Shown: positions 1-64,000 of the stretch, in pieces
Layout: every line of letters begins with the position of its first letter
How positions within the stretch are numbered: the stretch's first letter is position 1
Assembly: GCF_014645015.1 (NCBI RefSeq)
Contig: NZ_BMLC01000001.1
Span: forward strand, 1,068,585 to 1,132,584
Direction of reading: 5' to 3'
Length of the DNA stretch: 64,000 bases
Source of the DNA: Salinibacterium xinjiangense
GTDB lineage: Bacteria; Actinomycetota; Actinomycetes; Actinomycetales; Microbacteriaceae
Made by a program: the position numbers and the translations under genes
The notes under the pieces: generated by a model
What the model was told of the DNA's origin: nothing
Seen by the model: the letters and a program-made list of their open reading frames with translations, nothing else
Databases searched by the model: none

Positions 1-157
1 GGTCCTCCGGGAGGATCCTGATGTAGTTCTGTCGCATTTTGCCCGAGATGTGAGCAAGTACACGGTGGCCGTTTGTCAACTCAACACGAAACATCGCATT
101 GGGTAGAGCTTCGACTACTGCGCCCTCGATCTCGATGACACCGTCTTTTTTGGCCAT
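1..157 (-). CDS. infA: Translation initiation factor IF-1 (3' end outside window)
   Basis: The ATG at 157 opens a frame beginning [20 protein letters not shown] that stays open to base 1, giving 52 of the usual 72-73 residues. This is the S1-like OB fold of IF-1, which binds the 30S A site during initiation. The visible part includes [20 protein letters not shown] and the conserved KMRQNYIRI stretch. It lies 133 bp downstream of map on the same strand, the usual end of the actinobacterial spc-type block. I saw no convincing independent promoter in the gap. The C-terminal 20 or so residues lie outside the window. Confidence 0.95.
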
Positions 158-290
158 AGCCTCTTCGTCGCTAAAAGTTAGTTTTCGCTGGTCTGCGGGG
201 ATTTCGGTATTTGCGCACAGCGCAGACACCAAGGGTCAAGCTTAGATCATGCGAAGGCGTTTCGCCACCACTTCCAAGCGCATCGATCCA

Positions 291-1124
291 CTAAGAGATG
301 GCTACAGGAGTCACACCGTACGAGGCGAGCTTCGACGCTCCCCCGTCCTCGGAGGTCAGGACCCAGATGCCACCCACATGAACGGCAATGGAATGCTCCC
401 AGTGCGCCGCATCCAGCCCGTCATCGGTGGCCACAGTCCAGTCGTCATCGAGCACGTGTGAATCAATGCCACCCATCGTGACCATCGGTTCGATGGCGAT
501 GACCAGTCCCGGTCGCACGTCCGGACTGTTGCCGCGCACGCGGTAGTTGAACACCGGCGGATCCTCATGCATCGACCGACCGATACCGTGCCCCGTAAAA
601 TCCTCGACGATTCCATATTCGATGGCACCCGTCAGCGCATCCTCGATCGCCGCGCTCACGCTATTGAGCTTGCGCGCAGAGGCAAGGGCGGCGATACCCG
701 CCCACAGCGAATGCTCCGTTGCATCGGACAGCTGCTGTCTCCGTGCGACGACATCCGGCCGATCGGGATCGGGGACGACCAGGCTGAACGCCGCATCCCC
801 ATTCCAACCGCCCAGTTCGGCGCCGCAGTCTATTGAGACCAGGTCACCCGGCACGATCACCCTGGCGCCGGGCACGCCGTGCACGATCTCGTCATTCACC
901 GACGCGCAGATCGTGTGCCGGTAACCGGGCTCTTTCATGAAGTTCGGAACCCCGCCCCCAGCGCGAATGACCTTTTCGGCAATCGCGTCGAGCTCGAGCG
1001 TGGTGACCCCTGGTGCGACCGCACGCCGAACGGCGTGAAGAGCCTCCGCCGTCAGCCGGCCAGGTCCCACCATCAGGCGTAATTCCTCAGCGGTCTTGTA
1101 TATCTTTCGGTTGCCGAACGACAC
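291..1124 (-). CDS. map: Type I methionine aminopeptidase
   Basis: This 277-residue protein removes the initiator methionine from nascent proteins. The metal-binding signature is visible: SIDCGAELGGWNGDAAF supplies the two aspartates, GHGIGRSMHEDP the histidine, AIEPM and WEHSIAV the two glutamates. The length fits the type I family without a large insert. Translation starts at GTG (1124), only 2 bp after the adk stop, so it is co-transcribed and probably translationally coupled with adk. The secY-adk-map order is standard in Gram-positive bacteria. Confidence 0.95.
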   Translation of the reverse strand: MSFGNRKIYKTAEELRLMVGPGRLTAEALHAVRRAVAPGVTTLELDAIAEKVIRAGGGVPNFMKEPGYRHTICASVNDEIVHGVPGARVIVPGDLVSIDCGAELGGWNGDAAFSLVVPDPDRPDVVARRQQLSDATEHSLWAGIAALASARKLNSVSAAIEDALTGAIEYGIVEDFTGHGIGRSMHEDPPVFNYRVRGNSPDVRPGLVIAIEPMVTMGGIDSHVLDDDWTVATDDGLDAAHWEHSIAVHVGGIWVLTSEDGGASKLASYGVTPVAIS

Positions 1125-1126
1125 GA

Positions 1127-1726
1127 CTAAAGGCGTGAGCGGTCCGCAAGCGCGATCCCGCGCTCCGCCAGCGCGTCAGTGATGCGCGCGGTAACAACAT
1201 CGATTGCGCCGAGTGCGTCGATCTTCACCAGCACCCCGCGGCCACCATAGACATCGACGAGGGGGGCAGTCTGGCTTGCGTAGACCTCGAGCCTGTGCCT
1301 GACGACTGCCTCATCATCGTCACTGCGACCCTGGTCGCCTGCGCGTTTGCGGAGCCGCTCAACGACCACGTCGGGGTCTGCCACCAGTTCGATGACGGCA
1401 TCGAGCGCTGTTCCGTGCCCGGCGAGGAACTCGTCCAATTCACGAACCTGGTCCGTCGTGCGCGGGTAGCCATCAAGCAAGAAACCCGACTCGCAATCTC
1501 TTTCTGCGAGGCGATCCCGGATCAAGGCGTTGGTGAGAGAGTCGGGAACGTTGTCACCGGCATCCATGTACGCCTTCGCCTTGGCACCCAGCTCGGTCTC
1601 ATTCTTCACATTGGAGCGGAAGATGTCCCCCGTTGAAATAGCGGGGAGGCCGTAGTTCTCAGCCAACCGAACAGCCTGAGTGCCTTTTCCCGCGCCGGGC
1701 GGACCAATCAGCAGCAGCCGCGTCAA
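1127..1726 (-). CDS. adk: Adenylate kinase (short, zinc-free LID form)
   Basis: This 199-residue enzyme catalyses ATP + AMP to 2 ADP. The P-loop GPPGAGKGTQ is at residues 8-17, AMP-binding STGDIFR follows, and LLDGYPRT replaces the commoner LLDGFPRT. The LID is short and carries no four-cysteine zinc site, which fits the roughly 190-residue actinobacterial form. The start is TTG at 1726, overlapping the secY stop as TTGA; this places the P-loop at the usual distance from the N-terminus, so it is preferred over later starts. Confidence 0.95.
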   Translation of the reverse strand: MTRLLLIGPPGAGKGTQAVRLAENYGLPAISTGDIFRSNVKNETELGAKAKAYMDAGDNVPDSLTNALIRDRLAERDCESGFLLDGYPRTTDQVRELDEFLAGHGTALDAVIELVADPDVVVERLRKRAGDQGRSDDDEAVVRHRLEVYASQTAPLVDVYGGRGVLVKIDALGAIDVVTARITDALAERGIALADRSRL

Positions 1727-3048
1727 CGGAGCAGGCCTTCGTAGTGTCGCTGCTGGAGCTGTGAGTCGATTTGCTTCACAGTCTCGAGACCGACACCCAC
1801 AATGATCAGGATGCTCGCCCCGCCGAACGGGAAATTCGTATTGGCGCCGACCAGCACCAGAGCGATGAGCGGAATCAGGGCGATGAGACCGAGATACAGC
1901 GAACCTGGGAGTGTGACGCGAGTCAGCACGTAATCCAGGTACTCGGCGGTCGGTCGACCTGCGCGGATGCCGGGGATGAATCCACCGTACTTCTTCATGT
2001 TGTCAGCGACCTCTTCTGGGTTGAATGTGATCGCGACATAGAAGTAGGTGAATCCGACGATGAGCAGGAAGTAGAGCAGCATGTAAAGCGGGTGGTCGCC
2101 CTTGGTCAGGTAGTTCTGGATCCAGACCACCCACACCGACGGTGCTTCGCCAGCGGCAGGCGTGTTGAACTGCGCGATAAGCGCGGGCAGGTACAGCAGC
2201 GACGATGCGAAGATCACCGGCACGACGCCGGCCATATTGACCTTGATGGGGATGTAGGTGTTGTTTCCACCATAGGTACGCCTGCCGACCATGCGCTTGG
2301 CATACTGCACGGGGATGCGGCGCTGGGACTGTTCGACGAACACCACTGCCGCCACGATCACGACACCGACGGCGATCACAGCGATGAAGACGTCGAAGCC
2401 CTGCGCGGAGAGGATGCTGCCGAGTGACCCGGGGAACTGGGCAGAAATCGACGTGAAGATCAGCAACGACATGCCATTACCGATGCCGCGCTCGGTGATG
2501 AGCTCACCCATCCACATGATGAGGCCGGTACCCGCGGTCATAGTGATGACCATGAGCATGATGGCGTACCAGGAGTCGTCGGTGATCAACTGGCTGCATT
2601 CGGCGACACCGGAGTTCGACGGGAACAGCGCGCCGCTTCGGGCAACGGTGATCAGGGTCGTCGACTGGAGGACAGCGAGGGCGATCGTGAGGTAACGGGT
2701 GTACTGGGTCAGCTTGGACTGACCGGTCTGGCCCTCTTTGTAGAGAGTTTCGAAGTGTGGGATGACCACGCGCAGGAGCTGCACGATGATCGACGCGGTG
2801 ATGTACGGCATGATGCCGAGCGCGAAGACAGACAGCTGCAGGAGCGCACCGCCGCTGAAGAGATTGACGAGGTCGTACAGACCCTGGGTGCCCGCGTTGC
2901 TCGCGAGACACAGCTGCACGTTACCGAAGTCGACGAACGGTGCAGGGATGAACGAACCGAGACGGAACAGCGCAACGATGCCGAGCGTGAACCCGATCTT
3001 CCTGCGAAGGTCGGGCGTGCGGAATATCCGCGCGACAGCTCTAAACAC
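1723..3048 (-). CDS. secY: Protein translocase channel subunit SecY
   Basis: A 441-residue integral membrane protein with about ten hydrophobic segments, forming the SecYEG channel. The N-terminal MFRAVARIFRTPDLRRKIGF, the plug-region FSGGALLQLSVFALGIMPYI, and the cytoplasmic loops QRRIPVQYAKR and GIRAGRPTAEYLDYVLTRV are characteristic. Translation begins at GTG 3048 behind a GGAGG-type ribosome site. It is separated from rplO by 98 bp holding a strong hairpin (3077-3109), so its level may be set apart from the ribosomal proteins upstream. Confidence 0.97.
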   Translation of the reverse strand: MFRAVARIFRTPDLRRKIGFTLGIVALFRLGSFIPAPFVDFGNVQLCLASNAGTQGLYDLVNLFSGGALLQLSVFALGIMPYITASIIVQLLRVVIPHFETLYKEGQTGQSKLTQYTRYLTIALAVLQSTTLITVARSGALFPSNSGVAECSQLITDDSWYAIMLMVITMTAGTGLIMWMGELITERGIGNGMSLLIFTSISAQFPGSLGSILSAQGFDVFIAVIAVGVVIVAAVVFVEQSQRRIPVQYAKRMVGRRTYGGNNTYIPIKVNMAGVVPVIFASSLLYLPALIAQFNTPAAGEAPSVWVVWIQNYLTKGDHPLYMLLYFLLIVGFTYFYVAITFNPEEVADNMKKYGGFIPGIRAGRPTAEYLDYVLTRVTLPGSLYLGLIALIPLIALVLVGANTNFPFGGASILIIVGVGLETVKQIDSQLQQRHYEGLLR

Positions 3049-3076
3049 AAGGCCTCCGATGATGTAGTGATGCAGT

Positions 3077-3109
3077 CGAGTGGGGCTCCCCGGGAGGGAA
3101 CCCCACTCG
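3077..3109 (-). terminator. Hairpin between rplO and secY (attenuator or partial terminator)
   Basis: CGAGTGGGG (3077-3085) pairs perfectly with CCCCACTCG (3101-3109), with further G/C pairing inside. There is no long U run on the minus strand, as is common for actinobacterial terminators. Because secY has no obvious promoter of its own, partial read-through is the simplest reading. Confidence 0.55.
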
Positions 3110-3146
3110 TTTACGCCAACACTTGCTCACGCAAGTTGCCGGAAGG

Positions 3147-3719
3147 TTACTTAATGGAACCGCCAGCGGCGACGATCTTCTGCTCAGCAGAGCTGGAGAC
3201 CTTATCGACTGCAACGTTCAGCTTAACCGCAATGTCACCGTCGCCGAGAACCTTGACCTTCTCGTTCTTGCGAACGGCACCCTTGGCGACGAGATCGAGG
3301 ATCGTGACGTCCCCACCCTTCGGGTACAACTCCGCCAGCTTCTCGAGGTTCACAACCTGGTATTCGACACGGAACGGGTTCTTGAACCCGCGCAGCTTCG
3401 GAGCGCGCATGACGAAGTTGACGCCACCGCCCTCGAAGCCCACGCGCATCTGGTAGCGGGCCTTGGTGCCCTTGGTGCCACGACCGGCAGTCTTACCCTT
3501 CGAACCTTCACCGCGGCCTACACGGGTCTTGTCCTTCTTGGCGCCGGGCGCCGGGCGAAGGTGGTGAACCTTCAACACCTGCGGGCGTGAAGGCACGTCA
3601 GCCGAAGGCGTCTTCTTTGCGGGTGCAGACTTCGCCGCAGGAGCCTTGGCCGCGGCCGTGGTCTTAGCGGGAGCCTTCTTGGGGGCAGCCGTGTCGGCAG
3701 CCTTCGTTACGTCAGCCAT
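3147..3719 (-). CDS. rplO: 50S ribosomal protein L15 with Ala/Lys/Pro-rich N-terminal extension
   Basis: The core [20 protein letters not shown] through the [10 protein letters not shown] loop identifies L15 of the large subunit. The 190-residue length exceeds the usual roughly 147-150 because about 48 residues precede the core: an Ala/Lys/Pro-rich, probably disordered segment (residues 1-48). The ATG overlaps the rpmD stop by 1 bp, which supports the long start, and no better start lies between it and the core. See the finding on low-complexity tails. Confidence 0.95.
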
Positions 3720-3904
3720 TAGTCAATCTCCTCGACCTTGACAAGGTGAGCGACAGTACGAACGTAGCCGCGGTTCTGCGAATTATCTTCGCGAACAACG
3801 ACATCACCGATGCGGTGGAGCCCAAGGCTCCGCAGGGTGTCGCGCTGGTTCTGCTTCTCACTGATTTTGGACTTGATCTGGGTTACCTTCAGGCGCGCAG
3901 CCAT
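3719..3904 (-). CDS. rpmD: 50S ribosomal protein L30
   Basis: The 61-residue product [20 protein letters not shown]... with [20 protein letters not shown] is a normal-length bacterial L30. It overlaps rpsE upstream and rplO downstream by one base each, so the three genes are translationally coupled. Confidence 0.96.
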
Positions 3905-4632
3905 CAGACACCTGCCTTAGCTTCTGCCTCGGCGCGCAGGAGGCGGGCCGGGATGACGTGCTCGGGGTCGAGGCCACGACGTGCGGCAACCGCACGAGGC
4001 TCCTCGAGCTGCTTGAGGGCAGCGACCGTCGCGTGCACGATGTTGATCGTGTTCGACGAACCGAGCGACTTGCTCAGTACGTCGTGGATGCCGGCGCACT
4101 CGAGTACGGCGCGGACGGGCCCACCAGCAATAACACCGGTACCGGCCGAGGCCGGACGCAGCAGGACGACGCCTGCTGCAGCCTCACCCTGGACGGGGTG
4201 CGGAATCGTCTGGGCGACGCGAGGTACGCGGAAGAAGTTCTTCTTCGCCTCCTCGACGCCCTTGGAGATGGCGGTAGGGACTTCGCGGGCCTTGCCGTAG
4301 CCGACGCCGACCAGTCCGTTACCGTCGCCGACGACCACGAGAGCGGTGAAGCTGAAACGACGACCACCCTTCACGACCTTCGAGACGCGGTTGATAGTGA
4401 CGACGCGCTCCAGGAACTGGCTCTTCTCCGCGTCGCGGCTGTTGCCACGATCGCGGCTGGGGCTGCGCTCACGGCCGCCACGGCGAGCCTCGCGGGGCTC
4501 GTTGGTGACGTCCGTTGCCGGCGCGTCGACGACTGCCGCCGAGGCTACGGCCTCAGCCGTGACCACTGCGGGTGCGTCAGTTACTTCGGACGTCACGTCC
4601 TGCTCCTTGTTGGTATTGGTTGCGTCGGTCAC
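3904..4632 (-). CDS. rpsE: 30S ribosomal protein S5 with long N-terminal extension
   Basis: The double-stranded-RNA-binding S5 domain starts near [20 protein letters not shown] and includes [20 protein letters not shown] and the C-terminal half [20 protein letters not shown]. The protein is 242 residues, about 70 more than E. coli S5. The excess is an N-terminal Thr/Val/Ala/Glu-rich stretch followed by an Arg-rich region ([20 protein letters not shown]-like). The GTG start overlaps the rplR stop as GTGA. The extension resembles those of other actinobacterial S5 proteins. Confidence 0.95.
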
Positions 4633-5003
4633 AGGTTCAACCCGCCCTCTCGTGCTCCATCGGCGATCGCTGCAACGCGTCCTGCGTAGCGGCTTCCACC
4701 ACGGTCGAATACGACTGCTTCGATGCCGGCGGCCTTCGCGCGCTCGGCGACGAGCTCGCCGACCTTGCGTGCCTTGGCGGTCTTGTCACCGTCGAAGGTG
4801 CGCATGTCAGCCTCGAGCGTGGATGCCGATGCCAGGGTGAAGCCCTTCGAGTCGTCGACGACCTGCACGAATACGTGCCTGGCCGAACGCGTGACGACAA
4901 GACGCGGGCGCACCTCGGTGCCGACGACCTTCTTGCGAAGGCGCGTGTGACGACGGGCCTTGGCCGCCGACTTGCTCTTACCTCGTTTGATTCCGAGAGC
5001 CAT
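4629..5003 (-). CDS. rplR: 50S ribosomal protein L18
   Basis: The 5S-rRNA-binding protein L18 is recognised from [40 protein letters not shown] and the C-terminal [20 protein letters not shown]. The ATG at 5003 gives [11 protein letters not shown], the usual actinobacterial start. A GTG at 5009 overlapping the rplF stop would add two residues and cannot be excluded. It is flanked tightly by rplF (2 bp) and rpsE (4-bp overlap). Confidence 0.95.
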
Positions 5004-5005
5004 GA

Positions 5006-5542
5006 TCACTTACCACTCTTTCCGGCCTTGCGGCGGACTACTTCTCCGGCGTAACGCACGCCCTTGCCCTTATAGGGCTCGGGCTTGCGCAGCTTGCGGA
5101 TGTTCGCTGCGACCTCGCCGACAGCCTGCTTGTCGATGCCGACGACGGTCACCTTGTTGTTGCCCTCGACCGTGAAGCTGATGCCTGCTGGCGGGTCAAC
5201 CGTGATGGAGTGCGAGTAGCCCAGAGCGAACTCGAGCGAGGCGCCCTTGGCTGCGACGCGGTAACCGGTACCGACGACCTCGAGGCCCTTGGTGTAACCG
5301 TCGGTGACGCCGACGATCTGGTTCGCGATGAGCGTGCGGGTCAGGCCGTGAAGCGAACGGGACTCGCGCTCGTCGTCCGGGCGGGTGACGAGCACCTGAC
5401 CGTCTTCGAGGGCGACCCTGATCGGGTTCTTGACGGTGAGGGTGAGCTCACCCTTCGGGCCCTTGACTGCGACGGCCTGGCCGTCGATCTTGATCTCGAC
5501 CCCGGCAGGGACGGAGATGGGGAGGCGTCCAATACGTGACAT
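5006..5542 (-). CDS. rplF: 50S ribosomal protein L6
   Basis: A 178-residue protein starting [20 protein letters not shown] and ending with the conserved [20 protein letters not shown] segment, the second of the two L6 folds. L6 sits near the sarcin-ricin loop and the L7/L12 stalk base. Length is normal. It follows rpsH by 6 bp and precedes rplR by 2 bp. Confidence 0.97.
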
Positions 5543-5548
5543 CAGCGA

Positions 5549-5947
5549 TTACCACACGTAAGCGAGGACTTCCCCACCTACGCCCTTCGAGGTCGCCTCT
5601 TTGTCGGTCAGCAGACCAGAGGAGGTTGACAGGATGGCTACGCCCAGGCCACCGAGCACCTTGGGGATCTCGGTCGACTTTGCGTATACACGCAGGCCGG
5701 GCTTCGAGACGCGCTTGATGCCCACGATGGAGCGTTCACGGTTGGGGCCGTACTTGAGGTCGATCGTGAGCGTCTGACCGACGCGTGCATCCTCGATCTT
5801 CCACGCCGCGATGTAACCCTCGTTCTTGAGCATCTCGGCGATGTGGGACTTCAGCTTGCTGCTCGGCAGCGAAACCGTGTCGTGGTACGCCGAGTTGGCG
5901 TTCCTCAGTCTGGTCAGCAGGTCTGCGACCGGATCTGTCATTGTCAT
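5549..5947 (-). CDS. rpsH: 30S ribosomal protein S8
   Basis: S8 is identified from [20 protein letters not shown] and the C-terminal [23 protein letters not shown]. The start MTMTDPV (ATG 5947) gives 132 residues, the family norm. An upstream in-frame ATG at 5962 would add five residues (METPI). S8 binds 16S rRNA helix 21 and in many bacteria also the spc mRNA. The 114 bp upstream, where many bacteria carry rpsN, hold no S14 gene. Confidence 0.95.
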
Positions 5948-6061
5948 GATTGGTGTTTCCATATCTCGCCCGGTTTCGACATCCGTTACGCGAATGCCGA
6001 CCTGGTCGATCGGTGGTGCCTGGTGGAACTGGTGCCGTATGGCGTGAAACTATTCGGAGAG

Positions 6062-6670
6062 TTACTTCGTGTTCTCGGCAGAGCGGAACGGGAAGCCCAG
6101 CGCCTTGAGCAGCGCGCGACCCTCCTCGTCCGTCTTCGCCGTGGTGACGACCGTGATGTCGAATCCGCGGACACGATCGATCTTGTCCTGGTCGATCTCG
6201 TGGAACATCGACTGCTCCGTGAGTCCGAACGTGTAGTTGCCGCGGCCATCGAACTGCTTGTCGCTCAGGCCACGGAAGTCACGGATGCGCGGAAGCGCGA
6301 GCGTGACGAGGCGGTCCAGGAACTCCCAGGCACGATCGCCACGAAGCGTGACGTGTGCACCGATCGGCTGGCCCTCACGCAGCTTGAACTGCGCGATCGA
6401 CTTGCGAGCGTTGGTGACCTGCGGCTTTTGGCCGGTGATGGCCGTGAGGTCCTTGACAGCACCGTCGATGATCTTGCCGTCGCGGGCTGCCTCACCGACA
6501 CCGGTGTTGACCACGATCTTCACGAGCCCGGGCACCTGGTGCACGTTCGTGAAACCGAAGTCTTTCTTCAGCTGCGCAGCGATCTCGGTACGGTACTTCT
6601 GCTTCAGGCGCGGCTGGGCCGCTTTGATAGGCGCAGAGCCAGTCGGCGCAGCAGTTGCTGTGTCAGTCAT
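6062..6670 (-). CDS. rplE: 50S ribosomal protein L5
   Basis: A 202-residue protein with the L5 core [40 protein letters not shown] and [20 protein letters not shown]. It binds 5S rRNA and forms an inter-subunit bridge. About 18 Thr/Ala-rich residues precede the core. The ATG overlaps the rplX stop by one base. Length is otherwise typical. Confidence 0.97.
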
Positions 6671-7188
6671 CAGTTTGCGTCCTTCTCGGTTGCGGCGGGC
6701 TTCTCAGCTACAGCGTCCTGTTCGGTTGCGGCGGGCTTCTCAGCTGCAGCGTCCTTCTTGGCCTTGGGGGCTGCCTTCGCGGGCTTCTCGGTTGCCTTCT
6801 CCTCGGCAGCCTCGCCCTTCAGCGCCTTCGACTTCTTGGTCTCGACGCGGCGCGACTTCTTGAAGTAACGCACGCGCGTGGTCTTGCCACGGTCATCCGT
6901 CTCGACAGTGAAGCCCACGCGAGCGGGGAGCTTGGTCTCGGGGTCGACGAGAGCGATGTTCGACACGTGAATGGGTGCCTCCATCGTCTCGATGCCGCCG
7001 GTCTTCGTACCGCGCTGCGACTGGCCAACCTTGACGTGCTTGGTGACGAAGTTGACGCCCTGCACGATCACGCGGTTCTTGCCGGCGATGACGCCGATGA
7101 CGCGACCCTGCTTGCCGCGGTCTCCGCCTCGGTCCTGGGTCGGGCCACTGATGACCTGGACAAGGTCACCCTTGTGAATGTTTGCCAT
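6670..7188 (-). CDS. rplX: 50S ribosomal protein L24 with repetitive C-terminal tail
   Basis: The KOW-type L24 core (residues 1-104: [50 protein letters not shown]) initiates 50S assembly. The protein is 172 residues instead of about 104. The extra 65-70 residues are Ala/Lys/Glu/Pro-rich and end in two near-identical copies of EKPAATE(Q/K)DA, encoded by a 36-bp tandem DNA duplication at 6687-6758. The tail is inferred to be disordered. Confidence 0.95.
6687..6758 (-). repeat. 36-bp tandem duplication in the 3' end of rplX
   Basis: Two copies of a 36-bp unit starting cggttgcggcgggcttctca begin at 6687 and 6723 and differ at only a few bases. Each encodes about 12 residues of the L24 tail ([12 protein letters not shown] type). 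The in-frame duplication suggests recent slippage or unequal recombination in a dispensable tail. Confidence 0.8.
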
Positions 7189-7191
7189 GAG

Positions 7192-7560
7192 TTACAGCAC
7201 CTCCGGTGCGAGCGAGATGATCTTCATGAACTTCTTGTCGCGAAGTTCGCGGCCAACCGGCCCGAAGATACGGGTACCGCGAGGGTCCCCATCTGCCTTC
7301 AGGATGACGGCGGCATTCTCGTCGAACTTAATGTACGAGCCGTCGGAGCGACGGGTCTGCTTGATGACGCGGACGATGACGGCCTTGACCACATCACCCT
7401 TCTTGACGTTTCCGCCAGGGATCGCATCTTTGACGGTGGCGACGATGACATCGCCGAGGCCCGCGTACCGACGGCCGGAGCCACCGAGAACGCGAATCGT
7501 GAGGAGTTCCTTGGCGCCGGTGTTATCGGCGACCTTGACTCGGGATTCCTGCTGAAGCAT
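7192..7560 (-). CDS. rplN: 50S ribosomal protein L14
   Basis: A 122-residue protein beginning [20 protein letters not shown], the highly conserved L14 N-terminus, with [20 protein letters not shown] near the C-terminus. L14 contacts 16S rRNA helix 14 in bridge B8. It overlaps the rpsQ stop by one base, and rplX follows after 3 bp, so no separate promoter is apparent at the S10/spc boundary. Confidence 0.97.
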
Positions 7561-7871
7561 TACTTGGCCTTTTCGAGGATCTCGACCAGGCGCCAGCGCT
7601 TGGTAGCGCTGAGCGGACGGGTCTCGCTGATGAGAACGAGGTCACCGACTCCGGCCCCATTGGCCTCGTCGTGGACCTTGACCTTGGATGTGCGGCGGAT
7701 GACCTTGCCGTACAGGGGGTGCTTTACGCGGTCTTCGACCTCGACAACGATGGTTTTGTCCATCTTGTTGCTCAGTACGTATCCGCGACGGCTTTTGCGG
7801 TAACCGCGAGCGAGCTCAGCAGTCTCAGTCGCTGTGGTTGCACCTTCAGTGGGTGCTTCGACCTTGGCCAT
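7560..7871 (-). CDS. rpsQ: 30S ribosomal protein S17
   Basis: The S17 OB-fold core is [40 protein letters not shown] and [20 protein letters not shown]. The product is 103 residues; about 20 Thr/Ala/Glu-rich residues precede the core (a usual S17 is 80-90). It lies 2 bp after rpmC and overlaps rplN by one base. Confidence 0.96.
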
Positions 7872-7873
7872 GA

Positions 7874-8227
7874 TTACGCCTCCTTCGTCTCTTCGGTGAC
7901 CTCAGCTGCGGGGGTGGCCGCTGCGTCGGTCTTCGCTGTGTCTTTCACAGGCTTGGTGGTCTTTGCCTTCTTTTCTGCCTTGGCCGGAGCCTCGACAGCG
8001 ACTGGCGTTGCCCGGATGCCCAGCTCGCGCTCACGGATGACCGTGTAGATGCGAGCGATGTCGCGCTTGACAGCGCGGATGCGTCCGTGGCTTTCGAGCT
8101 GGCCGGTCGCGGCCTGGAAGCGAAGGTTGAACAGTTCTTCCTTCGCTTTCTTCAGCTCTTCGACGAGTCGCTCGTCCTCATAAGTGTCGAGCTCGACTGG
8201 GGCAAGCTCCTTGGTTCCGATCGCCAT
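7874..8227 (-). CDS. rpmC: 50S ribosomal protein L29 with charged C-terminal tail
   Basis: The ATG at 8227, overlapping the rplP stop by one base, begins [20 protein letters not shown]. The L29 two-helix core continues through [20 protein letters not shown] and [19 protein letters not shown]. The product is 117 residues rather than 65-75. The remaining 45 or so are Ala/Lys/Thr/Glu-rich. The same frame is open upstream inside rplP, but the L29 start and overlap fix this ATG. Confidence 0.94.
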
Positions 8228-8646
8228 TATGCGTCGCCCTCCTCGCGCTTGATGATGCGTGCCTTCAGGGGCAGCTTGTGAATAGCACGAGTGAGAGCTT
8301 CGCGGGCAACCTCTTCGCTGACGCCGGCGAGCTCGAAGAGCACGCGGCCTGGCTTGACGTTGGCGATCCACCACTCGGGCGAGCCCTTACCGGAACCCAT
8401 GCGGGTTTCGGCAGGCTTTTTGGTGAGCGGGCGGTCGGGGTAGATATTGATCCACACCTTCCCACCACGCTTGATGTGACGGGTCATCGCGATGCGAGCG
8501 GCTTCGATCTGTCGGTTGGTGACATACGCAGGCGTAAGCGCCTGGATGCCGTACTCGCCGAACGAGATGACCGTTCCACCAGTCGCCTGGCCGCTACGAC
8601 CCGGGTGGTGCTGCTTGCGGTGCTTGACCTTGCGGGGAATCAACAT
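8227..8646 (-). CDS. rplP: 50S ribosomal protein L16
   Basis: A 139-residue protein starting [20 protein letters not shown], with [20 protein letters not shown] and [21 protein letters not shown]16 organises the A-site region of the 50S subunit. Length is normal. It follows rpsC by 2 bp. Confidence 0.98.
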
Positions 8647-8648
8647 GG

Positions 8649-9452
8649 TTACGCCTCAACTCCTGCTGCAACTGGTGCGTCAGCCTTGGGTGCCGCGGTC
8701 GAACCGCCTGCACCGCGGGGCGGACGGCTGTCGCGGCGGTCGCCGCCACGGTCGTCACGACGCTCCGGACGGGATGACTTCTGGTTGGCCTGCTCACGAG
8801 CAAGCTCCTTGTTCGTGAGGTCGCCCTTGTAGATCCAGACCTTCACGCCGATGCGGCCGAACGTCGTCTTGGCCTCATAGAAGCCGTAGTCGATGTTGGC
8901 ACGAAGGGTGTGCAGCGGAACGCGTCCCTCACGGTAGAACTCTGAACGGCTCATTTCAGCGCCACCGAGTCGACCGGATACCTGGATGCGAACACCCTTG
9001 ACCGAGCCGACGCGCTGTGCGCCCTGCATGCCCTTGCGCATCGCACGACGGAATGCGACTCGAGCAGTGAGCTGCTCGGCGATCCCCTGAGCGACGAGCT
9101 GAGCTTCAGCCTCGGGGTTTTTGACCTCGAGGATGTTGAGCTGGATCTGCTTGCCCGAAAGCTTCTCGAGGTCGGAGCGAATGCGCTCTGCTTCCGCCCC
9201 ACGACGACCGATGACGATACCGGGGCGCGCCGTGTGGATGTCGACACGGACGCGGTCACGGGTGCGCTCGATCTCGATGCGGGCAACGCCTGCACGGTCG
9301 AGTGATGTCTTGAGCAGGTTACGGATCTTGACGTCTTCAGCAACGTAGTCGCTGTAACGCTGGCCGGCCTTGGTGCTGTCAGAGAACCAGCGCGACACGT
9401 GGTCGGTGGTGATTCCCAGACGGAAACCGTAGGGGTTTACCTTCTGTCCCAT
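8649..9452 (-). CDS. rpsC: 30S ribosomal protein S3 with basic C-terminal extension
   Basis: S3 is shown by [20 protein letters not shown], the KH-domain region [20 protein letters not shown] and the C-terminal domain [20 protein letters not shown]. It lines the mRNA entry channel. At 267 residues it is longer than E. coli S3 (233). The tail is Arg/Asp/Gly-rich ([20 protein letters not shown]) followed by Ala/Pro. The start overlaps the rplV stop by one base. Confidence 0.97.
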
Positions 9453-9877
9453 TACTTCTTCCCTGCCTTCGTGGCGGTGGTCTTCGTTCCTGTCGAGCGA
9501 GCTGATGCCTTCTCGACGTCGGCTTCGGTCGGAGTCGCGAGCACGATGGTGATGTGACTCGTGCGCTTCAGGATCTGGAACGCGCGGCCCTGTGCACGCG
9601 GTTGGAACCGCTTCAGGGTCGTTCCCTCGTCGACGAATGCTTCCGAGACGAACAGATCCTGCTCGTCCAGGTAGCTGTTGGTGGAGTCTGCCTTGACCTT
9701 CGCATTGGCCATGGCCGCTGCGACGAGCTTGTAGACGGGTTCGCTCGCACCCTGCGGTGCGAACTTCAGGATCGCCAGAGCTTCGACCGCCTGCTTTCCA
9801 CGGATGAGGTTGACGACACGACGAGCCTTCGTCGGGGTGACGCGAATGTGCTTCACGCGGGCGATGGATTCAACCAT
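9452..9877 (-). CDS. rplV: 50S ribosomal protein L22
   Basis: A 141-residue protein with [40 protein letters not shown] and the beta-hairpin region [20 protein letters not shown], which lines the nascent peptide tunnel. About 25 Lys/Thr-rich residues extend the C-terminus. It overlaps rpsS and rpsC by one base each. Confidence 0.97.
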
Positions 9878-10158
9878 TAGCGACGACGACCCTTCTTGTC
9901 ATCCTTCACGTGTCCACGGAAGGTACGGGTGGGGGAGAATTCTCCGAGCTTGTGGCCCACCATGGTTTCGGTGATGAACACCGGGATGTGCTTGCGACCG
10001 TCGTGCACGGCGATGGTGTGACCCAGCATGGCCGGGATGATCATCGAGCGTCGCGACCAGGTCTTGATCACATTCTTGCTACTGGCATCATTCGCCTTGA
10101 CGACCTTCTGCAGCAGGTGGTCGTCGACGAAGGGGCCCTTCTTCAGACTGCGTGGCAT
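9877..10158 (-). CDS. rpsS: 30S ribosomal protein S19
   Basis: The 93-residue product [20 protein letters not shown]... with [20 protein letters not shown] and [20 protein letters not shown] is a normal-length S19, located in the 30S head near S13. It follows rplB by 11 bp. Confidence 0.98.
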
Positions 10159-10169
10159 CTTCTTGACTC

Positions 10170-11009
10170 CTACTTGCGCTTCTTGCCGACATTGCGGCGG
10201 CGGACGATGAGCTTGTCACTCGGAAGGTTGCGCTTACGCGTACGACCTTCCTTCTGGCCCCATGGTGTGACGGGGTGACGTCCACCGGACGTCTTACCCT
10301 CACCACCACCGTGAGGGTGGTCGACGGGGTTCATGGCGACACCACGGACGGTCGGGCGAACGCCCTTCCAACGCATGCGGCCAGCCTTGCCCCAGTTGAT
10401 GTTCGACTGCTCGGCGTTGCCGACCTCACCGATGGTGGCGCGGCAGCGGATGTCGACGTTGCGGATTTCACCCGACGGCAGACGAAGCTGAGCGAAGGGG
10501 CCGTCCTTGGCGACGAGTCGAACTGATGCTCCCGCGGAGCGGGCCATCTTGGCACCACCACCCGGACGCAGCTCGATCATGTGGATGACGGTACCGACCG
10601 GGATGTTCTTCAGCGGAAGGTTGTTACCCGGCTTGATGTCGGCGGAAGCGCCCGACTCCACGATGTCGCCTTGGTTGAGCTTGTTCGGGGCGATGATGTA
10701 TCGCTTCGAACCATCGAGGTAGTGCAGCAGCGCGATGCGCGCCGTGCGGTTGGGGTCGTATTCGATCTCGGCAACGCGGGCGTTGACGCCGTCTTTATCG
10801 TTGCGCTTGAAGTCGATCACACGGTACTGGCGCTTGTGGCCACCACCGATGTGGCGGGTCGTGATGCGACCAGCGTTGTTACGACCACCGGTTTTGGGCA
10901 GTGGGCGAAGCAGTGACTTCTCCGGGGTGGAGCGGGTGATCTCGGCAAAGTCAGCGACCGAGGAACCGCGACGACCGGGAGTCGTGGGCTTGTACTTGCG
11001 AATAGCCAT
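10170..11009 (-). CDS. rplB: 50S ribosomal protein L2
   Basis: A 279-residue protein of usual length. [20 protein letters not shown] opens it, and the C-terminal [20 protein letters not shown] block includes the conserved histidine important near the peptidyl transferase centre. It lies 19 bp after rplW. Confidence 0.98.
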
Positions 11010-11028
11010 TGTTATTTCTCCTCAGTCC

Positions 11029-11331
11029 CTAGCCGACAGCCGTGAAGATGTCGATGGAACCGGACTTGAGTGTGACGATTGCGCGCTTGGTGTCCTTGCG
11101 CTTGCCGATACCGAACTTGGTGCGACGGGTTTTGCCCGTGCGGTTCAGCGTGTTGACCGATCCGACCTTGACATCGAAGATCTTCTCGATAGCGAGTTTG
11201 ATCTCTGTCTTGTTGGCGCGGGGGTCGACCTCGAAGGTGTACTTGCCGTCATCGATCAGGCTGTAGCTCTTCTCGGAAACGACGGGCGCGATGATGATGT
11301 CGCGGGGGTCTTTGAACGTCACGGCAGTCAT
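11029..11331 (-). CDS. rplW: 50S ribosomal protein L23
   Basis: A 100-residue protein with [40 protein letters not shown] and [21 protein letters not shown]23 sits at the tunnel exit and docks trigger factor and SRP. It overlaps rplD by 4 bp. Confidence 0.97.
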
Positions 11332-11999
11332 GCGCTGACCTCTTCCTTGGTCGCCTTGGTGTTCCAGGCCACGAATTCTTCGAACGCGCCCTTAGTGAAG
11401 ACGATGTCGTCGCTGATGAGCACGTCATACGCGTTCAACTGGTCGAACGGCAGAACGTGGACCGTCTGCAGGTTGCGGACGCTCTTGTAGCTTGTCTCGT
11501 CATCACGCTGCAGAACGATGAGCACGTTCTTCGAGGGTGCGATGTCGAGCAGGAGAGCCGCCATAGCCTTCGTCGACGGCAGGTTGCCGACCGAGAGGGA
11601 GTCGATGACGTGGAGACGGTCGCCGCGAGCGCGGTCTGACAGTGCTCCGCGAAGTGCAGCCGCAATCATTTTCTTGGGGGTGCGCTGGGAGTAGTCGCGC
11701 GGGTGCGGACCGTGCACGATGCCACCACCACGCATCTGGGGAGCACGGATCGAGCCCTGACGAGCGCGACCGGTTCCCTTCTGCTTGAACGGCTTGCGGC
11801 CGGCTCCTGACACCTCGCCGCGACGCAGCGTGTTGTGCGTTCCCTGGCGAGCCGCGGCGCGCTGGGCGACGACGACCTGGTGGATGAGCGGGACGTTGGT
11901 CTGCACGTCGAACACCTCGGCGGGAAGATCGACGCTGCCGACCTTCTTACCTTTGGCGTCGATGACATCTAGTGCTGTGACGTCGGTTGAGGTAGCCAT
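11328..11999 (-). CDS. rplD: 50S ribosomal protein L4
   Basis: A 223-residue protein. The internal loop [40 protein letters not shown] identifies L4, whose loop reaches the nascent peptide tunnel. In some proteobacteria L4 represses its own S10 operon; nothing in this sequence shows whether that happens here. It follows rplC by 5 bp. Confidence 0.97.
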
Positions 12000-12004
12000 G
12001 ATGA

Positions 12005-12655
12005 CTAGGCCCCCTTCACTGCGTTGCGGACGAAAACGATGCGACCACGGGCACCGGGAACGGCACCCTTGACGAGCAGGATGCCCTTCTCGAGGTCTAC
12101 CGAGTGGACGATCAGGTTGAGGACGGTAACGCGGTCACCACCCATACGACCAGCCATGCGCATGCCCTTGAAGACACGGCTGGGGGTCGAGGAAGCGCCG
12201 ATAGATCCGGGCTTGCGGTGGTTGCGGTGCGAACCGTGGCTGGAGGAGACGCCTTTGAAGTTGTGACGCTTCATCACGCCGGCGAATCCCTTGCCCTTGC
12301 TGGTGCCCATGACGTCGACCTTCTTGCCGGCCTCGAACATGTCGACGGTCAACTCCTGGCCGAGCGAGTACTCACTCGTGTCGTCGGTACGCAGCTCGGT
12401 GAGGTGGCGGCGGGGGGTGACGCCTGCGGCGTCGAAGTGACCCGTGAGGGGCTTCGTGACCTTGCGGGGGTCGATCTGCCCGTATGCGATCTGCACGGCG
12501 CTGTAGCCGTCGATCTCCGGCGTGCGCAGCTGCGTCACGACGTTGGGGGTGATTTCGACAACGGTCACGGGTACGAGCTTGTTGTTCGCATCCCAGACCT
12601 GGGTCATCCCGAGCTTCTTGCCCAGCAATCCCTTGATCGTCTTGGTGTTAGTCAT
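12005..12655 (-). CDS. rplC: 50S ribosomal protein L3
   Basis: A 216-residue protein with [40 protein letters not shown] and [20 protein letters not shown], the L3 core that reaches toward the peptidyl transferase centre. It is 38 bp downstream of rpsJ. Confidence 0.98.
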
Positions 12656-12693
12656 GGAGGTTTCCTATTCGACTGAAGTAGCTCAAGCGCGAG

Positions 12694-13002
12694 CTAGAGC
12701 TTGATCTCGATATTGACGTCGGCAGGAAGGTCGAGTCGCATGAGCGAGTCGACGGCCTTGGGAGTCGGGTCGATGATGTCGATGAGTCGCTTGTGGGTGC
12801 GCTTCTCGAAGTGCTCGCGGCTGTCCTTGTACTTGTGAGGGGAGCGGATCACGGCGATCACGTTCTTCTCGGTGGGCAGCGGCACCGGGCCCACTACCGT
12901 GGCGCCCGCGCGGGTTACCGTGTCGACGATCTTGCGTGCCGACGAATCGATGACCTCGTGGTCATACGACTTCAGCCGAATGCGGATCTTCTGTCCCGCC
13001 AT
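12694..13002 (-). CDS. rpsJ: 30S ribosomal protein S10 (first gene of the ribosomal block)
   Basis: A 102-residue protein starting [20 protein letters not shown], with [20 protein letters not shown] and [21 protein letters not shown]10 is in the 30S head and also acts as NusE in antitermination. It opens the long co-directional block that runs to infA. A 341-bp leader/intergenic region lies upstream. Confidence 0.98.
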
Positions 13003-13343
13003 GGGTGACTCTCTTCCTTTAGTACTGCTCAGGACTGCAGCGTGGGACCTTTCGACCCCATATGCTCAGCACTTCTGCTTTCGCACCACTGTTTATCTGT
13101 CAATTGCTTGCCTTGTTACACAAATCCCGCCCGCGCGACAACGAAGTGAATCCGAAGCGCTTCGGGGGCTGTGGTTGAACCTGGTTCTGCTTCCCGCGGC
13201 CTAGCCCGATCCCTGGGACCCGAACTATGCACTGCCTGGAAGTGATTCCTCGCTACGTAAGCGGGAAGTGTTGAACTAGAAGAGTTTGTCACAGACTTGG
13301 CATTGCTGCAACCCGGGCGTGTCGCTTTACGGCGTGTCGTGAA
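13003..13343 (-). other. Leader and promoter region of the S10 block (341 bp, no gene)
   Basis: No ORF here looks like a gene. It must hold the promoter for rpsJ to infA. One weak candidate on the minus strand is TTGTCG, 17 bp, TAACAA near 13117-13146. A perfect consensus -35-like TTGACA also occurs near 13098-13103 but has no good partner. The region also contains the 14-bp palindrome at 13152-13165. Its length would allow a structured leader, but I recognise no known leader family. Confidence 0.5.
13152..13165. promoter_or_regulatory. Perfect 14-bp palindrome CCGAAGCGCTTCGG
   Basis: The sequence CCGAAGCGCTTCGG equals its own reverse complement and lies about 150 bp upstream of rpsJ. The AAGCGCTT core resembles operators of the LacI/CcpA family. 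A similar core (AGCGCT) occurs in the palindrome at 42180-42193. It could equally be a small RNA hairpin in the leader. Confidence 0.4.
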
Positions 13344-14309
13344 TCAGGCACCGAGGAGGGCCCGCAGACGGGTTTCCGGCGAGGATCCGGCCGCCGGGTC
13401 AATGGTGTGCCCACGGTCGTAATTGTCGACCACGCGAGGATCTACATAGCTTGCCCTTGCCACCGACGGCGTATTGCCGAGCACACTCGCGACATCCCGC
13501 ATCACCTGGGCGACGACTCGCTTCCTGGCCGTCGGCGTCTTCTGCGGGCCGGCCGTAGCGAGGCTTACAGCAGCGGTTACTGTGCCATGCAGCGTGCGGA
13601 AGTCTTTGGCGGTGAACTCACCGCCCGTGCGCTCGGCCAGATACGAATTGATATCTTCTGCCGACAGTGGATGCCACGAGTCGCCGTCCTTCCACGCGAG
13701 CAGCCGCGCCTTAGTGCCCCTGCGCTTGAGCGTTCGAAGCACTGTGGCGAGCTCGGCATCCACGATCACCGAATCCCACTTCTGACCGCTCTTGCCCGGA
13801 AAATCGAGCGATACCGTGCTGCCCGTGATCTTTGCATGCGAGCAGAGCAGCGTTGAGAGCCCGTGGCTGCCGTTCTGCTCGGTGTAGCGCTCAGAGCCGA
13901 CGCGCAGCGAACCGGTATCGAGCATTCTGAATGCAGCGGCGAGAGCCCGCACCTTCGACGGCACCGTATCCCTCAGGTCGGTCGTGACCCTGCGACGTGC
14001 AGCCGGGAGCGACCCAGCCAGGCTCAGTGCACGGTCGAACTTCAGCCGGTCTTTCTGCTGCCGCCAGAACGCGTGGTAGAGGTATTGGGTTCGGCCTGCG
14101 GCATCCACCCCCGTCGCCTGGATATGGCCGTTCTCGTGTGGCGAGATCCAGACGTCTTGCCAGGCCGGCGGAATCGCGAGTATCTCGATACGCGCGCGCT
14201 GCGCTGAAGGCACGGGATGCCCCAGCTCATCCCGGTACGAGAAACCCTTGCCAGCGCGCACCCGCCTCAGGCCTTTGCCACTCGAGTCACTGCGGCGAAG
14301 TCTGGGCAC
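13344..14309 (-). CDS. DNA topoisomerase IB (poxvirus-like)
   Basis: This 321-residue protein relaxes supercoiled DNA through a 3'-phosphotyrosyl intermediate. Visible features are the N-terminal domain (about 1-90, with IPPAWQDVWISPHENGHIQA), RVGSERY holding the first catalytic arginine, the KDFRTLHGT box with the second arginine, and the nucleophile in SYVDPRV (Tyr288). The family usually reads KDFRTWHG; here Leu replaces Trp. It is on the same strand as, and 9 bp from, the small membrane gene upstream, and sits between tuf and rpsJ. This enzyme is found in scattered bacteria, including actinobacteria; its cellular role is usually unclear. Confidence 0.88.
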   Translation of the reverse strand: MPRLRRSDSSGKGLRRVRAGKGFSYRDELGHPVPSAQRARIEILAIPPAWQDVWISPHENGHIQATGVDAAGRTQYLYHAFWRQQKDRLKFDRALSLAGSLPAARRRVTTDLRDTVPSKVRALAAAFRMLDTGSLRVGSERYTEQNGSHGLSTLLCSHAKITGSTVSLDFPGKSGQKWDSVIVDAELATVLRTLKRRGTKARLLAWKDGDSWHPLSAEDINSYLAERTGGEFTAKDFRTLHGTVTAAVSLATAGPQKTPTARKRVVAQVMRDVASVLGNTPSVARASYVDPRVVDNYDRGHTIDPAAGSSPETRLRALLGA

Positions 14310-14318
14310 CTCGTCAGA

Positions 14319-14765
14319 CTATGACGGGTTGCGTGGAGCCGAGGAGGGCTTGAGAATCAACCGATGCACGAGTAGGACAGCGACGGTCGCCGCAAAGAGG
14401 ACCGCGATTCCAGCTTCGATGGCGAACAGGATGAACTGTTCCGCCCACGCGCCCTGCTGCACAAACCCGACCACGACCACCGTCATGAGGTTGGCCAGCG
14501 TGCCGACGGCCGCGAAGACGAGGGTGAGGCCCGCGCCGGCAGAGCGGCCGCGGCCCGCAGCGACGCCGAGGAGGATCACCCAGACGAGAAGACCGATGTC
14601 CATAAAGAGGAACAGTCGCTGACCGGCCTGCCCCAGGCTGCCGCCAATAGAGCCGCTCGCCACGCCACGCCATACGGTGAGAAGCACGAGCGAGAGGATG
14701 ACAGTGAGCAGCACATCGAGAACGATGGTGCTCACCACGACGCGCGTGCCGACAAAGCGACTCAT
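14319..14765 (-). CDS. Hypothetical four-helix membrane protein
   Basis: A 148-residue protein with about four hydrophobic segments (near residues 10-32, 52-70, 78-100 and 110-136), each rich in Val/Leu/Ala, and a short basic/proline C-terminus. I recognise no family. It lies immediately upstream of the topoisomerase IB gene (9 bp), so the two are probably co-transcribed, but nothing in the sequence links their functions. The ATG at 14765 follows a stretch without a clear ribosome site. Confidence 0.7.
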   Translation of the reverse strand: MSRFVGTRVVVSTIVLDVLLTVILSLVLLTVWRGVASGSIGGSLGQAGQRLFLFMDIGLLVWVILLGVAAGRGRSAGAGLTLVFAAVGTLANLMTVVVVGFVQQGAWAEQFILFAIEAGIAVLFAATVAVLLVHRLILKPSSAPRNPS

Positions 14766-14922
14766 GTGGACAGGCTAGCCCTTTGACCCGGCGCCAACCG
14801 CTCCCCCTGGGCCGCTTGACGAGCATCAGGATGATGCGGCCCAGCAGTGTGGCGAGCGGGACGAACGCGAGGTTTCCGTTGCCAACCCTGAATGATGCGC
14901 CAGACGTGATGCCACTTAACGG

Positions 14923-14956
14923 CAGCAGGGCCGCACCCGAAGGCACGGCCCTGCTG
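14923..14956 (-). terminator. Terminator of the str operon, downstream of tuf
   Basis: CAGCAGGGCCG (14923-14933) and CGGCCCTGCTG (14946-14956) form a perfect 11-bp stem 17 bp beyond the tuf stop. There is only a weak T-rich stretch after it, as is usual in high-GC actinobacteria. Confidence 0.8.
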
Positions 14957-14972
14957 TTCTGAATCTGAAGAA

Positions 14973-16166
14973 CTACTTGAGTACCTTGACGACCTTGCCA
15001 GCACCGACGGTGCGGCCACCCTCACGGATGGCGAAGCCGAGGCCCTCCTCCATGGCGATGGGCTGAATCAGCTCAACGGTCATTTCGGTGGTGTCGCCGG
15101 GCATGACCATCTCGGTGCCTTCAGGCAACGTGATGACGCCGGTAACGTCGGTGGTGCGGAAGTAGAACTGCGGGCGGTAGTTCGCGTAGAACGGGTTATG
15201 ACGCCCGCCCTCATCCTTCGACAGGATGTACGCGGTGCCCTCGAACTGGGTGTGCGGTGTAACCGAACCCGGCTTGACGACAACCTGGCCGCGCTCGACG
15301 TCTTCGCGCTTGGTTCCGCGGAGCAGCAGCCCACAGTTCTCGCCGGCCCATGCCTCGTCGAGCTGCTTGTGGAACATCTCGATACCAGTGACCGTGGTCT
15401 TCTGGGTCGGGCGGATTCCTACGATCTCCACGTCCGAGTTGATCGCGAGGGTTCCACGCTCGGCGCGGCCCGTCACGACGGTTCCACGGCCGGTGATCGT
15501 GAATACGTCCTCGATGGGCATGAGGAACGGCTTGTCCTTGTCGCGCACCGGGTCAGGAACGTTCGCGTCCACGGCGTCCATGAGGTCGAGGATGGACTGG
15601 GTCCACTTCTCGTCGCCCTCGAGAGCCTTGAGGCCGGAGACGCGCACAACGGGAGCGTTGTCGCCGTCGAAGCCCTGGGCCTCGAGGAGTTCGCGAACCT
15701 CGAGCTCGACGAGCTCAAGGATCTCTTCGTCGTCAACCATGTCGCTCTTGTTGAGCGCGACGAGCAGGTACGGCACGCCGACCTGCTTGGCCAGCAGCAC
15801 GTGCTCGCGCGTCTGTGCCATGGGGCCGTCGGTTGCTGCAACCACGAGAATCGCGCCATCCATCTGGGCGGCACCGGTGATCATGTTCTTGATGTAGTCG
15901 GCGTGGCCGGGTGCATCGACGTGAGCGTAGTGACGCTTGGGCGTCTCGTACTCGACGTGCGAGATGTTGATCGTGATACCGCGCAGGCGCTCTTCCGGCG
16001 CCGAGTCGATCGACGCGAAGTCGCGCTGGACGTTGGTCGCCGACGGGAACTTGTCTGCAAGCACCTTCGAGATGGCGGCAGTCAGCGTGGTCTTTCCGTG
16101 GTCGACGTGACCGATGGTACCGATGTTTACGTGCGGCTTGGTCCGCTCGAACTTGGCCTTAGCCAC
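14973..16166 (-). CDS. tuf: Elongation factor Tu
   Basis: A 397-residue GTPase that delivers aminoacyl-tRNA to the ribosome. G1 is [12 protein letters not shown], switch [11 protein letters not shown]4 NKSDMVDD and G5 [11 protein letters not shown]. The C-terminal domains include [20 protein letters not shown] and end in [11 protein letters not shown]. The start is GTG at 16166, with a strong GAGGAGG ribosome site. It follows fusA after 109 bp containing a small hairpin, so it belongs to the str operon but may also have its own control. Confidence 0.98.
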
Positions 16167-16195
16167 TGTGGGTCCTCCTCAGGACTCGTTGCTGG

Positions 16196-16217
16196 GCATC
16201 CGATAATTCTCGGATGC
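16196..16217 (-). promoter_or_regulatory. Small perfect hairpin in the fusA-tuf spacer
   Basis: GCATCCGA and TCGGATGC form an 8-bp perfect stem with a 6-base loop about 30 bases before the tuf start. Without a U run and this close to the ribosome site, it may affect tuf mRNA stability or translation, or be a processing site. Function is inferred only from position. Confidence 0.45.
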
Positions 16218-16275
16218 TTCGCGGTTTGTGTGTTGTTATGTTACTCGGGCTCGGTGAGCCGCGGGTGCAGGGCTA

Positions 16276-18393
16276 TTACTCGCCCTTGTTCTTCTGGATG
16301 ATCTCGTCAGCTACCGCGCGGGGAACTTCCGAGTAGCTGTCGAAGGTCATCGAGTACACAGCGCGGCCAGAGGTCTTGGACCTCAGGTCGCCGACGTAAC
16401 CGAACATCTCCGACAGGGGCACCTTGGCCGTGACGACCTTGACGCCAGTCGCATCTTCCATCGACTGGATCTGGCCACGACGCGAGTTCAGGTCGCCGAT
16501 GACGTCTCCCATGTATTCCTCAGGGGTACGTACTTCGACAGCCATGAGCGGCTCGAGCAGCACGGGATCGGCCTTGCGGGCCGCTTCCTTGAATGCCATG
16601 GAGCCGGCGATCTTGAACGCCATTTCTGACGAGTCCACATCATGGGCAGCACCATCGAGGATGATTCCCTTGACGCCGACCATCGGGTAGCCGGCGAGAA
16701 CGCCCACTGCCATCGACGCCTGGAAACCCTGGTCGATGGAACCGATGTACTCACGCGGGATGCGACCACCCGTGACCTTGTTCTCGAATTCGTAGATCGT
16801 GTCAGGAGTCACTTCGAGTGGCTCGAGCGAGATCTGCACCTTCGCGAACTGGCCGGATCCACCGGTCTGCTTCTTGTGGGTGTAGTCGTGCTTGTCGACG
16901 ATGCGACGAATCGTCTCGCGGTATGCCACCTGCGGCTTACCGACGTTCGCCTCGACATTGAACTCACGTTTCATGCGGTCGACGAGGATGTCGAGATGGA
17001 GCTCGCCCATTCCCTTGATGACCGTCTGACCCGTGTCCTGGTTTTGCTCGGTGCGGAATGTCGGGTCTTCCTCAGCAAGCTTCTGGATCGCGATACCCAG
17101 CTTCTCCTGGTCGGCCTTCGTCTTCGGCTCGATCGCGACCTCGATGACGGGCTCGGGGAAGGTCATCGACTCGAGAACGACCTGGTTGCTCGGGTCGCAC
17201 AGGGTGTCTCCCGTGGTCGTGTCCTTGAGCCCGATGACCGCGTAGATATGACCGGCCGTGACGCTGTCGACAGGGTTCTCTTTGTTGGCGTGCATCTGGA
17301 AGATCTTGCCGATGCGCTCCTTCTTACCCTTGGTCGAGTTGACCAGCTGCGCACCCGAGTCAGCCTGACCCGAGTAAACGCGGATGTAGGTCAGTCGACC
17401 GAAGAACGGGTGAACCGCGACCTTGAACGCGAGCGCGGCGAACGGCTCGGTCGAATCTGGGTGGCGCTCGACGATCTTCTCATCGTCACGAACGTCGCGT
17501 CCCTCAGTTGCAGGCACGTCGAGCGGGCTGGGCAGGTAGTCGACGACAGCATCGAGCATCGGCTGGACGCCACGGTTCTTGAACGCCGAACCACAGAGAA
17601 CCGGGTAGATCTCGCTGTTGACAGTGAGCTTGCGGATGGCCTTCTTGATCTCGGCCACCGAGAAGTCGGTGTCACCCTCCATGAAGCGCCCGAGGAGCGC
17701 GTCATCAGTCTCAGCGACGACCTCGAGCAGCGCGGTGCGGTACTCGTTGGCCTTTTCGATCAGATCGGCGGGGATCTCTTCGACGGCGTACTTGGCGCCC
17801 ATCTCGACGTCACCCTTGGAGTCTCCGCGCCATGTGAGCGCGCGCATTTCAACCAGGTCGACGACGCCTTCGAAGCTGTTCTCGAAACCGATCGGAAGCT
17901 GGATGACCAGCGGCTTAGCGCCGAGGCGCTTGATGATGGTGTCGACGGTGAAGTAGAAGTCGGCGCCGAGCTTGTCCATCTTGTTCACGAAGCAGATGCG
18001 CGGAACGTCGTACTTGTCGGCCTGACGCCAGACGGTCTCTGACTGCGGCTCAACACCTTCCTTGCCATCGAACACAGCAACAGCGCCATCGAGGACGCGC
18101 AGCGAACGCTCCACCTCGACGGTGAAGTCCACATGCCCGGGGGTGTCGATGATGTTGATCTGGTGCTTGTCCCAGAAACACGTGGTCGCAGCAGAGGTGA
18201 TCGTGATGCCACGCTCCTGCTCCTGTGCCATCCAGTCCATCGTCGCTGCACCATCGTGCACCTCGCCGATTTTGTGGGTGATACCCGTGTAGAACAGGAT
18301 GCGCTCGGTCGTCGTGGTCTTGCCAGCATCGATGTGAGCCATGATGCCGATGTTGCGGACCTTGTTCAGGTCGGTGAGCACGTCCTGTGCCAC
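16276..18393 (-). CDS. fusA: Elongation factor G
   Basis: A 705-residue translocase GTPase. Motifs are [20 protein letters not shown] (G1), DTPGHVDF (G3), [10 protein letters not shown] (G4) and the domain IV region [20 protein letters not shown], with [20 protein letters not shown]. The C-terminal [20 protein letters not shown] is domain V. Length and order are typical. It follows rpsG by 89 bp with an intervening hairpin. Confidence 0.98.
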
Positions 18394-18435
18394 GGGTTCC
18401 TCCGAAAGTTTGTGTAATGAACGCTGGACTCATCA

Positions 18436-18469
18436 ATCGGGCGGGAACGGAGATCCGATCCCGCCCGAT
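18436..18469 (-). terminator. Hairpin between rpsG and fusA
   Basis: ATCGGGCGGGA (18436-18446) pairs perfectly with TCCCGCCCGAT (18459-18469). The 11-bp stem lies 14 bp past the rpsG stop. As fusA has no clear promoter, this is probably a partial terminator or processing hairpin that sets the S12/S7 to EF-G/EF-Tu ratio. Confidence 0.55.
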
Positions 18470-18482
18470 CAGTGAAGAGTGA

Positions 18483-18953
18483 TTACCAGCGGTAGTGCGC
18501 GAACGCCTTGTTCGACTCTGCCATCTTGTGGGTGTCTTCGCGGCGCTTGACTGCCGCTCCGAGACCGTTGGAAGCGTCGAGGATTTCGTTGGTGAGTCGC
18601 TCGGTCATGGTCTTCTCACGACGACCCTTGGCATAGCTGGTCAACCAGCGAAGCGCGAGAGTGTTTGCGCGGTGGGACTTGACCTCGACCGGAACCTGGT
18701 ATGTCGAGCCACCAACGCGGCGCGACTTGACCTCGAGGGTCGGGCGCACGTTGTCGAGCGCCTTCTTGAGGGTGACGACTGCGTCTGCGCCATTCTTGGC
18801 CGAGACGCCTTCGAGGGCGCCGTAGACGATGCGCTCTGCAAGACCCTTCTTGCCGTCGAGCAGGATCTTGTTGACGAGCTGGCTCACAATGGGAGCTCCG
18901 TAGACCGGGTCCGCTACTACGGGACGCTTCGGTGCTGGACCTTTACGAGGCAT
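18483..18953 (-). CDS. rpsG: 30S ribosomal protein S7
   Basis: A 156-residue protein with [60 protein letters not shown] and AFAHYRW at the end. S7 nucleates the 30S head. It overlaps the rpsL stop by one base. Confidence 0.98.
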
Positions 18954-19327
18954 TACTTCTTATCCTTCTTGGCGCCGTACAGGCTGCGAGCCTGCTTGCG
19001 ATTCTTGACTGCCTGGGTGTCGAGTGCGCCACGAACGATCTTGTAGCGAACGCCGGGGAGGTCTTTGACACGACCACCGCGGATGAGCACCATCGAGTGC
19101 TCCTGGAGGTTGTGACCCTCTCCCGGAATGTATGCGGTGACCTCGGTGCCGTTGGAGAGCTTGACGCGGGCGACCTTGCGAAGGGCCGAGTTCGGCTTCT
19201 TCGGGGTGGTGGTGTAGACGCGGGTGCAAACGCCGCGTTGTTGCGGGTTGGACTTCAGGGCGGGGGCTTTGGTCTTGACGACCTTCGGCGAACGGCCCTT
19301 TCGCACCAGCTGCTGAATGGTGGGCAC
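18953..19327 (-). CDS. rpsL: 30S ribosomal protein S12
   Basis: A 124-residue decoding-centre protein: [40 protein letters not shown] and [20 protein letters not shown]. The lysines in PKKPNS and VRYKIVRG, the usual streptomycin-resistance positions, are the wild-type residues. It is the first gene of the str operon, with a leader of about 230 bp. Confidence 0.98.
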
Positions 19328-19562
19328 TAAATAACTCCTTGTTGTTGCTGCACGGTGACAGCGTCTTGATGGTTAGCATTCGCGAGACCTGAGCCCTACG
19401 AGTTCATCTGGACCCGCTGCTTCCTTGGGAGGAAATTCGCGGGTATGCCGTGGGGGCCGTTCGAAGAGCGAACCCTTGGTGCAGGATGCGGGTGCCCGGT
19501 CGCCGCCCAGAGTTGAACTCCGTGGCACGATTCAGGCGCACAACAAAGCGCACACCTCTCAA

Positions 19563-19591
19563 AGAATAGTCTCATCCGCGACGGCGGTCAA
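19563..19591 (-). promoter_or_regulatory. Candidate promoter of the str operon
   Basis: On the minus strand, TTGACC (19586-19591) is followed after exactly 17 bp by TATTCT (19563-19568). This is the best sigma-70-type promoter near rpsL and predicts a start near 19556 and a leader of about 229 bases. The -35 hexamer includes the TGA stop codon of the upstream membrane gene. I see no other feature in the 260-bp gap to rpsL. Confidence 0.7.
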
Positions 19592-20025
19592 ATGATTCCG
19601 CCCTCAGGGGGCCCATCCACGGGCCGCCTGCCGACAGCCCTCGACGCCGCGACCACGGCCGACGAGAGCACGGCTGCCCCCGGTACGAACGGCGCCAGCG
19701 CGAAGTGCACGGTGGCGGCGGGGATCCACCCGAAATCACCGCGGGTGATGCTGTACCCGACGCCCCCCACCAGCAGCATCGCCACGAGGGTCAACGCGGC
19801 AGAACCGAACACCATTCGCCAGGGACGGGCAGCGATCGCGACGCTGCGAACAGACGAGAAGGTCACCAGGAGTGCCGCAATCACCATCGAGGGGCCGAGC
19901 AGCGGGCCGGCATCCACGTAGTCGATGACATCACGATCGACAATGACGCTCAGGATGCCCCACAGCGCGATCATCGCAGCGAGGTAGGCCACCGTGGCAA
20001 AGACTGCCAGTCCCGTGCGCGCCAT
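19588..20025 (-). CDS. Hypothetical small membrane protein
   Basis: A 145-residue protein with four likely transmembrane helices (about 8-30, 42-62, 70-92 and 103-128) and no recognised catalytic motif. Proteins of this size and hydropathy near rpsL are known in Microbacteriaceae, but I cannot name the family with confidence. It is followed directly by the rpsL promoter and preceded by another membrane gene (41 bp). The ATG at 20025 is the only sensible start. Confidence 0.65.
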   Translation of the reverse strand: MARTGLAVFATVAYLAAMIALWGILSVIVDRDVIDYVDAGPLLGPSMVIAALLVTFSSVRSVAIAARPWRMVFGSAALTLVAMLLVGGVGYSITRGDFGWIPAATVHFALAPFVPGAAVLSSAVVAASRAVGRRPVDGPPEGGII

Positions 20026-20066
20026 CCAGGCGGAAGAATCGCTGCTCGTAGCCGGTATTGAGGGTG

Positions 20067-20870
20067 TCAGCCCTGGGCGCGACGCTCAGCGAGCTCGCGC
20101 TCGTACGTCTCACGGGCGTTCGCGTTGCGCGCCTTGACGCTGCGGCCGCGACGGCTGATGAGCGCACCGAACCAGAGTGCGACTTCGCGAGCCAGTAGCG
20201 CTGAAGCGATGACGAAGGGATTCGAGAGCTGAGTCACGAAGCGTGCATTCGCCTCGGCCGGAGTGTTGGAGATGACCCCCGTCGCGAGCAGCCCGAGGCC
20301 GATGGTGCCGAAGTACACGGCAAGCCCGACCAGCACGCTGCCGACGATGTAGGCCGACCACGCCCCGCGATTGACGAGGAGCACCAGCAGCACGAACGCC
20401 AGCACGAAGAACAGCATCGGGATATAGAACTGCGCCTGCGAGAGGAATCCGAAATCGAACCGACCCGAACCGGCGTACTGGATGATGGCCGTGATCACGG
20501 CGAGCAGCGCGACGAAGATGAGGGCCGACAGCCCGGCGATCAGCGTGCCGATACCGCGGTTGCCGCGATTACGGGGTTGGGCCGGCGCCTGGACGTAGAC
20601 GACCTGCTGGGGAGCCTCGACCGGACGCTCCTCGGTGCGAACCGCTGCGGGGTCGGCCGTAGCGACGATGGGCTCACGCTCTGACGCGTGAGCGGAATCC
20701 TGTTCGACGACCGTCGAATCGTCATCTTCAATGACCAGCTCGTCGTGCACAGGTGCCTTCGACGGCTCGTCGACGATCACAGCTTCCTGCACCGCATCGT
20801 CGTGGGGGTCAGACTGTGCCGGTGTAACACCCGGGGTGTGGTTTCCGGAATCCGGGTTGGTTGCGGTCAT
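20067..20870 (-). CDS. Hypothetical membrane protein with acidic cytoplasmic N-terminus
   Basis: A 267-residue protein. The first 95 or so residues are acidic and low-complexity, with Asp/Glu/Val-rich stretches such as VIEDDDSTVVEQDS. There follow about four hydrophobic segments between residues 105 and 230, and a basic tail ending REYERELAERRAQG-like. No family is recognised. It is 41 bp upstream of the smaller membrane gene and likely co-transcribed with it. The acidic tail could be a protein interaction region, but that is speculation. Confidence 0.65.
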   Translation of the reverse strand: MTATNPDSGNHTPGVTPAQSDPHDDAVQEAVIVDEPSKAPVHDELVIEDDDSTVVEQDSAHASEREPIVATADPAAVRTEERPVEAPQQVVYVQAPAQPRNRGNRGIGTLIAGLSALIFVALLAVITAIIQYAGSGRFDFGFLSQAQFYIPMLFFVLAFVLLVLLVNRGAWSAYIVGSVLVGLAVYFGTIGLGLLATGVISNTPAEANARFVTQLSNPFVIASALLAREVALWFGALISRRGRSVKARNANARETYERELAERRAQG

Positions 20871-20911
20871 CGCTGCTCCTCATGCCTGTCTGCCAGTCGG
20901 CATCCAGTCTA

Positions 20912-20941
20912 GTCAGGAGGCGCATCGCTGCGCCCCCTGAC
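20912..20941 (-). terminator. Terminator at the 3' end of the pilus locus
   Basis: GTCAGGAGGCGCA (20912-20924) and TGCGCCCCCTGAC (20929-20941) form a 13-bp stem with one mismatch and a 4-base loop. It lies about 160 bp beyond the pilO stop and just upstream of the next minus-strand gene. The rest of the 20871-21099 gap shows nothing else I can name. Confidence 0.65.
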
Positions 20942-21099
20942 ATTTCAGACGCAGCTATGTGGAGTATCGGATGCTGACTCGTTGCGGTCTTCGCGCACGG
21001 GATGACATTCCTCAATCACTGGGTGGCATCACGGCCAGATCCCCGCCAGCCAACCAATGGAGTGTCATCACGCCGCGTGGGCGTGCGCTGGGGGCCGGG

Positions 21100-21777
21100 T
21101 CAGCCACCCTCTTTGGGTGTGGTTTCTTCTGCCACGGGGGGATCCGTGAGGACATAGACGTAGCCGTCGATCTTGACCTTGCCACCGCCGCCGTCATAGG
21201 TGATGTCGAGCGCCTCGACCAGGAAGAGCCGAGTGCCGTATTGCACCTTCTGAATGAACGCCAGGAGCCCACCCGGGTTGCCGGTGAACTCGACCGAGAC
21301 CGGTACTGAGACGAAACCCTCCGGCGCCGGGGAGACCGGGCCCGCTTCGGGGGCGACAGCGGCCGGGTCGTCGCCCTCCCCCGGATCCGGTGCCGCAGCT
21401 GGCGCCGCCAGTGCTGCCGCTTCGGCGGCAGCGCCGAACCTCTCGGGAATGCCGGCCGTGATCGAGGTGAGTTCGACGCCGCTCTCGGCTGCCAGGGCGT
21501 TCAGCTGTCCGAGCAGGGTCGACACTTGAGCATCCGGAGGGAGCGCATCCTTCAACTCATCCAGCTGCTTAGTCAGCGCCGGGAGGTCTTCGTCCAGTTT
21601 CTTCAGCTTGACCAGAGTCTGCTCATACGTCGCGTTGAGCATCTCGACGCCGACCCGTTCATCGTCGGCCGCCTGCACTTCGGCGAGCCTCGGGGCGATA
21701 CCGAGAACCCAGCCACCGGCCACGATCACCACCGTCACCAGAACCGCACCAGCGGTCCACCATCGTGTCGTCGTCAC
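21100..21777 (-). CDS. pilO: Type IV pilus alignment protein PilO-like
   Basis: The GTG at 21777 gives 225 residues: MTTTRWWTAG, one transmembrane helix (residues 8-28), then a coiled-coil region (ERVGVEMLNATYEQTLVKLK to LTKQLDELKDAL), an Ala/Pro-rich linker (about 118-150) and a compact C-terminal domain with VPVSVEFTGNPGGLLAFIQK. This is the layout of PilO, the inner-membrane partner of PilN. The frame is open further upstream, but that part is inside pilN. The stop of pilN and this GTG are 1 bp apart, so translation is coupled. It is the last gene of the pilus locus. Confidence 0.82.
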   Translation of the reverse strand: MTTTRWWTAGAVLVTVVIVAGGWVLGIAPRLAEVQAADDERVGVEMLNATYEQTLVKLKKLDEDLPALTKQLDELKDALPPDAQVSTLLGQLNALAAESGVELTSITAGIPERFGAAAEAAALAAPAAAPDPGEGDDPAAVAPEAGPVSPAPEGFVSVPVSVEFTGNPGGLLAFIQKVQYGTRLFLVEALDITYDGGGGKVKIDGYVYVLTDPPVAEETTPKEGG

Positions 21778-21778
21778 G

Positions 21779-22543
21779 TCACTTCTCCTCGTCGTTCTGG
21801 AATCGCAACAGGTACGCCTCGTCGTTGACGAGGAGCTGCAGGCCGACGACGTAGCCCGCTGCCGGGCTACCCGCCACAGTGGCCGGCGGGGCAATTCCCG
21901 CGAAGCCCGTGATCCCGGCGAGATCGTCGAACCAGGCTTCGACATCCGGCACAGTCACGCTCGTGGCGGTGATTGTTATGGTCGCTACTGCTGCTTGCTG
22001 CAGTGGGTTCTCGGCGATCGCTGCGCCCTCGCCGCCCCCCTCACTCGCGACCACGGGCGTGATCACCAACTTCGTCAGTGACACTCCATCCGGCAGCGTC
22101 GAGCTAACCTCGTCGAGATAGGCCCTCCAGTCGATCTCGGTTGCGGTTCCGACCGCTCGCGCGGCGATGGCCGCGTCGACCTCGTTGGCGATCTGCCTCG
22201 CCTCGGTGTAATCGAGCTGGCGTGCCAGGAGATCGAGGCTGCGGTCTCGCTCGAGCTGAAGGACGGCCTGACTGGTGATCGAACCGATCGTCGCGAATCC
22301 GACCGCGCCCGCCACGACGACGGCGACCATCACCGCGAGGATGACGAGCATCCTCACGACCCCTTTGCCCTTGTAGGCCGCCCTGACCTCTGGCGGCAGA
22401 AGGTCGGCACGGGGGGTACCGCCGACCGTGAGCGGTGCGGCGCTCGCCTTCTGAGCCTTCGTGGCCCGTGCCGCTTTCGGGACTCGCCGAGCTGTGGGTT
22501 CCTGCGCTTCGCTGGTCGGTGGCGCGTGAGTTTCTGTGGTCAT
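21779..22543 (-). CDS. pilN: Type IV pilus assembly protein PilN-like
   Basis: A 254-residue bitopic protein. Residues 1-60 are a cytoplasmic Ala/Lys-rich segment with DLLPPEVRAAYKGKG, a motif like the PilN peptide that binds PilM. A transmembrane helix (about 65-88) is followed by a periplasm-side helix and a ferredoxin-like fold ending GYVVGLQLLVNDEAYLLRFQ. Its ATG overlaps the pilM stop (ATGA). The PilM-binding motif usually lies at the very N-terminus; here it is preceded by about 45 extra residues. Confidence 0.82.
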   Translation of the reverse strand: MTTETHAPPTSEAQEPTARRVPKAARATKAQKASAAPLTVGGTPRADLLPPEVRAAYKGKGVVRMLVILAVMVAVVVAGAVGFATIGSITSQAVLQLERDRSLDLLARQLDYTEARQIANEVDAAIAARAVGTATEIDWRAYLDEVSSTLPDGVSLTKLVITPVVASEGGGEGAAIAENPLQQAAVATITITATSVTVPDVEAWFDDLAGITGFAGIAPPATVAGSPAAGYVVGLQLLVNDEAYLLRFQNDEEK

Positions 22544-23577
22544 GCTGCCCTCCCCAGGGCAAGTCCGAGGGCAACCGCGGCCCGGGCTGGTGAGCCCGCC
22601 AGCTGCTTGGCATCCTTGCCGAGTTCGACCTTCGAGAACGGTTCGGCGATGGTGACGATCATCGATGTCATCGACGCCAGCGTCTCTGCGAAGCCCGGCA
22701 TCCGCGCCGCACCGCCGCTGAGCACGACCTGCTCCACCTGGCGGTTCTCGCGAGTGTTCGCGAAGTAGTTGAGTGTATTGCGAAGGCTGTTCAGCAGTTC
22801 GCGGGTGACCTCGTAGATCACCTCCACAGCCGGGCGGTTCTCGGGCAACACGCTTCCGCTCGCCATGCCGATTCCAGCCTTGACCTGTTCGGCCAGCTCA
22901 CGATCGATACCGAGCCGGGAGATGAGTGCACGGGTGAGATCGTCACCCCCAGCCGGAATGATGCGCACAAACTGTGGCACCCCACCGGTCGAAATGACGA
23001 TGTTGGTGGTCGTCGCTCCGATATCGATGACCGCGGCTGTGCCAGACGTGTTTGCTCCGATTGATCTTTGCAGCGCGAAGGGGATGAGGTCGACGTCGAC
23101 AGGCCACAGGCCCGCTTTGCGCACCGCGTTCACGTTGGCGAACACGGATGCCTTGACCGCGGCGACCAGGAGCCCACTCACGGCCGGCCCTGTCTCGCTA
23201 TTAACTTCGGCGATCGGGTAAAAGTCGAGCAGGGCCTCAGCCACGGGCACCGGGATCAGGTCCTGCACCTGAAACGGCAGCGCCTCCCTGATGGCGTCGA
23301 TCGAACCGCGCGGCACCACGAGGTCGCGTGCGAGCACTTTCTGATTGCCGAGGCCGATGACCACGTCGCGGCTGCGGAACTTGCCCTCGGCCCAGAGGCG
23401 CTTGAGCGCCGTCGCGACGGTGTTCTCCTCGATCACCTCCCCGTTGCGTACTGCGCCCTCCGGTAGTGCGACCTCGTGGTAGCGCTGCACCACCGGCCGC
23501 TTCCTTGCGACATATTCCAGCTCGATGCCGCGAAGCACCTCATTGCCGATGTCGAGCCCGACTATTCGTGTCGTCAC
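22540..23577 (-). CDS. pilM: Type IV pilus assembly ATPase-fold protein PilM
   Basis: The GTG at 23577, behind AGGGGAACGAC, gives 345 residues starting MTTRIVGLDIGNEVLRGIEL. The actin-like nucleotide-binding signs are GLDIGNE (phosphate 1), AVIDIGATTTNIVI (phosphate 2) and VVLSGGAARMPGFAETLA (adenosine motif). PilM is cytoplasmic and couples PilN to the pilus motors. Residues upstream of this start have no PilM character, so the longer frame is rejected. It is 10 bp downstream of the prepilin peptidase gene. Confidence 0.9.
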   Translation of the reverse strand: MTTRIVGLDIGNEVLRGIELEYVARKRPVVQRYHEVALPEGAVRNGEVIEENTVATALKRLWAEGKFRSRDVVIGLGNQKVLARDLVVPRGSIDAIREALPFQVQDLIPVPVAEALLDFYPIAEVNSETGPAVSGLLVAAVKASVFANVNAVRKAGLWPVDVDLIPFALQRSIGANTSGTAAVIDIGATTTNIVISTGGVPQFVRIIPAGGDDLTRALISRLGIDRELAEQVKAGIGMASGSVLPENRPAVEVIYEVTRELLNSLRNTLNYFANTRENRQVEQVVLSGGAARMPGFAETLASMTSMIVTIAEPFSKVELGKDAKQLAGSPARAAVALGLALGRAA

Positions 23578-23587
23578 GTCGTTCCCC

Positions 23588-24409
23588 CTAGACCAATCCG
23601 AACAGCGCCAGATACGCGGTCGCGATCTGCTCTCCAGCAAAGATTCCCAGCCAGGCCCCCAGAATCATCCACGGGCCGAACGGGATGGCCGTGCGGCCGG
23701 TCGCACCGCGCGTCATCACGAGCACCAGACTAAACAGTCCGCCGAGCAGAAACGCGCCGAACGCGCCCACCGCGAGCGGCCCCCATCCGAGCCACCCGAG
23801 GTAGAGGCCGATGACCCCGGCGAGTTTCACGTCACCGAACCCCATCCCGCCCCGATACAGGTTCGCCATCGCGAAGTAGGCCGCGAAGAGACCGATCGCA
23901 CCGAGAGCCATCGTGAGCAGCCGCTCTGGTTCTCCCGCCGTGAGCGCGGCAGCCGTGAGCAGTACACCGGCGACCGGGTAGGCCGGAAGCACGATGCTGT
24001 TCGGCAGCCGTCGGGTGTCGAGGTCGATGAGGGCGAGGGCGACACTGATCGCGGCAAAGTAGAGGAACGCGACAAGGGTGAGCACTGTCGCGGCGACCGC
24101 CACAACGCCGACCGCCTCGGAGGCGGCATTCGCCAGCACGAACAACGCGACGGCCGCGAAGAAGAGAGCGGTTCCGAGCTCGACCAGCGGGTAGCGTGCG
24201 GATATCGGCGCTCGGCAGTCCCGGCATCTGCCGCGCAGTACGAGCCAGGAGAGAACGGGCAGGTTATCGAGCGGTCGCACTCGCGCGCCACAGCTTCCGC
24301 AGGCGCTCGGGGGCGACACGATCGACCGGCCGGCCGGCACCCTGAATACGACGACGTTGAGAAACGAACCGATCAGGGAGCCGAAAACGCCCACACCCAT
24401 GGCGATCAT
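23588..24409 (-). CDS. pilD: Prepilin leader peptidase / N-methyltransferase
   Basis: A 273-residue polytopic membrane protease that cleaves prepilin leaders and methylates the new N-terminus. The N-terminal cytoplasmic domain has two zinc-binding pairs, CGSCGARVRPLDNLPVLSWL and RCRDCRAPISARYPLVE. The two catalytic aspartates are in LIDLDTRRLPN and MGFGDVKLAG. The start MIAMGVGVFGSLIGSFLNVV at 24409 overlaps the upstream stop by one base. The frame extends further upstream but that is a shadow of the neighbouring gene. Confidence 0.92.
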   Translation of the reverse strand: MIAMGVGVFGSLIGSFLNVVVFRVPAGRSIVSPPSACGSCGARVRPLDNLPVLSWLVLRGRCRDCRAPISARYPLVELGTALFFAAVALFVLANAASEAVGVVAVAATVLTLVAFLYFAAISVALALIDLDTRRLPNSIVLPAYPVAGVLLTAAALTAGEPERLLTMALGAIGLFAAYFAMANLYRGGMGFGDVKLAGVIGLYLGWLGWGPLAVGAFGAFLLGGLFSLVLVMTRGATGRTAIPFGPWMILGAWLGIFAGEQIATAYLALFGLV

Positions 24410-26085
24410 CAGCGCAGCTCTCGGAAGCTCACCCTGCCGCCCAGCTTCGAGCTGCTCAGCACGAGGATGGGCGGAAGGCTCGCGTCGAAATTCACCCCGG
24501 GCACGCCGACGGGTACATAGGTGAGCTGTGCCTGCTGCAGAAACTCCATGGTTCCGCCGTAGAGCTGCCCGCGCCAGAAGTTGCGGTCGCTGATGATCTT
24601 GCACGGCGTGTACGCCATCGCGGCGATCGTCGGAGCGATGTTCGCCTCGTTCGTGAGCAGGATGGTGCCCACCGGGTTGTTGGGGTCGACTACCGCGGGA
24701 CAGGTGGGCGTGGGCTTCCCATCTGCCCCCGTGTCGTTGATGTTGTCCGGCACCATGAACCAGAGGTAGCGGGTCGCCAAAGAATTTACGGGCGTTGTCG
24801 CGACGAGCTTGTCGACATTGAACTTCCACGCGATGAAGGTGATATTCGCGCTCAGTTCAATATTCCTAATGTTGTTCTGAAATTCCAGGCCTGCTGCACC
24901 GCATCCGCGGGCGTCGACCACGATGTTGCCGGTCGTCGCCGACTTAGTCGCGAGGGAATCCCAGAAGGCGTTGGAGTTGCCGATCATGCAGCTGCTGGTC
25001 GCGACAGGCCAGGTGAGCACCGTGTATCCCGCCCACGCGGACGTGTTGGGGTAGGGGATGTCGGTCCAGTCCGGAACCCTCGGAGCCGGAAGCGGTGCGA
25101 GTCCGGTGAAGTTGGTAGACGTCGTGCCGTCTATTTTTCCGCTTCCCGAGACCACAACCGACCCGCTCGAAACGACGTTCCCCTGCACCTGGCCGGAACT
25201 GCCCACCTTCACCGAGTTGGCCGCCGTGCCCGAGAGTGAGACGCTGCCCTGCACGAGGTCGTCGATCTGCAGGTTTCCCGCAGAGCTGATATTTCCGCGT
25301 ACCTCTCCGATGCCGCTACTCAGCTTGACAACATCGGAGCCCGACGCGACCCCCTGGCCGATAGCGATGATGTCTTTCTTCACCACGGTGCCGAGGCCAG
25401 AGATGTCGACGTACTTCGACACGTGGATCGCCCCGTTGACGTCGCAGCGATCAAGCTTCACGTAGCCGTTGGCCAGGAGTATGCTCCCGTCGATGGTGGC
25501 GCCGTTCGAGCAGATCACGTTGCCGTTCTTGATCTGCACGTCCGCAGCGATGCTTGACAACGCCGAGTTCAGCACGAAGTTCTTGAAGTCGCCTTCCATG
25601 GTGTTGGCGTACACGGCGGGCTCGATCACCGGAGCCGGAACGAAGATCGGTACATTGGCGTAGACGGCTTCGACGATGCGACTGTCGCTCGGCGACGCTC
25701 CGGTGACCGTGGTGTTCGCGGCGTACCCCGTTGAGGTGATTTTGATGAGAGTCGAGGCGTTGGTCGGGCACCCGGTCACCCAGATGGGTGTTGTCGAACT
25801 GATCGAGTGCTGGAGCGAGTACTTGTAGCGCGGTGCGGTAGTCGTCTGGAAGGTGGTGGTGCAGCCGGACTGGATGGCGACCAGTGCGCGGTCTACACCG
25901 GCCTCCGCGGCGGCCCTCGCCTGCACTCCGGCGCGGGCCGAGGTCGTTACCCCGAGGCCGTTGATCGTGGCGGTGACGACGGTGACGCCGATCACGCTCG
26001 TGACGAGGGCAAGGCCGATGACGGCGAGCAGGGTGCTGCCGCGTTCGTCGCGCTGGGAAAAGAGTCGGTTCTGCTTCAGAAACAT
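24409..26085 (-). CDS. Large PilX-like pilus protein with bactofilin-like repeat region
   Basis: The ATG at 26085 gives 558 residues. The N-terminus has a short basic leader (to ERG, residue 16) and the hydrophobic helix STLLAVIGLALVTSVIGVTV, like PilX-type minor pilins, but without the usual Glu at position 5. Residues about 190-345 form short repeats such as GSVSLSGTAANSVKVGSSGQ, VQGNVVSSGSVVVSGSGKID and GEVRGNISSAGNLQID, typical of the beta-helix of bactofilin/polymer-forming proteins. The C-terminal 200 residues are Asn/Thr-rich with scattered cysteines. It overlaps the minor-pilin gene by 10 bp and pilD by 1 bp. A role at the pilus tip or as an adhesin is inferred from position and domain mix only. 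Confidence 0.75.
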   Translation of the reverse strand: MFLKQNRLFSQRDERGSTLLAVIGLALVTSVIGVTVVTATINGLGVTTSARAGVQARAAAEAGVDRALVAIQSGCTTTFQTTTAPRYKYSLQHSISSTTPIWVTGCPTNASTLIKITSTGYAANTTVTGASPSDSRIVEAVYANVPIFVPAPVIEPAVYANTMEGDFKNFVLNSALSSIAADVQIKNGNVICSNGATIDGSILLANGYVKLDRCDVNGAIHVSKYVDISGLGTVVKKDIIAIGQGVASGSDVVKLSSGIGEVRGNISSAGNLQIDDLVQGSVSLSGTAANSVKVGSSGQVQGNVVSSGSVVVSGSGKIDGTTSTNFTGLAPLPAPRVPDWTDIPYPNTSAWAGYTVLTWPVATSSCMIGNSNAFWDSLATKSATTGNIVVDARGCGAAGLEFQNNIRNIELSANITFIAWKFNVDKLVATTPVNSLATRYLWFMVPDNINDTGADGKPTPTCPAVVDPNNPVGTILLTNEANIAPTIAAMAYTPCKIISDRNFWRGQLYGGTMEFLQQAQLTYVPVGVPGVNFDASLPPILVLSSSKLGGRVSFRELR

Positions 26086-26630
26086 ATCGGGTTGTCCGCT
26101 CCTGCTGGTGGTGGTTGCCGACTGGCTGCCGACGTGGTGACGAGCACGGCCTTGCTGGTGCCGTTCTTGGACTCGAAGGTGAGATCGATGCGCCTCGCGG
26201 TCAGGGCGAACACGGGGGTCGACCCGGCGGGCTTGATGTCGGCGTTGAGCACCGTCCAGGTAGCCAGCTCGGCCGCGGTGGGGGCGGCGATTGCCGTGGC
26301 GGATTGCTTCCAGCGGATCTGGCCGCCACCGACATGCCATGCGTTGCAGGTCCAGACCGGCGTGGCTGCGGAACCGACGGAGCGTGTCATGAGCAGCTGC
26401 GTTCCCGCAGCCGGAGCGGTGAGCTTGATGTCGCTCGAGTTGCGCACGCCGTTTGTCACGGACTGGGCGACGACCTGGCCCGAGTTCGTGGCGCTGTTGA
26501 CTCCCCGTACTGTGCGCTCGGCATTGATCGAGTTGAGGAAGATGCCGCCGACAATGAGCAGGACGACAACGGACAGCACGATGTAAACGAGGAGTTCGAC
26601 GAGGGTGAACCCGTCATCCGAATCGTTCAT
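26076..26630 (-). CDS. Minor pilin, PilW-like
   Basis: The ATG at 26630 gives 184 residues: MNDSDDG, then FTLVELLVYIVLSVVVLLIV, a class III prepilin signal with cleavage after Gly7 and Glu at mature position 5. The rest is a soluble domain with two or three cysteines and ends DNPICF. The ATG overlaps the upstream pilin stop as ATGA. Minor pilins of this type prime pilus assembly; the PilW label is by position and size, not by close similarity. Confidence 0.8.
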   Translation of the reverse strand: MNDSDDGFTLVELLVYIVLSVVVLLIVGGIFLNSINAERTVRGVNSATNSGQVVAQSVTNGVRNSSDIKLTAPAAGTQLLMTRSVGSAATPVWTCNAWHVGGGQIRWKQSATAIAAPTAAELATWTVLNADIKPAGSTPVFALTARRIDLTFESKNGTSKAVLVTTSAASRQPPPAGADNPICF

Positions 26631-27058
26631 GGCGCCGCCGTCTTGACGTAGAAGAGAGTGGTGGCCTCGGCGAGCGGCTGGGCGACGCCGGTTCTGGTGA
26701 CCCAGACACGCACGCTGACAACGCCGGGGTATGTCAAGGGGCACGCGGCGACCTGGCGGTGCGGCTGGTACACGGTGCCGCGTTCGTCGGTCGTAGTGGC
26801 CGGGGCGACGTCGTCGAAGACGCTCACTTCGGAGCAGGTCGTGCCGAGTTCGCGAAGTTTGTCGAGCTGCTGGCCGGCGAGCTGACTGGCGGTGGCGATG
26901 GTGGTCGTTCGGACCGACGTAGTCAGGCCCTGGACGAGGATGGGGAGAAAAGCTGTGGCGAGAAGAGCAAGAAGGAACATCGAGATGATGATCTCGATGA
27001 GGCCGATGCCGGCATCATCCGACCACGACTGCGACTGCGACCGCCCTGTATCCAGCAC
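26627..27058 (-). CDS. Minor pilin, PilV-like
   Basis: I choose GTG 27058 because GGAGA lies 6 bases upstream and because the longer in-frame start (27115) falls inside the pilA terminator hairpin. This gives 143 residues with a 17-residue leader ending SDDAG and the helix IGLIEIIISMFLLALLATAF (Glu5 present). Cysteines in TTCSEVSVFD and AACPLTYPG may form a disulfide. It is co-directional with pilA and separated from it by the terminator, so it is expected at lower levels. Confidence 0.78.
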   Translation of the reverse strand: MLDTGRSQSQSWSDDAGIGLIEIIISMFLLALLATAFLPILVQGLTTSVRTTTIATASQLAGQQLDKLRELGTTCSEVSVFDDVAPATTTDERGTVYQPHRQVAACPLTYPGVVSVRVWVTRTGVAQPLAEATTLFYVKTAAP

Positions 27059-27092
27059 TTGCGTCTCCGTTTCTCGGGTGAACTTTCGGAAA

Positions 27093-27125
27093 GACCGATG
27101 GGGCACCATTGGCACCCCATCGGTC
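27093..27125 (-). terminator. Terminator after the major pilin gene
   Basis: GACCGATGGGG (27093-27103) and CCCCATCGGTC (27115-27125) form a perfect 11-bp stem with an 11-base loop, 14 bp beyond the pilA stop. On the minus strand it is followed by TTTCC. It would make pilA mRNA abundant relative to the minor pilin genes downstream. Confidence 0.8.
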
Positions 27126-27138
27126 CGTTTGGCGCGAT

Positions 27139-27546
27139 TTAGGCGCAGGCGGTGTTGACGACGCCCCCGGAATTTGTGATGCTGAATTTCTTGGTTGTTT
27201 CACTCACGGCGTCGATGCAGAAAGCCGACCCGCCGGTCTTGATAGTCGTCGTGACGCCGGTTGTGGCAACGAAGCCATATGCCGCAGCCTTCAGGTCAGC
27301 AATAGCCGTAGTTCCGGCAGGGACGTCGACAAGGAGGCTGACGTAGGCGACCTTGGCGTTGGCGAGGTCAGACTTGGCCGCTGAGTCCTTCGCTTGGTTC
27401 TGCTGCCCGAGGAAGATCGGGATGGCGATGGCGGCGAGAATGCCGATGATGATGACGACGACGAGGAGCTCGATGAGGGTGAAGCCCTTGTCGTTGTTCC
27501 TGATGCGCTCGTTGCGAGCCTCGAAGGCCTTGGTGAGTGAAAGCAT
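27139..27546 (-). CDS. pilA: Major type IV pilin PilA
   Basis: The ATG at 27546 gives 135 residues. The leader is 21 residues, ends NNDKG, and is followed by FTLIELLVVVIIIGILAAIA, a textbook type IV pilin helix with Glu5. The mature protein is about 114 residues with two cysteines (AFCIDAVSE and the C-terminal NTACA), probably the D-region disulfide. A TTG at 27558 would add four residues. It lies between pilC and a terminator, with its own leader region holding tandem repeats. Confidence 0.92.
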   Translation of the reverse strand: MLSLTKAFEARNERIRNNDKGFTLIELLVVVIIIGILAAIAIPIFLGQQNQAKDSAAKSDLANAKVAYVSLLVDVPAGTTAIADLKAAAYGFVATTGVTTTIKTGGSAFCIDAVSETTKKFSITNSGGVVNTACA

Positions 27547-27563
27547 GTGCGGTTCCAATCCTG

Positions 27564-27593
27564 TGATGAGTGAGGTGATGAGTGAGGTGATGA
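27564..27593 (-). repeat. Tandem 12-bp repeats in the pilA leader
   Basis: On the plus strand tgatgagtgagg occurs at 27564-27575 and 27576-27587, and a third partial copy follows. On the pilA mRNA this reads as repeats of CCTCACTCATCA, 18 to 47 bases before the ATG. They could bind a regulator or be mRNA leader structure. The 144-bp pilC-pilA gap also holds GC-rich inverted segments but no convincing promoter hexamers. Confidence 0.6.
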
Positions 27594-27702
27594 ACAGGCG
27601 GCCCTTGGTTGTGCGCCCCTGAGGATAACTCTGGCAGCCGGCCTCATCACTATGTATCCCCCCTACGGGGCGAGACAGCCCCCAAAACGCGGGGCAGAAC
27701 GC

Positions 27703-28935
27703 CTATTCGATGAGAGTGAAAATGGAGAAAATCGGCAGGTAGAGCGCCACGATCATGCCGCCGAGCACGACGCCCATCAAGGCGATCATGAGCGGCTCGA
27801 TGAGCGCCGTGAGCTGCTCGGTGGTGGACTCGACCTCCTGGTCGTAAAAGTCCGCGATCTTGGACAGCATTGTCTCCAGTGCGCCGGAATCCTCGCCGAC
27901 CGAGATCATCTGGGTGACCATCGCCGGGAAGATGGACTCCTCAGAGAGCGGACCGGAGACGGTTTTGCCCTGGCGCACCGACTCCTGCACCGCGATGAGA
28001 GCCTTCTCGATGACATAGTTGCCCGAGGTCGAGCCGACGATCGAGAGTGCCTGCAGAATGGGCACGCCCGACTTCATCATCGTCGAGAAGTTGCGGGTGA
28101 ATCGCGCGATCGCAATCTTGGTCATCAGCTGCCCGAACACGGGCAGCTTGAGCTTGATCGGATCGACGGCCTTACGCACCCTCTCGGTGTTCTTGTTCTT
28201 TGCCCACCAAAACGAGAACGCGATGAGCACGACGACGATCACGGGGGCCAGCCATTGAAGGATCCCGGATAGCCAGACCAGAATGAGGGTGGGCAGCGGA
28301 AGCGTGCCACCGAGTCCGTCGAACATAGTCTTGAAGACCGGCACGATGAAGATCAGCATGCCGACCACGCCCAGCAGCGCCATGATCAGCACCACCACGG
28401 GGTAGGTCATGGCCGACTTGATGGTGCCGCGCAGCTTGACCTCCTTCTCGTAGTTGTCGGCGATGGACTCAAGGGAGTCCTCCAGAAACCCGCCGGTCTC
28501 GCCAGCTCGCACGAGGTTGATCATGAGCGGCGGGAAGATCACATCGTGCTTCGCGAAGGCCTCGGAGAGCGAGGCGCCGGCCTCGATATCCAACCGCACC
28601 CGCTCGAGCGTCTTTTTCAGGGTCGCGTTCTCGCTCTGGTCGGTAAGGATCGTCAGCGCGCGAAGCAGGGACAGGCCGGCAGAGATCATCGTGGCCATCT
28701 GACGGCTCATGATGGCAAGATCCTTGAGCCCGACCCGCTTCTCGAACAGGCCGCCGAGCGAGATCTCCTTTTTCAGCCCGGTGCCGCTTCCGGCCGCCGC
28801 GATCGACGTCGGAGCGATGCCCATGGTGCGTAATCGCGAGGCGACGGCCGTCTCGCTGACGGCATCTACCTTGCCTTTGACGATCTTTCCCGCAGAGTCG
28901 CGGCCCTTGTAGGCGAAGCTGGTGGCGGTAGCCAT
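27703..28935 (-). CDS. pilC: Type IV pilus inner membrane platform protein PilC
   Basis: A 410-residue GspF-family protein. Residues 1-60 are the short N-terminal domain (FAYKGRDSAGKIVKGKVDAV). Two GspF domains follow, each with conserved segments: FARQM-like MSRQMATMISAGLSLLRALT, GETGGFLEDSLESIADNYEK in the first, GVPILQALSIVGSTSGNYVI and GEDSGALETMLSKIADFYDQ in the second. Three hydrophobic helices lie near 170-190, 220-240 and 380-400. PilC docks the ATPases to the growing pilus. It is 3 bp downstream of pilT. Confidence 0.93.
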   Translation of the reverse strand: MATATSFAYKGRDSAGKIVKGKVDAVSETAVASRLRTMGIAPTSIAAAGSGTGLKKEISLGGLFEKRVGLKDLAIMSRQMATMISAGLSLLRALTILTDQSENATLKKTLERVRLDIEAGASLSEAFAKHDVIFPPLMINLVRAGETGGFLEDSLESIADNYEKEVKLRGTIKSAMTYPVVVLIMALLGVVGMLIFIVPVFKTMFDGLGGTLPLPTLILVWLSGILQWLAPVIVVVLIAFSFWWAKNKNTERVRKAVDPIKLKLPVFGQLMTKIAIARFTRNFSTMMKSGVPILQALSIVGSTSGNYVIEKALIAVQESVRQGKTVSGPLSEESIFPAMVTQMISVGEDSGALETMLSKIADFYDQEVESTTEQLTALIEPLMIALMGVVLGGMIVALYLPIFSIFTLIE

Positions 28936-28938
28936 GGT

Positions 28939-30696
28939 CTACTTGCCCCCGGCGGAGTAGCGATCGCCGAAATCTATTCCGCCGGTCATGCCGCCACCGT
29001 CCCGGGTTTCCTGCCGGGAGATCAGCCGCTTGAGCGTCTCCTCGTCGTGGCACTTCTCGTAGGCCGCCCGCACCGTAATCTGGCCGCTATTGACCAGTTC
29101 GGCGAGGTGCTGATCCATGGTGAACATGCCGTGCTCGCGCCCGGCCTGCATCGACGAGCTGATCTGGTACGTCTTGCCCTCGCGGATGAGGTTGTTGATC
29201 GCCGGCGTGGCCACGAGCACCTCGGTTGCGACCACTCGGCCTTTGCCGCTCGCCTTCTTGATGAGCGTCTGGCAGACGACGCCCTGCAGGGTCGCGGCGA
29301 GCTGCGCCCGCACCTGGCCCTGCTGGTGCGGCGGGAAAACGTCGATAATTCGGTCGATCGTTTGTGCGGCATCCTGTGTGTGCAGGGTTGCGAACACGAG
29401 GTGCCCGGTCTCCGCCGCGGTGAGTGCGACCGACACGGTCTCGAGGTCGCGCAGCTCGCCAACCAGGATCACGTCGGGGTCCTGCCGCAGCACGTGCTTG
29501 AGCGCCGCCGCGAAGCTGTGGGTGTCGTTGCCGACCTCGCGCTGGTTGACGAGCGACTTGTGGTTGCCGTGCAGGAACTCGATCGGGTCTTCGACCGTCA
29601 TGATGTGGTCCGTCCGGGTGCGGTTGACCAGATCGACGAGCGCGGCGAGGGTCGTCGATTTACCCGAACCGGTCGGGCCGGTGACGAGCACGAGCCCACG
29701 AGAAAGCTTCGCGAAGTTGCCTACAGACTCAGGGACGCCGAGCTCGTGGAGCTGTTTGATCTCGGTCGGAATCAGTCGAAAGGCTCCACCGAGCGCCTCG
29801 CGCTGCTGAAAGATGTTCACGCGGAAACGGGTGGTGCCAGACAGCGTGTACGCGAAGTCAAGCTCAAGCTCGCGCTCGAAAATCTCCTGCTGCTCTGACG
29901 ACATGATGCTGTACAACGCGGCCCGCAGGTCGTCGGGCTGCCAGACCGGAGCTGCGGCGATCGGGCGCAGCTCACCGTCGACACGGATCATCGGTGGCGC
30001 ACCGGCTGAGACGTGAAGATCGGAGGCCAGCGCGATCACGACCGCGTTCAGCGCCTGCACAATGCGCGGATCGCTGCCCTCCTGGCCGTCGCCCGGAACC
30101 GGAGCACCGGGCGACGCTTCTGCAGTGAGCACGGTCTCGGTCGGGCGATGCACGGGCTGAAGCGCCTGCTGCGGGAGCGCGTGGATGGGCGCGGCCTGGG
30201 CGGGAAGAGGTTGTGCGGGAGCGAATTGGTAGGCCACCTGAGCTGGCGGGGTTGCCTCCAGAGGGGCCGGAATGGAGACGACAACCTCAGGCACTGCCTC
30301 GTGGGTAGCGAGTACCTGCGGCGCTGGCATTGTCGCTGCCTGCACGAAAGGAGCAACCGGCGGGGTCGCCAGCCGCGCGGCGGCATTGGCTGCAGGGACC
30401 AAGGTCGGCGGGAGTTGCGCGTGGGTGTCCGCGAGCGGGGCGGGCTGGGAAAAGAGCCGTGACACCATGATGGGTGCGGCTGGCGGCGCAACGGCACCGG
30501 GGGCCGGCATGTTCACTGGCGGAAGCGACGGGCCGGGAGCGGGCGCTGCTGCCGTGGCATCCTGACCCTGCTCTGCGTTTCGCGGGCGCATTATCTCTTC
30601 GAAAGACGGGGGCGCGTCAGCAGAACGCCGACGACCACCGGCGTCAGGCCACACTTGACCGGTATCTAATGGAATTTCGTACACTGGCTTGCTCAT
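28939..30696 (-). CDS. pilT: Retraction ATPase PilT with long Pro/Ala-rich N-terminal extension
   Basis: The ATG at 30696 (overlapping the pilB stop as ATGA) gives 585 residues. The PilT core starts near residue 205 (DPRIVQALNAVVIALASDLH) and has Walker A GPTGSGKSTT (340-349), the Asp box TVEDPIEFLH, Walker B DVILVGELRD and the PilT-specific NLIREGK motif near the C-terminus. Normal PilT is about 350 residues. The first 200 residues are a Pro/Ala/Gln-rich, probably disordered segment. The product is expected to depolymerise pili and drive twitching; the tail's role is unknown. Confidence 0.9.
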   Translation of the reverse strand: MSKPVYEIPLDTGQVWPDAGGRRRSADAPPSFEEIMRPRNAEQGQDATAAAPAPGPSLPPVNMPAPGAVAPPAAPIMVSRLFSQPAPLADTHAQLPPTLVPAANAAARLATPPVAPFVQAATMPAPQVLATHEAVPEVVVSIPAPLEATPPAQVAYQFAPAQPLPAQAAPIHALPQQALQPVHRPTETVLTAEASPGAPVPGDGQEGSDPRIVQALNAVVIALASDLHVSAGAPPMIRVDGELRPIAAAPVWQPDDLRAALYSIMSSEQQEIFERELELDFAYTLSGTTRFRVNIFQQREALGGAFRLIPTEIKQLHELGVPESVGNFAKLSRGLVLVTGPTGSGKSTTLAALVDLVNRTRTDHIMTVEDPIEFLHGNHKSLVNQREVGNDTHSFAAALKHVLRQDPDVILVGELRDLETVSVALTAAETGHLVFATLHTQDAAQTIDRIIDVFPPHQQGQVRAQLAATLQGVVCQTLIKKASGKGRVVATEVLVATPAINNLIREGKTYQISSSMQAGREHGMFTMDQHLAELVNSGQITVRAAYEKCHDEETLKRLISRQETRDGGGMTGGIDFGDRYSAGGK

Positions 30697-32357
30697 ACCA
30701 CCACTCTCATGATCTCTTCGATTGACGTGAGACCGATTTTTGCTTTCCCCCAGCCGTCGAGACGGAGGGTGCACATGCCCTGGTCAATGGCGACCTTCGT
30801 AATTTCTGCGCTGGACGCCCGCACCACCGCGAGGCGTTCGATCTCTTCAGTCACGAGCATCACCTCGTGCAGTGCAATACGGCCGCGGTAACCCGTATTC
30901 GAGCAGCTGGAGCAACCGACAGGGCGGAAGAGGGTCGGGATGGGCATGCTGCGATCCCAGCCGAAACGCAGCGCTTCGAGCTCGGCCGTATCGTGCTGGT
31001 ACGGTTCCCGGCAGCGCTCGCACAGCCTGCGCGCCAGTCGCTGGGCTACCACGCAGTCGATGGCGGATCCGACAAGAAAGGGCTCGATATCCATCTCGGT
31101 CAGTCGGGTGATCGCGCTTGGCGCGTCGTTCGTGTGAAGCGTCGAGAGCACGAGGTGGCCCGTGAGCGACGCTTCGATGGCGATCTGGGCCGTCTCGTGG
31201 TCACGGATCTCACCGATCAGCACCACATCGGGGTCGGAACGCAGAATCGACCGGAGAGCGCTGGCGAAGGTGAGCCCCGCCTTCGGATTGACCTGGACCT
31301 GGTTGATGCCCTGCATCCGGAACTCGACGGGGTCTTCAACGGTGATGACGTTGATCTCGGGCTTCGCAACGGTGCTCAGCGTTGTGTAGAGCGTCGTCGA
31401 CTTTCCGGAACCTGTGGGCCCGGTGACGAGGATCATGCCGTAAGGCTTCGTATACGACGAGCGGTATGCCTCGAAGTTGCGAGGGGAGAGCGCCAGATTC
31501 TCCATATCGAGCGTGCCGGCGTTGTTGTCCAGGATTCGCATGACGACTTTTTCACCCCAGACCACAGGCAGGGTCGCGACCCGGAGGTCGATCTTGCGAC
31601 CGGCGTGACGTACCGAGATTCGGCCATCCTGAGGCTTTCGGCGCTCGGCGATATCAATCTCGGCCATGATCTTCAGGCGAGATGTGACGCCGTTCTGGAT
31701 CGTCTTTGGGGCCGACTGCATCTCATGCAGGACCCCGTCGATGCGGTATCGCACGTGCATCTCGTGCTCGCCGGGCTCGATGTGGATGTCGGACGCCTTA
31801 TCCTGAATGGCCTGGCTGATGATCAGGTTAACGAAACGTACGATCGGTGCGTCGTTTGCCGACTCCTCCTGGTTGACGACAACAACGGCGCTACCGGTCT
31901 CCTCCTCTAGGGCGGATGTCAGGTCGCTGAGCTCATCATCGGCGCGGTGGTATTTCTCGATCGCAGCCTTGAGATCCGCGGGCGCCACGACGACCGCGCG
32001 AATCTGCATCCGAGTTGCCGCCCGCACATCGTCGGTAGCGAACACGTTGCCGGGGTCGACCATGGCCAACGTGAGTACACCGTCGACGATGTCGATCGGC
32101 AACACCTGGTGCCGGCGGCACGTGACCGCGGGTACGCGCGAGACGGCGTCGCGGTCGACCGGGTACTCGATGAGTTCGACGAACGGAAGTTCTGCCTGCA
32201 TAGCGCGGGCGGACGCGAGCTGGACCTCGGTGACGAGGCCCTGCTCAACAAGAGATCGGACAGAGTCTTCGTCTTCACCCCAGACGCCGGAGATGCTGTC
32301 GACTTGCTCGATGGGCACCACCCCGCGAAGGATGAGGATTTCTGTTAGGGAAGCCAA
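30693..32357 (-). CDS. pilB: Pilus extension ATPase PilB
   Basis: A 554-residue hexameric motor. The N-terminal MshEN-like region (about 1-135) has RGVVPIEQVDSI and FVELIEYPVDRD. The core has Walker A GPTGSGKSTT (313-322), EDPVEFRMQGINQVQVNPKA, Walker B DVVLIGEIRD, HLVLSTLHTNDAPSAITRL, and the four-cysteine zinc site CERC (446-449) plus CSSC (about 479-482). The start is TTG at 32357 behind GAGGAG. It is the first gene of the pilus locus, 159 bp after the rpoC terminator. I found no strong promoter in that gap. Confidence 0.94.
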   Translation of the reverse strand: MASLTEILILRGVVPIEQVDSISGVWGEDEDSVRSLVEQGLVTEVQLASARAMQAELPFVELIEYPVDRDAVSRVPAVTCRRHQVLPIDIVDGVLTLAMVDPGNVFATDDVRAATRMQIRAVVVAPADLKAAIEKYHRADDELSDLTSALEEETGSAVVVVNQEESANDAPIVRFVNLIISQAIQDKASDIHIEPGEHEMHVRYRIDGVLHEMQSAPKTIQNGVTSRLKIMAEIDIAERRKPQDGRISVRHAGRKIDLRVATLPVVWGEKVVMRILDNNAGTLDMENLALSPRNFEAYRSSYTKPYGMILVTGPTGSGKSTTLYTTLSTVAKPEINVITVEDPVEFRMQGINQVQVNPKAGLTFASALRSILRSDPDVVLIGEIRDHETAQIAIEASLTGHLVLSTLHTNDAPSAITRLTEMDIEPFLVGSAIDCVVAQRLARRLCERCREPYQHDTAELEALRFGWDRSMPIPTLFRPVGCSSCSNTGYRGRIALHEVMLVTEEIERLAVVRASSAEITKVAIDQGMCTLRLDGWGKAKIGLTSIEEIMRVVV

Positions 32358-32516
32358 GGGGGACTCCTCACGATCCGGTTATCGAGGCCCCCGGCAACGA
32401 CGCTTATGAGAATTGGTGGGGTAATCACATAAAAGTACTTCGGGGTCGATTCGCACACCACACCCAGTACGGGGCACGGACAGGTGTGTCTACCGGGTTA
32501 AGGGGGGGTTAAATGC

Positions 32517-32550
32517 AGGATGGCCCGCCACCGAAGTGACGGGCCATCCT
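32517..32550 (-). terminator. Terminator of the rpoBC operon
   Basis: AGGATGGCCCG (32517-32527) and CGGGCCATCCT (32540-32550) form a perfect 11-bp stem 12 bp after the rpoC stop. It separates rpoBC from the pilus locus, so pilB must be transcribed from its own promoter within 32358-32516. Confidence 0.85.
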
Positions 32551-32561
32551 GGGTGGCAACC

Positions 32562-36443
<3,882 letters not shown>

Positions 36444-36500
36444 TGTATGTCTTCTCTCTTACGCAGTTAAATAAGAACAGGTTCTGAAGGCGAGTCGTCG

Positions 36501-39500
36501 CTAGATCTCGTCGATGGACGAAGACTCGAACCGCGTGGAAATGTTGATGCCCAGCTCTTCCGCAGCGCGGAAGACCTCGTCATCCGTGTCGCGCAGGTTA
36601 ACCGTGGAACCATCGGCCGAGAGCACCTCGACGTTCAGGCACAGCGACTGCATCTCCTTGATGAGCACCTTGAAGGACTCTGGGATGCCCGGCTCCTGGA
36701 TGTTCTCACCCTTGACGATCGCCTCGTAGACCTTCACTCGGCCGAGGATGTCATCCGACTTGATGGTGAGGAGTTCCTGGAGCGCGTAAGCGGCACCGTA
36801 TGCCTCAAGAGCCCAGACCTCCATCTCACCGAATCGCTGGCCGCCGAACTGAGCCTTACCACCCAGCGGCTGCTGCGTGATCATCGAGTACGGGCCCGTC
36901 GAGCGAGCATGGATCTTGTCGTCCACCAGGTGGTGGAGCTTCAGGATGTACATGTAACCGACCGAGACGGGCTCGGGGAACGGCTCGCCGGAGCGACCGT
37001 CGAACAGTCGCGTCTTTCCGGAGGAGTCGATCAGGCGGTCACCGTCACGAGTCGGCGTGGTCGAGTTGAGCAGCCCCTCGATCTCGGTCTCGAGCGCACC
37101 ATCGAACACCGGGGTCGCAACCTTGGTGCCGGGAGCCGCGCTGCGAGCGTGATCCGGAAGCGTCTTGGCCCACTTGGGTGAACCGTCGACGTCCCAGCCC
37201 TGCTTGGCAACCCAGCCCAGGTGAGTCTCGAGCACCTGGCCGAAGTTCATTCGACCGGGGATACCGAGCGGGTTCAGGATGACATCGACCGGAGTTCCGT
37301 CGGCAAGGAACGGCATGTCCTCCACCGGCAGGATCTTCGAGATGACGCCCTTGTTGCCGTGACGGCCAGCGAGCTTGTCACCAGCGGTGATTTTGCGCTT
37401 CTGGGCGATGTAGACGACGACGCGCTGGTTGACACCAGAGCCGAGCTCGTCATCGTTGTCGGCGTTGAACTCCTTGACAGCGATGATCGTTCCGGCTTCA
37501 CCGTGCGGAACCTTCAGTGAGGTGTCGCGCACTTCGCGGCTCTTCTCATTGAAGATGGCGCGCAGCAGGCGCTCCTCGGCGCTCAGTTCGGTCTCACCCT
37601 TCGGTGTGACCTTACCGACGAGGATGTCGCCGGGGCGAACCTCTGCACCGATACGGATGATGCCGCGCTCGTCGAGGTCGGCGAGCAGCTCCGGGCTGAC
37701 GTTCGGGAGATCACGGGTGATCTCCTCCTTGCCGAGCTTCGTGTCACGGGCATCCACTTCGTACTCTTCGATGTGGATCGACGAGAGGGTATCGTCCTTG
37801 ACCAGGTTCTGGCTCAGGATGATCGCGTCCTCGAAGTTGTGACCCTCCCACGGCATGAATGCCACGAGCAGGTTCTTTCCGAGGGCGAGCTCACCGTTCT
37901 CCGTCGCGGGACCGTCGGCAAGGACTTCGCCCTTCTCGACACGGTCGCCCGCGCTGACGATGACACGGTTGTTATAGCTGGTGCCCTGGTTGGAGCGGTC
38001 GAACTTGCGCAAGAAGTAATCCTGCGTGCCGCCCTCATCCAGCTGGATGGTGACGACGTCGGCCGAAACCTCGGAGACGACACCGGCCTGGTCGGCAGTG
38101 ATGACGTCGCCGGCGTCGATGGCTGCGAAGCCCTCCATACCGGTTCCGACGAGCGGGCTCTCGCTGCGCAGCAGCGGGACAGCCTGGCGCTGCATGTTGG
38201 CACCCATGAGTGCGCGGTTTGCATCGTCGTGCTCGAGGAAGGGGATCAGCGATGTCGCGACCGACACCATCTGGCGTGGCGACACGTCCATGTAGCCGAT
38301 CTGCTCGGTCGGGATCAGGTCGACCTCGCCACCCTTCTTCCGGGCGAGCACGCGGGGCTCAGCGAACATCGATTCCGCGGTCAGCGGGGCGTTTGCCTGG
38401 GCGACGACATAGTCATCTTCTTCTGACGCAGTCAGGTAGTCGATGGTCGCCGTGACCTTGCCGTTGACGACACGGCGGTACGGGGTCTCGATGAATCCGA
38501 ACGCGTTGATGCGAGCGAACGATGCGAGCGAACCGATCAGGCCGATGTTCGGACCTTCCGGGGTCTCGATCGGGCACATGCGACCGTAGTGCGAGGGGTG
38601 AACGTCTCGAACCTCGACGCCAGCACGCTCGCGGCTCAGTCCACCCGGGCCCAGCGCCGACAGGCGACGCTTGTGGGTCAGTCCCGCCAGCGGGTTGTTC
38701 TGGTCCATGAACTGCGAGAGCTGCGATGTTCCGAAGAACTCCTTGATCGCCGCGACGACGGGGCGCACGTTGATCAGGGTCTGCGGGGTGATCGCTTCGA
38801 TGTCCTGCGTGGTCATGCGCTCGCGGACGACGCGCTCCATGCGGGAGAGTCCGGTGCGGACCTGGTTCTGGATGAGCTCACCGACAGCGCGGATACGACG
38901 GTTGCCGAAGTGGTCGATGTCGTCGATGTCGAGCCGGACATCCACCTTCTTGCCATCGCGGAGTCCCTTGATGGTCGACAGTGCGTTGTCCCGGACCGTC
39001 ACGTAGCTCGACGAAGAGTCATGCAGGGCGACCATGTACTTGATCGTCGCGATGATGTCTTCGATGGTGAGGACCGACTGCTTGATGTCGGTGTCGATAC
39101 CGAGCTTGCGGTTGATCTTGTAACGACCGACCTTCGCGAGGTCGTAGCGCTTCGAGTTGAAGAAGAAGTTGTCAAGCAGCGCGCGAGCGGCCTCGGCAGC
39201 AACCTGCTCGCCCGGGCGGAGCTTGCGGTAGATGTCCTTGAGCGCCTCTTCCTTCGTGAGGATGTTGTCTTTCTCGAGGGTCAGCTCGATCGACGGGAAG
39301 CCCTTGAACTCCTCGAGGATCTGCTCGCTCGTGAGGCCGAGGGCCTTCAGGAAGACGGTGACGCTCTGCTTGCGCTTACGGTCGATGCGAACGCCGACCT
39401 GGTCGCGCTTGTCGATCTCGAACTCGAGCCATGCGCCACGGCTCGGGATGATGCGTGCGGAGAAGATGTCCTTATCGGAGAGCTTCTCGGGGGTGCGGTC

Positions 39501-40025
39501 GAAGTACACACCGGGGGAACGAACGAGCTGCGACACGACGACACGCTCGGTGCCGTTGATGATGAACGTGCCCTTTTCCGTCATCAGCGGGAAGTCGCCC
39601 ATGAAGACCGTCTGGGTCTTGATCTCACCCGTGAGGTGGTTCATAAATTCGGCGTTCACGTAGAGAGGGGCGGCGAAGGTCTTGCCGCGCTCCTTGCACT
39701 CGTCGATCGTGTACTTCGGCTCTTCGAGCTCAGGGCCCGTGAAGGAGAGCTGCATGGTCTCGCCGAGGTCTTCGATCGGAGAGATCTCCTCGAAGATCTC
39801 GTCCAGCCCGCTGCGCGTCGGCAGGTCGGTGCGGCCCTGGGCCACACCATCCGTGACGCGCTGCTTCCAGATCTCGTTGCCGACCAGCCAGTCGAAGCTC
39901 TCGGTCTGCAATGCGAGCAGATCGGGAACGGTCAGCGTGTCACTGATTTTGGCGAAAGAAAGCCGCGATGCTACGCGGCCGTTCTTCGGGGACTTACTGG
40001 TGGATGCGTTTTTCGCAGCAGCCAA
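36501..40025 (-). CDS. rpoB: RNA polymerase subunit beta
   Basis: A 1174-residue core subunit. The rifampicin region [39 protein letters not shown] carries wild-type His and Ser at the positions most often changed by resistance mutations. [20 protein letters not shown] and [20 protein letters not shown] are other hallmarks. Translation starts at TTG 40025 behind ACGGAGG. No rplJL lies upstream; instead a divergent gene starts 236 bp away, so rpoB has its own promoter. Confidence 0.98.
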
Positions 40026-40045
40026 GGAAATAACCTCCGTGGACC

Positions 40046-40076
40046 CCGTCGGGCCCTAATGTCGGAAACCCGACGG
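40046..40076 (-). promoter_or_regulatory. Leader hairpin upstream of rpoB
   Basis: CCGTCGGG and CCCGACGG (40046-40053 and 40069-40076) form a perfect 8-bp stem in the rpoB leader, about 20 bases before the TTG start. It is followed by the ribosome site rather than a U run, so control of translation or mRNA stability is at least as likely as attenuation. Confidence 0.45.
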
Positions 40077-40189
40077 TCGGTAATGAGATGCTCACCAAAA
40101 TCAAAGAACGATTTACCCCGCCGCTATACTCGGGGCACGCCAGCTGTCCGCAATATGACGGCATGGATTGATTGGGAGCGCAAAGGATA

Positions 40190-40219
40190 ATCATAGGTCG
40201 ACTCGACACGCCTTTGCAA
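40190..40219 (-). promoter_or_regulatory. Candidate rpoB promoter
   Basis: On the minus strand TTGCAA (40214-40219), 18 bp, TATGAT (40190-40195). A second weaker candidate (TTGCGG, 19 bp, TATAGC) lies about 60 bp nearer to rpoB, ending near 40122. The predicted leader is about 160 or 90 bases. Confidence 0.45.
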
Positions 40220-40227
40220 GCCGAATC

Positions 40228-40256
40228 TTGACCTGATTCTGGGAATGGGCTATAAG
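40228..40256 (+). promoter_or_regulatory. Promoter of the NadR-like gene, probably giving a leaderless mRNA
   Basis: TTGACC (40228-40233), 17 bp, TATAAG (40251-40256). The ATG begins 4 bases after the -10 hexamer, so transcription should start at or beside the A of the ATG. No ribosome binding site precedes the start, which agrees. Confidence 0.75.
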
Positions 40257-40260
40257 ACTG

Positions 40261-40929
40261 ATGGATTGGCGTGAACTGGCACCCGAAGTGCGAGCGGAGC
40301 GAGCCATCCGGATCATTGTCGTCGGCGCCGAATCGAGCGGGAAGACCACGCTCGCTGACTCCCTCACCACGCATTACCGCGCGCGCGGAGGCGTATGGCA
40401 GCAGACGCTCTGGGTGCCAGAGTACGGCCGTGAGTACACCGAACTGCTGCTCGCCCAGCAGGGCGTGATCGAGAACGACCCTCACGCGACCGTGCACTCC
40501 GCGGAGTGGACGCCCGAAGATTTCGCAAACATCGCGGTAGAACAGCAACGACTAGAGGATGAAGCGGCTGCAACTGGCTCCCCCGTGCTGTTCTGCGACA
40601 CCGACGCTTTCGCGACGCGGCTGTGGGAGCGCCGCTACCTCGGCGACTCCTCCACCGCGGCCTTCGACGCCGTGCCGGAGCTGCCGCCTCGAGGGCTCTA
40701 CCTCATCAGCGACATTGGGGGGGTGCAGTTCGAGCAGGACGGCATCCGTGACGGAGAGGACTACCGCGAGGCGATGCAGCGTTGGCTCGAGGAGGAGTTG
40801 ACGGTGCGCGAGCAGCCCTGGGCACTCGTGGGTGGCGATGCCGAGCAACGGCTTGAGACGAGCATCCGGCTGGTCGATGAGCTGCTGTGGTCTCACTTCA
40901 GTGGCCTGCCGGACGACCCGCACGCCTGA
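40261..40929 (+). CDS. NadR-like P-loop ATPase (ribosylnicotinamide kinase type)
   Basis: A 222-residue protein with Walker A VVGAESSGKTTLADSL (near residues 21-36), WVPEYGREYTELL and VLFCDTDAFATRLWERRYLG, the layout of the NadR C-terminal kinase domain (AAA_28 family) that phosphorylates nicotinamide riboside. No nucleotidyltransferase or DNA-binding domain is attached, unlike enterobacterial NadR. It is divergent from rpoB. Specificity for nicotinamide riboside is inferred from family, not shown. Confidence 0.78.
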   Translation: MDWRELAPEVRAERAIRIIVVGAESSGKTTLADSLTTHYRARGGVWQQTLWVPEYGREYTELLLAQQGVIENDPHATVHSAEWTPEDFANIAVEQQRLEDEAAATGSPVLFCDTDAFATRLWERRYLGDSSTAAFDAVPELPPRGLYLISDIGGVQFEQDGIRDGEDYREAMQRWLEEELTVREQPWALVGGDAEQRLETSIRLVDELLWSHFSGLPDDPHA

Positions 40930-41002
40930 GGCGTCGCAGCCCGGCTCCAACGCCTGTCGCCCCGTCCCGTTTCGTCCGCTTTCCCGGCGCGCTACTCCAC
41001 CG

Positions 41003-41077
41003 AAATGAAGGAGTTTTCTCCCTCAGATGAGCATTCGGGCGGCGACGGGGTGCTGCATCCGGATTTCTCCTTCATTT
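41003..41077. repeat. Dispersed intergenic palindrome, copy 1
   Basis: AAATGAAGGAG (41003-41013) and CTCCTTCATTT (41067-41077) are perfect inverted repeats around a 53-bp centre. The same ends occur at 49871-49952. Both copies lie between genes and have no ORF. Confidence 0.7.
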
Positions 41078-41080
41078 GGG

Positions 41081-41149
41081 CGGAGAGTGAGCGCATCACT
41101 GTGCGGAGAGCGAGCGCATCACTGTGCGGAGAGCGAGCGCATCACTGTG
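41081..41149. repeat. Three tandem 23-bp repeats
   Basis: Units starting at 41081, 41104 and 41127 read cggagagYgagcgcatcact plus gtg; the second and third are identical and the first differs at one base. They follow the palindrome directly and precede the agmatinase 3' end by 21 bp. Together with the palindrome they fill the 241-bp gap 40930-41170, where I see no gene. Confidence 0.85.
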
Positions 41150-41170
41150 CGGGGAGGTGCGCGGATCTCG

Positions 41171-42172
41171 TCAGGCTCGAGAGTCGCGCTTTCGCACGGC
41201 CATCGCGGCGAGCGCCTCCCAGATGAGCCCGTGAGCATTGTTGACCGTGATGTCGGCGTGGTCGTAGGCCGGCGCGACCTCCATCACGTCGAAACCCACG
41301 ACATCCAGCTCAAGCACAATCTGGCGAACCATGCGCAGGAGGTCGACCGGGGCGAGTCCACCGGGAGCCGGTGTGCCCGTCGCCGGTGCGAAGCCAGGAT
41401 CGAGCACGTCGATGTCGATCGACACGTAGACCTTATCTGCGCGCTCCCGTGCTGCGGCGATCACATCGGTCATGACGGCTTTCACGCCACGTTCCCAGAT
41501 CTCCTGCATCATGAAGTGCTTCAGGCCATGGTCGCGCATCCACTTCTGGTCTTCCTCGCCCGGCCAGTATCCCCGAAGCCCGACCTGGAGGAAGTGCGTA
41601 CCGGGGATGGCGCCGGACTCGATGAGCCGGCGCATGGGGGTTCCATGGCTCGCGAGGTTTCCCTCCAGGATGTTCGCGGTGTCGGCGTGCGCATCGAAGT
41701 GGATCATCGCCACGGTGCCGAAACCGTGGTGCTCGGCCACCGCGGTCGCTGCCGGCCAGGTGATCGAGTGGTCGCCGCCGATCACGATCGGCACAATTCC
41801 CCGGCTCGCGACCTCCTTGACGCGCTCGTAGATCGCCGCGCGCGACAACTCCCACATGCCGTGGCTGGTCACAGCATCGCCGTAGTCGACGACCTCGAGG
41901 TGGTCGAACATCTCCACCTGCAGGTCGAGGTGGTACGTACCGGGGTCGTAGGCGTTCGCCCTGAGCGCACGCGGGCCGAAGCGCGCGCCCGGGCGGTTGG
42001 TGGTGCTGTCGTCCCACGGGGCTCCCACGATCGCGACATCCGGTTGCCACTCGTCGAGCTGGGACGGCTCTGTGAGTAAGGGGCGCATGCCGAAGGTGGC
42101 TGGACCGACGTAAGACTGGGCGTCCAGTTGTCGGCGCATGTTGTCGGGGAGATGACGGATCGGCTCGCTCAT
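41171..42172 (-). CDS. Agmatinase / ureohydrolase family enzyme
   Basis: A 333-residue manganese enzyme of the arginase fold. The metal ligands are in GGDHSITWP (His), MIHFDAHADT (Asp, His, Asp) and VSIDIDVLDPGFAP (two Asp). These hydrolyse guanidino compounds to urea plus an amine; agmatinase (putrescine formation) is the commonest assignment for this subgroup, but guanidinobutyrase or similar is possible. It diverges from a spermidine-synthase-fold gene, which favours a polyamine link. The ATG at 42172 is 8 bp from a 14-bp palindrome. Confidence 0.85.
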   Translation of the reverse strand: MSEPIRHLPDNMRRQLDAQSYVGPATFGMRPLLTEPSQLDEWQPDVAIVGAPWDDSTTNRPGARFGPRALRANAYDPGTYHLDLQVEMFDHLEVVDYGDAVTSHGMWELSRAAIYERVKEVASRGIVPIVIGGDHSITWPAATAVAEHHGFGTVAMIHFDAHADTANILEGNLASHGTPMRRLIESGAIPGTHFLQVGLRGYWPGEEDQKWMRDHGLKHFMMQEIWERGVKAVMTDVIAAARERADKVYVSIDIDVLDPGFAPATGTPAPGGLAPVDLLRMVRQIVLELDVVGFDVMEVAPAYDHADITVNNAHGLIWEALAAMAVRKRDSRA

Positions 42173-42179
42173 ACGGCAA

Positions 42180-42193
42180 CGGTAGCGCTACCG
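42180..42193. promoter_or_regulatory. Perfect 14-bp palindrome upstream of the agmatinase-family gene
   Basis: CGGTAGCGCTACCG is its own reverse complement and lies 8-21 bp before the ATG, in the 102-bp divergent gap. The form resembles LacI-family operators (TAGCGCTA core). Position suits repression of the agmatinase-family gene. Confidence 0.5.
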
Positions 42194-42274
42194 AGTGCAA
42201 CGCCGACGGCTACATCGGTCGCGCCCGCCAAACTCCACGACGAGGGCCAGGTGAATATGTGAAAGGGTCGAAGG

Positions 42275-43141
42275 GTGGTCGACTACCCCTCACGAACTCT
42301 CGCGCACAGCGGTTATCTCGCAACCATCACTCCGGATCGCTGGGTCGACGGCGCGTACACGCTCACTGTCGACGGAACACCCCAGTCGCAGGTGAACCTC
42401 GACGACCCGACCGAGCTCTTCTTCGAGTACGTGCGCCGCATGGGCCACGTCATCGACCAGCTCGGGATGCCCGGGGAACCGATCACGGCCGTGCACCTCG
42501 GCGCGGGCGCCCTCACCCTCCCCCGCTACGTCGAGGCGACCCGCCCGGGCTCACGCCAGCAGGTCATCGAGCTCGAGTCCGACCTCGTCGACCTGGTCCG
42601 CGCCGAGCTGCCGTGGTCGAAGTCCGCATCGATCAGGATTCGCCACGGCGACGCCAGGGCCGTGATGGAGAAGTTGCCGCCGGGGCTCCACGGCTCCGTC
42701 GACCTGCTCGTGGTGGATGTCTTCAGCGGCGCCCGGACCCCCGCCCATGTGACGTCTGTCGAGTTCTATCGCAGTGCGGTCGCGCTGCTCGCGCCCCGTG
42801 GCATCCTGATCGCGAACGTTGCAGACGGCCCCGGCCTCGCGTTCGCCCGGTCGCAGGCGGCAACGCTCGCTGCCGTGACCGGCCACGTCGCGATTCTCGC
42901 CGAGACGCAGATCCTGAAAGGCCGACGGTTCGGCAACCTCGTGCTCGTCGGTTCGGCCGAAGAGCTTCCCTTCGACTGGATGCCGCGACTGCTCGCCGCA
43001 GGGCCTCATCCGTCAAAGATCGTGGCGGGCCCCGAACTGCGCGACTTCATCGCGAGCGCCCAGGTTGTCACTGACGCGAGCGCGGTACAGTCGCCGCCGC
43101 CATCCAAGGGCATCTTCCAGGTGAAACCCGGCAGCTCGTAG
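42275..43141 (+). CDS. Spermidine-synthase-fold methyltransferase-like protein
   Basis: The GTG at 42275 gives 288 residues. The Rossmann part has ITAVHLGAGALTLPRYVEAT (nucleotide loop), QQVIELESDLVDLVRAELPW, RIRHGDARAVMEKLP and LLVVDVFSGARTPAHVTSVE. This is the spermidine synthase/class I methyltransferase fold seen in many actinobacterial 'fused MFS/spermidine synthase' proteins, without the MFS part. Whether it makes polyamines is unknown: the strict spermidine-synthase gatekeeping motif GGGDG is replaced by LGAGAL. It is divergent from the agmatinase-family gene. Confidence 0.75.
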   Translation: MVDYPSRTLAHSGYLATITPDRWVDGAYTLTVDGTPQSQVNLDDPTELFFEYVRRMGHVIDQLGMPGEPITAVHLGAGALTLPRYVEATRPGSRQQVIELESDLVDLVRAELPWSKSASIRIRHGDARAVMEKLPPGLHGSVDLLVVDVFSGARTPAHVTSVEFYRSAVALLAPRGILIANVADGPGLAFARSQAATLAAVTGHVAILAETQILKGRRFGNLVLVGSAEELPFDWMPRLLAAGPHPSKIVAGPELRDFIASAQVVTDASAVQSPPPSKGIFQVKPGSS

Positions 43142-43177
43142 CCCCCACCACCCAGAAGCGCATGATGGGATGGGAGC

Positions 43178-44287
43178 ATGCGTATTCCCCCAGCTCTCGC
43201 AGCCGTCGTGGTCGCAGCACTGCTTGCCGGCTGTACGGCACAGCCCCAGGGCGCACTGACCACCCCTGTTCCCACCACCCCTGTTCCCACCACCTCCGAA
43301 CCCGCTGCCGCGGTCGCACCGGTCGGTGAACCGACGACGATCGCGAGCGGGCTGGATGCACCGTGGTCGATGGTGAGGCTTGACAGCGGTTCGACCCTCA
43401 TCAGCGAACGCGACAGCCGCTTGGTGAAGGAGCTCACGCCCGACGGGACCGTGCGGGAGGTCGGTTCGGTCGACGGCGCGGCTCCCGGCGGCGAGGGCGG
43501 ACTGCTCGGCATCGCGGTGGCGCCGGATGATCCGACCGGGTTGTTCGTGTACCTGACCGCCGCGGACGACAACCGGATCGTGAGGTTCGACCTGGGCGGG
43601 GAGCCCGGTGACTACTCGCTGGGCGCGAGCCGCGACATCCTGACCGGACTGAAAAAGGCAGGAAACCACAATGGCGGCCGCATCGAGTTCGGCCCGGACG
43701 GCAAGCTGTATGCGACGGTCGGCGACGCCAGCGACCCGAAAACCGCGCAGGATCGGGCCAGCCTGAACGGCAAGATCCTGCGGATGAATGCCGACGGGAC
43801 TGCACCAGCCGATAATCCCTTCGACGGTTCGCTGGTCTACTCGCTCGGGCACCGCAACCCGCAGGGCATCGCGTGGGATGACGATGGCCAGCTCTGGGCC
43901 GCCGAATTCGGCCAGAACACCTGGGATGAGTTCAATATCATCCAGCCCGGCGCAAACTACGGCTGGCCAACAGCCGAAGGCACTTCGGACGACCCCGCGT
44001 TCGTGAACCCCGTCTTCCAGTGGCCGACGGATGACGCGAGCCCGAGCGGACTCACCTGGGTCGGCGGCACCTTCTTCATGGCGGGCCTCGGCGGTGAGCG
44101 GCTGTGGGCCGTCAACCCCGGTACACCGACCACCGCGGTGGACTACTTCTCTGACAGCTTCGGGCGCATCCGCGACGTGATTCCGGGGCCGGATGGCACG
44201 CTCTGGATGATGACCAACAACACCGACGGTCGCGGCACACCGCGTGAGGGCGACGACCAGATCCTGCAGGTGGAGCTGGCGCCCTAG
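43178..44287 (+). CDS. PQQ-dependent sugar dehydrogenase-like lipoprotein
   Basis: A 369-residue secreted protein. The signal peptide ends in the lipobox LLAGC (Cys21), followed by a Thr/Pro-rich linker containing the direct repeat TPVPTTPVPTT. The beta-propeller of the soluble glucose/sorbosone dehydrogenase family is shown by NHNGGRIEFGPDGKLYATVG, LVYSLGHRNPQGIAWDDDGQ and AEFGQNTWDEFNII. It likely oxidises aldoses at the outer face of the membrane; cofactor and substrate are inferred. Confidence 0.88.
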   Translation: MRIPPALAAVVVAALLAGCTAQPQGALTTPVPTTPVPTTSEPAAAVAPVGEPTTIASGLDAPWSMVRLDSGSTLISERDSRLVKELTPDGTVREVGSVDGAAPGGEGGLLGIAVAPDDPTGLFVYLTAADDNRIVRFDLGGEPGDYSLGASRDILTGLKKAGNHNGGRIEFGPDGKLYATVGDASDPKTAQDRASLNGKILRMNADGTAPADNPFDGSLVYSLGHRNPQGIAWDDDGQLWAAEFGQNTWDEFNIIQPGANYGWPTAEGTSDDPAFVNPVFQWPTDDASPSGLTWVGGTFFMAGLGGERLWAVNPGTPTTAVDYFSDSFGRIRDVIPGPDGTLWMMTNNTDGRGTPREGDDQILQVELAP

Positions 44288-44347
44288 TTCTCCACACTCT
44301 CCGGGTTGCTGAAGCCGATAGTCGGCCGCTCGGGTTAACCTCAAGGG

Positions 44348-44794
44348 GTGGCTGAGCTGAACAGGGTGCGAACGTGGGCGACAGCCCTCATCGACCTGCA
44401 CCTCGACCGCAGCTGGAGCTTCGAGTTCGACAACGCGAAGACCAGGGCGGGGCTCTGCAATTACACTTACAAGCGCATCAGCGTCTCGAGATACCTCGCC
44501 GCACGGTATGAGGATGACGAGATCCACCAGGTACTGCTGCATGAGGTCGCCCACGCGATCGCCGGCACCCGCGCCGGTCACGGTCCACAGTGGAAGGCGA
44601 TCGCGTCAGACCTGGGTTACGAGGGCAACCGGCTGCACGATGGAGCCATCGCCACCGAGTTCGCGCCGTGGGTGGGAACCTGCCCCGCGGGCCACACTCA
44701 TTACCGCTATCGCACGCCGACGAGGGCCTTGGCCTGCGGCAAATGCTCCAGGAAGTTCAACGCGGCGCACACGATCGCCTGGGTGAACAAGTAG
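44348..44794 (+). CDS. SprT-like zinc metalloprotein
   Basis: A 148-residue protein from GTG 44348. The metal site is HEVAHAIAGTRAGHGPQWKA (HExxH plus third His), followed by a C-terminal zinc-ribbon-like region with CPAGH and CGKCSRKF. This is the SprT fold, a relative of the DNA-protein crosslink protease SPRTN. Its role in actinobacteria is unknown. It is 60 bp downstream of the sugar dehydrogenase gene. Confidence 0.85.
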   Translation: MAELNRVRTWATALIDLHLDRSWSFEFDNAKTRAGLCNYTYKRISVSRYLAARYEDDEIHQVLLHEVAHAIAGTRAGHGPQWKAIASDLGYEGNRLHDGAIATEFAPWVGTCPAGHTHYRYRTPTRALACGKCSRKFNAAHTIAWVNK

Positions 44795-44801
44795 CGAGCG
44801 T

Positions 44802-45206
44802 TCAGCCGAAGTGCCGGTCGAAGGCGGCGGCGATGTTCTTCCAGTGCCCGAGCATCATCCGGCGCTCGTCACGGTCGGCCAGCTTCTCATGATGGATGCC
44901 GATCGTGGTGCCGGTGATCGTCTCCTTCACCGTGAGCTGAAGAGTGGAGTCATGCGGCCAGTCACTCGGCTGCCATGACAGCCGGAGCCTGACGTTCTCG
45001 GTGCGACTGCGGATGGTGCCCTTCACGCCGTCTTTCGTGACGTACCCAGCACCCGTCTCGGTCGGCAGGGAGTCGATGTCGCCGAGCCACGTGTCGAGTC
45101 CATCGCCGACCAGGTATTGCCATACCGCCGGCACCGGGGCGGCGACGGTAGTGCGAACCCCCACTTCCCAGCCGGCGTCCTTCGTCTTGCCCGTAGCGTC
45201 ACTCAT
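44802..45206 (-). CDS. SRPBCC (AHSA1-type) domain protein
   Basis: The ATG at 45206 gives 134 residues: AGWEVGVRTTVAAPVPAVWQ, YLVGDGLDTWLGDIDSLPTE and LRLSWQPSDWPHDSTLQLTV, the helix-grip fold of START/Bet v1-like small-molecule-binding proteins. It converges with the SprT-like gene (7 bp between stops) and diverges from the CGNR gene over 42 bp. AHSA1 genes next to a regulator often form a stress module, but the ligand here is unknown. Confidence 0.8.
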   Translation of the reverse strand: MSDATGKTKDAGWEVGVRTTVAAPVPAVWQYLVGDGLDTWLGDIDSLPTETGAGYVTKDGVKGTIRSRTENVRLRLSWQPSDWPHDSTLQLTVKETITGTTIGIHHEKLADRDERRMMLGHWKNIAAAFDRHFG

Positions 45207-45248
45207 GTAACCCACTGTATTGGTTACCCGAGCCCTATATTGGATTAC
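45207..45248. promoter_or_regulatory. Compact divergent promoter with inverted and direct repeats
   Basis: The 42-bp gap holds GTAACC (45207-45212), 9 bp, GGTTAC (45222-45227), an inverted repeat. It also holds TATTGGTTAC and TATTGGATTAC as direct repeats (45218-45227 and 45238-45248). TATATT (45236-45241) is 7 bases from the CGNR GTG and TACAGT on the other strand (45214-45219) is 7 bases from the SRPBCC ATG, so both mRNAs may be leaderless. Confidence 0.55.
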
Positions 45249-45830
45249 GTGAGTGAAGAAGCCGAACAGCGGTTCACCGTCAGCGACGATCGGCTCTGGC
45301 ATTTCGACGCCGGATCGCTCGCCCTCGACTTCGCGTACACCGGCGGTATGGGTGACAGCCCGGCCGGGGAGCGACTGCGTACCCCGGCCGACCTCGCGTT
45401 CTGGTTCAACGAACGATTTCCCGAGGTCGATGGCACGGCGAATGATCGCGACCTGACGGACGCTCTCGCCCTCCGACAGGCGATCGCCCGCTCGGCGACA
45501 GCGATCAGCCGGGGTGATCGCCCCTCCGCTGACGACGTGGACGTCGTCAACCTTTTCGCGGCGACCCCGGATATCCCGCCGTCGCTGGCGGGCGGTCGGC
45601 GGCAGGCCGGACGCGCTCGGGCCAGGGCAAGCCAGGCACTGTCGGTGATGGCGCGCGAAGTGATCCAGCTGTTCTCACCTGACCGGGCCGATCGCATCAG
45701 GGAATGCTCCGCAGACGATTGCCAACTCGTCTTCTACGACGAATCACGCTCGAACAACCGCCGCTGGTGTTCCATGCAGCGGTGTGGCAATCGCGCCAAG
45801 GTACGAGCTCACCGGGCGCGATCGCTCTGA
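45249..45830 (+). CDS. CGNR zinc-finger transcription regulator
   Basis: The GTG at 45249 gives 193 residues. The N-terminal ABATE-type domain has DAGSLALDFAYTGGMGDSPA and LALRQAIARSATAIS. The C-terminal CGNR zinc finger is CSADDCQLVFYDESRSNNRR, WCSMQRCGNRAKVRAHRAR, with four cysteines. These are probable ligand-responsive regulators. It faces the SRPBCC gene across a 42-bp gap with repeats and probably regulates both. Confidence 0.85.
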   Translation: MSEEAEQRFTVSDDRLWHFDAGSLALDFAYTGGMGDSPAGERLRTPADLAFWFNERFPEVDGTANDRDLTDALALRQAIARSATAISRGDRPSADDVDVVNLFAATPDIPPSLAGGRRQAGRARARASQALSVMAREVIQLFSPDRADRIRECSADDCQLVFYDESRSNNRRWCSMQRCGNRAKVRAHRARSL

Positions 45831-45834
45831 CCGA

Positions 45835-46137
45835 CTAGTCGACGACCTTGACGTCTTTCCAGAACGCGACGTAGTTCGCGAAGTCTTTGCCGACTCGCTC
45901 GCGCGAACCCGGCAGGGGCTCCGGGTAGCTGAAGGCACGGTCCTGCAGGAGGGTGTCGCCGTCTTTCACGGAGAAATACTGGCAGTCACCCTTCCATGGG
46001 CAGTGGTAGGGGGTGGTGCTCTTCTCGAGCAGCTCGCTCGTCACGCTCGACGGCGGGAAGTACCAATTGCCCTCGATAGAGATGAGATCTTCCTTCGGTG
46101 CCTCTGCGATGATCGTGTCGCCCAGCATTGCCTTCAT
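45835..46137 (-). CDS. DUF427 domain protein
   Basis: A 100-residue protein with WYFPPSSVTSELLEKSTTPY, HCPWKGDCQYFSV and PEPLPGSRERVGKDFANYVA, the DUF427 pattern including the conserved CPWKG. Function of the family is unknown. It ends 4 bp from the CGNR stop (convergent). Confidence 0.88.
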   Translation of the reverse strand: MKAMLGDTIIAEAPKEDLISIEGNWYFPPSSVTSELLEKSTTPYHCPWKGDCQYFSVKDGDTLLQDRAFSYPEPLPGSRERVGKDFANYVAFWKDVKVVD

Positions 46138-46179
46138 GGTGCAGCCCTCCGTGAGTGAGTAAGTGTCTGACCAACAACG

Positions 46180-46719
46180 CTACTGCGGCAACCTGAATTC
46201 CTTCAGGATGGTGAATCCGGGCGAATCGTTGGCTGCGCGGGCGTCGTCGACCGCGTCTCGGCCTTCGCTCGCGAGCAGCTCCTGTCCGGCGACGCAGGCT
46301 GACAGCACGTGCCCCACCGCATTACGGAGCCCCGTGTACGCACCGACCGCAGCCGCGGCCTCCGGAGAGATGTAGTCGATGCCGACATCCGCGATCGCGT
46401 CGATGATCGCTCCCGCGGCAAGCAGGTCTTCCACCGCGAAGCGCCCATCGGGCCCACCAGCAGCAACCACGGCGACGGTCGCCCGGTCTCCGAGTTCGAC
46501 CTGCCTCGCGAGCACCCACTCGGCCAGGGCGACGCGCGAACCGGTCGAGCCCGTGATCAGCGCACCTCCGTGCGCGATAATGCCGGGATCCGTGTCACCG
46601 CCGGGGATGGCATCCACCCACACCAGGATGTCTGCTCCGGGAGCCAGCGCGTTCGCGCCGTCGATACCCCAGTCGAATCGCACCTGGTAATGCGGCTGGT
46701 TGCGGGGTATCGAATTCAC
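46180..46719 (-). CDS. 2-phosphosulfolactate phosphatase family (ComB-like) protein
   Basis: A 179-residue protein from GTG 46719. QVRFDWGIDGANALAPGADI, GGALITGSTGSRVALAEWVL and VAAGGPDGRFAVEDLLAAGA are the ComB fold pattern. Coenzyme M synthesis is not expected in this lineage, so the true substrate is unknown. The gene lies 42 bp upstream of DUF427 on the same strand. Confidence 0.68.
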   Translation of the reverse strand: MNSIPRNQPHYQVRFDWGIDGANALAPGADILVWVDAIPGGDTDPGIIAHGGALITGSTGSRVALAEWVLARQVELGDRATVAVVAAGGPDGRFAVEDLLAAGAIIDAIADVGIDYISPEAAAAVGAYTGLRNAVGHVLSACVAGQELLASEGRDAVDDARAANDSPGFTILKEFRLPQ

Positions 46720-46804
46720 TTCACGAGGATAACCGCCTTACACCACCCGCGGTCGCGCGGGACAGGCCTGTCGTGCGGCAACCGCGGGCCACCACAATGG
46801 AGCC

Positions 46805-47272
46805 ATGCGCGTGCTTCTCAAACTTCACCTCGACTGTGCTCCGGATGCCGCGTGGCGGGCAATCCGCAATCCGACGGTGTTCCGCGCGGTTTCCGCGCCG
46901 TTCACCACCTTCGATTCGCTGGAGCCCGGCGGTTTCCCCGACAGCTGGCCGGAGGGCGAGCACCTCCTGCGTGCGAAAGGCTTCGGACTTGCGGTGATCG
47001 GCGAGCAGACGATCGATCTCGAGTTCCGAGAGAGCCGTCAGGGTGTGCGCACGGTTCGTGACACGGGTCGCGGGCTGTCCGGCCCGCTCGCGCTGGTCGA
47101 CAGGTGGGAGCACACCATGGCGGTTTCGGCACTGCCCGGCGCGCGCACGCTGTACCGCGACCAGCTCATCGTCGAGGCGGGGGCGCTGACACCGCTGCTG
47201 TGGGTCGGTTTCTGGGCGTTCTGGCAGTGGCGCGCGCTGCAGCTCAAGCGGCTGTCGGTGGATTGGAAATAG
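46805..47272 (+). CDS. Hypothetical SRPBCC-like protein
   Basis: A 155-residue protein. The pattern VLLKLHLDCAPDAAWRAIRN, TTFDSLEPGGFPDSWPEGEH and DRWEHTMAVSALPGARTLYR, ending in a hydrophobic/aromatic helix (LTPLLWVGFWAFWQWRALQL), suggests a polyketide-cyclase-like helix-grip fold. I cannot assign a substrate. It is 4 bp upstream of the DUF1684 gene and likely co-transcribed. Confidence 0.65.
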   Translation: MRVLLKLHLDCAPDAAWRAIRNPTVFRAVSAPFTTFDSLEPGGFPDSWPEGEHLLRAKGFGLAVIGEQTIDLEFRESRQGVRTVRDTGRGLSGPLALVDRWEHTMAVSALPGARTLYRDQLIVEAGALTPLLWVGFWAFWQWRALQLKRLSVDWK

Positions 47273-47276
47273 CCCG

Positions 47277-47891
47277 GTGACCGCTCTCGATGTTGGCGAC
47301 TGGCGCCGCCGCGTCTTCGCCACCTATGCAGCGGTGCGCGAATCCACCGACCTGTTCGCTGCACACGACCTTTGGCGCCGTGAGCGCGACGACCTGTTTG
47401 CGAACCACCCGTCGACCCCCTTGCTGCCCGAAGACCTGGCCGTGTTCACGGGCCTGCCCGTGAAGCCATATGACCCAGACTGGCGATTCGAGGTCACGCT
47501 CACCGCCGCCGACGGGCGCCGGATGGAGGTCGAGACCGGCACGGACGGCACCGTGCCCTTCGAGCTGATCGGCGTCGCCGAGGTTCCCGGCGTCGGGCCG
47601 CTCGACGTGTGGAGACTCGCCTCATACGGTGGCGGCATCTTCATTCCGGTGAAGGATGCCCTGGCCGGCGCCCGCGGAGGTACATATGGCGGCGGCCGCT
47701 ATTTGCTCGACACCGTCAAAGGCGCAGACCTGGGATCGGGACGGGACCCACAGTCCCTCGTGCTCGACTTCAACTTCGCGTACAACCCATCCTGTGCTTA
47801 CGACCCGATGTGGGCGTGCCCACTCGCCCAGCCGGGCAACACCGTCGCAGTGGAGGTTCCCGTCGGAGAGCGTTACTCGGGCTCGCATTAG
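47277..47891 (+). CDS. DUF1684 domain protein
   Basis: The GTG at 47277 gives 204 residues. WRRERDDLFANHPSTPLLPE, FIPVKDALAGARGGTYGGGR and FNFAYNPSCAYDPMWACPLA are the family's hallmarks. DUF1684 function is unknown; the Cys-x-x-Asp-Pro and Gly-rich loop are conserved. It forms an operon with the preceding gene. Confidence 0.85.
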   Translation: MTALDVGDWRRRVFATYAAVRESTDLFAAHDLWRRERDDLFANHPSTPLLPEDLAVFTGLPVKPYDPDWRFEVTLTAADGRRMEVETGTDGTVPFELIGVAEVPGVGPLDVWRLASYGGGIFIPVKDALAGARGGTYGGGRYLLDTVKGADLGSGRDPQSLVLDFNFAYNPSCAYDPMWACPLAQPGNTVAVEVPVGERYSGSH

Positions 47892-47897
47892 GCCATC

Positions 47898-47906
47898 TGC
47901 TAGACT
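47898..47906 (+). promoter_or_regulatory. Extended -10 promoter for the DEAD-box helicase gene
   Basis: TGCTAGACT fits an extended -10 element (TGn plus TAGACT) with no good -35. Transcription would start near 47913, giving a leader of about 195 bases, which includes the inverted repeat ACGACG/CGTCGT (47931-47946 region). Long leaders are common on cold-induced helicase mRNAs, but this is only an analogy. Confidence 0.45.
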
Positions 47907-48107
47907 GGGGCCACTTGCGAAACCACGACGGTTTCCCTGCGTCGTAGAACGCTTCCTCTTCTCCCCGATATGCCTCACGCATGGCGGGTCGTAGATACTT
48001 TCACGGCGAACGGATGTGGCCACAGCCACCTTCGCCAACCGCACCACTTCCCGACCCATCTGGATAAGTGCGTGCACTCTTTGTCCCGAAAGGCACAAGA
48101 AACCCCT

Positions 48108-49637
48108 ATGTCAGAAAACATCTTCAGCACGCTCGGCGTGCCAGCTCCTCTCGTCGCCTCGCTCACCGCGAGCGGCATCCTGGAACCATTCCCCATCCAG
48201 CTCGACACCCTGCCGGACACACTGGCGGGCAAAGACGTGCTCGGCCGCGGTAAGACGGGCTCGGGCAAGACCCTCGCCTTCTCCATCCCTATGGTCGCCC
48301 GCCTCGGCGGCAAGCTCGCCGGTGGCAAACGCCGCCCGGGCCGTCCGCTCGGACTGGTGCTCGCCCCGACCCGCGAGCTCGCCACCCAGATCTCCACCGC
48401 CATGGAGCCGCTCGCGACCGCATACGGCCTCAACATCACCACCATCTTCGGCGGCGTTTCGCAGCAGCGACAGGTCGCAGCCCTCAAGGCGGGCGTCGAT
48501 ATCGTCGTGGCCTGCCCCGGCCGCCTCGAAGACCTCATGAAGCAGGGCTTCGTGCAGCTCGACGCGATCGAAGTGACAGTGCTCGACGAAGCAGACCACA
48601 TGGCCGACCTCGGCTTCCTGCCCGTCGTCACTCGCATCATGGACAAGACCCCTCAGACCGGACAGCGGATGCTGTTCAGCGCAACGCTCGACAACGGCGT
48701 TGACAAGCTCGTGCGCCGTTACCTCCATAACGAGGTGCTGCACTCGGTCGACGAGGCAAATTCCCATGTCGCCGCGATGACCCACCATGTCTTCGAGGTA
48801 GCCGGAGTCGACGAGAAGAACGAGCTCATCAAAAAGCTCGCCTCGGGCACCGGCCGTCGCATCCTGTTCATGCGTACCAAGCACCACGCCAAGAAGCTCG
48901 CAAAGCAGCTGACCGACTCGGGCATCCCCTCGGTCGACCTGCACGGCAACCTCTCGCAGGTCGCTCGTGACCGCAACCTCGCGTCGTTCGCCTCAGGCGA
49001 GACCCGCGTGCTCGTTGCCACAGACGTCGCAGCCCGTGGCGTGCACGTGGATGACATCGAGCTCGTGATCCACGTCGACCCGCCGGCCGAGCACAAGGCG
49101 TACCTGCACCGCTCGGGGCGCACGGCCCGCGCCGGCAAGGAGGGCGAGGTCGTCACGATCGTGTTGCCTGCCCAGCGCAAAGACACCGCAGCGCTGCTGC
49201 GCAAAGCCCAGATCACCGTCACCCCCCAGCACGTGACCGCGGCTTCCGCATCGGTCACCGCCCTGGTCGGAGATGTCGCAGCCTACGTCACACCCGCACC
49301 CCGTGCCGCGGTGCAGCAGCAGGGCGGCGGCCGCTCACAGGGCGCCAATGCCCAGCGCAAGCGCGTTGGCCGCGACGGATCCTCGGATGCACCCCGTCGC
49401 GACCGTTCGGGTCGTCCGGCGGCCGCTGCTGGCGGCCAGCGTCGCTCAGCGTCCACTACGGCGTGGTCATCATCAGCTCCAGCCGCTCCTGCTCGCGCCG
49501 AGCGCGCTCCTCGCGAGGAGCAGGCACCGTCGCGCCCGCGCGGCGGCAACGGCCGCGCCCAGGCCGCCGGTGGCCCCATCCGCGTCGGTCAGGTCGTGCG
49601 CCCGAATGCCGGTGGCGGTCAGCGCCGCGGACGCTGA
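48108..49637 (+). CDS. DEAD-box RNA helicase with Arg/Gly-rich tail
   Basis: The ATG at 48108 gives 509 residues: Q-motif FPIQLDTLP, Walker A GRGKTGSGKT, PTRELATQI, the DEAD box VLDEADHMADLGF, SAT, and HRSGRTARAGK in the second RecA domain. Residues about 400-509 are Ala/Arg/Gly/Ser-rich, a typical RNA-binding tail. The frame is open upstream to 47970 but those residues look non-coding. Probable roles are ribosome assembly and mRNA unwinding in the cold. Confidence 0.92.
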   Translation: MSENIFSTLGVPAPLVASLTASGILEPFPIQLDTLPDTLAGKDVLGRGKTGSGKTLAFSIPMVARLGGKLAGGKRRPGRPLGLVLAPTRELATQISTAMEPLATAYGLNITTIFGGVSQQRQVAALKAGVDIVVACPGRLEDLMKQGFVQLDAIEVTVLDEADHMADLGFLPVVTRIMDKTPQTGQRMLFSATLDNGVDKLVRRYLHNEVLHSVDEANSHVAAMTHHVFEVAGVDEKNELIKKLASGTGRRILFMRTKHHAKKLAKQLTDSGIPSVDLHGNLSQVARDRNLASFASGETRVLVATDVAARGVHVDDIELVIHVDPPAEHKAYLHRSGRTARAGKEGEVVTIVLPAQRKDTAALLRKAQITVTPQHVTAASASVTALVGDVAAYVTPAPRAAVQQQGGGRSQGANAQRKRVGRDGSSDAPRRDRSGRPAAAAGGQRRSASTTAWSSSAPAAPARAERAPREEQAPSRPRGGNGRAQAAGGPIRVGQVVRPNAGGGQRRGR

Positions 49638-49649
49638 TTCTTCTCTGTA

Positions 49650-49689
49650 CGACAACGCCGCTCGAACTCCGGTTCGGGCGGCGTTGTCG
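49650..49689 (+). terminator. Terminator of the DEAD-box helicase gene
   Basis: CGACAACGCCGC (49650-49661) and GCGGCGTTGTCG (49678-49689) form a perfect 12-bp stem 12 bases past the stop; the loop contains a further CGAA/TTCG pairing. No U run follows. Confidence 0.8.
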
Positions 49690-49870
49690 CGTAAGGGGTG
49701 CGTTGCACCCCGGTATGACGACACAGCACGAGTTCGGGTGATCCGGGATCCGCTCACCAGCGAAGTCAGGCAGCAGTTCACCGCAGAGGAAGCCGACCAC
49801 GCGATCCTGCACCGCAACGATGAGGAAGCGCTTGCCGCTCACCCACTGCCTCGGCCGCCGCCTTTTCGAT

Positions 49871-49952
49871 GCCAAATGAAGGAAATTTCGGCAAGACCCG
49901 GGTCACACAATGGCATGCGGGACCCTTCTTGCCGGAATCTCCTTCATTTGGC
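49871..49952. repeat. Dispersed intergenic palindrome, copy 2
   Basis: GCCAAATGAAGGA (from 49871) pairs with TCCTTCATTTGGC (to 49952), and pairing continues inward through the TTCGGCAAGACCC and GGGTC..TTGCCGGAA arms with few mismatches. This gives a hairpin with arms of about 30 bp. The terminal AAATGAAGGA is shared with the copy at 41003-41077. Confidence 0.8.
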
Positions 49953-50000
49953 TGAAAGGAACGAGCGTGGCGGCAGCGTGGCGGCAGCGCAGTGCCGGGG

Positions 50001-50540
50001 CTAGGGCAGCACGCCCACCGATGCCAGGGCTGCGCGCAGCAGCGCCCCTCGTCCACCCTCCATGTCGGAGGTGACGGATTCGGCGGCCGCCTCAGACGGG
50101 CGCATCCAGGTGACCTCGAGCGCGTCCTGGCGCGGCTCGCACGTTCCGGTGATTGGTACCACGTAGGCCAGCGAGACGGCGTGCTGGCGGGCATCCATGA
50201 ACTGGCTTTCACCGGGCCAGGGGAAATACTCGGCCACCGAGAAGGGCAGTGGGCTGGCGGGCAGCAGGGGGAACGCCATCGGCCCGAGGTCTTTCTCGAG
50301 ATGACGGAACAGAGCATCGCGCAGCGTCTCGCCGTACATCACCCGGCCGGAGACGAGCGTGCGGGTGAACTCACCATCGTTGGCGCGCAGCAGCGTGCCG
50401 ACCTCAGTGACGCGACCCAGCCCGTCGACACGCACCGGCACGGCCTCGACGTAGAGCAGCGGGAGGCGCCGGCGGGTCTCCGCGAGTTCCTCGTCGCTCA
50501 ACCAGCCGGAGTTCGGGTCGGGAGTGCCTGTTGATGCCAT
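50001..50540 (-). CDS. Nudix-like (DUF4916-type) protein
   Basis: A 179-residue protein with WLSDEELAETRRRLPLLYVE, VSGRVMYGETLRDALFRHLE and PLPFSVAEYFPWPGESQF. The Nudix box G-x5-E-x7-RE-x2-EE-x-G is only partly kept: GRVMYGETLRDALFRHLEKD has the first Glu but lacks the REUxEE core. So catalytic activity is uncertain. The pattern fits an actinobacterial Nudix-related family. The start overlaps nothing; the next gene is divergent by 70 bp. Confidence 0.75.
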   Translation of the reverse strand: MASTGTPDPNSGWLSDEELAETRRRLPLLYVEAVPVRVDGLGRVTEVGTLLRANDGEFTRTLVSGRVMYGETLRDALFRHLEKDLGPMAFPLLPASPLPFSVAEYFPWPGESQFMDARQHAVSLAYVVPITGTCEPRQDALEVTWMRPSEAAAESVTSDMEGGRGALLRAALASVGVLP

Positions 50541-50610
50541 GCTCCATTGTCACCCACCGCGCCCGCACGTTCCGACAGGCGTGCAGCAGTGCGAGTATGG
50601 GGAGGTGAAA

Positions 50611-51228
50611 TTGGATGAGTCAGCGGTTCTCTGGTCAGCTCCCGAGCGAGAGAGGGCGGGCAGGCCGCTGCTCGTATTACTGCACGGCTACGGCTCGCAC
50701 GAAGGAGACCTGTTTTCCATGTCTCCGGCGCTACCCCTCGAGCCTGTCATCGCGTCGGTGCGCGCCCCGATCGCCGAAAGCGGTGGCTGGGCGTGGTGGT
50801 CACGCCAGGCGAGCCCGGCCGGCGAACCGGCAGCAGACACAGTGGATGAGGCAGCCCGCGCCGTCATCGACTGGCTCGACAGCGTCTCCTCGGGTGCCGT
50901 GAGCCTCCTCGGGTTCTCCCAGGGCGGCGCGCTCGCGCTGCAACTCCTGCGGCTCGACCCCGAGCGCTTCGCGGCGACGGTCTCCCTCTCCGGATTCATC
51001 GCCTCGGCCGAGCACCCCGGCGACGCGCGGCTGGCCGAGGTGAAGCCCGCGGTCTTCTGGGGCCGGGGAACCGACGACCCGATCATCCCGAGCCAGGCCA
51101 TCGATCGCACTGCCGAGTGGATACCCGCCCACACGACCGCGACGATCCGCACCTACGAAGGTATCGGCCACTCTATTTCGACGCCGGAGCTCGCGGAGTT
51201 CAGTGGATTCCTGCGCAGCCACGGCTAG
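50611..51228 (+). CDS. Alpha/beta-hydrolase, phospholipase/carboxylesterase type
   Basis: GGGGAGG followed after 5 bases by TTG 50611 sets the start; a GTG at 50605 would add two residues. The product is about 205 residues. LLVLLHGYGSHEGDLF (oxyanion region), LLGFSQGGALALQLL (nucleophile Ser), WGRGTDDPIIP (Asp) and YEGIGHSIS (His) complete the triad. Similar enzymes hydrolyse short-chain esters or acyl glycerols. It is upstream of lhr by 72 bp. Confidence 0.85.
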   Translation: MDESAVLWSAPERERAGRPLLVLLHGYGSHEGDLFSMSPALPLEPVIASVRAPIAESGGWAWWSRQASPAGEPAADTVDEAARAVIDWLDSVSSGAVSLLGFSQGGALALQLLRLDPERFAATVSLSGFIASAEHPGDARLAEVKPAVFWGRGTDDPIIPSQAIDRTAEWIPAHTTATIRTYEGIGHSISTPELAEFSGFLRSHG

Positions 51229-51300
51229 ACCTTCACGGAGAGCAGTGCGCCCTGAGCGCAACCTCGGACGGATGACGGTGGTGCACAGGATGATGGTCAG

Positions 51301-54300
51301 ATGAGCTCGGTGCTCGACAGCTTCTCCCCCGCGACCAGGGAATGGTTCAGCGGGGCCTTCGACGCGCCCACACCAGCGCAACTCGGAGCCTGGCACGCGA
51401 TCTCCCTGGGAGCCCATGCGCTCGTGGTGGCGCCCACCGGATCGGGCAAGACTCTCGCCGCCTTTCTCTATGCGATCGACCAGCTCGCCTCCCGACCGGT
51501 GCCCGAAGACCCCAAAGCCAGAACGCGCGTGCTCTACATCTCCCCACTGAAGGCTCTCGGCGTCGACGTGCAGCGCAACCTCCGCGCACCACTCGTCGGC
51601 GTCACGCAGACCGCACGTCGGCTCGGGCTGCCCGCCCCCGATGTCACGGTCGGGGTGCGCAGCGGCGACACGACCCCAGGTGACCGTCGGTTGCTCGCGC
51701 GGCTTCCACCGGACATCCTGATCACGACGCCGGAATCGCTGTACCTGATGCTCACGTCGGCCGCCCGAGAGACGCTTGCAAACGTCGACACCGTCATCAT
51801 CGATGAGGTGCACGCTGTCGCCTCGACGAAGCGTGGCGCGCACCTCGCGGTGTCGCTCGAGAGACTCGACGAGCTGCTGCCGAAGCCGGCCCAGCGCATC
51901 GGGCTCTCCGCGACCGTGCGGCCGCTCGAGGAGGTCGCGCGCTTTCTTGGCGGGCGTGCCCCGGTGACCATCGTGCAGCCACCCGCCGCGAAGACGTTCG
52001 ACCTGTCGGTTGTCGTGCCCGTCGACGACATGACCGTGCCCGGCACGGTCCAGTCCCGCGGCTCCGAGTCCCGCAGCGCCGAATCCCGCGGAGGATCATC
52101 CGCGGGGGCCACGGCAGAACCCACCGGGTCGATCTGGCCGCACGTCGAAGAACGCATCGTCGACGAGATCCTGCAGCACCGGTCAACCATCGTCTTCGCG
52201 AACTCCCGGCGGCTCGCGGAGCGGCTGACGTCGAGGCTCAATGACATCTACGTTGAGCGGCTCGATGCTGAGCAGCTCGATGCTGAGCGGCTCGATGCTG
52301 AGCTGGCCGCACCCGCATTGACCGCCAGCGTCGCCTCCACGACGACAACGGCGACGACGACAATGACGACTACGACGACAATGACGACAGTCGTCGAGGC
52401 CACGCGAGAAAGCTCCGCCGGACTATTGGCTCGCGCCCACCACGGCTCCGTCTCCAAGGAACAGCGCGCCACCATCGAAGACGACCTGAAATCCGGTCGA
52501 CTGCGATGCGTCGTCGCGACGAGCTCGCTCGAACTCGGCATCGACATGGGTGCGGTCGATCTCGTGATCCAGGTCGAGTCCCCGCCGTCGGTTGCGAGCG
52601 GACTGCAGCGCATCGGTCGGGCCGGCCACCAGGTCGGCGAAATCTCGAAAGGGATGCTGTTCCCCAAGCATCGCACCGACCTCATCCACACCACGGTCGC
52701 AGTGGAGCGGATGAAGTCGGGCCAGATCGAGGCGATCACGGTTCCGGCGAACCCGCTCGACGTGCTGGCACAGCAGACCGTCGCCGCCACCGCCCTCGAG
52801 GCGATCGACGTCGAGGAATGGTTCGAGACGATCCGGCGCAGCGCACCATTCGCCACACTGCCCCGCAGTGCCTACGACGCCACCCTCGACCTGCTCGCCG
52901 GTCTCTACCCCAGCGATGAGTTCGCCGAACTGCGCCCACGCATCGTCTGGGACCGTGTGGCCGGGACGATCACCGGCCGACCCGGCGCGCAGAGGCTGGC
53001 CGTGACATCCGGAGGCACCATCCCCGACCGCGGACTCTTCGGTGTCTTCATGGTCGGCGGCGAACCGGGAGCGCCCGGCAGACGCGTTGGTGAGCTCGAC
53101 GAGGAGATGGTCTACGAATCGCGCGTCGGTGACGTGTTCGCGCTCGGGACGACCAGTTGGCGCATCGAAAACATCACGCACGACCAGGTGCTCGTGTCAC
53201 CCGCGTTCGGGCAGCCGGGCAAGGTGCCGTTCTGGAAGGGCGATGGGCTGGGTCGGCCCGCAGAACTGGGCGCAGCGATCGGCGCATTCGTGCGTGAAAT
53301 ATCCACCAGCACCGCCGAAGAGGCGCGTACCCGCGTCGAAGGCATCGGCCTGGATGACCGTGCCGTGAACAATCTCATCGCGCTTGTCGCGGAGCAGCAG
53401 CAGTCCACCGGGCAGGTGCCGACCGACCGCACTCTCGTCGTCGAGCGCTTCAAGGACGAACTCGGCGACTGGCGTGTCGTCTTACATTCTCCGTACGGCA
53501 TACCTGTTCACGCGCCGTGGGCACTCGCCATCAGCGCTCGAGTCCGCGATCGGCTGGGAGTGGATGGCGCAGCCATGGCCGGCGATGACGGCATCGTGGT
53601 GCGCATCCCCGACTCCGATGGCGAGCCCCCCGGAGCCGAACTGTTTCTCTTCGACAGGGGGGAGCTGGAGGCGACGGTCACCGAGGAGGTTGGCGGCTCC
53701 GCACTGTTTGCGGCGCGCTTCAGGGAGTGCGCGGCGCGGGCACTGCTGCTGCCGCGGCGAGACCCTGGACGACGCTCCCCCCTGTGGCAACAGCGGCAAC
53801 GCGCATCCCAGCTGCTGGATGTGGCCCGCAAGTACCCGAGCTTCCCGATCGTGCTCGAGACCGTGCGCGAGGTGCTGCAGGACGTCTACGACCTGCCCGC
53901 ACTGATGACCCTCACCACAGAGCTCGCGACCCGCAAGATCCGCATGGTCGAGAGCCAGACCGATGTGCCGTCACCGTTCGCCCGCTCGCTGCTGTTCGGC
54001 TACGTCGCCGCTTTCATGTACGAGGGCGATTCGCCGCTGGCTGAGCGCAGGGCAGCCGCTCTCTCGCTCGACCCCACCCTGCTCGCCGAGCTGCTGGGGC
54101 GGGCTGAGCTGCGAGAGCTGCTCGACCCCGCGGTCATCGAGCAGACTGAACTGGAACTGCAGCGACTCGCCCCGGACCGCAAAGCTCGCGACGTCGAAGG
54201 CGTCGTGGACCTGCTCAGGATGCTCGGCCCGCTGTCCGTCGACGAGATCGCCGAGCGCTCCCAGCCGTCGGTGCTGGGCACCCCTGCCGTCGACAGTTCC

Positions 54301-56064
54301 ACTCCTGTGGCCGCAGACGGCGAGCCGGCGGCAAGCGCGGAACACTCGGTCGACTTTGCGCAGCTCGAGGTCTCGCTCGGGCAACTGCAGCGCGCCAATC
54401 GCGTATTACGGGTCACTATCGCCGGAACGCAGCAGTGGGCGGTCGTCGAGGACGCCGCCCGGCTCCGGGACGCACTGGGTGTCCCGCTGCCGATCGGCGT
54501 GCCGGCCGCGTTCATCGAGCCTGTCCCGGACCCGGTCGGCGACCTTGTGAGCAGGTTTGCGCGCACCCACGGGCCCTTCATCGTGCAGGATGCCGCGACC
54601 CGATTCGGTCTCGGAACGGCCGTGGTCACCGACACCCTCCGTCGACTCGCCGCCGACCGTCGCGTCATCGACGGGGAGTTCCGTCCCGGTGCCAGCGGAA
54701 CCGAGTGGTGCTCCGTCGAGGTGCTCCGCCGCCTGCGGTCACGGTCACTGGCCGCCCTGCGCCAGGAGGTCGAGCCTGTCGAGCAGTCCGCGCTCGGCCG
54801 ATTCCTGCCGGTGTGGCAGAACGTCGGCAGCGCTCTTCGGGGCGTCGACGGCGTGGCGCAGGTCATCGAGCAACTCGCGGGCGTACCCCTCCCCGCGTCG
54901 GCGTGGGAATCACTCGTGCTGCCGGCAAGAGTCGCCAACTACTCACAGGCCTGGCTCGACGAGTTGACGGTAACCGGCGAGGTGATCTGGTCGGGCAACG
55001 GCGTGCTGCCCGGCAGCGATGGCTGGGTGAGCCTGCACCTCGCCGACACGGCCCGCCTGACCCTGGCCGCACCGGGTGGCGATGACACCACCGAACTCCA
55101 GCGCTCCATTCTCGAGGCTATGGCCGGGGGCGGCGCGTACTTCTTCCGGCAGCTCGGGCAGGCCGTCGGCAGCACCGACGACAAGAAGCTCAACGCGGCC
55201 CTCTGGGAGCTGGTGTGGGCGGGTCTCGTCACCAACGACACCTTCTCGCCGCTTAGGTCGTACCTCGGCGGGCCTGCCGCTCCCCGCCGCTCCCGCTCTC
55301 CCCGGGGTCGTTCGAGTTCGGCGCGGGTGATGAGTTCAGGGCCACCGACGGGCGGCGGCCGCTGGTCCCTGTTGCCTCTCGCCGAGGGAGACACGACCAT
55401 CCGCGCAAAGGCGATGGCCGAATCCCTGCTCGAACGACACGGCGTCGTGACGCGCGGTGCCGTCGTCAGCGAGGGCATCCGGGGCGGCTTCGCCCTGGCG
55501 TACAAAGTTCTGAGCGGTTTCGAGGAATCCGGTCGCGCACGACGCGGCTACTTTGTCGACGGGCTGGGAGCCGCCCAGTTCGCGACCGGTGCCACCGTCG
55601 ACAGGCTTCGTAATTTCACCGTCGATCCGGATTCCACGCCGAAGCTGGAGGCCATCACGCTGGCGGCGACCGACCCCGCCAACCCGTATGGCGCCGCACT
55701 GCCGTGGCCGGGTGCCCCGGCAGTAGCTGATTTGGTCGACGACACAGCTGCTGTCGCCGCAGCCGAGCCCGCTGAGAAGCGTGGACATCGGCCCGGTCGT
55801 AAGGCTGGTGCGATGGTGGTGATGGTGGATGGCGCACTCGTGCTCTACGTCGAGCGTGGCGGCAAGACGGTGCTCACCTTCAGCCCTGACGAGAGCGCCC
55901 TGCGTGCGGCGGCCGTGTCGCTCACTACGACAGTTCGCTCCCGGATCGGCGCGCTTCGCATCGAGAGGGTCAACGGTGACTTCTCGATCGGCACGCCACT
56001 CGGATCCATGCTCGTCGACGCGGGCTTCGTGCCGACGCCTCAGGGGCTGAGGCTGCGTGCCTGA
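51301..56064 (+). CDS. lhr: Large DEAH/DEAD helicase Lhr
   Basis: A 1587-residue superfamily 2 helicase of the long actinobacterial Lhr type. Domain 1 has Walker A PTGSGKT (45-51), the DEVH box (168-171) and SAT (203-205); domain 2 has ATSSLELGIDMGAVDLVIQV and QRIGRAGHQVGEISKGML. The winged-helix and Lhr-core regions follow to about 860, then the long C-terminal extension. Between the RecA domains it carries an unusual insert (about 318-368): three tandem LDAE(Q/R) units then a Thr-rich run. Lhr translocates 3'-5' on ssDNA and unwinds RNA:DNA hybrids. It overlaps the next gene by 8 bp. Confidence 0.92.
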   Translation: MSSVLDSFSPATREWFSGAFDAPTPAQLGAWHAISLGAHALVVAPTGSGKTLAAFLYAIDQLASRPVPEDPKARTRVLYISPLKALGVDVQRNLRAPLVGVTQTARRLGLPAPDVTVGVRSGDTTPGDRRLLARLPPDILITTPESLYLMLTSAARETLANVDTVIIDEVHAVASTKRGAHLAVSLERLDELLPKPAQRIGLSATVRPLEEVARFLGGRAPVTIVQPPAAKTFDLSVVVPVDDMTVPGTVQSRGSESRSAESRGGSSAGATAEPTGSIWPHVEERIVDEILQHRSTIVFANSRRLAERLTSRLNDIYVERLDAEQLDAERLDAELAAPALTASVASTTTTATTTMTTTTTMTTVVEATRESSAGLLARAHHGSVSKEQRATIEDDLKSGRLRCVVATSSLELGIDMGAVDLVIQVESPPSVASGLQRIGRAGHQVGEISKGMLFPKHRTDLIHTTVAVERMKSGQIEAITVPANPLDVLAQQTVAATALEAIDVEEWFETIRRSAPFATLPRSAYDATLDLLAGLYPSDEFAELRPRIVWDRVAGTITGRPGAQRLAVTSGGTIPDRGLFGVFMVGGEPGAPGRRVGELDEEMVYESRVGDVFALGTTSWRIENITHDQVLVSPAFGQPGKVPFWKGDGLGRPAELGAAIGAFVREISTSTAEEARTRVEGIGLDDRAVNNLIALVAEQQQSTGQVPTDRTLVVERFKDELGDWRVVLHSPYGIPVHAPWALAISARVRDRLGVDGAAMAGDDGIVVRIPDSDGEPPGAELFLFDRGELEATVTEEVGGSALFAARFRECAARALLLPRRDPGRRSPLWQQRQRASQLLDVARKYPSFPIVLETVREVLQDVYDLPALMTLTTELATRKIRMVESQTDVPSPFARSLLFGYVAAFMYEGDSPLAERRAAALSLDPTLLAELLGRAELRELLDPAVIEQTELELQRLAPDRKARDVEGVVDLLRMLGPLSVDEIAERSQPSVLGTPAVDSSTPVAADGEPAASAEHSVDFAQLEVSLGQLQRANRVLRVTIAGTQQWAVVEDAARLRDALGVPLPIGVPAAFIEPVPDPVGDLVSRFARTHGPFIVQDAATRFGLGTAVVTDTLRRLAADRRVIDGEFRPGASGTEWCSVEVLRRLRSRSLAALRQEVEPVEQSALGRFLPVWQNVGSALRGVDGVAQVIEQLAGVPLPASAWESLVLPARVANYSQAWLDELTVTGEVIWSGNGVLPGSDGWVSLHLADTARLTLAAPGGDDTTELQRSILEAMAGGGAYFFRQLGQAVGSTDDKKLNAALWELVWAGLVTNDTFSPLRSYLGGPAAPRRSRSPRGRSSSARVMSSGPPTGGGRWSLLPLAEGDTTIRAKAMAESLLERHGVVTRGAVVSEGIRGGFALAYKVLSGFEESGRARRGYFVDGLGAAQFATGATVDRLRNFTVDPDSTPKLEAITLAATDPANPYGAALPWPGAPAVADLVDDTAAVAAAEPAEKRGHRPGRKAGAMVVMVDGALVLYVERGGKTVLTFSPDESALRAAAVSLTTTVRSRIGALRIERVNGDFSIGTPLGSMLVDAGFVPTPQGLRLRA
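52258..52392 (+). repeat. Low-complexity insert in lhr
   Basis: About 135 bp in frame. First ctcgatgctgag(c/a)(g/a)g repeats three times (LDAE units), then acg/aca-rich triplets encode a Thr/Met/Ala run. It lies between helicase motifs III and IV, where insertion can be tolerated on the surface. Simple-repeat expansion is the likely origin. Confidence 0.8.
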
Positions 56065-56833
56065 GGGCGACACGGTCTACCGGTCGGCGAAGAACCTGGC
56101 GGCTGTGCTCGACGGAACGGTGCTCACGCGCTGCGACATTCGGGTGCCGAAATTCGCCACCGTAGACCTGACCGGCGAGGTGGTGCATGAGGTGGTCAGC
56201 CGCGGCAAACACCTGCTCATGCGCGTGGGGGAATATACGCTTCACAGCCACCTGAAGATGGAGGGTTCGTGGCATATCTACCCCGACGGCAATCGGTGGC
56301 GCCGCCCTGAGTGGCAGGCCCGGGCGATCATCGCGAATAAAGAGTTCACGGCTGTCGGATTCGAGTTGGGCTTGTTCGAGATCGTCGAGCGCGCCTCTGA
56401 AGAGTCGGTCGTCGGATACCTCGGGCCGGACCTCCTCGGGCCGGGTTGGGACGCCGAACTCGCGATTGCCAACCTCGCCAGCGACCCGAGCCGTGAGATC
56501 GGCCTCGCCCTGCTCGATCAGAGAAACCTCGCGGGGCTCGGCAACGTCTACCGCTGTGAGCTGTGTTTCCTGCGGGGCGTGCTGCCCACCAGGCCGGTCG
56601 GCGACGTGAACGACCTCCCACGGATGGTCGCCCTGGCGAAGAAACTCATCGAAGCCAATAAGGACCGCACCGAGCGCACCACCACCGGCAAGCTGCGCGG
56701 CGACACCGACTGGGTCTACGGTCGCGCGGGCAGGCCATGCCTGCGCTGCGGCACCCGGATATCGAGGGGCGAGCTCGGCGACGATCCGCTGCAGCTCAGG
56801 AACACCTTCTGGTGTCCCCGCTGCCAGACCTGA
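56057..56833 (+). CDS. Formamidopyrimidine-DNA glycosylase / endonuclease VIII family (Nei-like)
   Basis: The GTG at 56057 gives 258 residues starting MPEGDTVYRSAKNL, with catalytic Pro1-Glu2 after Met removal and the lysine in GKHLLMRV. The helix-two-turn-helix and zinc finger are present: CLRCGTRISRGELGDDPLQL, WCPRCQT. TVY after PEGD is typical of the Nei/Nei2 type found in mycobacteria, which removes oxidised pyrimidines. It overlaps the end of lhr by 8 bp, so the two are co-translated, a repeated Lhr-glycosylase association. Confidence 0.85.
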   Translation: MPEGDTVYRSAKNLAAVLDGTVLTRCDIRVPKFATVDLTGEVVHEVVSRGKHLLMRVGEYTLHSHLKMEGSWHIYPDGNRWRRPEWQARAIIANKEFTAVGFELGLFEIVERASEESVVGYLGPDLLGPGWDAELAIANLASDPSREIGLALLDQRNLAGLGNVYRCELCFLRGVLPTRPVGDVNDLPRMVALAKKLIEANKDRTERTTTGKLRGDTDWVYGRAGRPCLRCGTRISRGELGDDPLQLRNTFWCPRCQT

Positions 56834-56862
56834 GCGTCACGGTATCCGAACCGTAGCCAGCA

Positions 56863-57360
56863 CTACCGCTGCAGTCGCCACCATCGAACGGCGGAGATGA
56901 ACAGGATGCCGATCGCCGTCGCGATCCCGAGAGCGATGAGCAGCGGTGCCCCATACATCAGTGCCTGGAACGTCGCGTAGTCGAAAGTGGTCTGCGACCC
57001 CTGGCCGGCCGCGAACATCTGCTGAAGCAGCGTGATGAGGTAAACGCCTCCGAGCATCAGGACGACTGAGACCACACCGAGCCCGATGACGAACGGATTA
57101 ACCCTGCGACCTTCCGCGGGCTCGTCTGCCGTCGTATCCGGCACGGGGGCGGCGGCCGCCGCCACTGCCGCCGACATCGTCGCCGGCGGAGCGGCGGGCC
57201 GAACTGCCGACAACACGGTCGGCAACGCGGTCGGCGGAGCCGCCGCGACAGCCGGTGCCGGTACGGGCTTTGCAGCGGGTGGTTCCGACGCCAACGGCCC
57301 CGCGTATCCGGGCTGGAATGCTGGATCGAACCTCGGGTCGAATCGGGCGTCGTCGCTCAT
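56863..57360 (-). CDS. Hypothetical protein with Ala/Pro-rich N-terminus and two membrane helices
   Basis: A 165-residue protein. Residues 1-85 are Ala/Pro/Asp-rich (FDPRFDPAFQPGYAGPL) and likely disordered; the rest holds two hydrophobic helices near 90-112 and 135-158. No family is recognised. Its stop is 29 bp from the glycosylase stop (convergent), and its ATG overlaps the upstream gene by 4 bp. Confidence 0.6.
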   Translation of the reverse strand: MSDDARFDPRFDPAFQPGYAGPLASEPPAAKPVPAPAVAAAPPTALPTVLSAVRPAAPPATMSAAVAAAAAPVPDTTADEPAEGRRVNPFVIGLGVVSVVLMLGGVYLITLLQQMFAAGQGSQTTFDYATFQALMYGAPLLIALGIATAIGILFISAVRWWRLQR

Positions 57361-57743
57361 GAGGTCACGGTATCACCGGGTGATTCATCCATGATGCCGA
57401 CGAAGCGGCTGCCGATGCCGTCGATCTCTCGACGCACCAATCCGGCAGCGACGGTCGGCAGGTCGTCAGGGTGATGATCCGCGCAGGTCATCCAGGTGAA
57501 GGCGGGCCACCACTTCTTCGGCCGGGCCGCCTCGGTGAATCCGCAGACGTCACAGGTCAGCTGCACCCATACGGCCTTCTTGCCGGTGCGGTTGGCCCAG
57601 GATTGCGCGAGCCAGGCTGGTGGATCTGCTCGCATCGCCTCGAGTTGGTGCTCAGACATCCGGGTAGGAAGGTCATGGCGCCTGGCCATCTCGAGCGGAA
57701 TATCGAGACGCAACGCGGCTTCTCGACGGGAGATCATCGTCAT
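57357..57743 (-). CDS. Hypothetical small Cys/His protein
   Basis: A 128-residue protein. Residues 1-45 look like a helix-turn-helix or helical N-terminus (MISRREAALRLDIPLEMARR). CDVCGFTEAARPKK and MTCADHHPDD offer three Cys and two His for a zinc site. I do not recognise the family. It is coupled by 4-bp overlaps to both neighbours, so it belongs to a three-gene unit with the DMT exporter. Confidence 0.65.
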   Translation of the reverse strand: MTMISRREAALRLDIPLEMARRHDLPTRMSEHQLEAMRADPPAWLAQSWANRTGKKAVWVQLTCDVCGFTEAARPKKWWPAFTWMTCADHHPDDLPTVAAGLVRREIDGIGSRFVGIMDESPGDTVTS

Positions 57744-58636
57744 AGTGTCACCTCAGTAATCGGTGTGCGTGAACGTCGGCTCGCGGCTCGCACCGCGCCC
57801 ATGCTGGCAGCTACCACGAGAACCATGGCGAGCAGGTCGAGCGCGGCCAGGGGCTGGCGAAGGATGATGAGCCCGGCGAGCGCCGCCAGCACGGGCGCGA
57901 GGCTCAGCAGGATCGAGAACGTGGCGGCGGGAAGTCGGCGCAGGGCGAGCAGCTCAAGGCCATAGGGAATTGTCGACGACAAGATCGCCACCGCAAGCCC
58001 GAGCAGCAGGATCTGCGGATTGATGATCGCGGCGCCGGCTGTCACCGTGCCGAACGGTACCACCAGGACCGCGGCCACGGTCATCGCCAGCGCGAGCCCG
58101 TCGAGTCGCTCGAACCGCTGGCCCGTGCGCGCTGACATCAGGATGTACGCCACCCATAGCGCCCCGGCAGCGGCCGCACAGAGCACGCCGATCGGATCGA
58201 GCGAGTCGAATCCTCCCCTGCCCAGGATCGCGACCCCGGCGAAGGCGAGCACCGCCCACAGCCAGCTCGACGCCCTGCGACTGATCACAACGGACAGGAT
58301 GAGCGGACCGAGCACCTCGATCGTGACCGTCACTCCCAGCGGCAGCCGCGCGAGTGCTTCGTAGAACAGCACGTTCATGCCGGCGAGTGACAGCCCAAAG
58401 GCGACCACCGTCATCCAGTCTCCCCGCGACCGGCCGCGCAGTCGCGGTCGGAACAGGAGCATCAGGATGGCGGCCGAAAAAGCCAGTCGCAGGCTCACCA
58501 TCCCGACGGCCCCGACGGCCGGGAACAGCGTCACCGCGAAGGCTGCGCCGACCTCCTGGCACACCAGCCCGACAACGACGAGCCCTGTGGCGCCTACCGC
58601 AGGTCCGCTGCTACGCGTGGGTGATACGGCGCTCAT
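57740..58636 (-). CDS. EamA/RhtA-type DMT exporter
   Basis: A 298-residue membrane protein with ten hydrophobic segments and two EamA repeats; VSLRLAFSAAILMLLFRPRL and ILSSTIPYGLELLALRRLPA are typical. Members export threonine/homoserine and other metabolites. The substrate is unknown. It overlaps the Cys/His protein gene by 4 bp downstream and lies 17 bp after the carD-like gene, so it may be in the same transcript as TetR and CarD. Confidence 0.85.
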   Translation of the reverse strand: MSAVSPTRSSGPAVGATGLVVVGLVCQEVGAAFAVTLFPAVGAVGMVSLRLAFSAAILMLLFRPRLRGRSRGDWMTVVAFGLSLAGMNVLFYEALARLPLGVTVTIEVLGPLILSVVISRRASSWLWAVLAFAGVAILGRGGFDSLDPIGVLCAAAAGALWVAYILMSARTGQRFERLDGLALAMTVAAVLVVPFGTVTAGAAIINPQILLLGLAVAILSSTIPYGLELLALRRLPAATFSILLSLAPVLAALAGLIILRQPLAALDLLAMVLVVAASMGAVRAASRRSRTPITEVTL

Positions 58637-58653
58637 TCCTCGCTAATTCGGGG

Positions 58654-59166
58654 TCAGGCGGTGACGGTGTCCTGGGCGGGAGCACCACTGGAGAGCACGC
58701 CGAGCAACAGCACCGCGGCCTCCTCATCCACGATCCCCTGAGCGAGGGCGAGCTCAGAAACGAGGATCTGGCGAGCCTTCTCCAGCATGCGCTTCTCGCC
58801 TGCAGAAACACCCTTCTCCTGGTCGCGACGCCACAGGTCTCTGACGACCTCGCTGACGCGGTAGACGCTTCCGCTGGCCATCTTCTCCTGGTTGGACTTG
58901 TAGCGGCGCGACCAGTTGCTGGGCTCCTCGGTGAACTCATCGGTGAGCACCTTGTAGACAGCAGTAACGCCATCAGCGTCGATCACATCGCGCACGCCGA
59001 CCAGCTCGACGTTGTCGACGGGAAGCTGGATGGTCAGCTCGCTGGTGTGCACACGCAGCGTCATCAGCTTGGTTTCGACCCCCCGGATCGCACGCGAGGT
59101 GATCGCGGTGATGGTCACGGCTCCGTGGTGAGGGTAAACAAGAGTCTCGCCGATTTCAATCTTCAT
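58654..59166 (-). CDS. CarD-family RNA polymerase-binding regulator
   Basis: A 170-residue protein. The N-terminal RNA-polymerase-interacting domain is MKIEIGETLVYPHHGAVTIT, and the C-terminal helical domain is EEPSNWSRRYKSNQEKMASG, YRVSEVVRDLWRRDQEKGVS, with the conserved Trp that stabilises the open complex (NWSRR). It resembles essential actinobacterial CarD but with an N-terminal part more diverged than I expect for the housekeeping copy, so it may be a paralogue. The ATG overlaps the TetR stop (ATGA), so translation is coupled. Confidence 0.88.
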   Translation of the reverse strand: MKIEIGETLVYPHHGAVTITAITSRAIRGVETKLMTLRVHTSELTIQLPVDNVELVGVRDVIDADGVTAVYKVLTDEFTEEPSNWSRRYKSNQEKMASGSVYRVSEVVRDLWRRDQEKGVSAGEKRMLEKARQILVSELALAQGIVDEEAAVLLLGVLSSGAPAQDTVTA

Positions 59167-59831
59167 GAGTGTGTCGTTTCTTTTATTGGGGATTCGAGAA
59201 TCCAGGGGGGAAGCAGGTCTACGAGTTGGCGCACGAGATCGTCGTCTGACAGTTCGATCTGCCCACGCATCCACGCACTGATCAGGGTCATCGCGCCGCC
59301 AGCGACGAAGGTCGACACGAGCTTCGCATCGACATCATCGGGTGCACCGCCGACGGTGATGACCGAGTCCATGAGCCGGATGGAGTAGCTCTCGACGAGC
59401 TCGTCATAGGCACTGCGGGTATGCGGTGTCTGCAGCGCGCTCCAGTACAGGGGAAAGTTGTCGACGATGTGGGCGACGAGCCGACCGAAGCCCAAACGGG
59501 CGGCGGCCCGGCCAGGGATCAGGTCTTCGCGGCGCCAGTCGACGTCGAGCCCGTTGATTTCGTCGAATTGACTACGCAACACCTCCACGGCAAGGTCGTC
59601 GAGGCTGCCGAAGTGCGCGTAGAACGTGCTGCGGCTGATCCGCGCAACGCGCACGATGTCGGCCATCGTCACAGAAGCATTGCGGTCCGAGATCAACTGG
59701 CGAACGGCGGCGAAGACCATATGGCGGGTGTGCTCAGCCCTGGGGTCAGTGCTGGCCTTCGAGGCCAGGGTACGATTCGACCGGAAATCGGTGCGATTCG
59801 ACTGGAAATCAGGATTACCAGTCGCGCGCAT
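59163..59831 (-). CDS. TetR-family regulator coupled to CarD
   Basis: A 222-residue regulator (ATG 59831; ATG 59834 would add one Met). The HTH is AAVRQLISDRNASVTMADIV, RVARISRSTFYAHFGSLDDL; the C-terminal ligand domain is about 150 residues. ATG 59831 sits 7 bases from the -10, so the mRNA is probably leaderless. A 26-bp inverted repeat overlies the promoter. Together these predict autorepression and control of the coupled carD-like gene. Confidence 0.85.
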   Translation of the reverse strand: MRATGNPDFQSNRTDFRSNRTLASKASTDPRAEHTRHMVFAAVRQLISDRNASVTMADIVRVARISRSTFYAHFGSLDDLAVEVLRSQFDEINGLDVDWRREDLIPGRAAARLGFGRLVAHIVDNFPLYWSALQTPHTRSAYDELVESYSIRLMDSVITVGGAPDDVDAKLVSTFVAGGAMTLISAWMRGQIELSDDDLVRQLVDLLPPWILESPIKETTHS

Positions 59832-59837
59832 CATACG

Positions 59838-59846
59838 ATTCTACCA
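59838..59846 (-). promoter_or_regulatory. Extended -10 promoter of tetR-carD
   Basis: TGGTAGAAT on the minus strand is an extended -10 element (TGn plus TAGAAT, 59838-59843). Weak -35 only (TTACCG, 20 bp upstream). It explains a leaderless start at 59831. Confidence 0.6.
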
Positions 59847-59871
59847 CTTATCGGACACCAGTCCGGTAAGT
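59846..59871. promoter_or_regulatory. TetR operator
   Basis: ACTTATCGGAC, ACCA, GTCCGGTAAGT: an 11-bp inverted repeat with one mismatch and a 4-bp centre, immediately upstream of and touching the -10 element. The form and size fit a TetR dimer site. Confidence 0.75.
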
Positions 59872-59886
59872 GCGGTCAGATCCGGC

Positions 59887-60567
59887 TCAGCCCTGGGCGG
59901 ACAGGCTCTCGCTCAGCTCCTGCATGCTGCCGACCACCTGACCCGGTGCCGCGAAATAGCTTGGATAGGCAGCCCCTGACCGGTTCACCCACGCGGTCTG
60001 GAGGCCCGCCCGGGCGGCACCGTGGATGTCCCACGGGTGCACGGCGACCATCAACATCTCATGTGGCTCCACCCCGCATATTTCGGCGGCGTACTCGTAG
60101 GCCGATCGAACCGGCTTCCATGCCGGTGCGTCCTCCACGGTCAGGAGCGCTTCGAACTCGCCACGGATGCCGGCAGCGCTGAACATCGTCTCGGCCAGCT
60201 GGTTCGATCCGTTCGTCAGCGTCACGAGCCGGAATCCTGCACCAGACAGCCCTCGAACCCCGCCGGCGACATCGGGATGCAGCTCGAGCTGGCCGAGGCC
60301 GCTCATCACATGGGCGACGGCGTCGTCAATATCTCGATCCAGTGTCACACCGCGAAAAACATCGCGCAGCAGCTCAGCGCCCACGACCGCGAACTTCGCA
60401 CTATCCCCGGATGCGGCGAGCGCGAAGCCATCGCGCAGCAGCGCGGCGAACCAGGCCCGAGCGAGGTGGCCGGGCGCGCCGACATCCTCGAACCTGGACG
60501 CCATGGGAGACATGTCTGACAACGTCTCGTTGACATCGAAGATGATCACTGCTGGTTGCGGCTTCAT
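59887..60567 (-). CDS. HAD-superfamily hydrolase, haloacid dehalogenase type II
   Basis: ATG 60567 (AGGGAG 6 bases upstream) gives 226 residues. Motif I is IFDVNETLSD, with the nucleophilic Asp; motif II LVTLTNGS; motif III lysine in APAWKPVRSAYEYAAE; motif IV VAVHPWDIHGAARAG. It is closest to (S)-2-haloacid dehalogenases, where the usual motif IV Ser/Asp pair differs; here 'VHPWD'. Actual substrate unknown. It is 24 bp downstream of a methyltransferase-fold gene, same strand. Confidence 0.85.
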   Translation of the reverse strand: MKPQPAVIIFDVNETLSDMSPMASRFEDVGAPGHLARAWFAALLRDGFALAASGDSAKFAVVGAELLRDVFRGVTLDRDIDDAVAHVMSGLGQLELHPDVAGGVRGLSGAGFRLVTLTNGSNQLAETMFSAAGIRGEFEALLTVEDAPAWKPVRSAYEYAAEICGVEPHEMLMVAVHPWDIHGAARAGLQTAWVNRSGAAYPSYFAAPGQVVGSMQELSESLSAQG

Positions 60568-60591
60568 GTCCAACTCCCTGGATGTGGTTCG

Positions 60592-61296
60592 TCAGGTACC
60601 TGCGACGTAGACCGTATTCGACGATACGCCGCCGGTGACCGGGTTGTCGAAGTCGATGACGTGCGCCGCGGGTTCGGCGAAGACGAGAGCCATCACGGCC
60701 ATGAACTCATGGTCCGGCGGATCATCCGACCAGAGCGCGAACACCCCGGAGGGCTTCAGGTGGCGGCTGAGGGCCGAAAGCCCTGCCTCCGTGTACAGGT
60801 CGGCATGACTGGGATCCAGTTGGTGCCGCGGTGAATGATCCACATCCAGCAGGATGGCGTCGTACAGCGGGTCGGTTGCGTCTGGCTCACGTCGCATCAC
60901 CGCGAAGAAGTCGTCAAGAACGAGGCTTGTTCGCGGGTCGCTGGTGAGCTCGCCGGAGACAGGAAGCAGCCCGCGCTCGTGCCAGTCGATCACTGCGGGC
61001 ATCGTGTCGATGACGGTCATGGCGCCGACCCGAGCGTCGCGCAGCGCCGCGATGGCGGTGTATCCGAGTCCGAGGCCGCCAACGAGCACCTTGAGCCGGT
61101 CGCCAACGGCGACCGCGAGCCCGAGGGTGGCGAGCTGCTCCTCCGCGACGGTGAACAGGCTCGACATCAGGAATTCTTCACCGAGCTTGACCTCGAAAAT
61201 CTCCACCCCCAGCGCAGCATCGGTACGGCGGCGAAGGGTGAGGTCGCCCATCGCGGTCGGTTGCCAGTCGAGTTCCTCGAAGGGGTGGATGCGCAT
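60592..61296 (-). CDS. Spermidine-synthase-fold protein
   Basis: A 234-residue class I methyltransferase-fold protein. LKVLVGGLGLGYTAIAALRD is the nucleotide loop, TVIDTMPAVIDWHERGLLPV the acidic strand 2 end, and YDAILLDVDHSPRHQLDPSH a strand with DxDxSP, typical of spermidine-synthase-like proteins. The aminopropyl-transfer function is not proven. It lies 90 bp from the DUF305 gene, same strand. Confidence 0.78.
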   Translation of the reverse strand: MRIHPFEELDWQPTAMGDLTLRRRTDAALGVEIFEVKLGEEFLMSSLFTVAEEQLATLGLAVAVGDRLKVLVGGLGLGYTAIAALRDARVGAMTVIDTMPAVIDWHERGLLPVSGELTSDPRTSLVLDDFFAVMRREPDATDPLYDAILLDVDHSPRHQLDPSHADLYTEAGLSALSRHLKPSGVFALWSDDPPDHEFMAVMALVFAEPAAHVIDFDNPVTGGVSSNTVYVAGT

Positions 61297-61386
61297 GCGC
61301 CCATTCTCCGCCTTTCGCGGGGTGATGCGACGAATCGGGCAAGCTCACCATCGAAGGTGAGCTCACCCGATCCGGTCAGGCGACCG

Positions 61387-61986
61387 CTATCCCAGGGATT
61401 CCAGGATGTCGGCCATCTCGGTGATTTCGGCCGTCTGGCTGGAGACGATGTCTTTCGCGAGGGAGATCGCGGCGGGGTTCTCGCCGTCCGCGACTTCCGA
61501 CTCCGCCATGGTGATGGCGCCCTTGTGGTGGGTCGTCATCTGCTCGAGGAACAGCTTTGACGCGGCGGCGCCGGTAGCGGCATCCAGTTTGTCCATGTCG
61601 TCTCCAGACATCATGCCGCCCCCCATGCCAGACATCCCCGGCATCGAGCCCATCGGGCTCCCCCAGGCTTCCAGCCACGAGGTCAGTTCCTTGATCTCAG
61701 GCTCCTGGGCAGCCTTGATCCGGGTCGCGATATCGATGACCTTCGCATCGATCCCCTCCTTGGCCAGGATCATGTCGACCATCTCGACGGCCTGCTTGTG
61801 GTGAGGCACCATCCCCATCGCGAACGTGACGTCGGAATCGTTGAACGGTGTCGAGTTCTCGCTCGACGGGGAGGACGAATCGTCGCGGTTCATCCCGCCC
61901 ATCGTGTTGGTCGCCGTGCATGCGGACAGGCTGATGGCCGTGGCGAGAACGCCGACGATAGCCAGGGTGGAACGTAGTTGTGACAT
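61387..61986 (-). CDS. DUF305 lipoprotein (copper-linked)
   Basis: A 199-residue secreted lipoprotein: lipobox ISLSAC (Cys23), then two DUF305 His motifs PHHKQAVEM and THHKGAITM, and a Met/Gly-rich region (GSMPGMSGMGGGMM) between them. The His and Met residues suit copper binding. It follows the P-type ATPase and the small His/Cys gene on the same strand, which supports a role in copper handling outside the membrane. Confidence 0.88.
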   Translation of the reverse strand: MSQLRSTLAIVGVLATAISLSACTATNTMGGMNRDDSSSPSSENSTPFNDSDVTFAMGMVPHHKQAVEMVDMILAKEGIDAKVIDIATRIKAAQEPEIKELTSWLEAWGSPMGSMPGMSGMGGGMMSGDDMDKLDAATGAAASKLFLEQMTTHHKGAITMAESEVADGENPAAISLAKDIVSSQTAEITEMADILESLG

Positions 61987-62064
61987 GAGTTTTTTCCGAT
62001 CAGTTATAGATAGTTGGTGGGGTGTGTGCGCGTCGCACTGTATGCATCGACTGTGTGCATCGCA

Positions 62065-62538
62065 TCACGTCCTGCTGATGGAAAGTTCTGTCAGGTCGGG
62101 TGGTCGGGATGGCCCATTCGTGTAGGGAGCCGGAACCGTCAGGGCAGGCAGTGCCGAGAAGACGACGGGCCCTCGGCGGGACGCCACCTCTGCTAGCAGT
62201 GCACCTGTAGACACGGGGGCCAGCACACACGTCATGCTCGACATGACATGGCCCGGATCGCATGTGCCGCCGCAGTAACCAGTCACTAGTTCATTGACGC
62301 GAGATCCCGCGGCGACGCCGTGAGACTCCATCCCGGACGAAGCTGACGATGTTGACGACGCTGACAACACCGACGAAGCTGACAACACCGACGAATCATA
62401 ATGCCCGGCTGCTGTCGAGGCGATCGTGTGCATGGCCAGCAATCCGACGAGCACTGCGCCAACCAGGGTGAGCAGCAACACGGTTCGCCCGAACACCCCG
62501 GGAGGTTCGGCTGCGGCTCTCAGTCTCGAGAGTGTCAT
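62065..62538 (-). CDS. Small secreted/membrane protein (DUF6153-like)
   Basis: ATG 62538 overlaps the ATPase stop (ATGA) and gives 157 residues. After about 18 residues comes a hydrophobic helix with [20 protein letters not shown], then a Ser/Val/Leu-rich linker with near-repeats [14 protein letters not shown], then CGGTC and MTCVLAP. The HTIAS and cysteine pattern is like small proteins adjacent to copper ATPases (I believe DUF6153). Function unknown. Confidence 0.6.
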
Positions 62539-64000
62539 GGCGCCTCCGCACCAGCGAGAGGGGCCGCCCTGAACCGTCGCAGCCGGAGGCTGTTCGTCAC
62601 GACGAAGACCGATGACAGGGCCATCGCCGCCCCCGCGAGCAACGGGTTCAGCAGCCCGAGCATTGCGAGCGGAATCGCTGCGACGTTGTAGGCGAACGCC
62701 CAAAAAAGATTGCCTTTGATAACGGCGAGGGTTCGGCGTGACAGCCTGACGGCATCAGCGACGACCAGCAGGTCACCGCTGATGATGGTGATGTCGCTGG
62801 CTGAGATCGCCGCATCCGTCCCCGTCCCCATGGCGATGCCGAGGTCGGCCGCCGCGAGCGCAGCGGAGTCGTTCACCCCGTCCCCGACCATCGCCACAAC
62901 GTGTCCCTGCGCCTGCAGCTCGCGCACGACATCCAGCTTTCCCGCCGGTGTCACCCCGGCACGCACATCCTCGATCCCGACCTCGGCGGCGACCGTCGAG
63001 GCCGCCCCCGCGTTGTCGCCCGTGAGCAGCACCGGCGTGAGTCGAAGGGCACGGAGGCGACTGACGGCGAGCGCGCTGGTGGGCTTGACCGTGTCGCGCA
63101 CGCTCAGGATGCCGCGAAGCACGCCATCCCAGGCGACGGCGATCACAGTGGATCCGCGCACCTCCTCGGCGGCACCGTGCGCGAGGGCGTCGTCACCCAT
63201 AGCCACGGACCAGGACTCGGCCAGCCAGCCGAGCGTTCCGGCAAGCACGAGGTGCCCGTCGACCGTTGCCTGGACGCCGCGTCCGGGGTGCGACGCGAAA
63301 GATTCCGCATCGACGATGCCGACGCCGGCCGTACGGGCATACTCCACGATCGCACGCGCGACGGGATGTTCAGAGGGGCTCTCCACGGCCGCGGCCATAG
63401 CGAGCAGCACGTTGGGGTCCGTGCCATCCATGACTTTCATCGACTGCACGGTCATCGTGCCGGTGGTGATGGTCCCGGTCTTGTCGAGCACGATCATGTC
63501 GACGGTGCGCGTCTGTTCGAGCACCTGCGGGCCACGAATGATGATGCCCAGTTGCGATCCGCGACCGGTGCCGACCAGCAGGGCGGTCGGGGTTGCGAGC
63601 CCCAGGGCGCACGGGCACGCGATGATCAGGGTGGCGACAGCAGCGGTGAATGCCTGCTCGAGGGAGCCGCCCGCGATAAGCCAGCCCGCGAACGCCACGA
63701 GCGACAGCCCGATCACAACAGGCACGAAGATGGCCGAGACCCGATCCGCCAGCCTCTGGGCCTGGGCTTTGCCGTTTTGGGCGTCTTCGACCATGCGGGC
63801 TATGCGCGACAATTCGGTGTCTGACCCCACCCTCGTCACCTCGACGATGAGCCGCCCTCCGACATTGACAGTCGCGCCCACGACGCGGTCCCCTGGGCCG
63901 ACCTCGACCGGGGCCGACTCTCCGGTGAGCATGCTCAGGTCAACCGCCGATACGCCATCCGTCACGAGTCCGTCTGCGGCGATCTTCTCGCCGGGTCGCA
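62535..64000 (-). CDS. Copper-type P1B ATPase (N-terminus outside window)
   Basis: The frame is open to base 64000, giving 488 residues of the C-terminal two thirds. TGES (actuator), [16 protein letters not shown] (CPC metal site), [13 protein letters not shown] (phosphorylation Asp), [20 protein letters not shown] and the C-terminal [18 protein letters not shown] are present. CPC and the Met/Ser-containing last helix fit Cu+ export. The metal-binding domain lies outside the window. It starts the probable copper operon with the two genes downstream. Confidence 0.93.

Follow-up and report, generated by a model that had tools for sequence, protein, structure and literature searches.

A candidate type IV pilus tip pilin with a predicted beta-solenoid arm of variable length in Salinibacterium xinjiangense and its relatives

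The DNA analysed here (the window) is a stretch of 64,000 nucleotides from Salinibacterium xinjiangense (contig NZ_BMLC01000001.1, positions 1,068,585 to 1,132,584). Its minus strand carries a pil locus in the order pilB, pilT, pilC, pilA, pilV, pilW, a gene that we call the K gene, pilD, pilM, pilN, and pilO (Table 1), flanked by what we take to be rpoC on one side and fusA/tuf on the other. The frame placed at pilC is presumably PilC, and the labels of PilV and PilW as I- and J-type rest on gene order and weak profile matches. The homologue of the long pilT frame in locus L021 is long as well (692 aa). On the opposite strand inside the pilT frame, ARAGORN placed a tRNA-Ala (ggc) at 30294-30384 (+), which is probably a false positive. 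The frames of the K gene and pilW have 10 bases in common, and at the other end a single base belongs to both the K stop codon and the likely start of pilD (TGATG), in agreement with an earlier note on this DNA, which had put the protein in a minor-pilin position overlapping its neighbours. No second copy was found at E ≤ 1 in a search of the organism's own 3.02 Mb genome. A search of this genome for PilY1 gave no match, a result that is uninformative since the same search matched 0 of 14 control genomes.

Table 1. The pil locus of the window and the parts of its K-type pilin, with the basis of each assignment.
Feature	Position	Strand	Basis or remark
PilO	21100..21867	-	PF04350 1.5e-6
PilN	21779..22543	-	PF05137 0.018, weak; same place in relatives
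PilM	22540..23577	-	PF11104 7.3e-45
PilD prepilin peptidase	23588..24409	-	PF06750 3e-33, PF01478 1.8e-14 (scanned from 24400)
Putative K-type tip minor pilin, 558 aa	24409..26085	-	Clean ORF; homologues and context
Long C-terminal strand, residues 541-557	24415..24465	-	DSSP of model; possibly last strand of the pilin sheet, by analogy with ComZ (PMC6561018)
Predicted beta-solenoid arm, residues 151-539	24469..25635	-	Model; VIA-align (tapirins, ComZ, ice-binding proteins)
Length-variable part of arm, residues 214-338	25072..25446	-	Range 51-261 residues across the 70 aligned members
Bactofilin-like rungs, residues 261-321	25123..25305	-	Pfam PF04519 E 3e-6
Pilin-type beta-sheet, residues 74-150	25636..25866	-	Model strands 78-81, 86-94, 113-121, 135-150
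Hydrophobic helix alpha-1, residues 17-73, GspK-like	25867..26037	-	AlphaFold model; start of NCBIfam GspK profile in relatives
Prepilin-type leader, residues 1-16, ending DERG	26038..26085	-	Gly16 in 70/70 aligned members; PilD cleavage inferred
PilW-like minor pilin (J-type), with Glu5	26076..26630	-	N_methyl 2.3e-5
PilV-like minor pilin (I-type), with Glu5	26627..27115	-	TIGR02523 PilV 0.0012, under cut-off
PilA, probable major pilin, with Glu5	27139..27558	-	N_methyl 1.3e-10; GspG/PilA profiles under cut-off
PilC platform protein	27703..28935	-	ORF; same place in relatives
PilT-like ATPase, long Pro/Ala-rich N-terminal extension	28939..30774	-	T2SSE 1.8e-50; true start probably inside frame
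PilB-like ATPase	30693..32357	-	T2SSE 1.9e-137

The K-type pilin begins with a leader ending at Gly16, followed by a hydrophobic helix without Glu5, as had been read from the sequence before. Its mature position 5 is Ala, not the Glu found in PilA, PilV, and PilW of the window, and Glu is also absent at this position from all 70 members of our main alignment (A 46, S 7, G 6, T 4, M 3, V 2, L 1, P 1). This alignment (A3) holds a subset of the homologues found; L032, L097, L098, L120, and L131 were omitted for being too distant, broken, or too long, and so was L027, whose gene is split in two frames in the assembly. An NCBIfam scan of the S. xinjiangense protein itself returned no match, and PilX_N (PF14341) was absent in a Pfam scan. 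Among relatives, the NCBIfam GspK N-terminal profile matched 38 of the 70 members and PilX_N eight of them, both at E ≤ 0.1; the best PilX_N match (E 0.00087) scored 19.7 bits against a gathering score of 25.5, and the best relative under the GspK equivalog model NF037980 scored 28.8 bits, far under the curated cut-off of 130. Since the scores stay below these strict family models, we did not file the protein as GspK or PilX_N.

Our structural statements use an AlphaFold model built on the 70-member alignment (pLDDT 90.3, pTM 0.77; residues 1-15 with pLDDT < 50), a single-sequence model (pLDDT 34.1) having been discarded. The model consists of a helix (17-73), strands from 78 to 150, numerous short strands up to residue 523, and a final strand (541-557), and thereby combines a pilin helix and sheet with a beta-solenoid in one predicted chain. 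The beta-helix that the earlier note had placed at residues 180-350 is indeed predicted, but as part of a longer solenoid covering about 151-525. Its Asn/Thr-rich C-terminus did not emerge as a distinct part: Asn and Thr together make up 17.1% of residues 331-558, compared with 20.1% of 17-150 and 11.7% of 151-330, and the highest value among five stretches tried was 22.5% (339-480). Cys192, 214, 366, 395, and 495 are invariant in the alignment, Cys75 (69/70), Cys462 (65/70), and Cys106 (57/70) occur in most members, and 44 of the 70 members have exactly eight cysteines. From this conservation, we infer that the cysteines would pair as disulfides.

The bactofilin-like character of the arm finds more support in the family than in the S. 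xinjiangense protein, where it is borderline. In this protein, PF04519 scored 27.8 bits in the protein scan and 28.6 in a six-frame genome search, against a cut-off of 27.9; since the same Pfam family also matched in 11 of 14 control genomes (above cut-off in 5), a lone match of this kind is weak. Bactofilin matched 33 of the 70 members at E ≤ 0.1, which is above chance, and periods of 12 and 18 residues in Gly and aliphatic residues exceeded shuffles in the 53 members whose stretch was of sufficient length, as expected of a three-sided solenoid, with a summed z that is inflated because these members are related and are not independent tests. In the S. xinjiangense protein alone, the periodicity is weak (top lag 12, z 2.4; lag 18, z 1.8).

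A bactofilin-like scaffold, polymerising and anchored in the membrane or wall, would account for these matches, and a bactofilin of Myxococcus is said to interact with PilB and PilT (PMC4376143). Bactofilins such as BacA (PDB 2N3D), described in Pfam as polymer-forming and cytoskeletal, share solenoid turns and the borderline PF04519 match with our protein, in which, however, such turns make up one local section of a more extensive solenoid carried on a pilin. We regard the scaffold, a role that the earlier note had allowed beside that of a pilus tip or adhesin, as extremely improbable. A free-standing cytosolic bactofilin does not fit the prepilin leader, the pilin module, the ~390-residue predicted solenoid, and the conserved cysteines.

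The bactofilin-like match falls inside a stretch, Cys214-Pro338, that varies greatly in length. Across the 70 members, its standard deviation is 51 residues, compared with 8.6 for the part before and 14.0 for the part after, and its length correlates with total length (r 0.96). The shortest form of the arm, with 51-54 residues in this stretch, occurs in 15 of the 70. How far the arm reaches thus appears to vary among relatives with the gain or loss of solenoid sequence. Clean 18-residue steps in arm length did not emerge, the lengths forming loose clusters only.

The family recurs in Microbacteriaceae and accompanies pil genes at most of the loci examined. A protein search of 60 genomes, including that of S. 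xinjiangense, found a match in 14. Of the 13 relatives, 12 were examined and all 12 matches lay in the same pil locus, counting L032, a weak match of another tip-pilin type; genome G028 (weak match, four internal stops) was left out of the locus comparison. A profile search of 299 Microbacteriaceae genomes gave matches in 109 at E ≤ 0.001, while PilM occurred in 144 of the same genomes. Among the 64 genomes with a K match at E ≤ 1e-12, 63 have PilM, the sole exception being the fragmented assembly G162 with orphan cassette L128; among all 109, PilM was present in 101 and gave no match in 8. Conversely, the 144 PilM genomes divide into 63 with a strong K match, 38 with a weak one, and 43 with none. 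In the phylum as a whole, 33 of 396 genomes (including that of S. xinjiangense) had a match at E ≤ 1e-10, which was partial in some of them. Plasmid and phage records gave no match by tblastn, and a pattern scan of genome contigs with the K-type pilin alone confirmed 0 relatives among 37 pattern matches.

Homologues had been expected always to lie beside pil genes, and most do. Pil genes were present at 38 of 40 loci picked from the 299-genome matches (mostly the strongest), in the form of machinery genes at 28 of a further 30, and at 8 of 12 loci from other taxonomic families. The rule does not hold throughout: besides the eight genomes without PilM, exceptions are L101 and L104 among the 40 and the orphan cassettes L124 and L128 among the 30, in which only pilV and pilW stand beside the K gene. 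Of the four distant loci without a machinery gene detectable by the references used, two (L174 and L177) are preceded by a V-like and a W-like pilin and L175 has one V-like pilin, while a pattern search found no neighbouring pilin in L172; the two pilins of L174 gave NCBIfam matches, PilV/GspI-like and pilin-like. PilV followed by PilW lies upstream of the K gene in the window, as it does at most of the relatives' loci. V-like and W-like pilins are thus steadier companions of the K gene than is the machinery. As separate observations, L101:8930-12043 and L104:8662-9444 share only solenoid/repeat or C-terminal parts, away from detected pil genes; the orphan pilV-pilW-K cassettes lie at L124:6047-8450 and L128:6606-9029, where the stretch examined showed no pil machinery; and very large V-like pilins accompany a solenoid K protein in L174:7137-11103 (617 aa) and L177:6660-11921 (865 aa).

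The best Foldseek match of the model was ComZ (PDB 6QVI), with low TM-scores (0.21-0.22, rmsd 15) that we ascribe, presumably, to a differing placement of the two domains. VIA-align also likened the arm to tapirins of Caldicellulosiruptor (PDB 6N2B, 6N2C), whose C-terminal solenoid fold matches it and whose solved chains comprise the C-terminal domains only, and to DUF3494-related ice-binding proteins. PDB 4WA0, titled a possible Caldicellulosiruptor adhesin, we take to be a tapirin, and we know of no pilin module in DUF3494 and related ice-binding proteins. The link to ComZ and tapirins is one of fold, since neither was among the matches of sequence-only PDB searches, and beta-solenoids are common. 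The NCBIfam tapirin profile found nothing in the K-type pilin and matched 2 of 70 relatives (best 0.0047), one weak Pfam Ice_binding match (0.034) occurred among the 70 members, and a viral fold library gave nothing at E ≤ 0.001.

In ComZ, a tip pilin of Thermus thermophilus described as DNA-binding (PMC6561018) and given as an example of solenoid insertion in a 2026 review (PMC13234629), the solenoid lies between the penultimate and last strands of the pilin sheet; in our model, a long strand (541-557) follows the solenoid and may be the last strand of the sheet. The K family differs from ComZ in its conserved cysteines, predicted to pair, and in an arm of variable length. DNA binding by ComZ involves two lysines. 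Other minor pilins offer further parallels. PilB and PilC of Streptococcus sanguinis are reported as Gram-positive type IV minor pilins with a large grafted module, thought to lie at the tip, and modular pilins are thus an established class (PMC8179133); the modules of the two have vWA and lectin-like folds, as opposed to a solenoid. The earlier note knew of no described pilus component with its combination of features, yet PilBac5 (SO_0850) of Shewanella oneidensis was noted in 2015 as a putative pilin adhesin with a bactofilin motif (PMC4376143). Its host is Gram-negative, and the likeness to our protein is drawn from the printed description only. The pilin-plus-bactofilin combination is therefore not new in print. 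No comparable solenoid pilin of Actinomycetota appeared in the titles or abstract openings of the open-licence literature searched, and the actinobacterial solenoid family with its variable arm is, to our knowledge, apparently new. The host of the K-type pilin is, judging from its lineage, presumably monoderm, a further difference from the host of ComZ.

Taken together, the missing Glu5, the position as third gene behind V- and W-like pilins, the GspK matches in relatives, and the solenoid suggest a ComZ-like K cap, and we consider it very likely that the protein caps the tip complex of a type IV pilus as its K-type subunit, with a pilin stem and a solenoid that would bind a ligand. Tip complexes are described as capped by a subunit without Glu5 (PMC10191384), and the GspK, PilK, and PilX caps share with our protein the lack of Glu5, the third place in a V-W-K set, and the N-terminal profile match; GspK is described as carrying an alpha-helical insertion (PMC6561018), in contrast to a solenoid. 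Alternatively, the K-type pilin might be a minor pilin along the shaft, a modulator and not a cap, as is stated for Neisseria PilX (PMC10191384). It adjoins other minor pilins, and modular pilins in the filament body are allowed in principle (PMC8179133). The absence of Glu5, the K-type profile matches in relatives, and the V-W-K order all speak against a place in the shaft, as does a solenoid of roughly 390 residues, which should clash there by the argument made for the ComZ solenoid (PMC6561018), so that we hold this alternative to be quite improbable.

For the cap, the sequence and model would imply the following course. PilD would cut the K-type pilin after Gly16. In a pilus, Glu5 usually makes the contact to the N-terminus of the next subunit up; without this residue, the K-type pilin would occupy the topmost place of the filament, over the I-like PilV and J-like PilW encoded just upstream, and the trio would start filament assembly. 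The bulk of the solenoid would keep it out of the shaft, so that it would travel outward as the working end of the filament and bind a ligand during extension and retraction by PilB and PilT.

Two kinds of ligand come into consideration for such a cap. As an equivalent of ComZ, the tip solenoid might bind extracellular DNA, which the pilus would pull in for transformation via ComEA and ComEC. This version finds support in the best Foldseek match, in the PilT of the locus, and in the ComEC (6.3e-43) and ComEA (2.8e-17) of the same genome, whose presence says little considering that 11 and 10 of 14 control genomes, respectively, have matches. With a pI of 4.7 (family median 4.9), the solenoid is acidic and does not speak for DNA, although ComZ too is described as being without a clear basic patch (PMC6561018), and variation in arm length suits diverse ligands better. 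We regard a DNA receptor as rather unlikely. Alternatively, the solenoid could grip glycans of cell walls, plants, or biofilms in the manner of tapirins, which bind cellulose (PMC7142884). A common fold shows no function and no carbohydrate-binding Pfam domain was found in a Pfam scan of the K-type pilin; we hold a glycan adhesin to be possible but not probable. As the candidate ligand, we slightly favour a surface or extracellular polysaccharide over DNA.

The slot between pilC and pilD does not always hold the solenoid family. Of 80 loci with this slot, 65 have it (profile score over 100) and the other 15 lack it. No pattern-found Glu5 pilin of the slot exceeds 254 residues in the former, while 13 of the 15 others have one of 416-456 residues (L139 and L142 have none that size); the pilin pattern can miss pilins, finding only one in L144. 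The 80 loci are related and form a non-random selection, made on profile score or presence of PilM, so that this split is a pattern and not a rate. Seven K proteins of this second set, compared with the 70-member profile, gave 97.5% probability (E 8.5e-12), the similarity being confined to residues 1-148, i.e., the pilin module. The large V pilin of the second set had a CarboxypepD_reg match in 4 of 5 members scanned, under cut-off where shown. In genome G091, the main locus (L134) holds the second set, and a first-type V-W-K cassette stands elsewhere as an orphan (L124). The pattern fits tip sets being swapped while the pilin base stays the same. Going further, ComZ, tapirins, and the actinobacterial K family may perhaps form one old lineage of solenoid tip pilins, in which the V-W-K trio of Actinomycetota would be a swappable cassette, exchanged whole at a fixed pil slot and also found as an orphan, with arm length and face evolving fast on a constant pilin base; we find this conceivable, at somewhat less than even odds. 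If it is true, one pilus machine could be fitted with different grippers.

Actinobacterial type IV pili appear to have been little studied. The K family offers a testable tip-adhesin candidate for a large bacterial family, in a set of proteins to which Pfam and NCBIfam gave weak or borderline matches only, and a fixed slot with differing tip sets would make tip specialisation directly testable, with a bearing on the wider question of how type IV pili choose their binding targets. Two genomes hold additional copies. In G187, a second tip-pilin copy is split in two frames (L120:6919-8550), probably through decay of a paralogue or a fault in the assembly. In G240, three pil gene sets lie within about 65 kb of one contig (L114, L115, and L143), two with the K family and one without a detected match.
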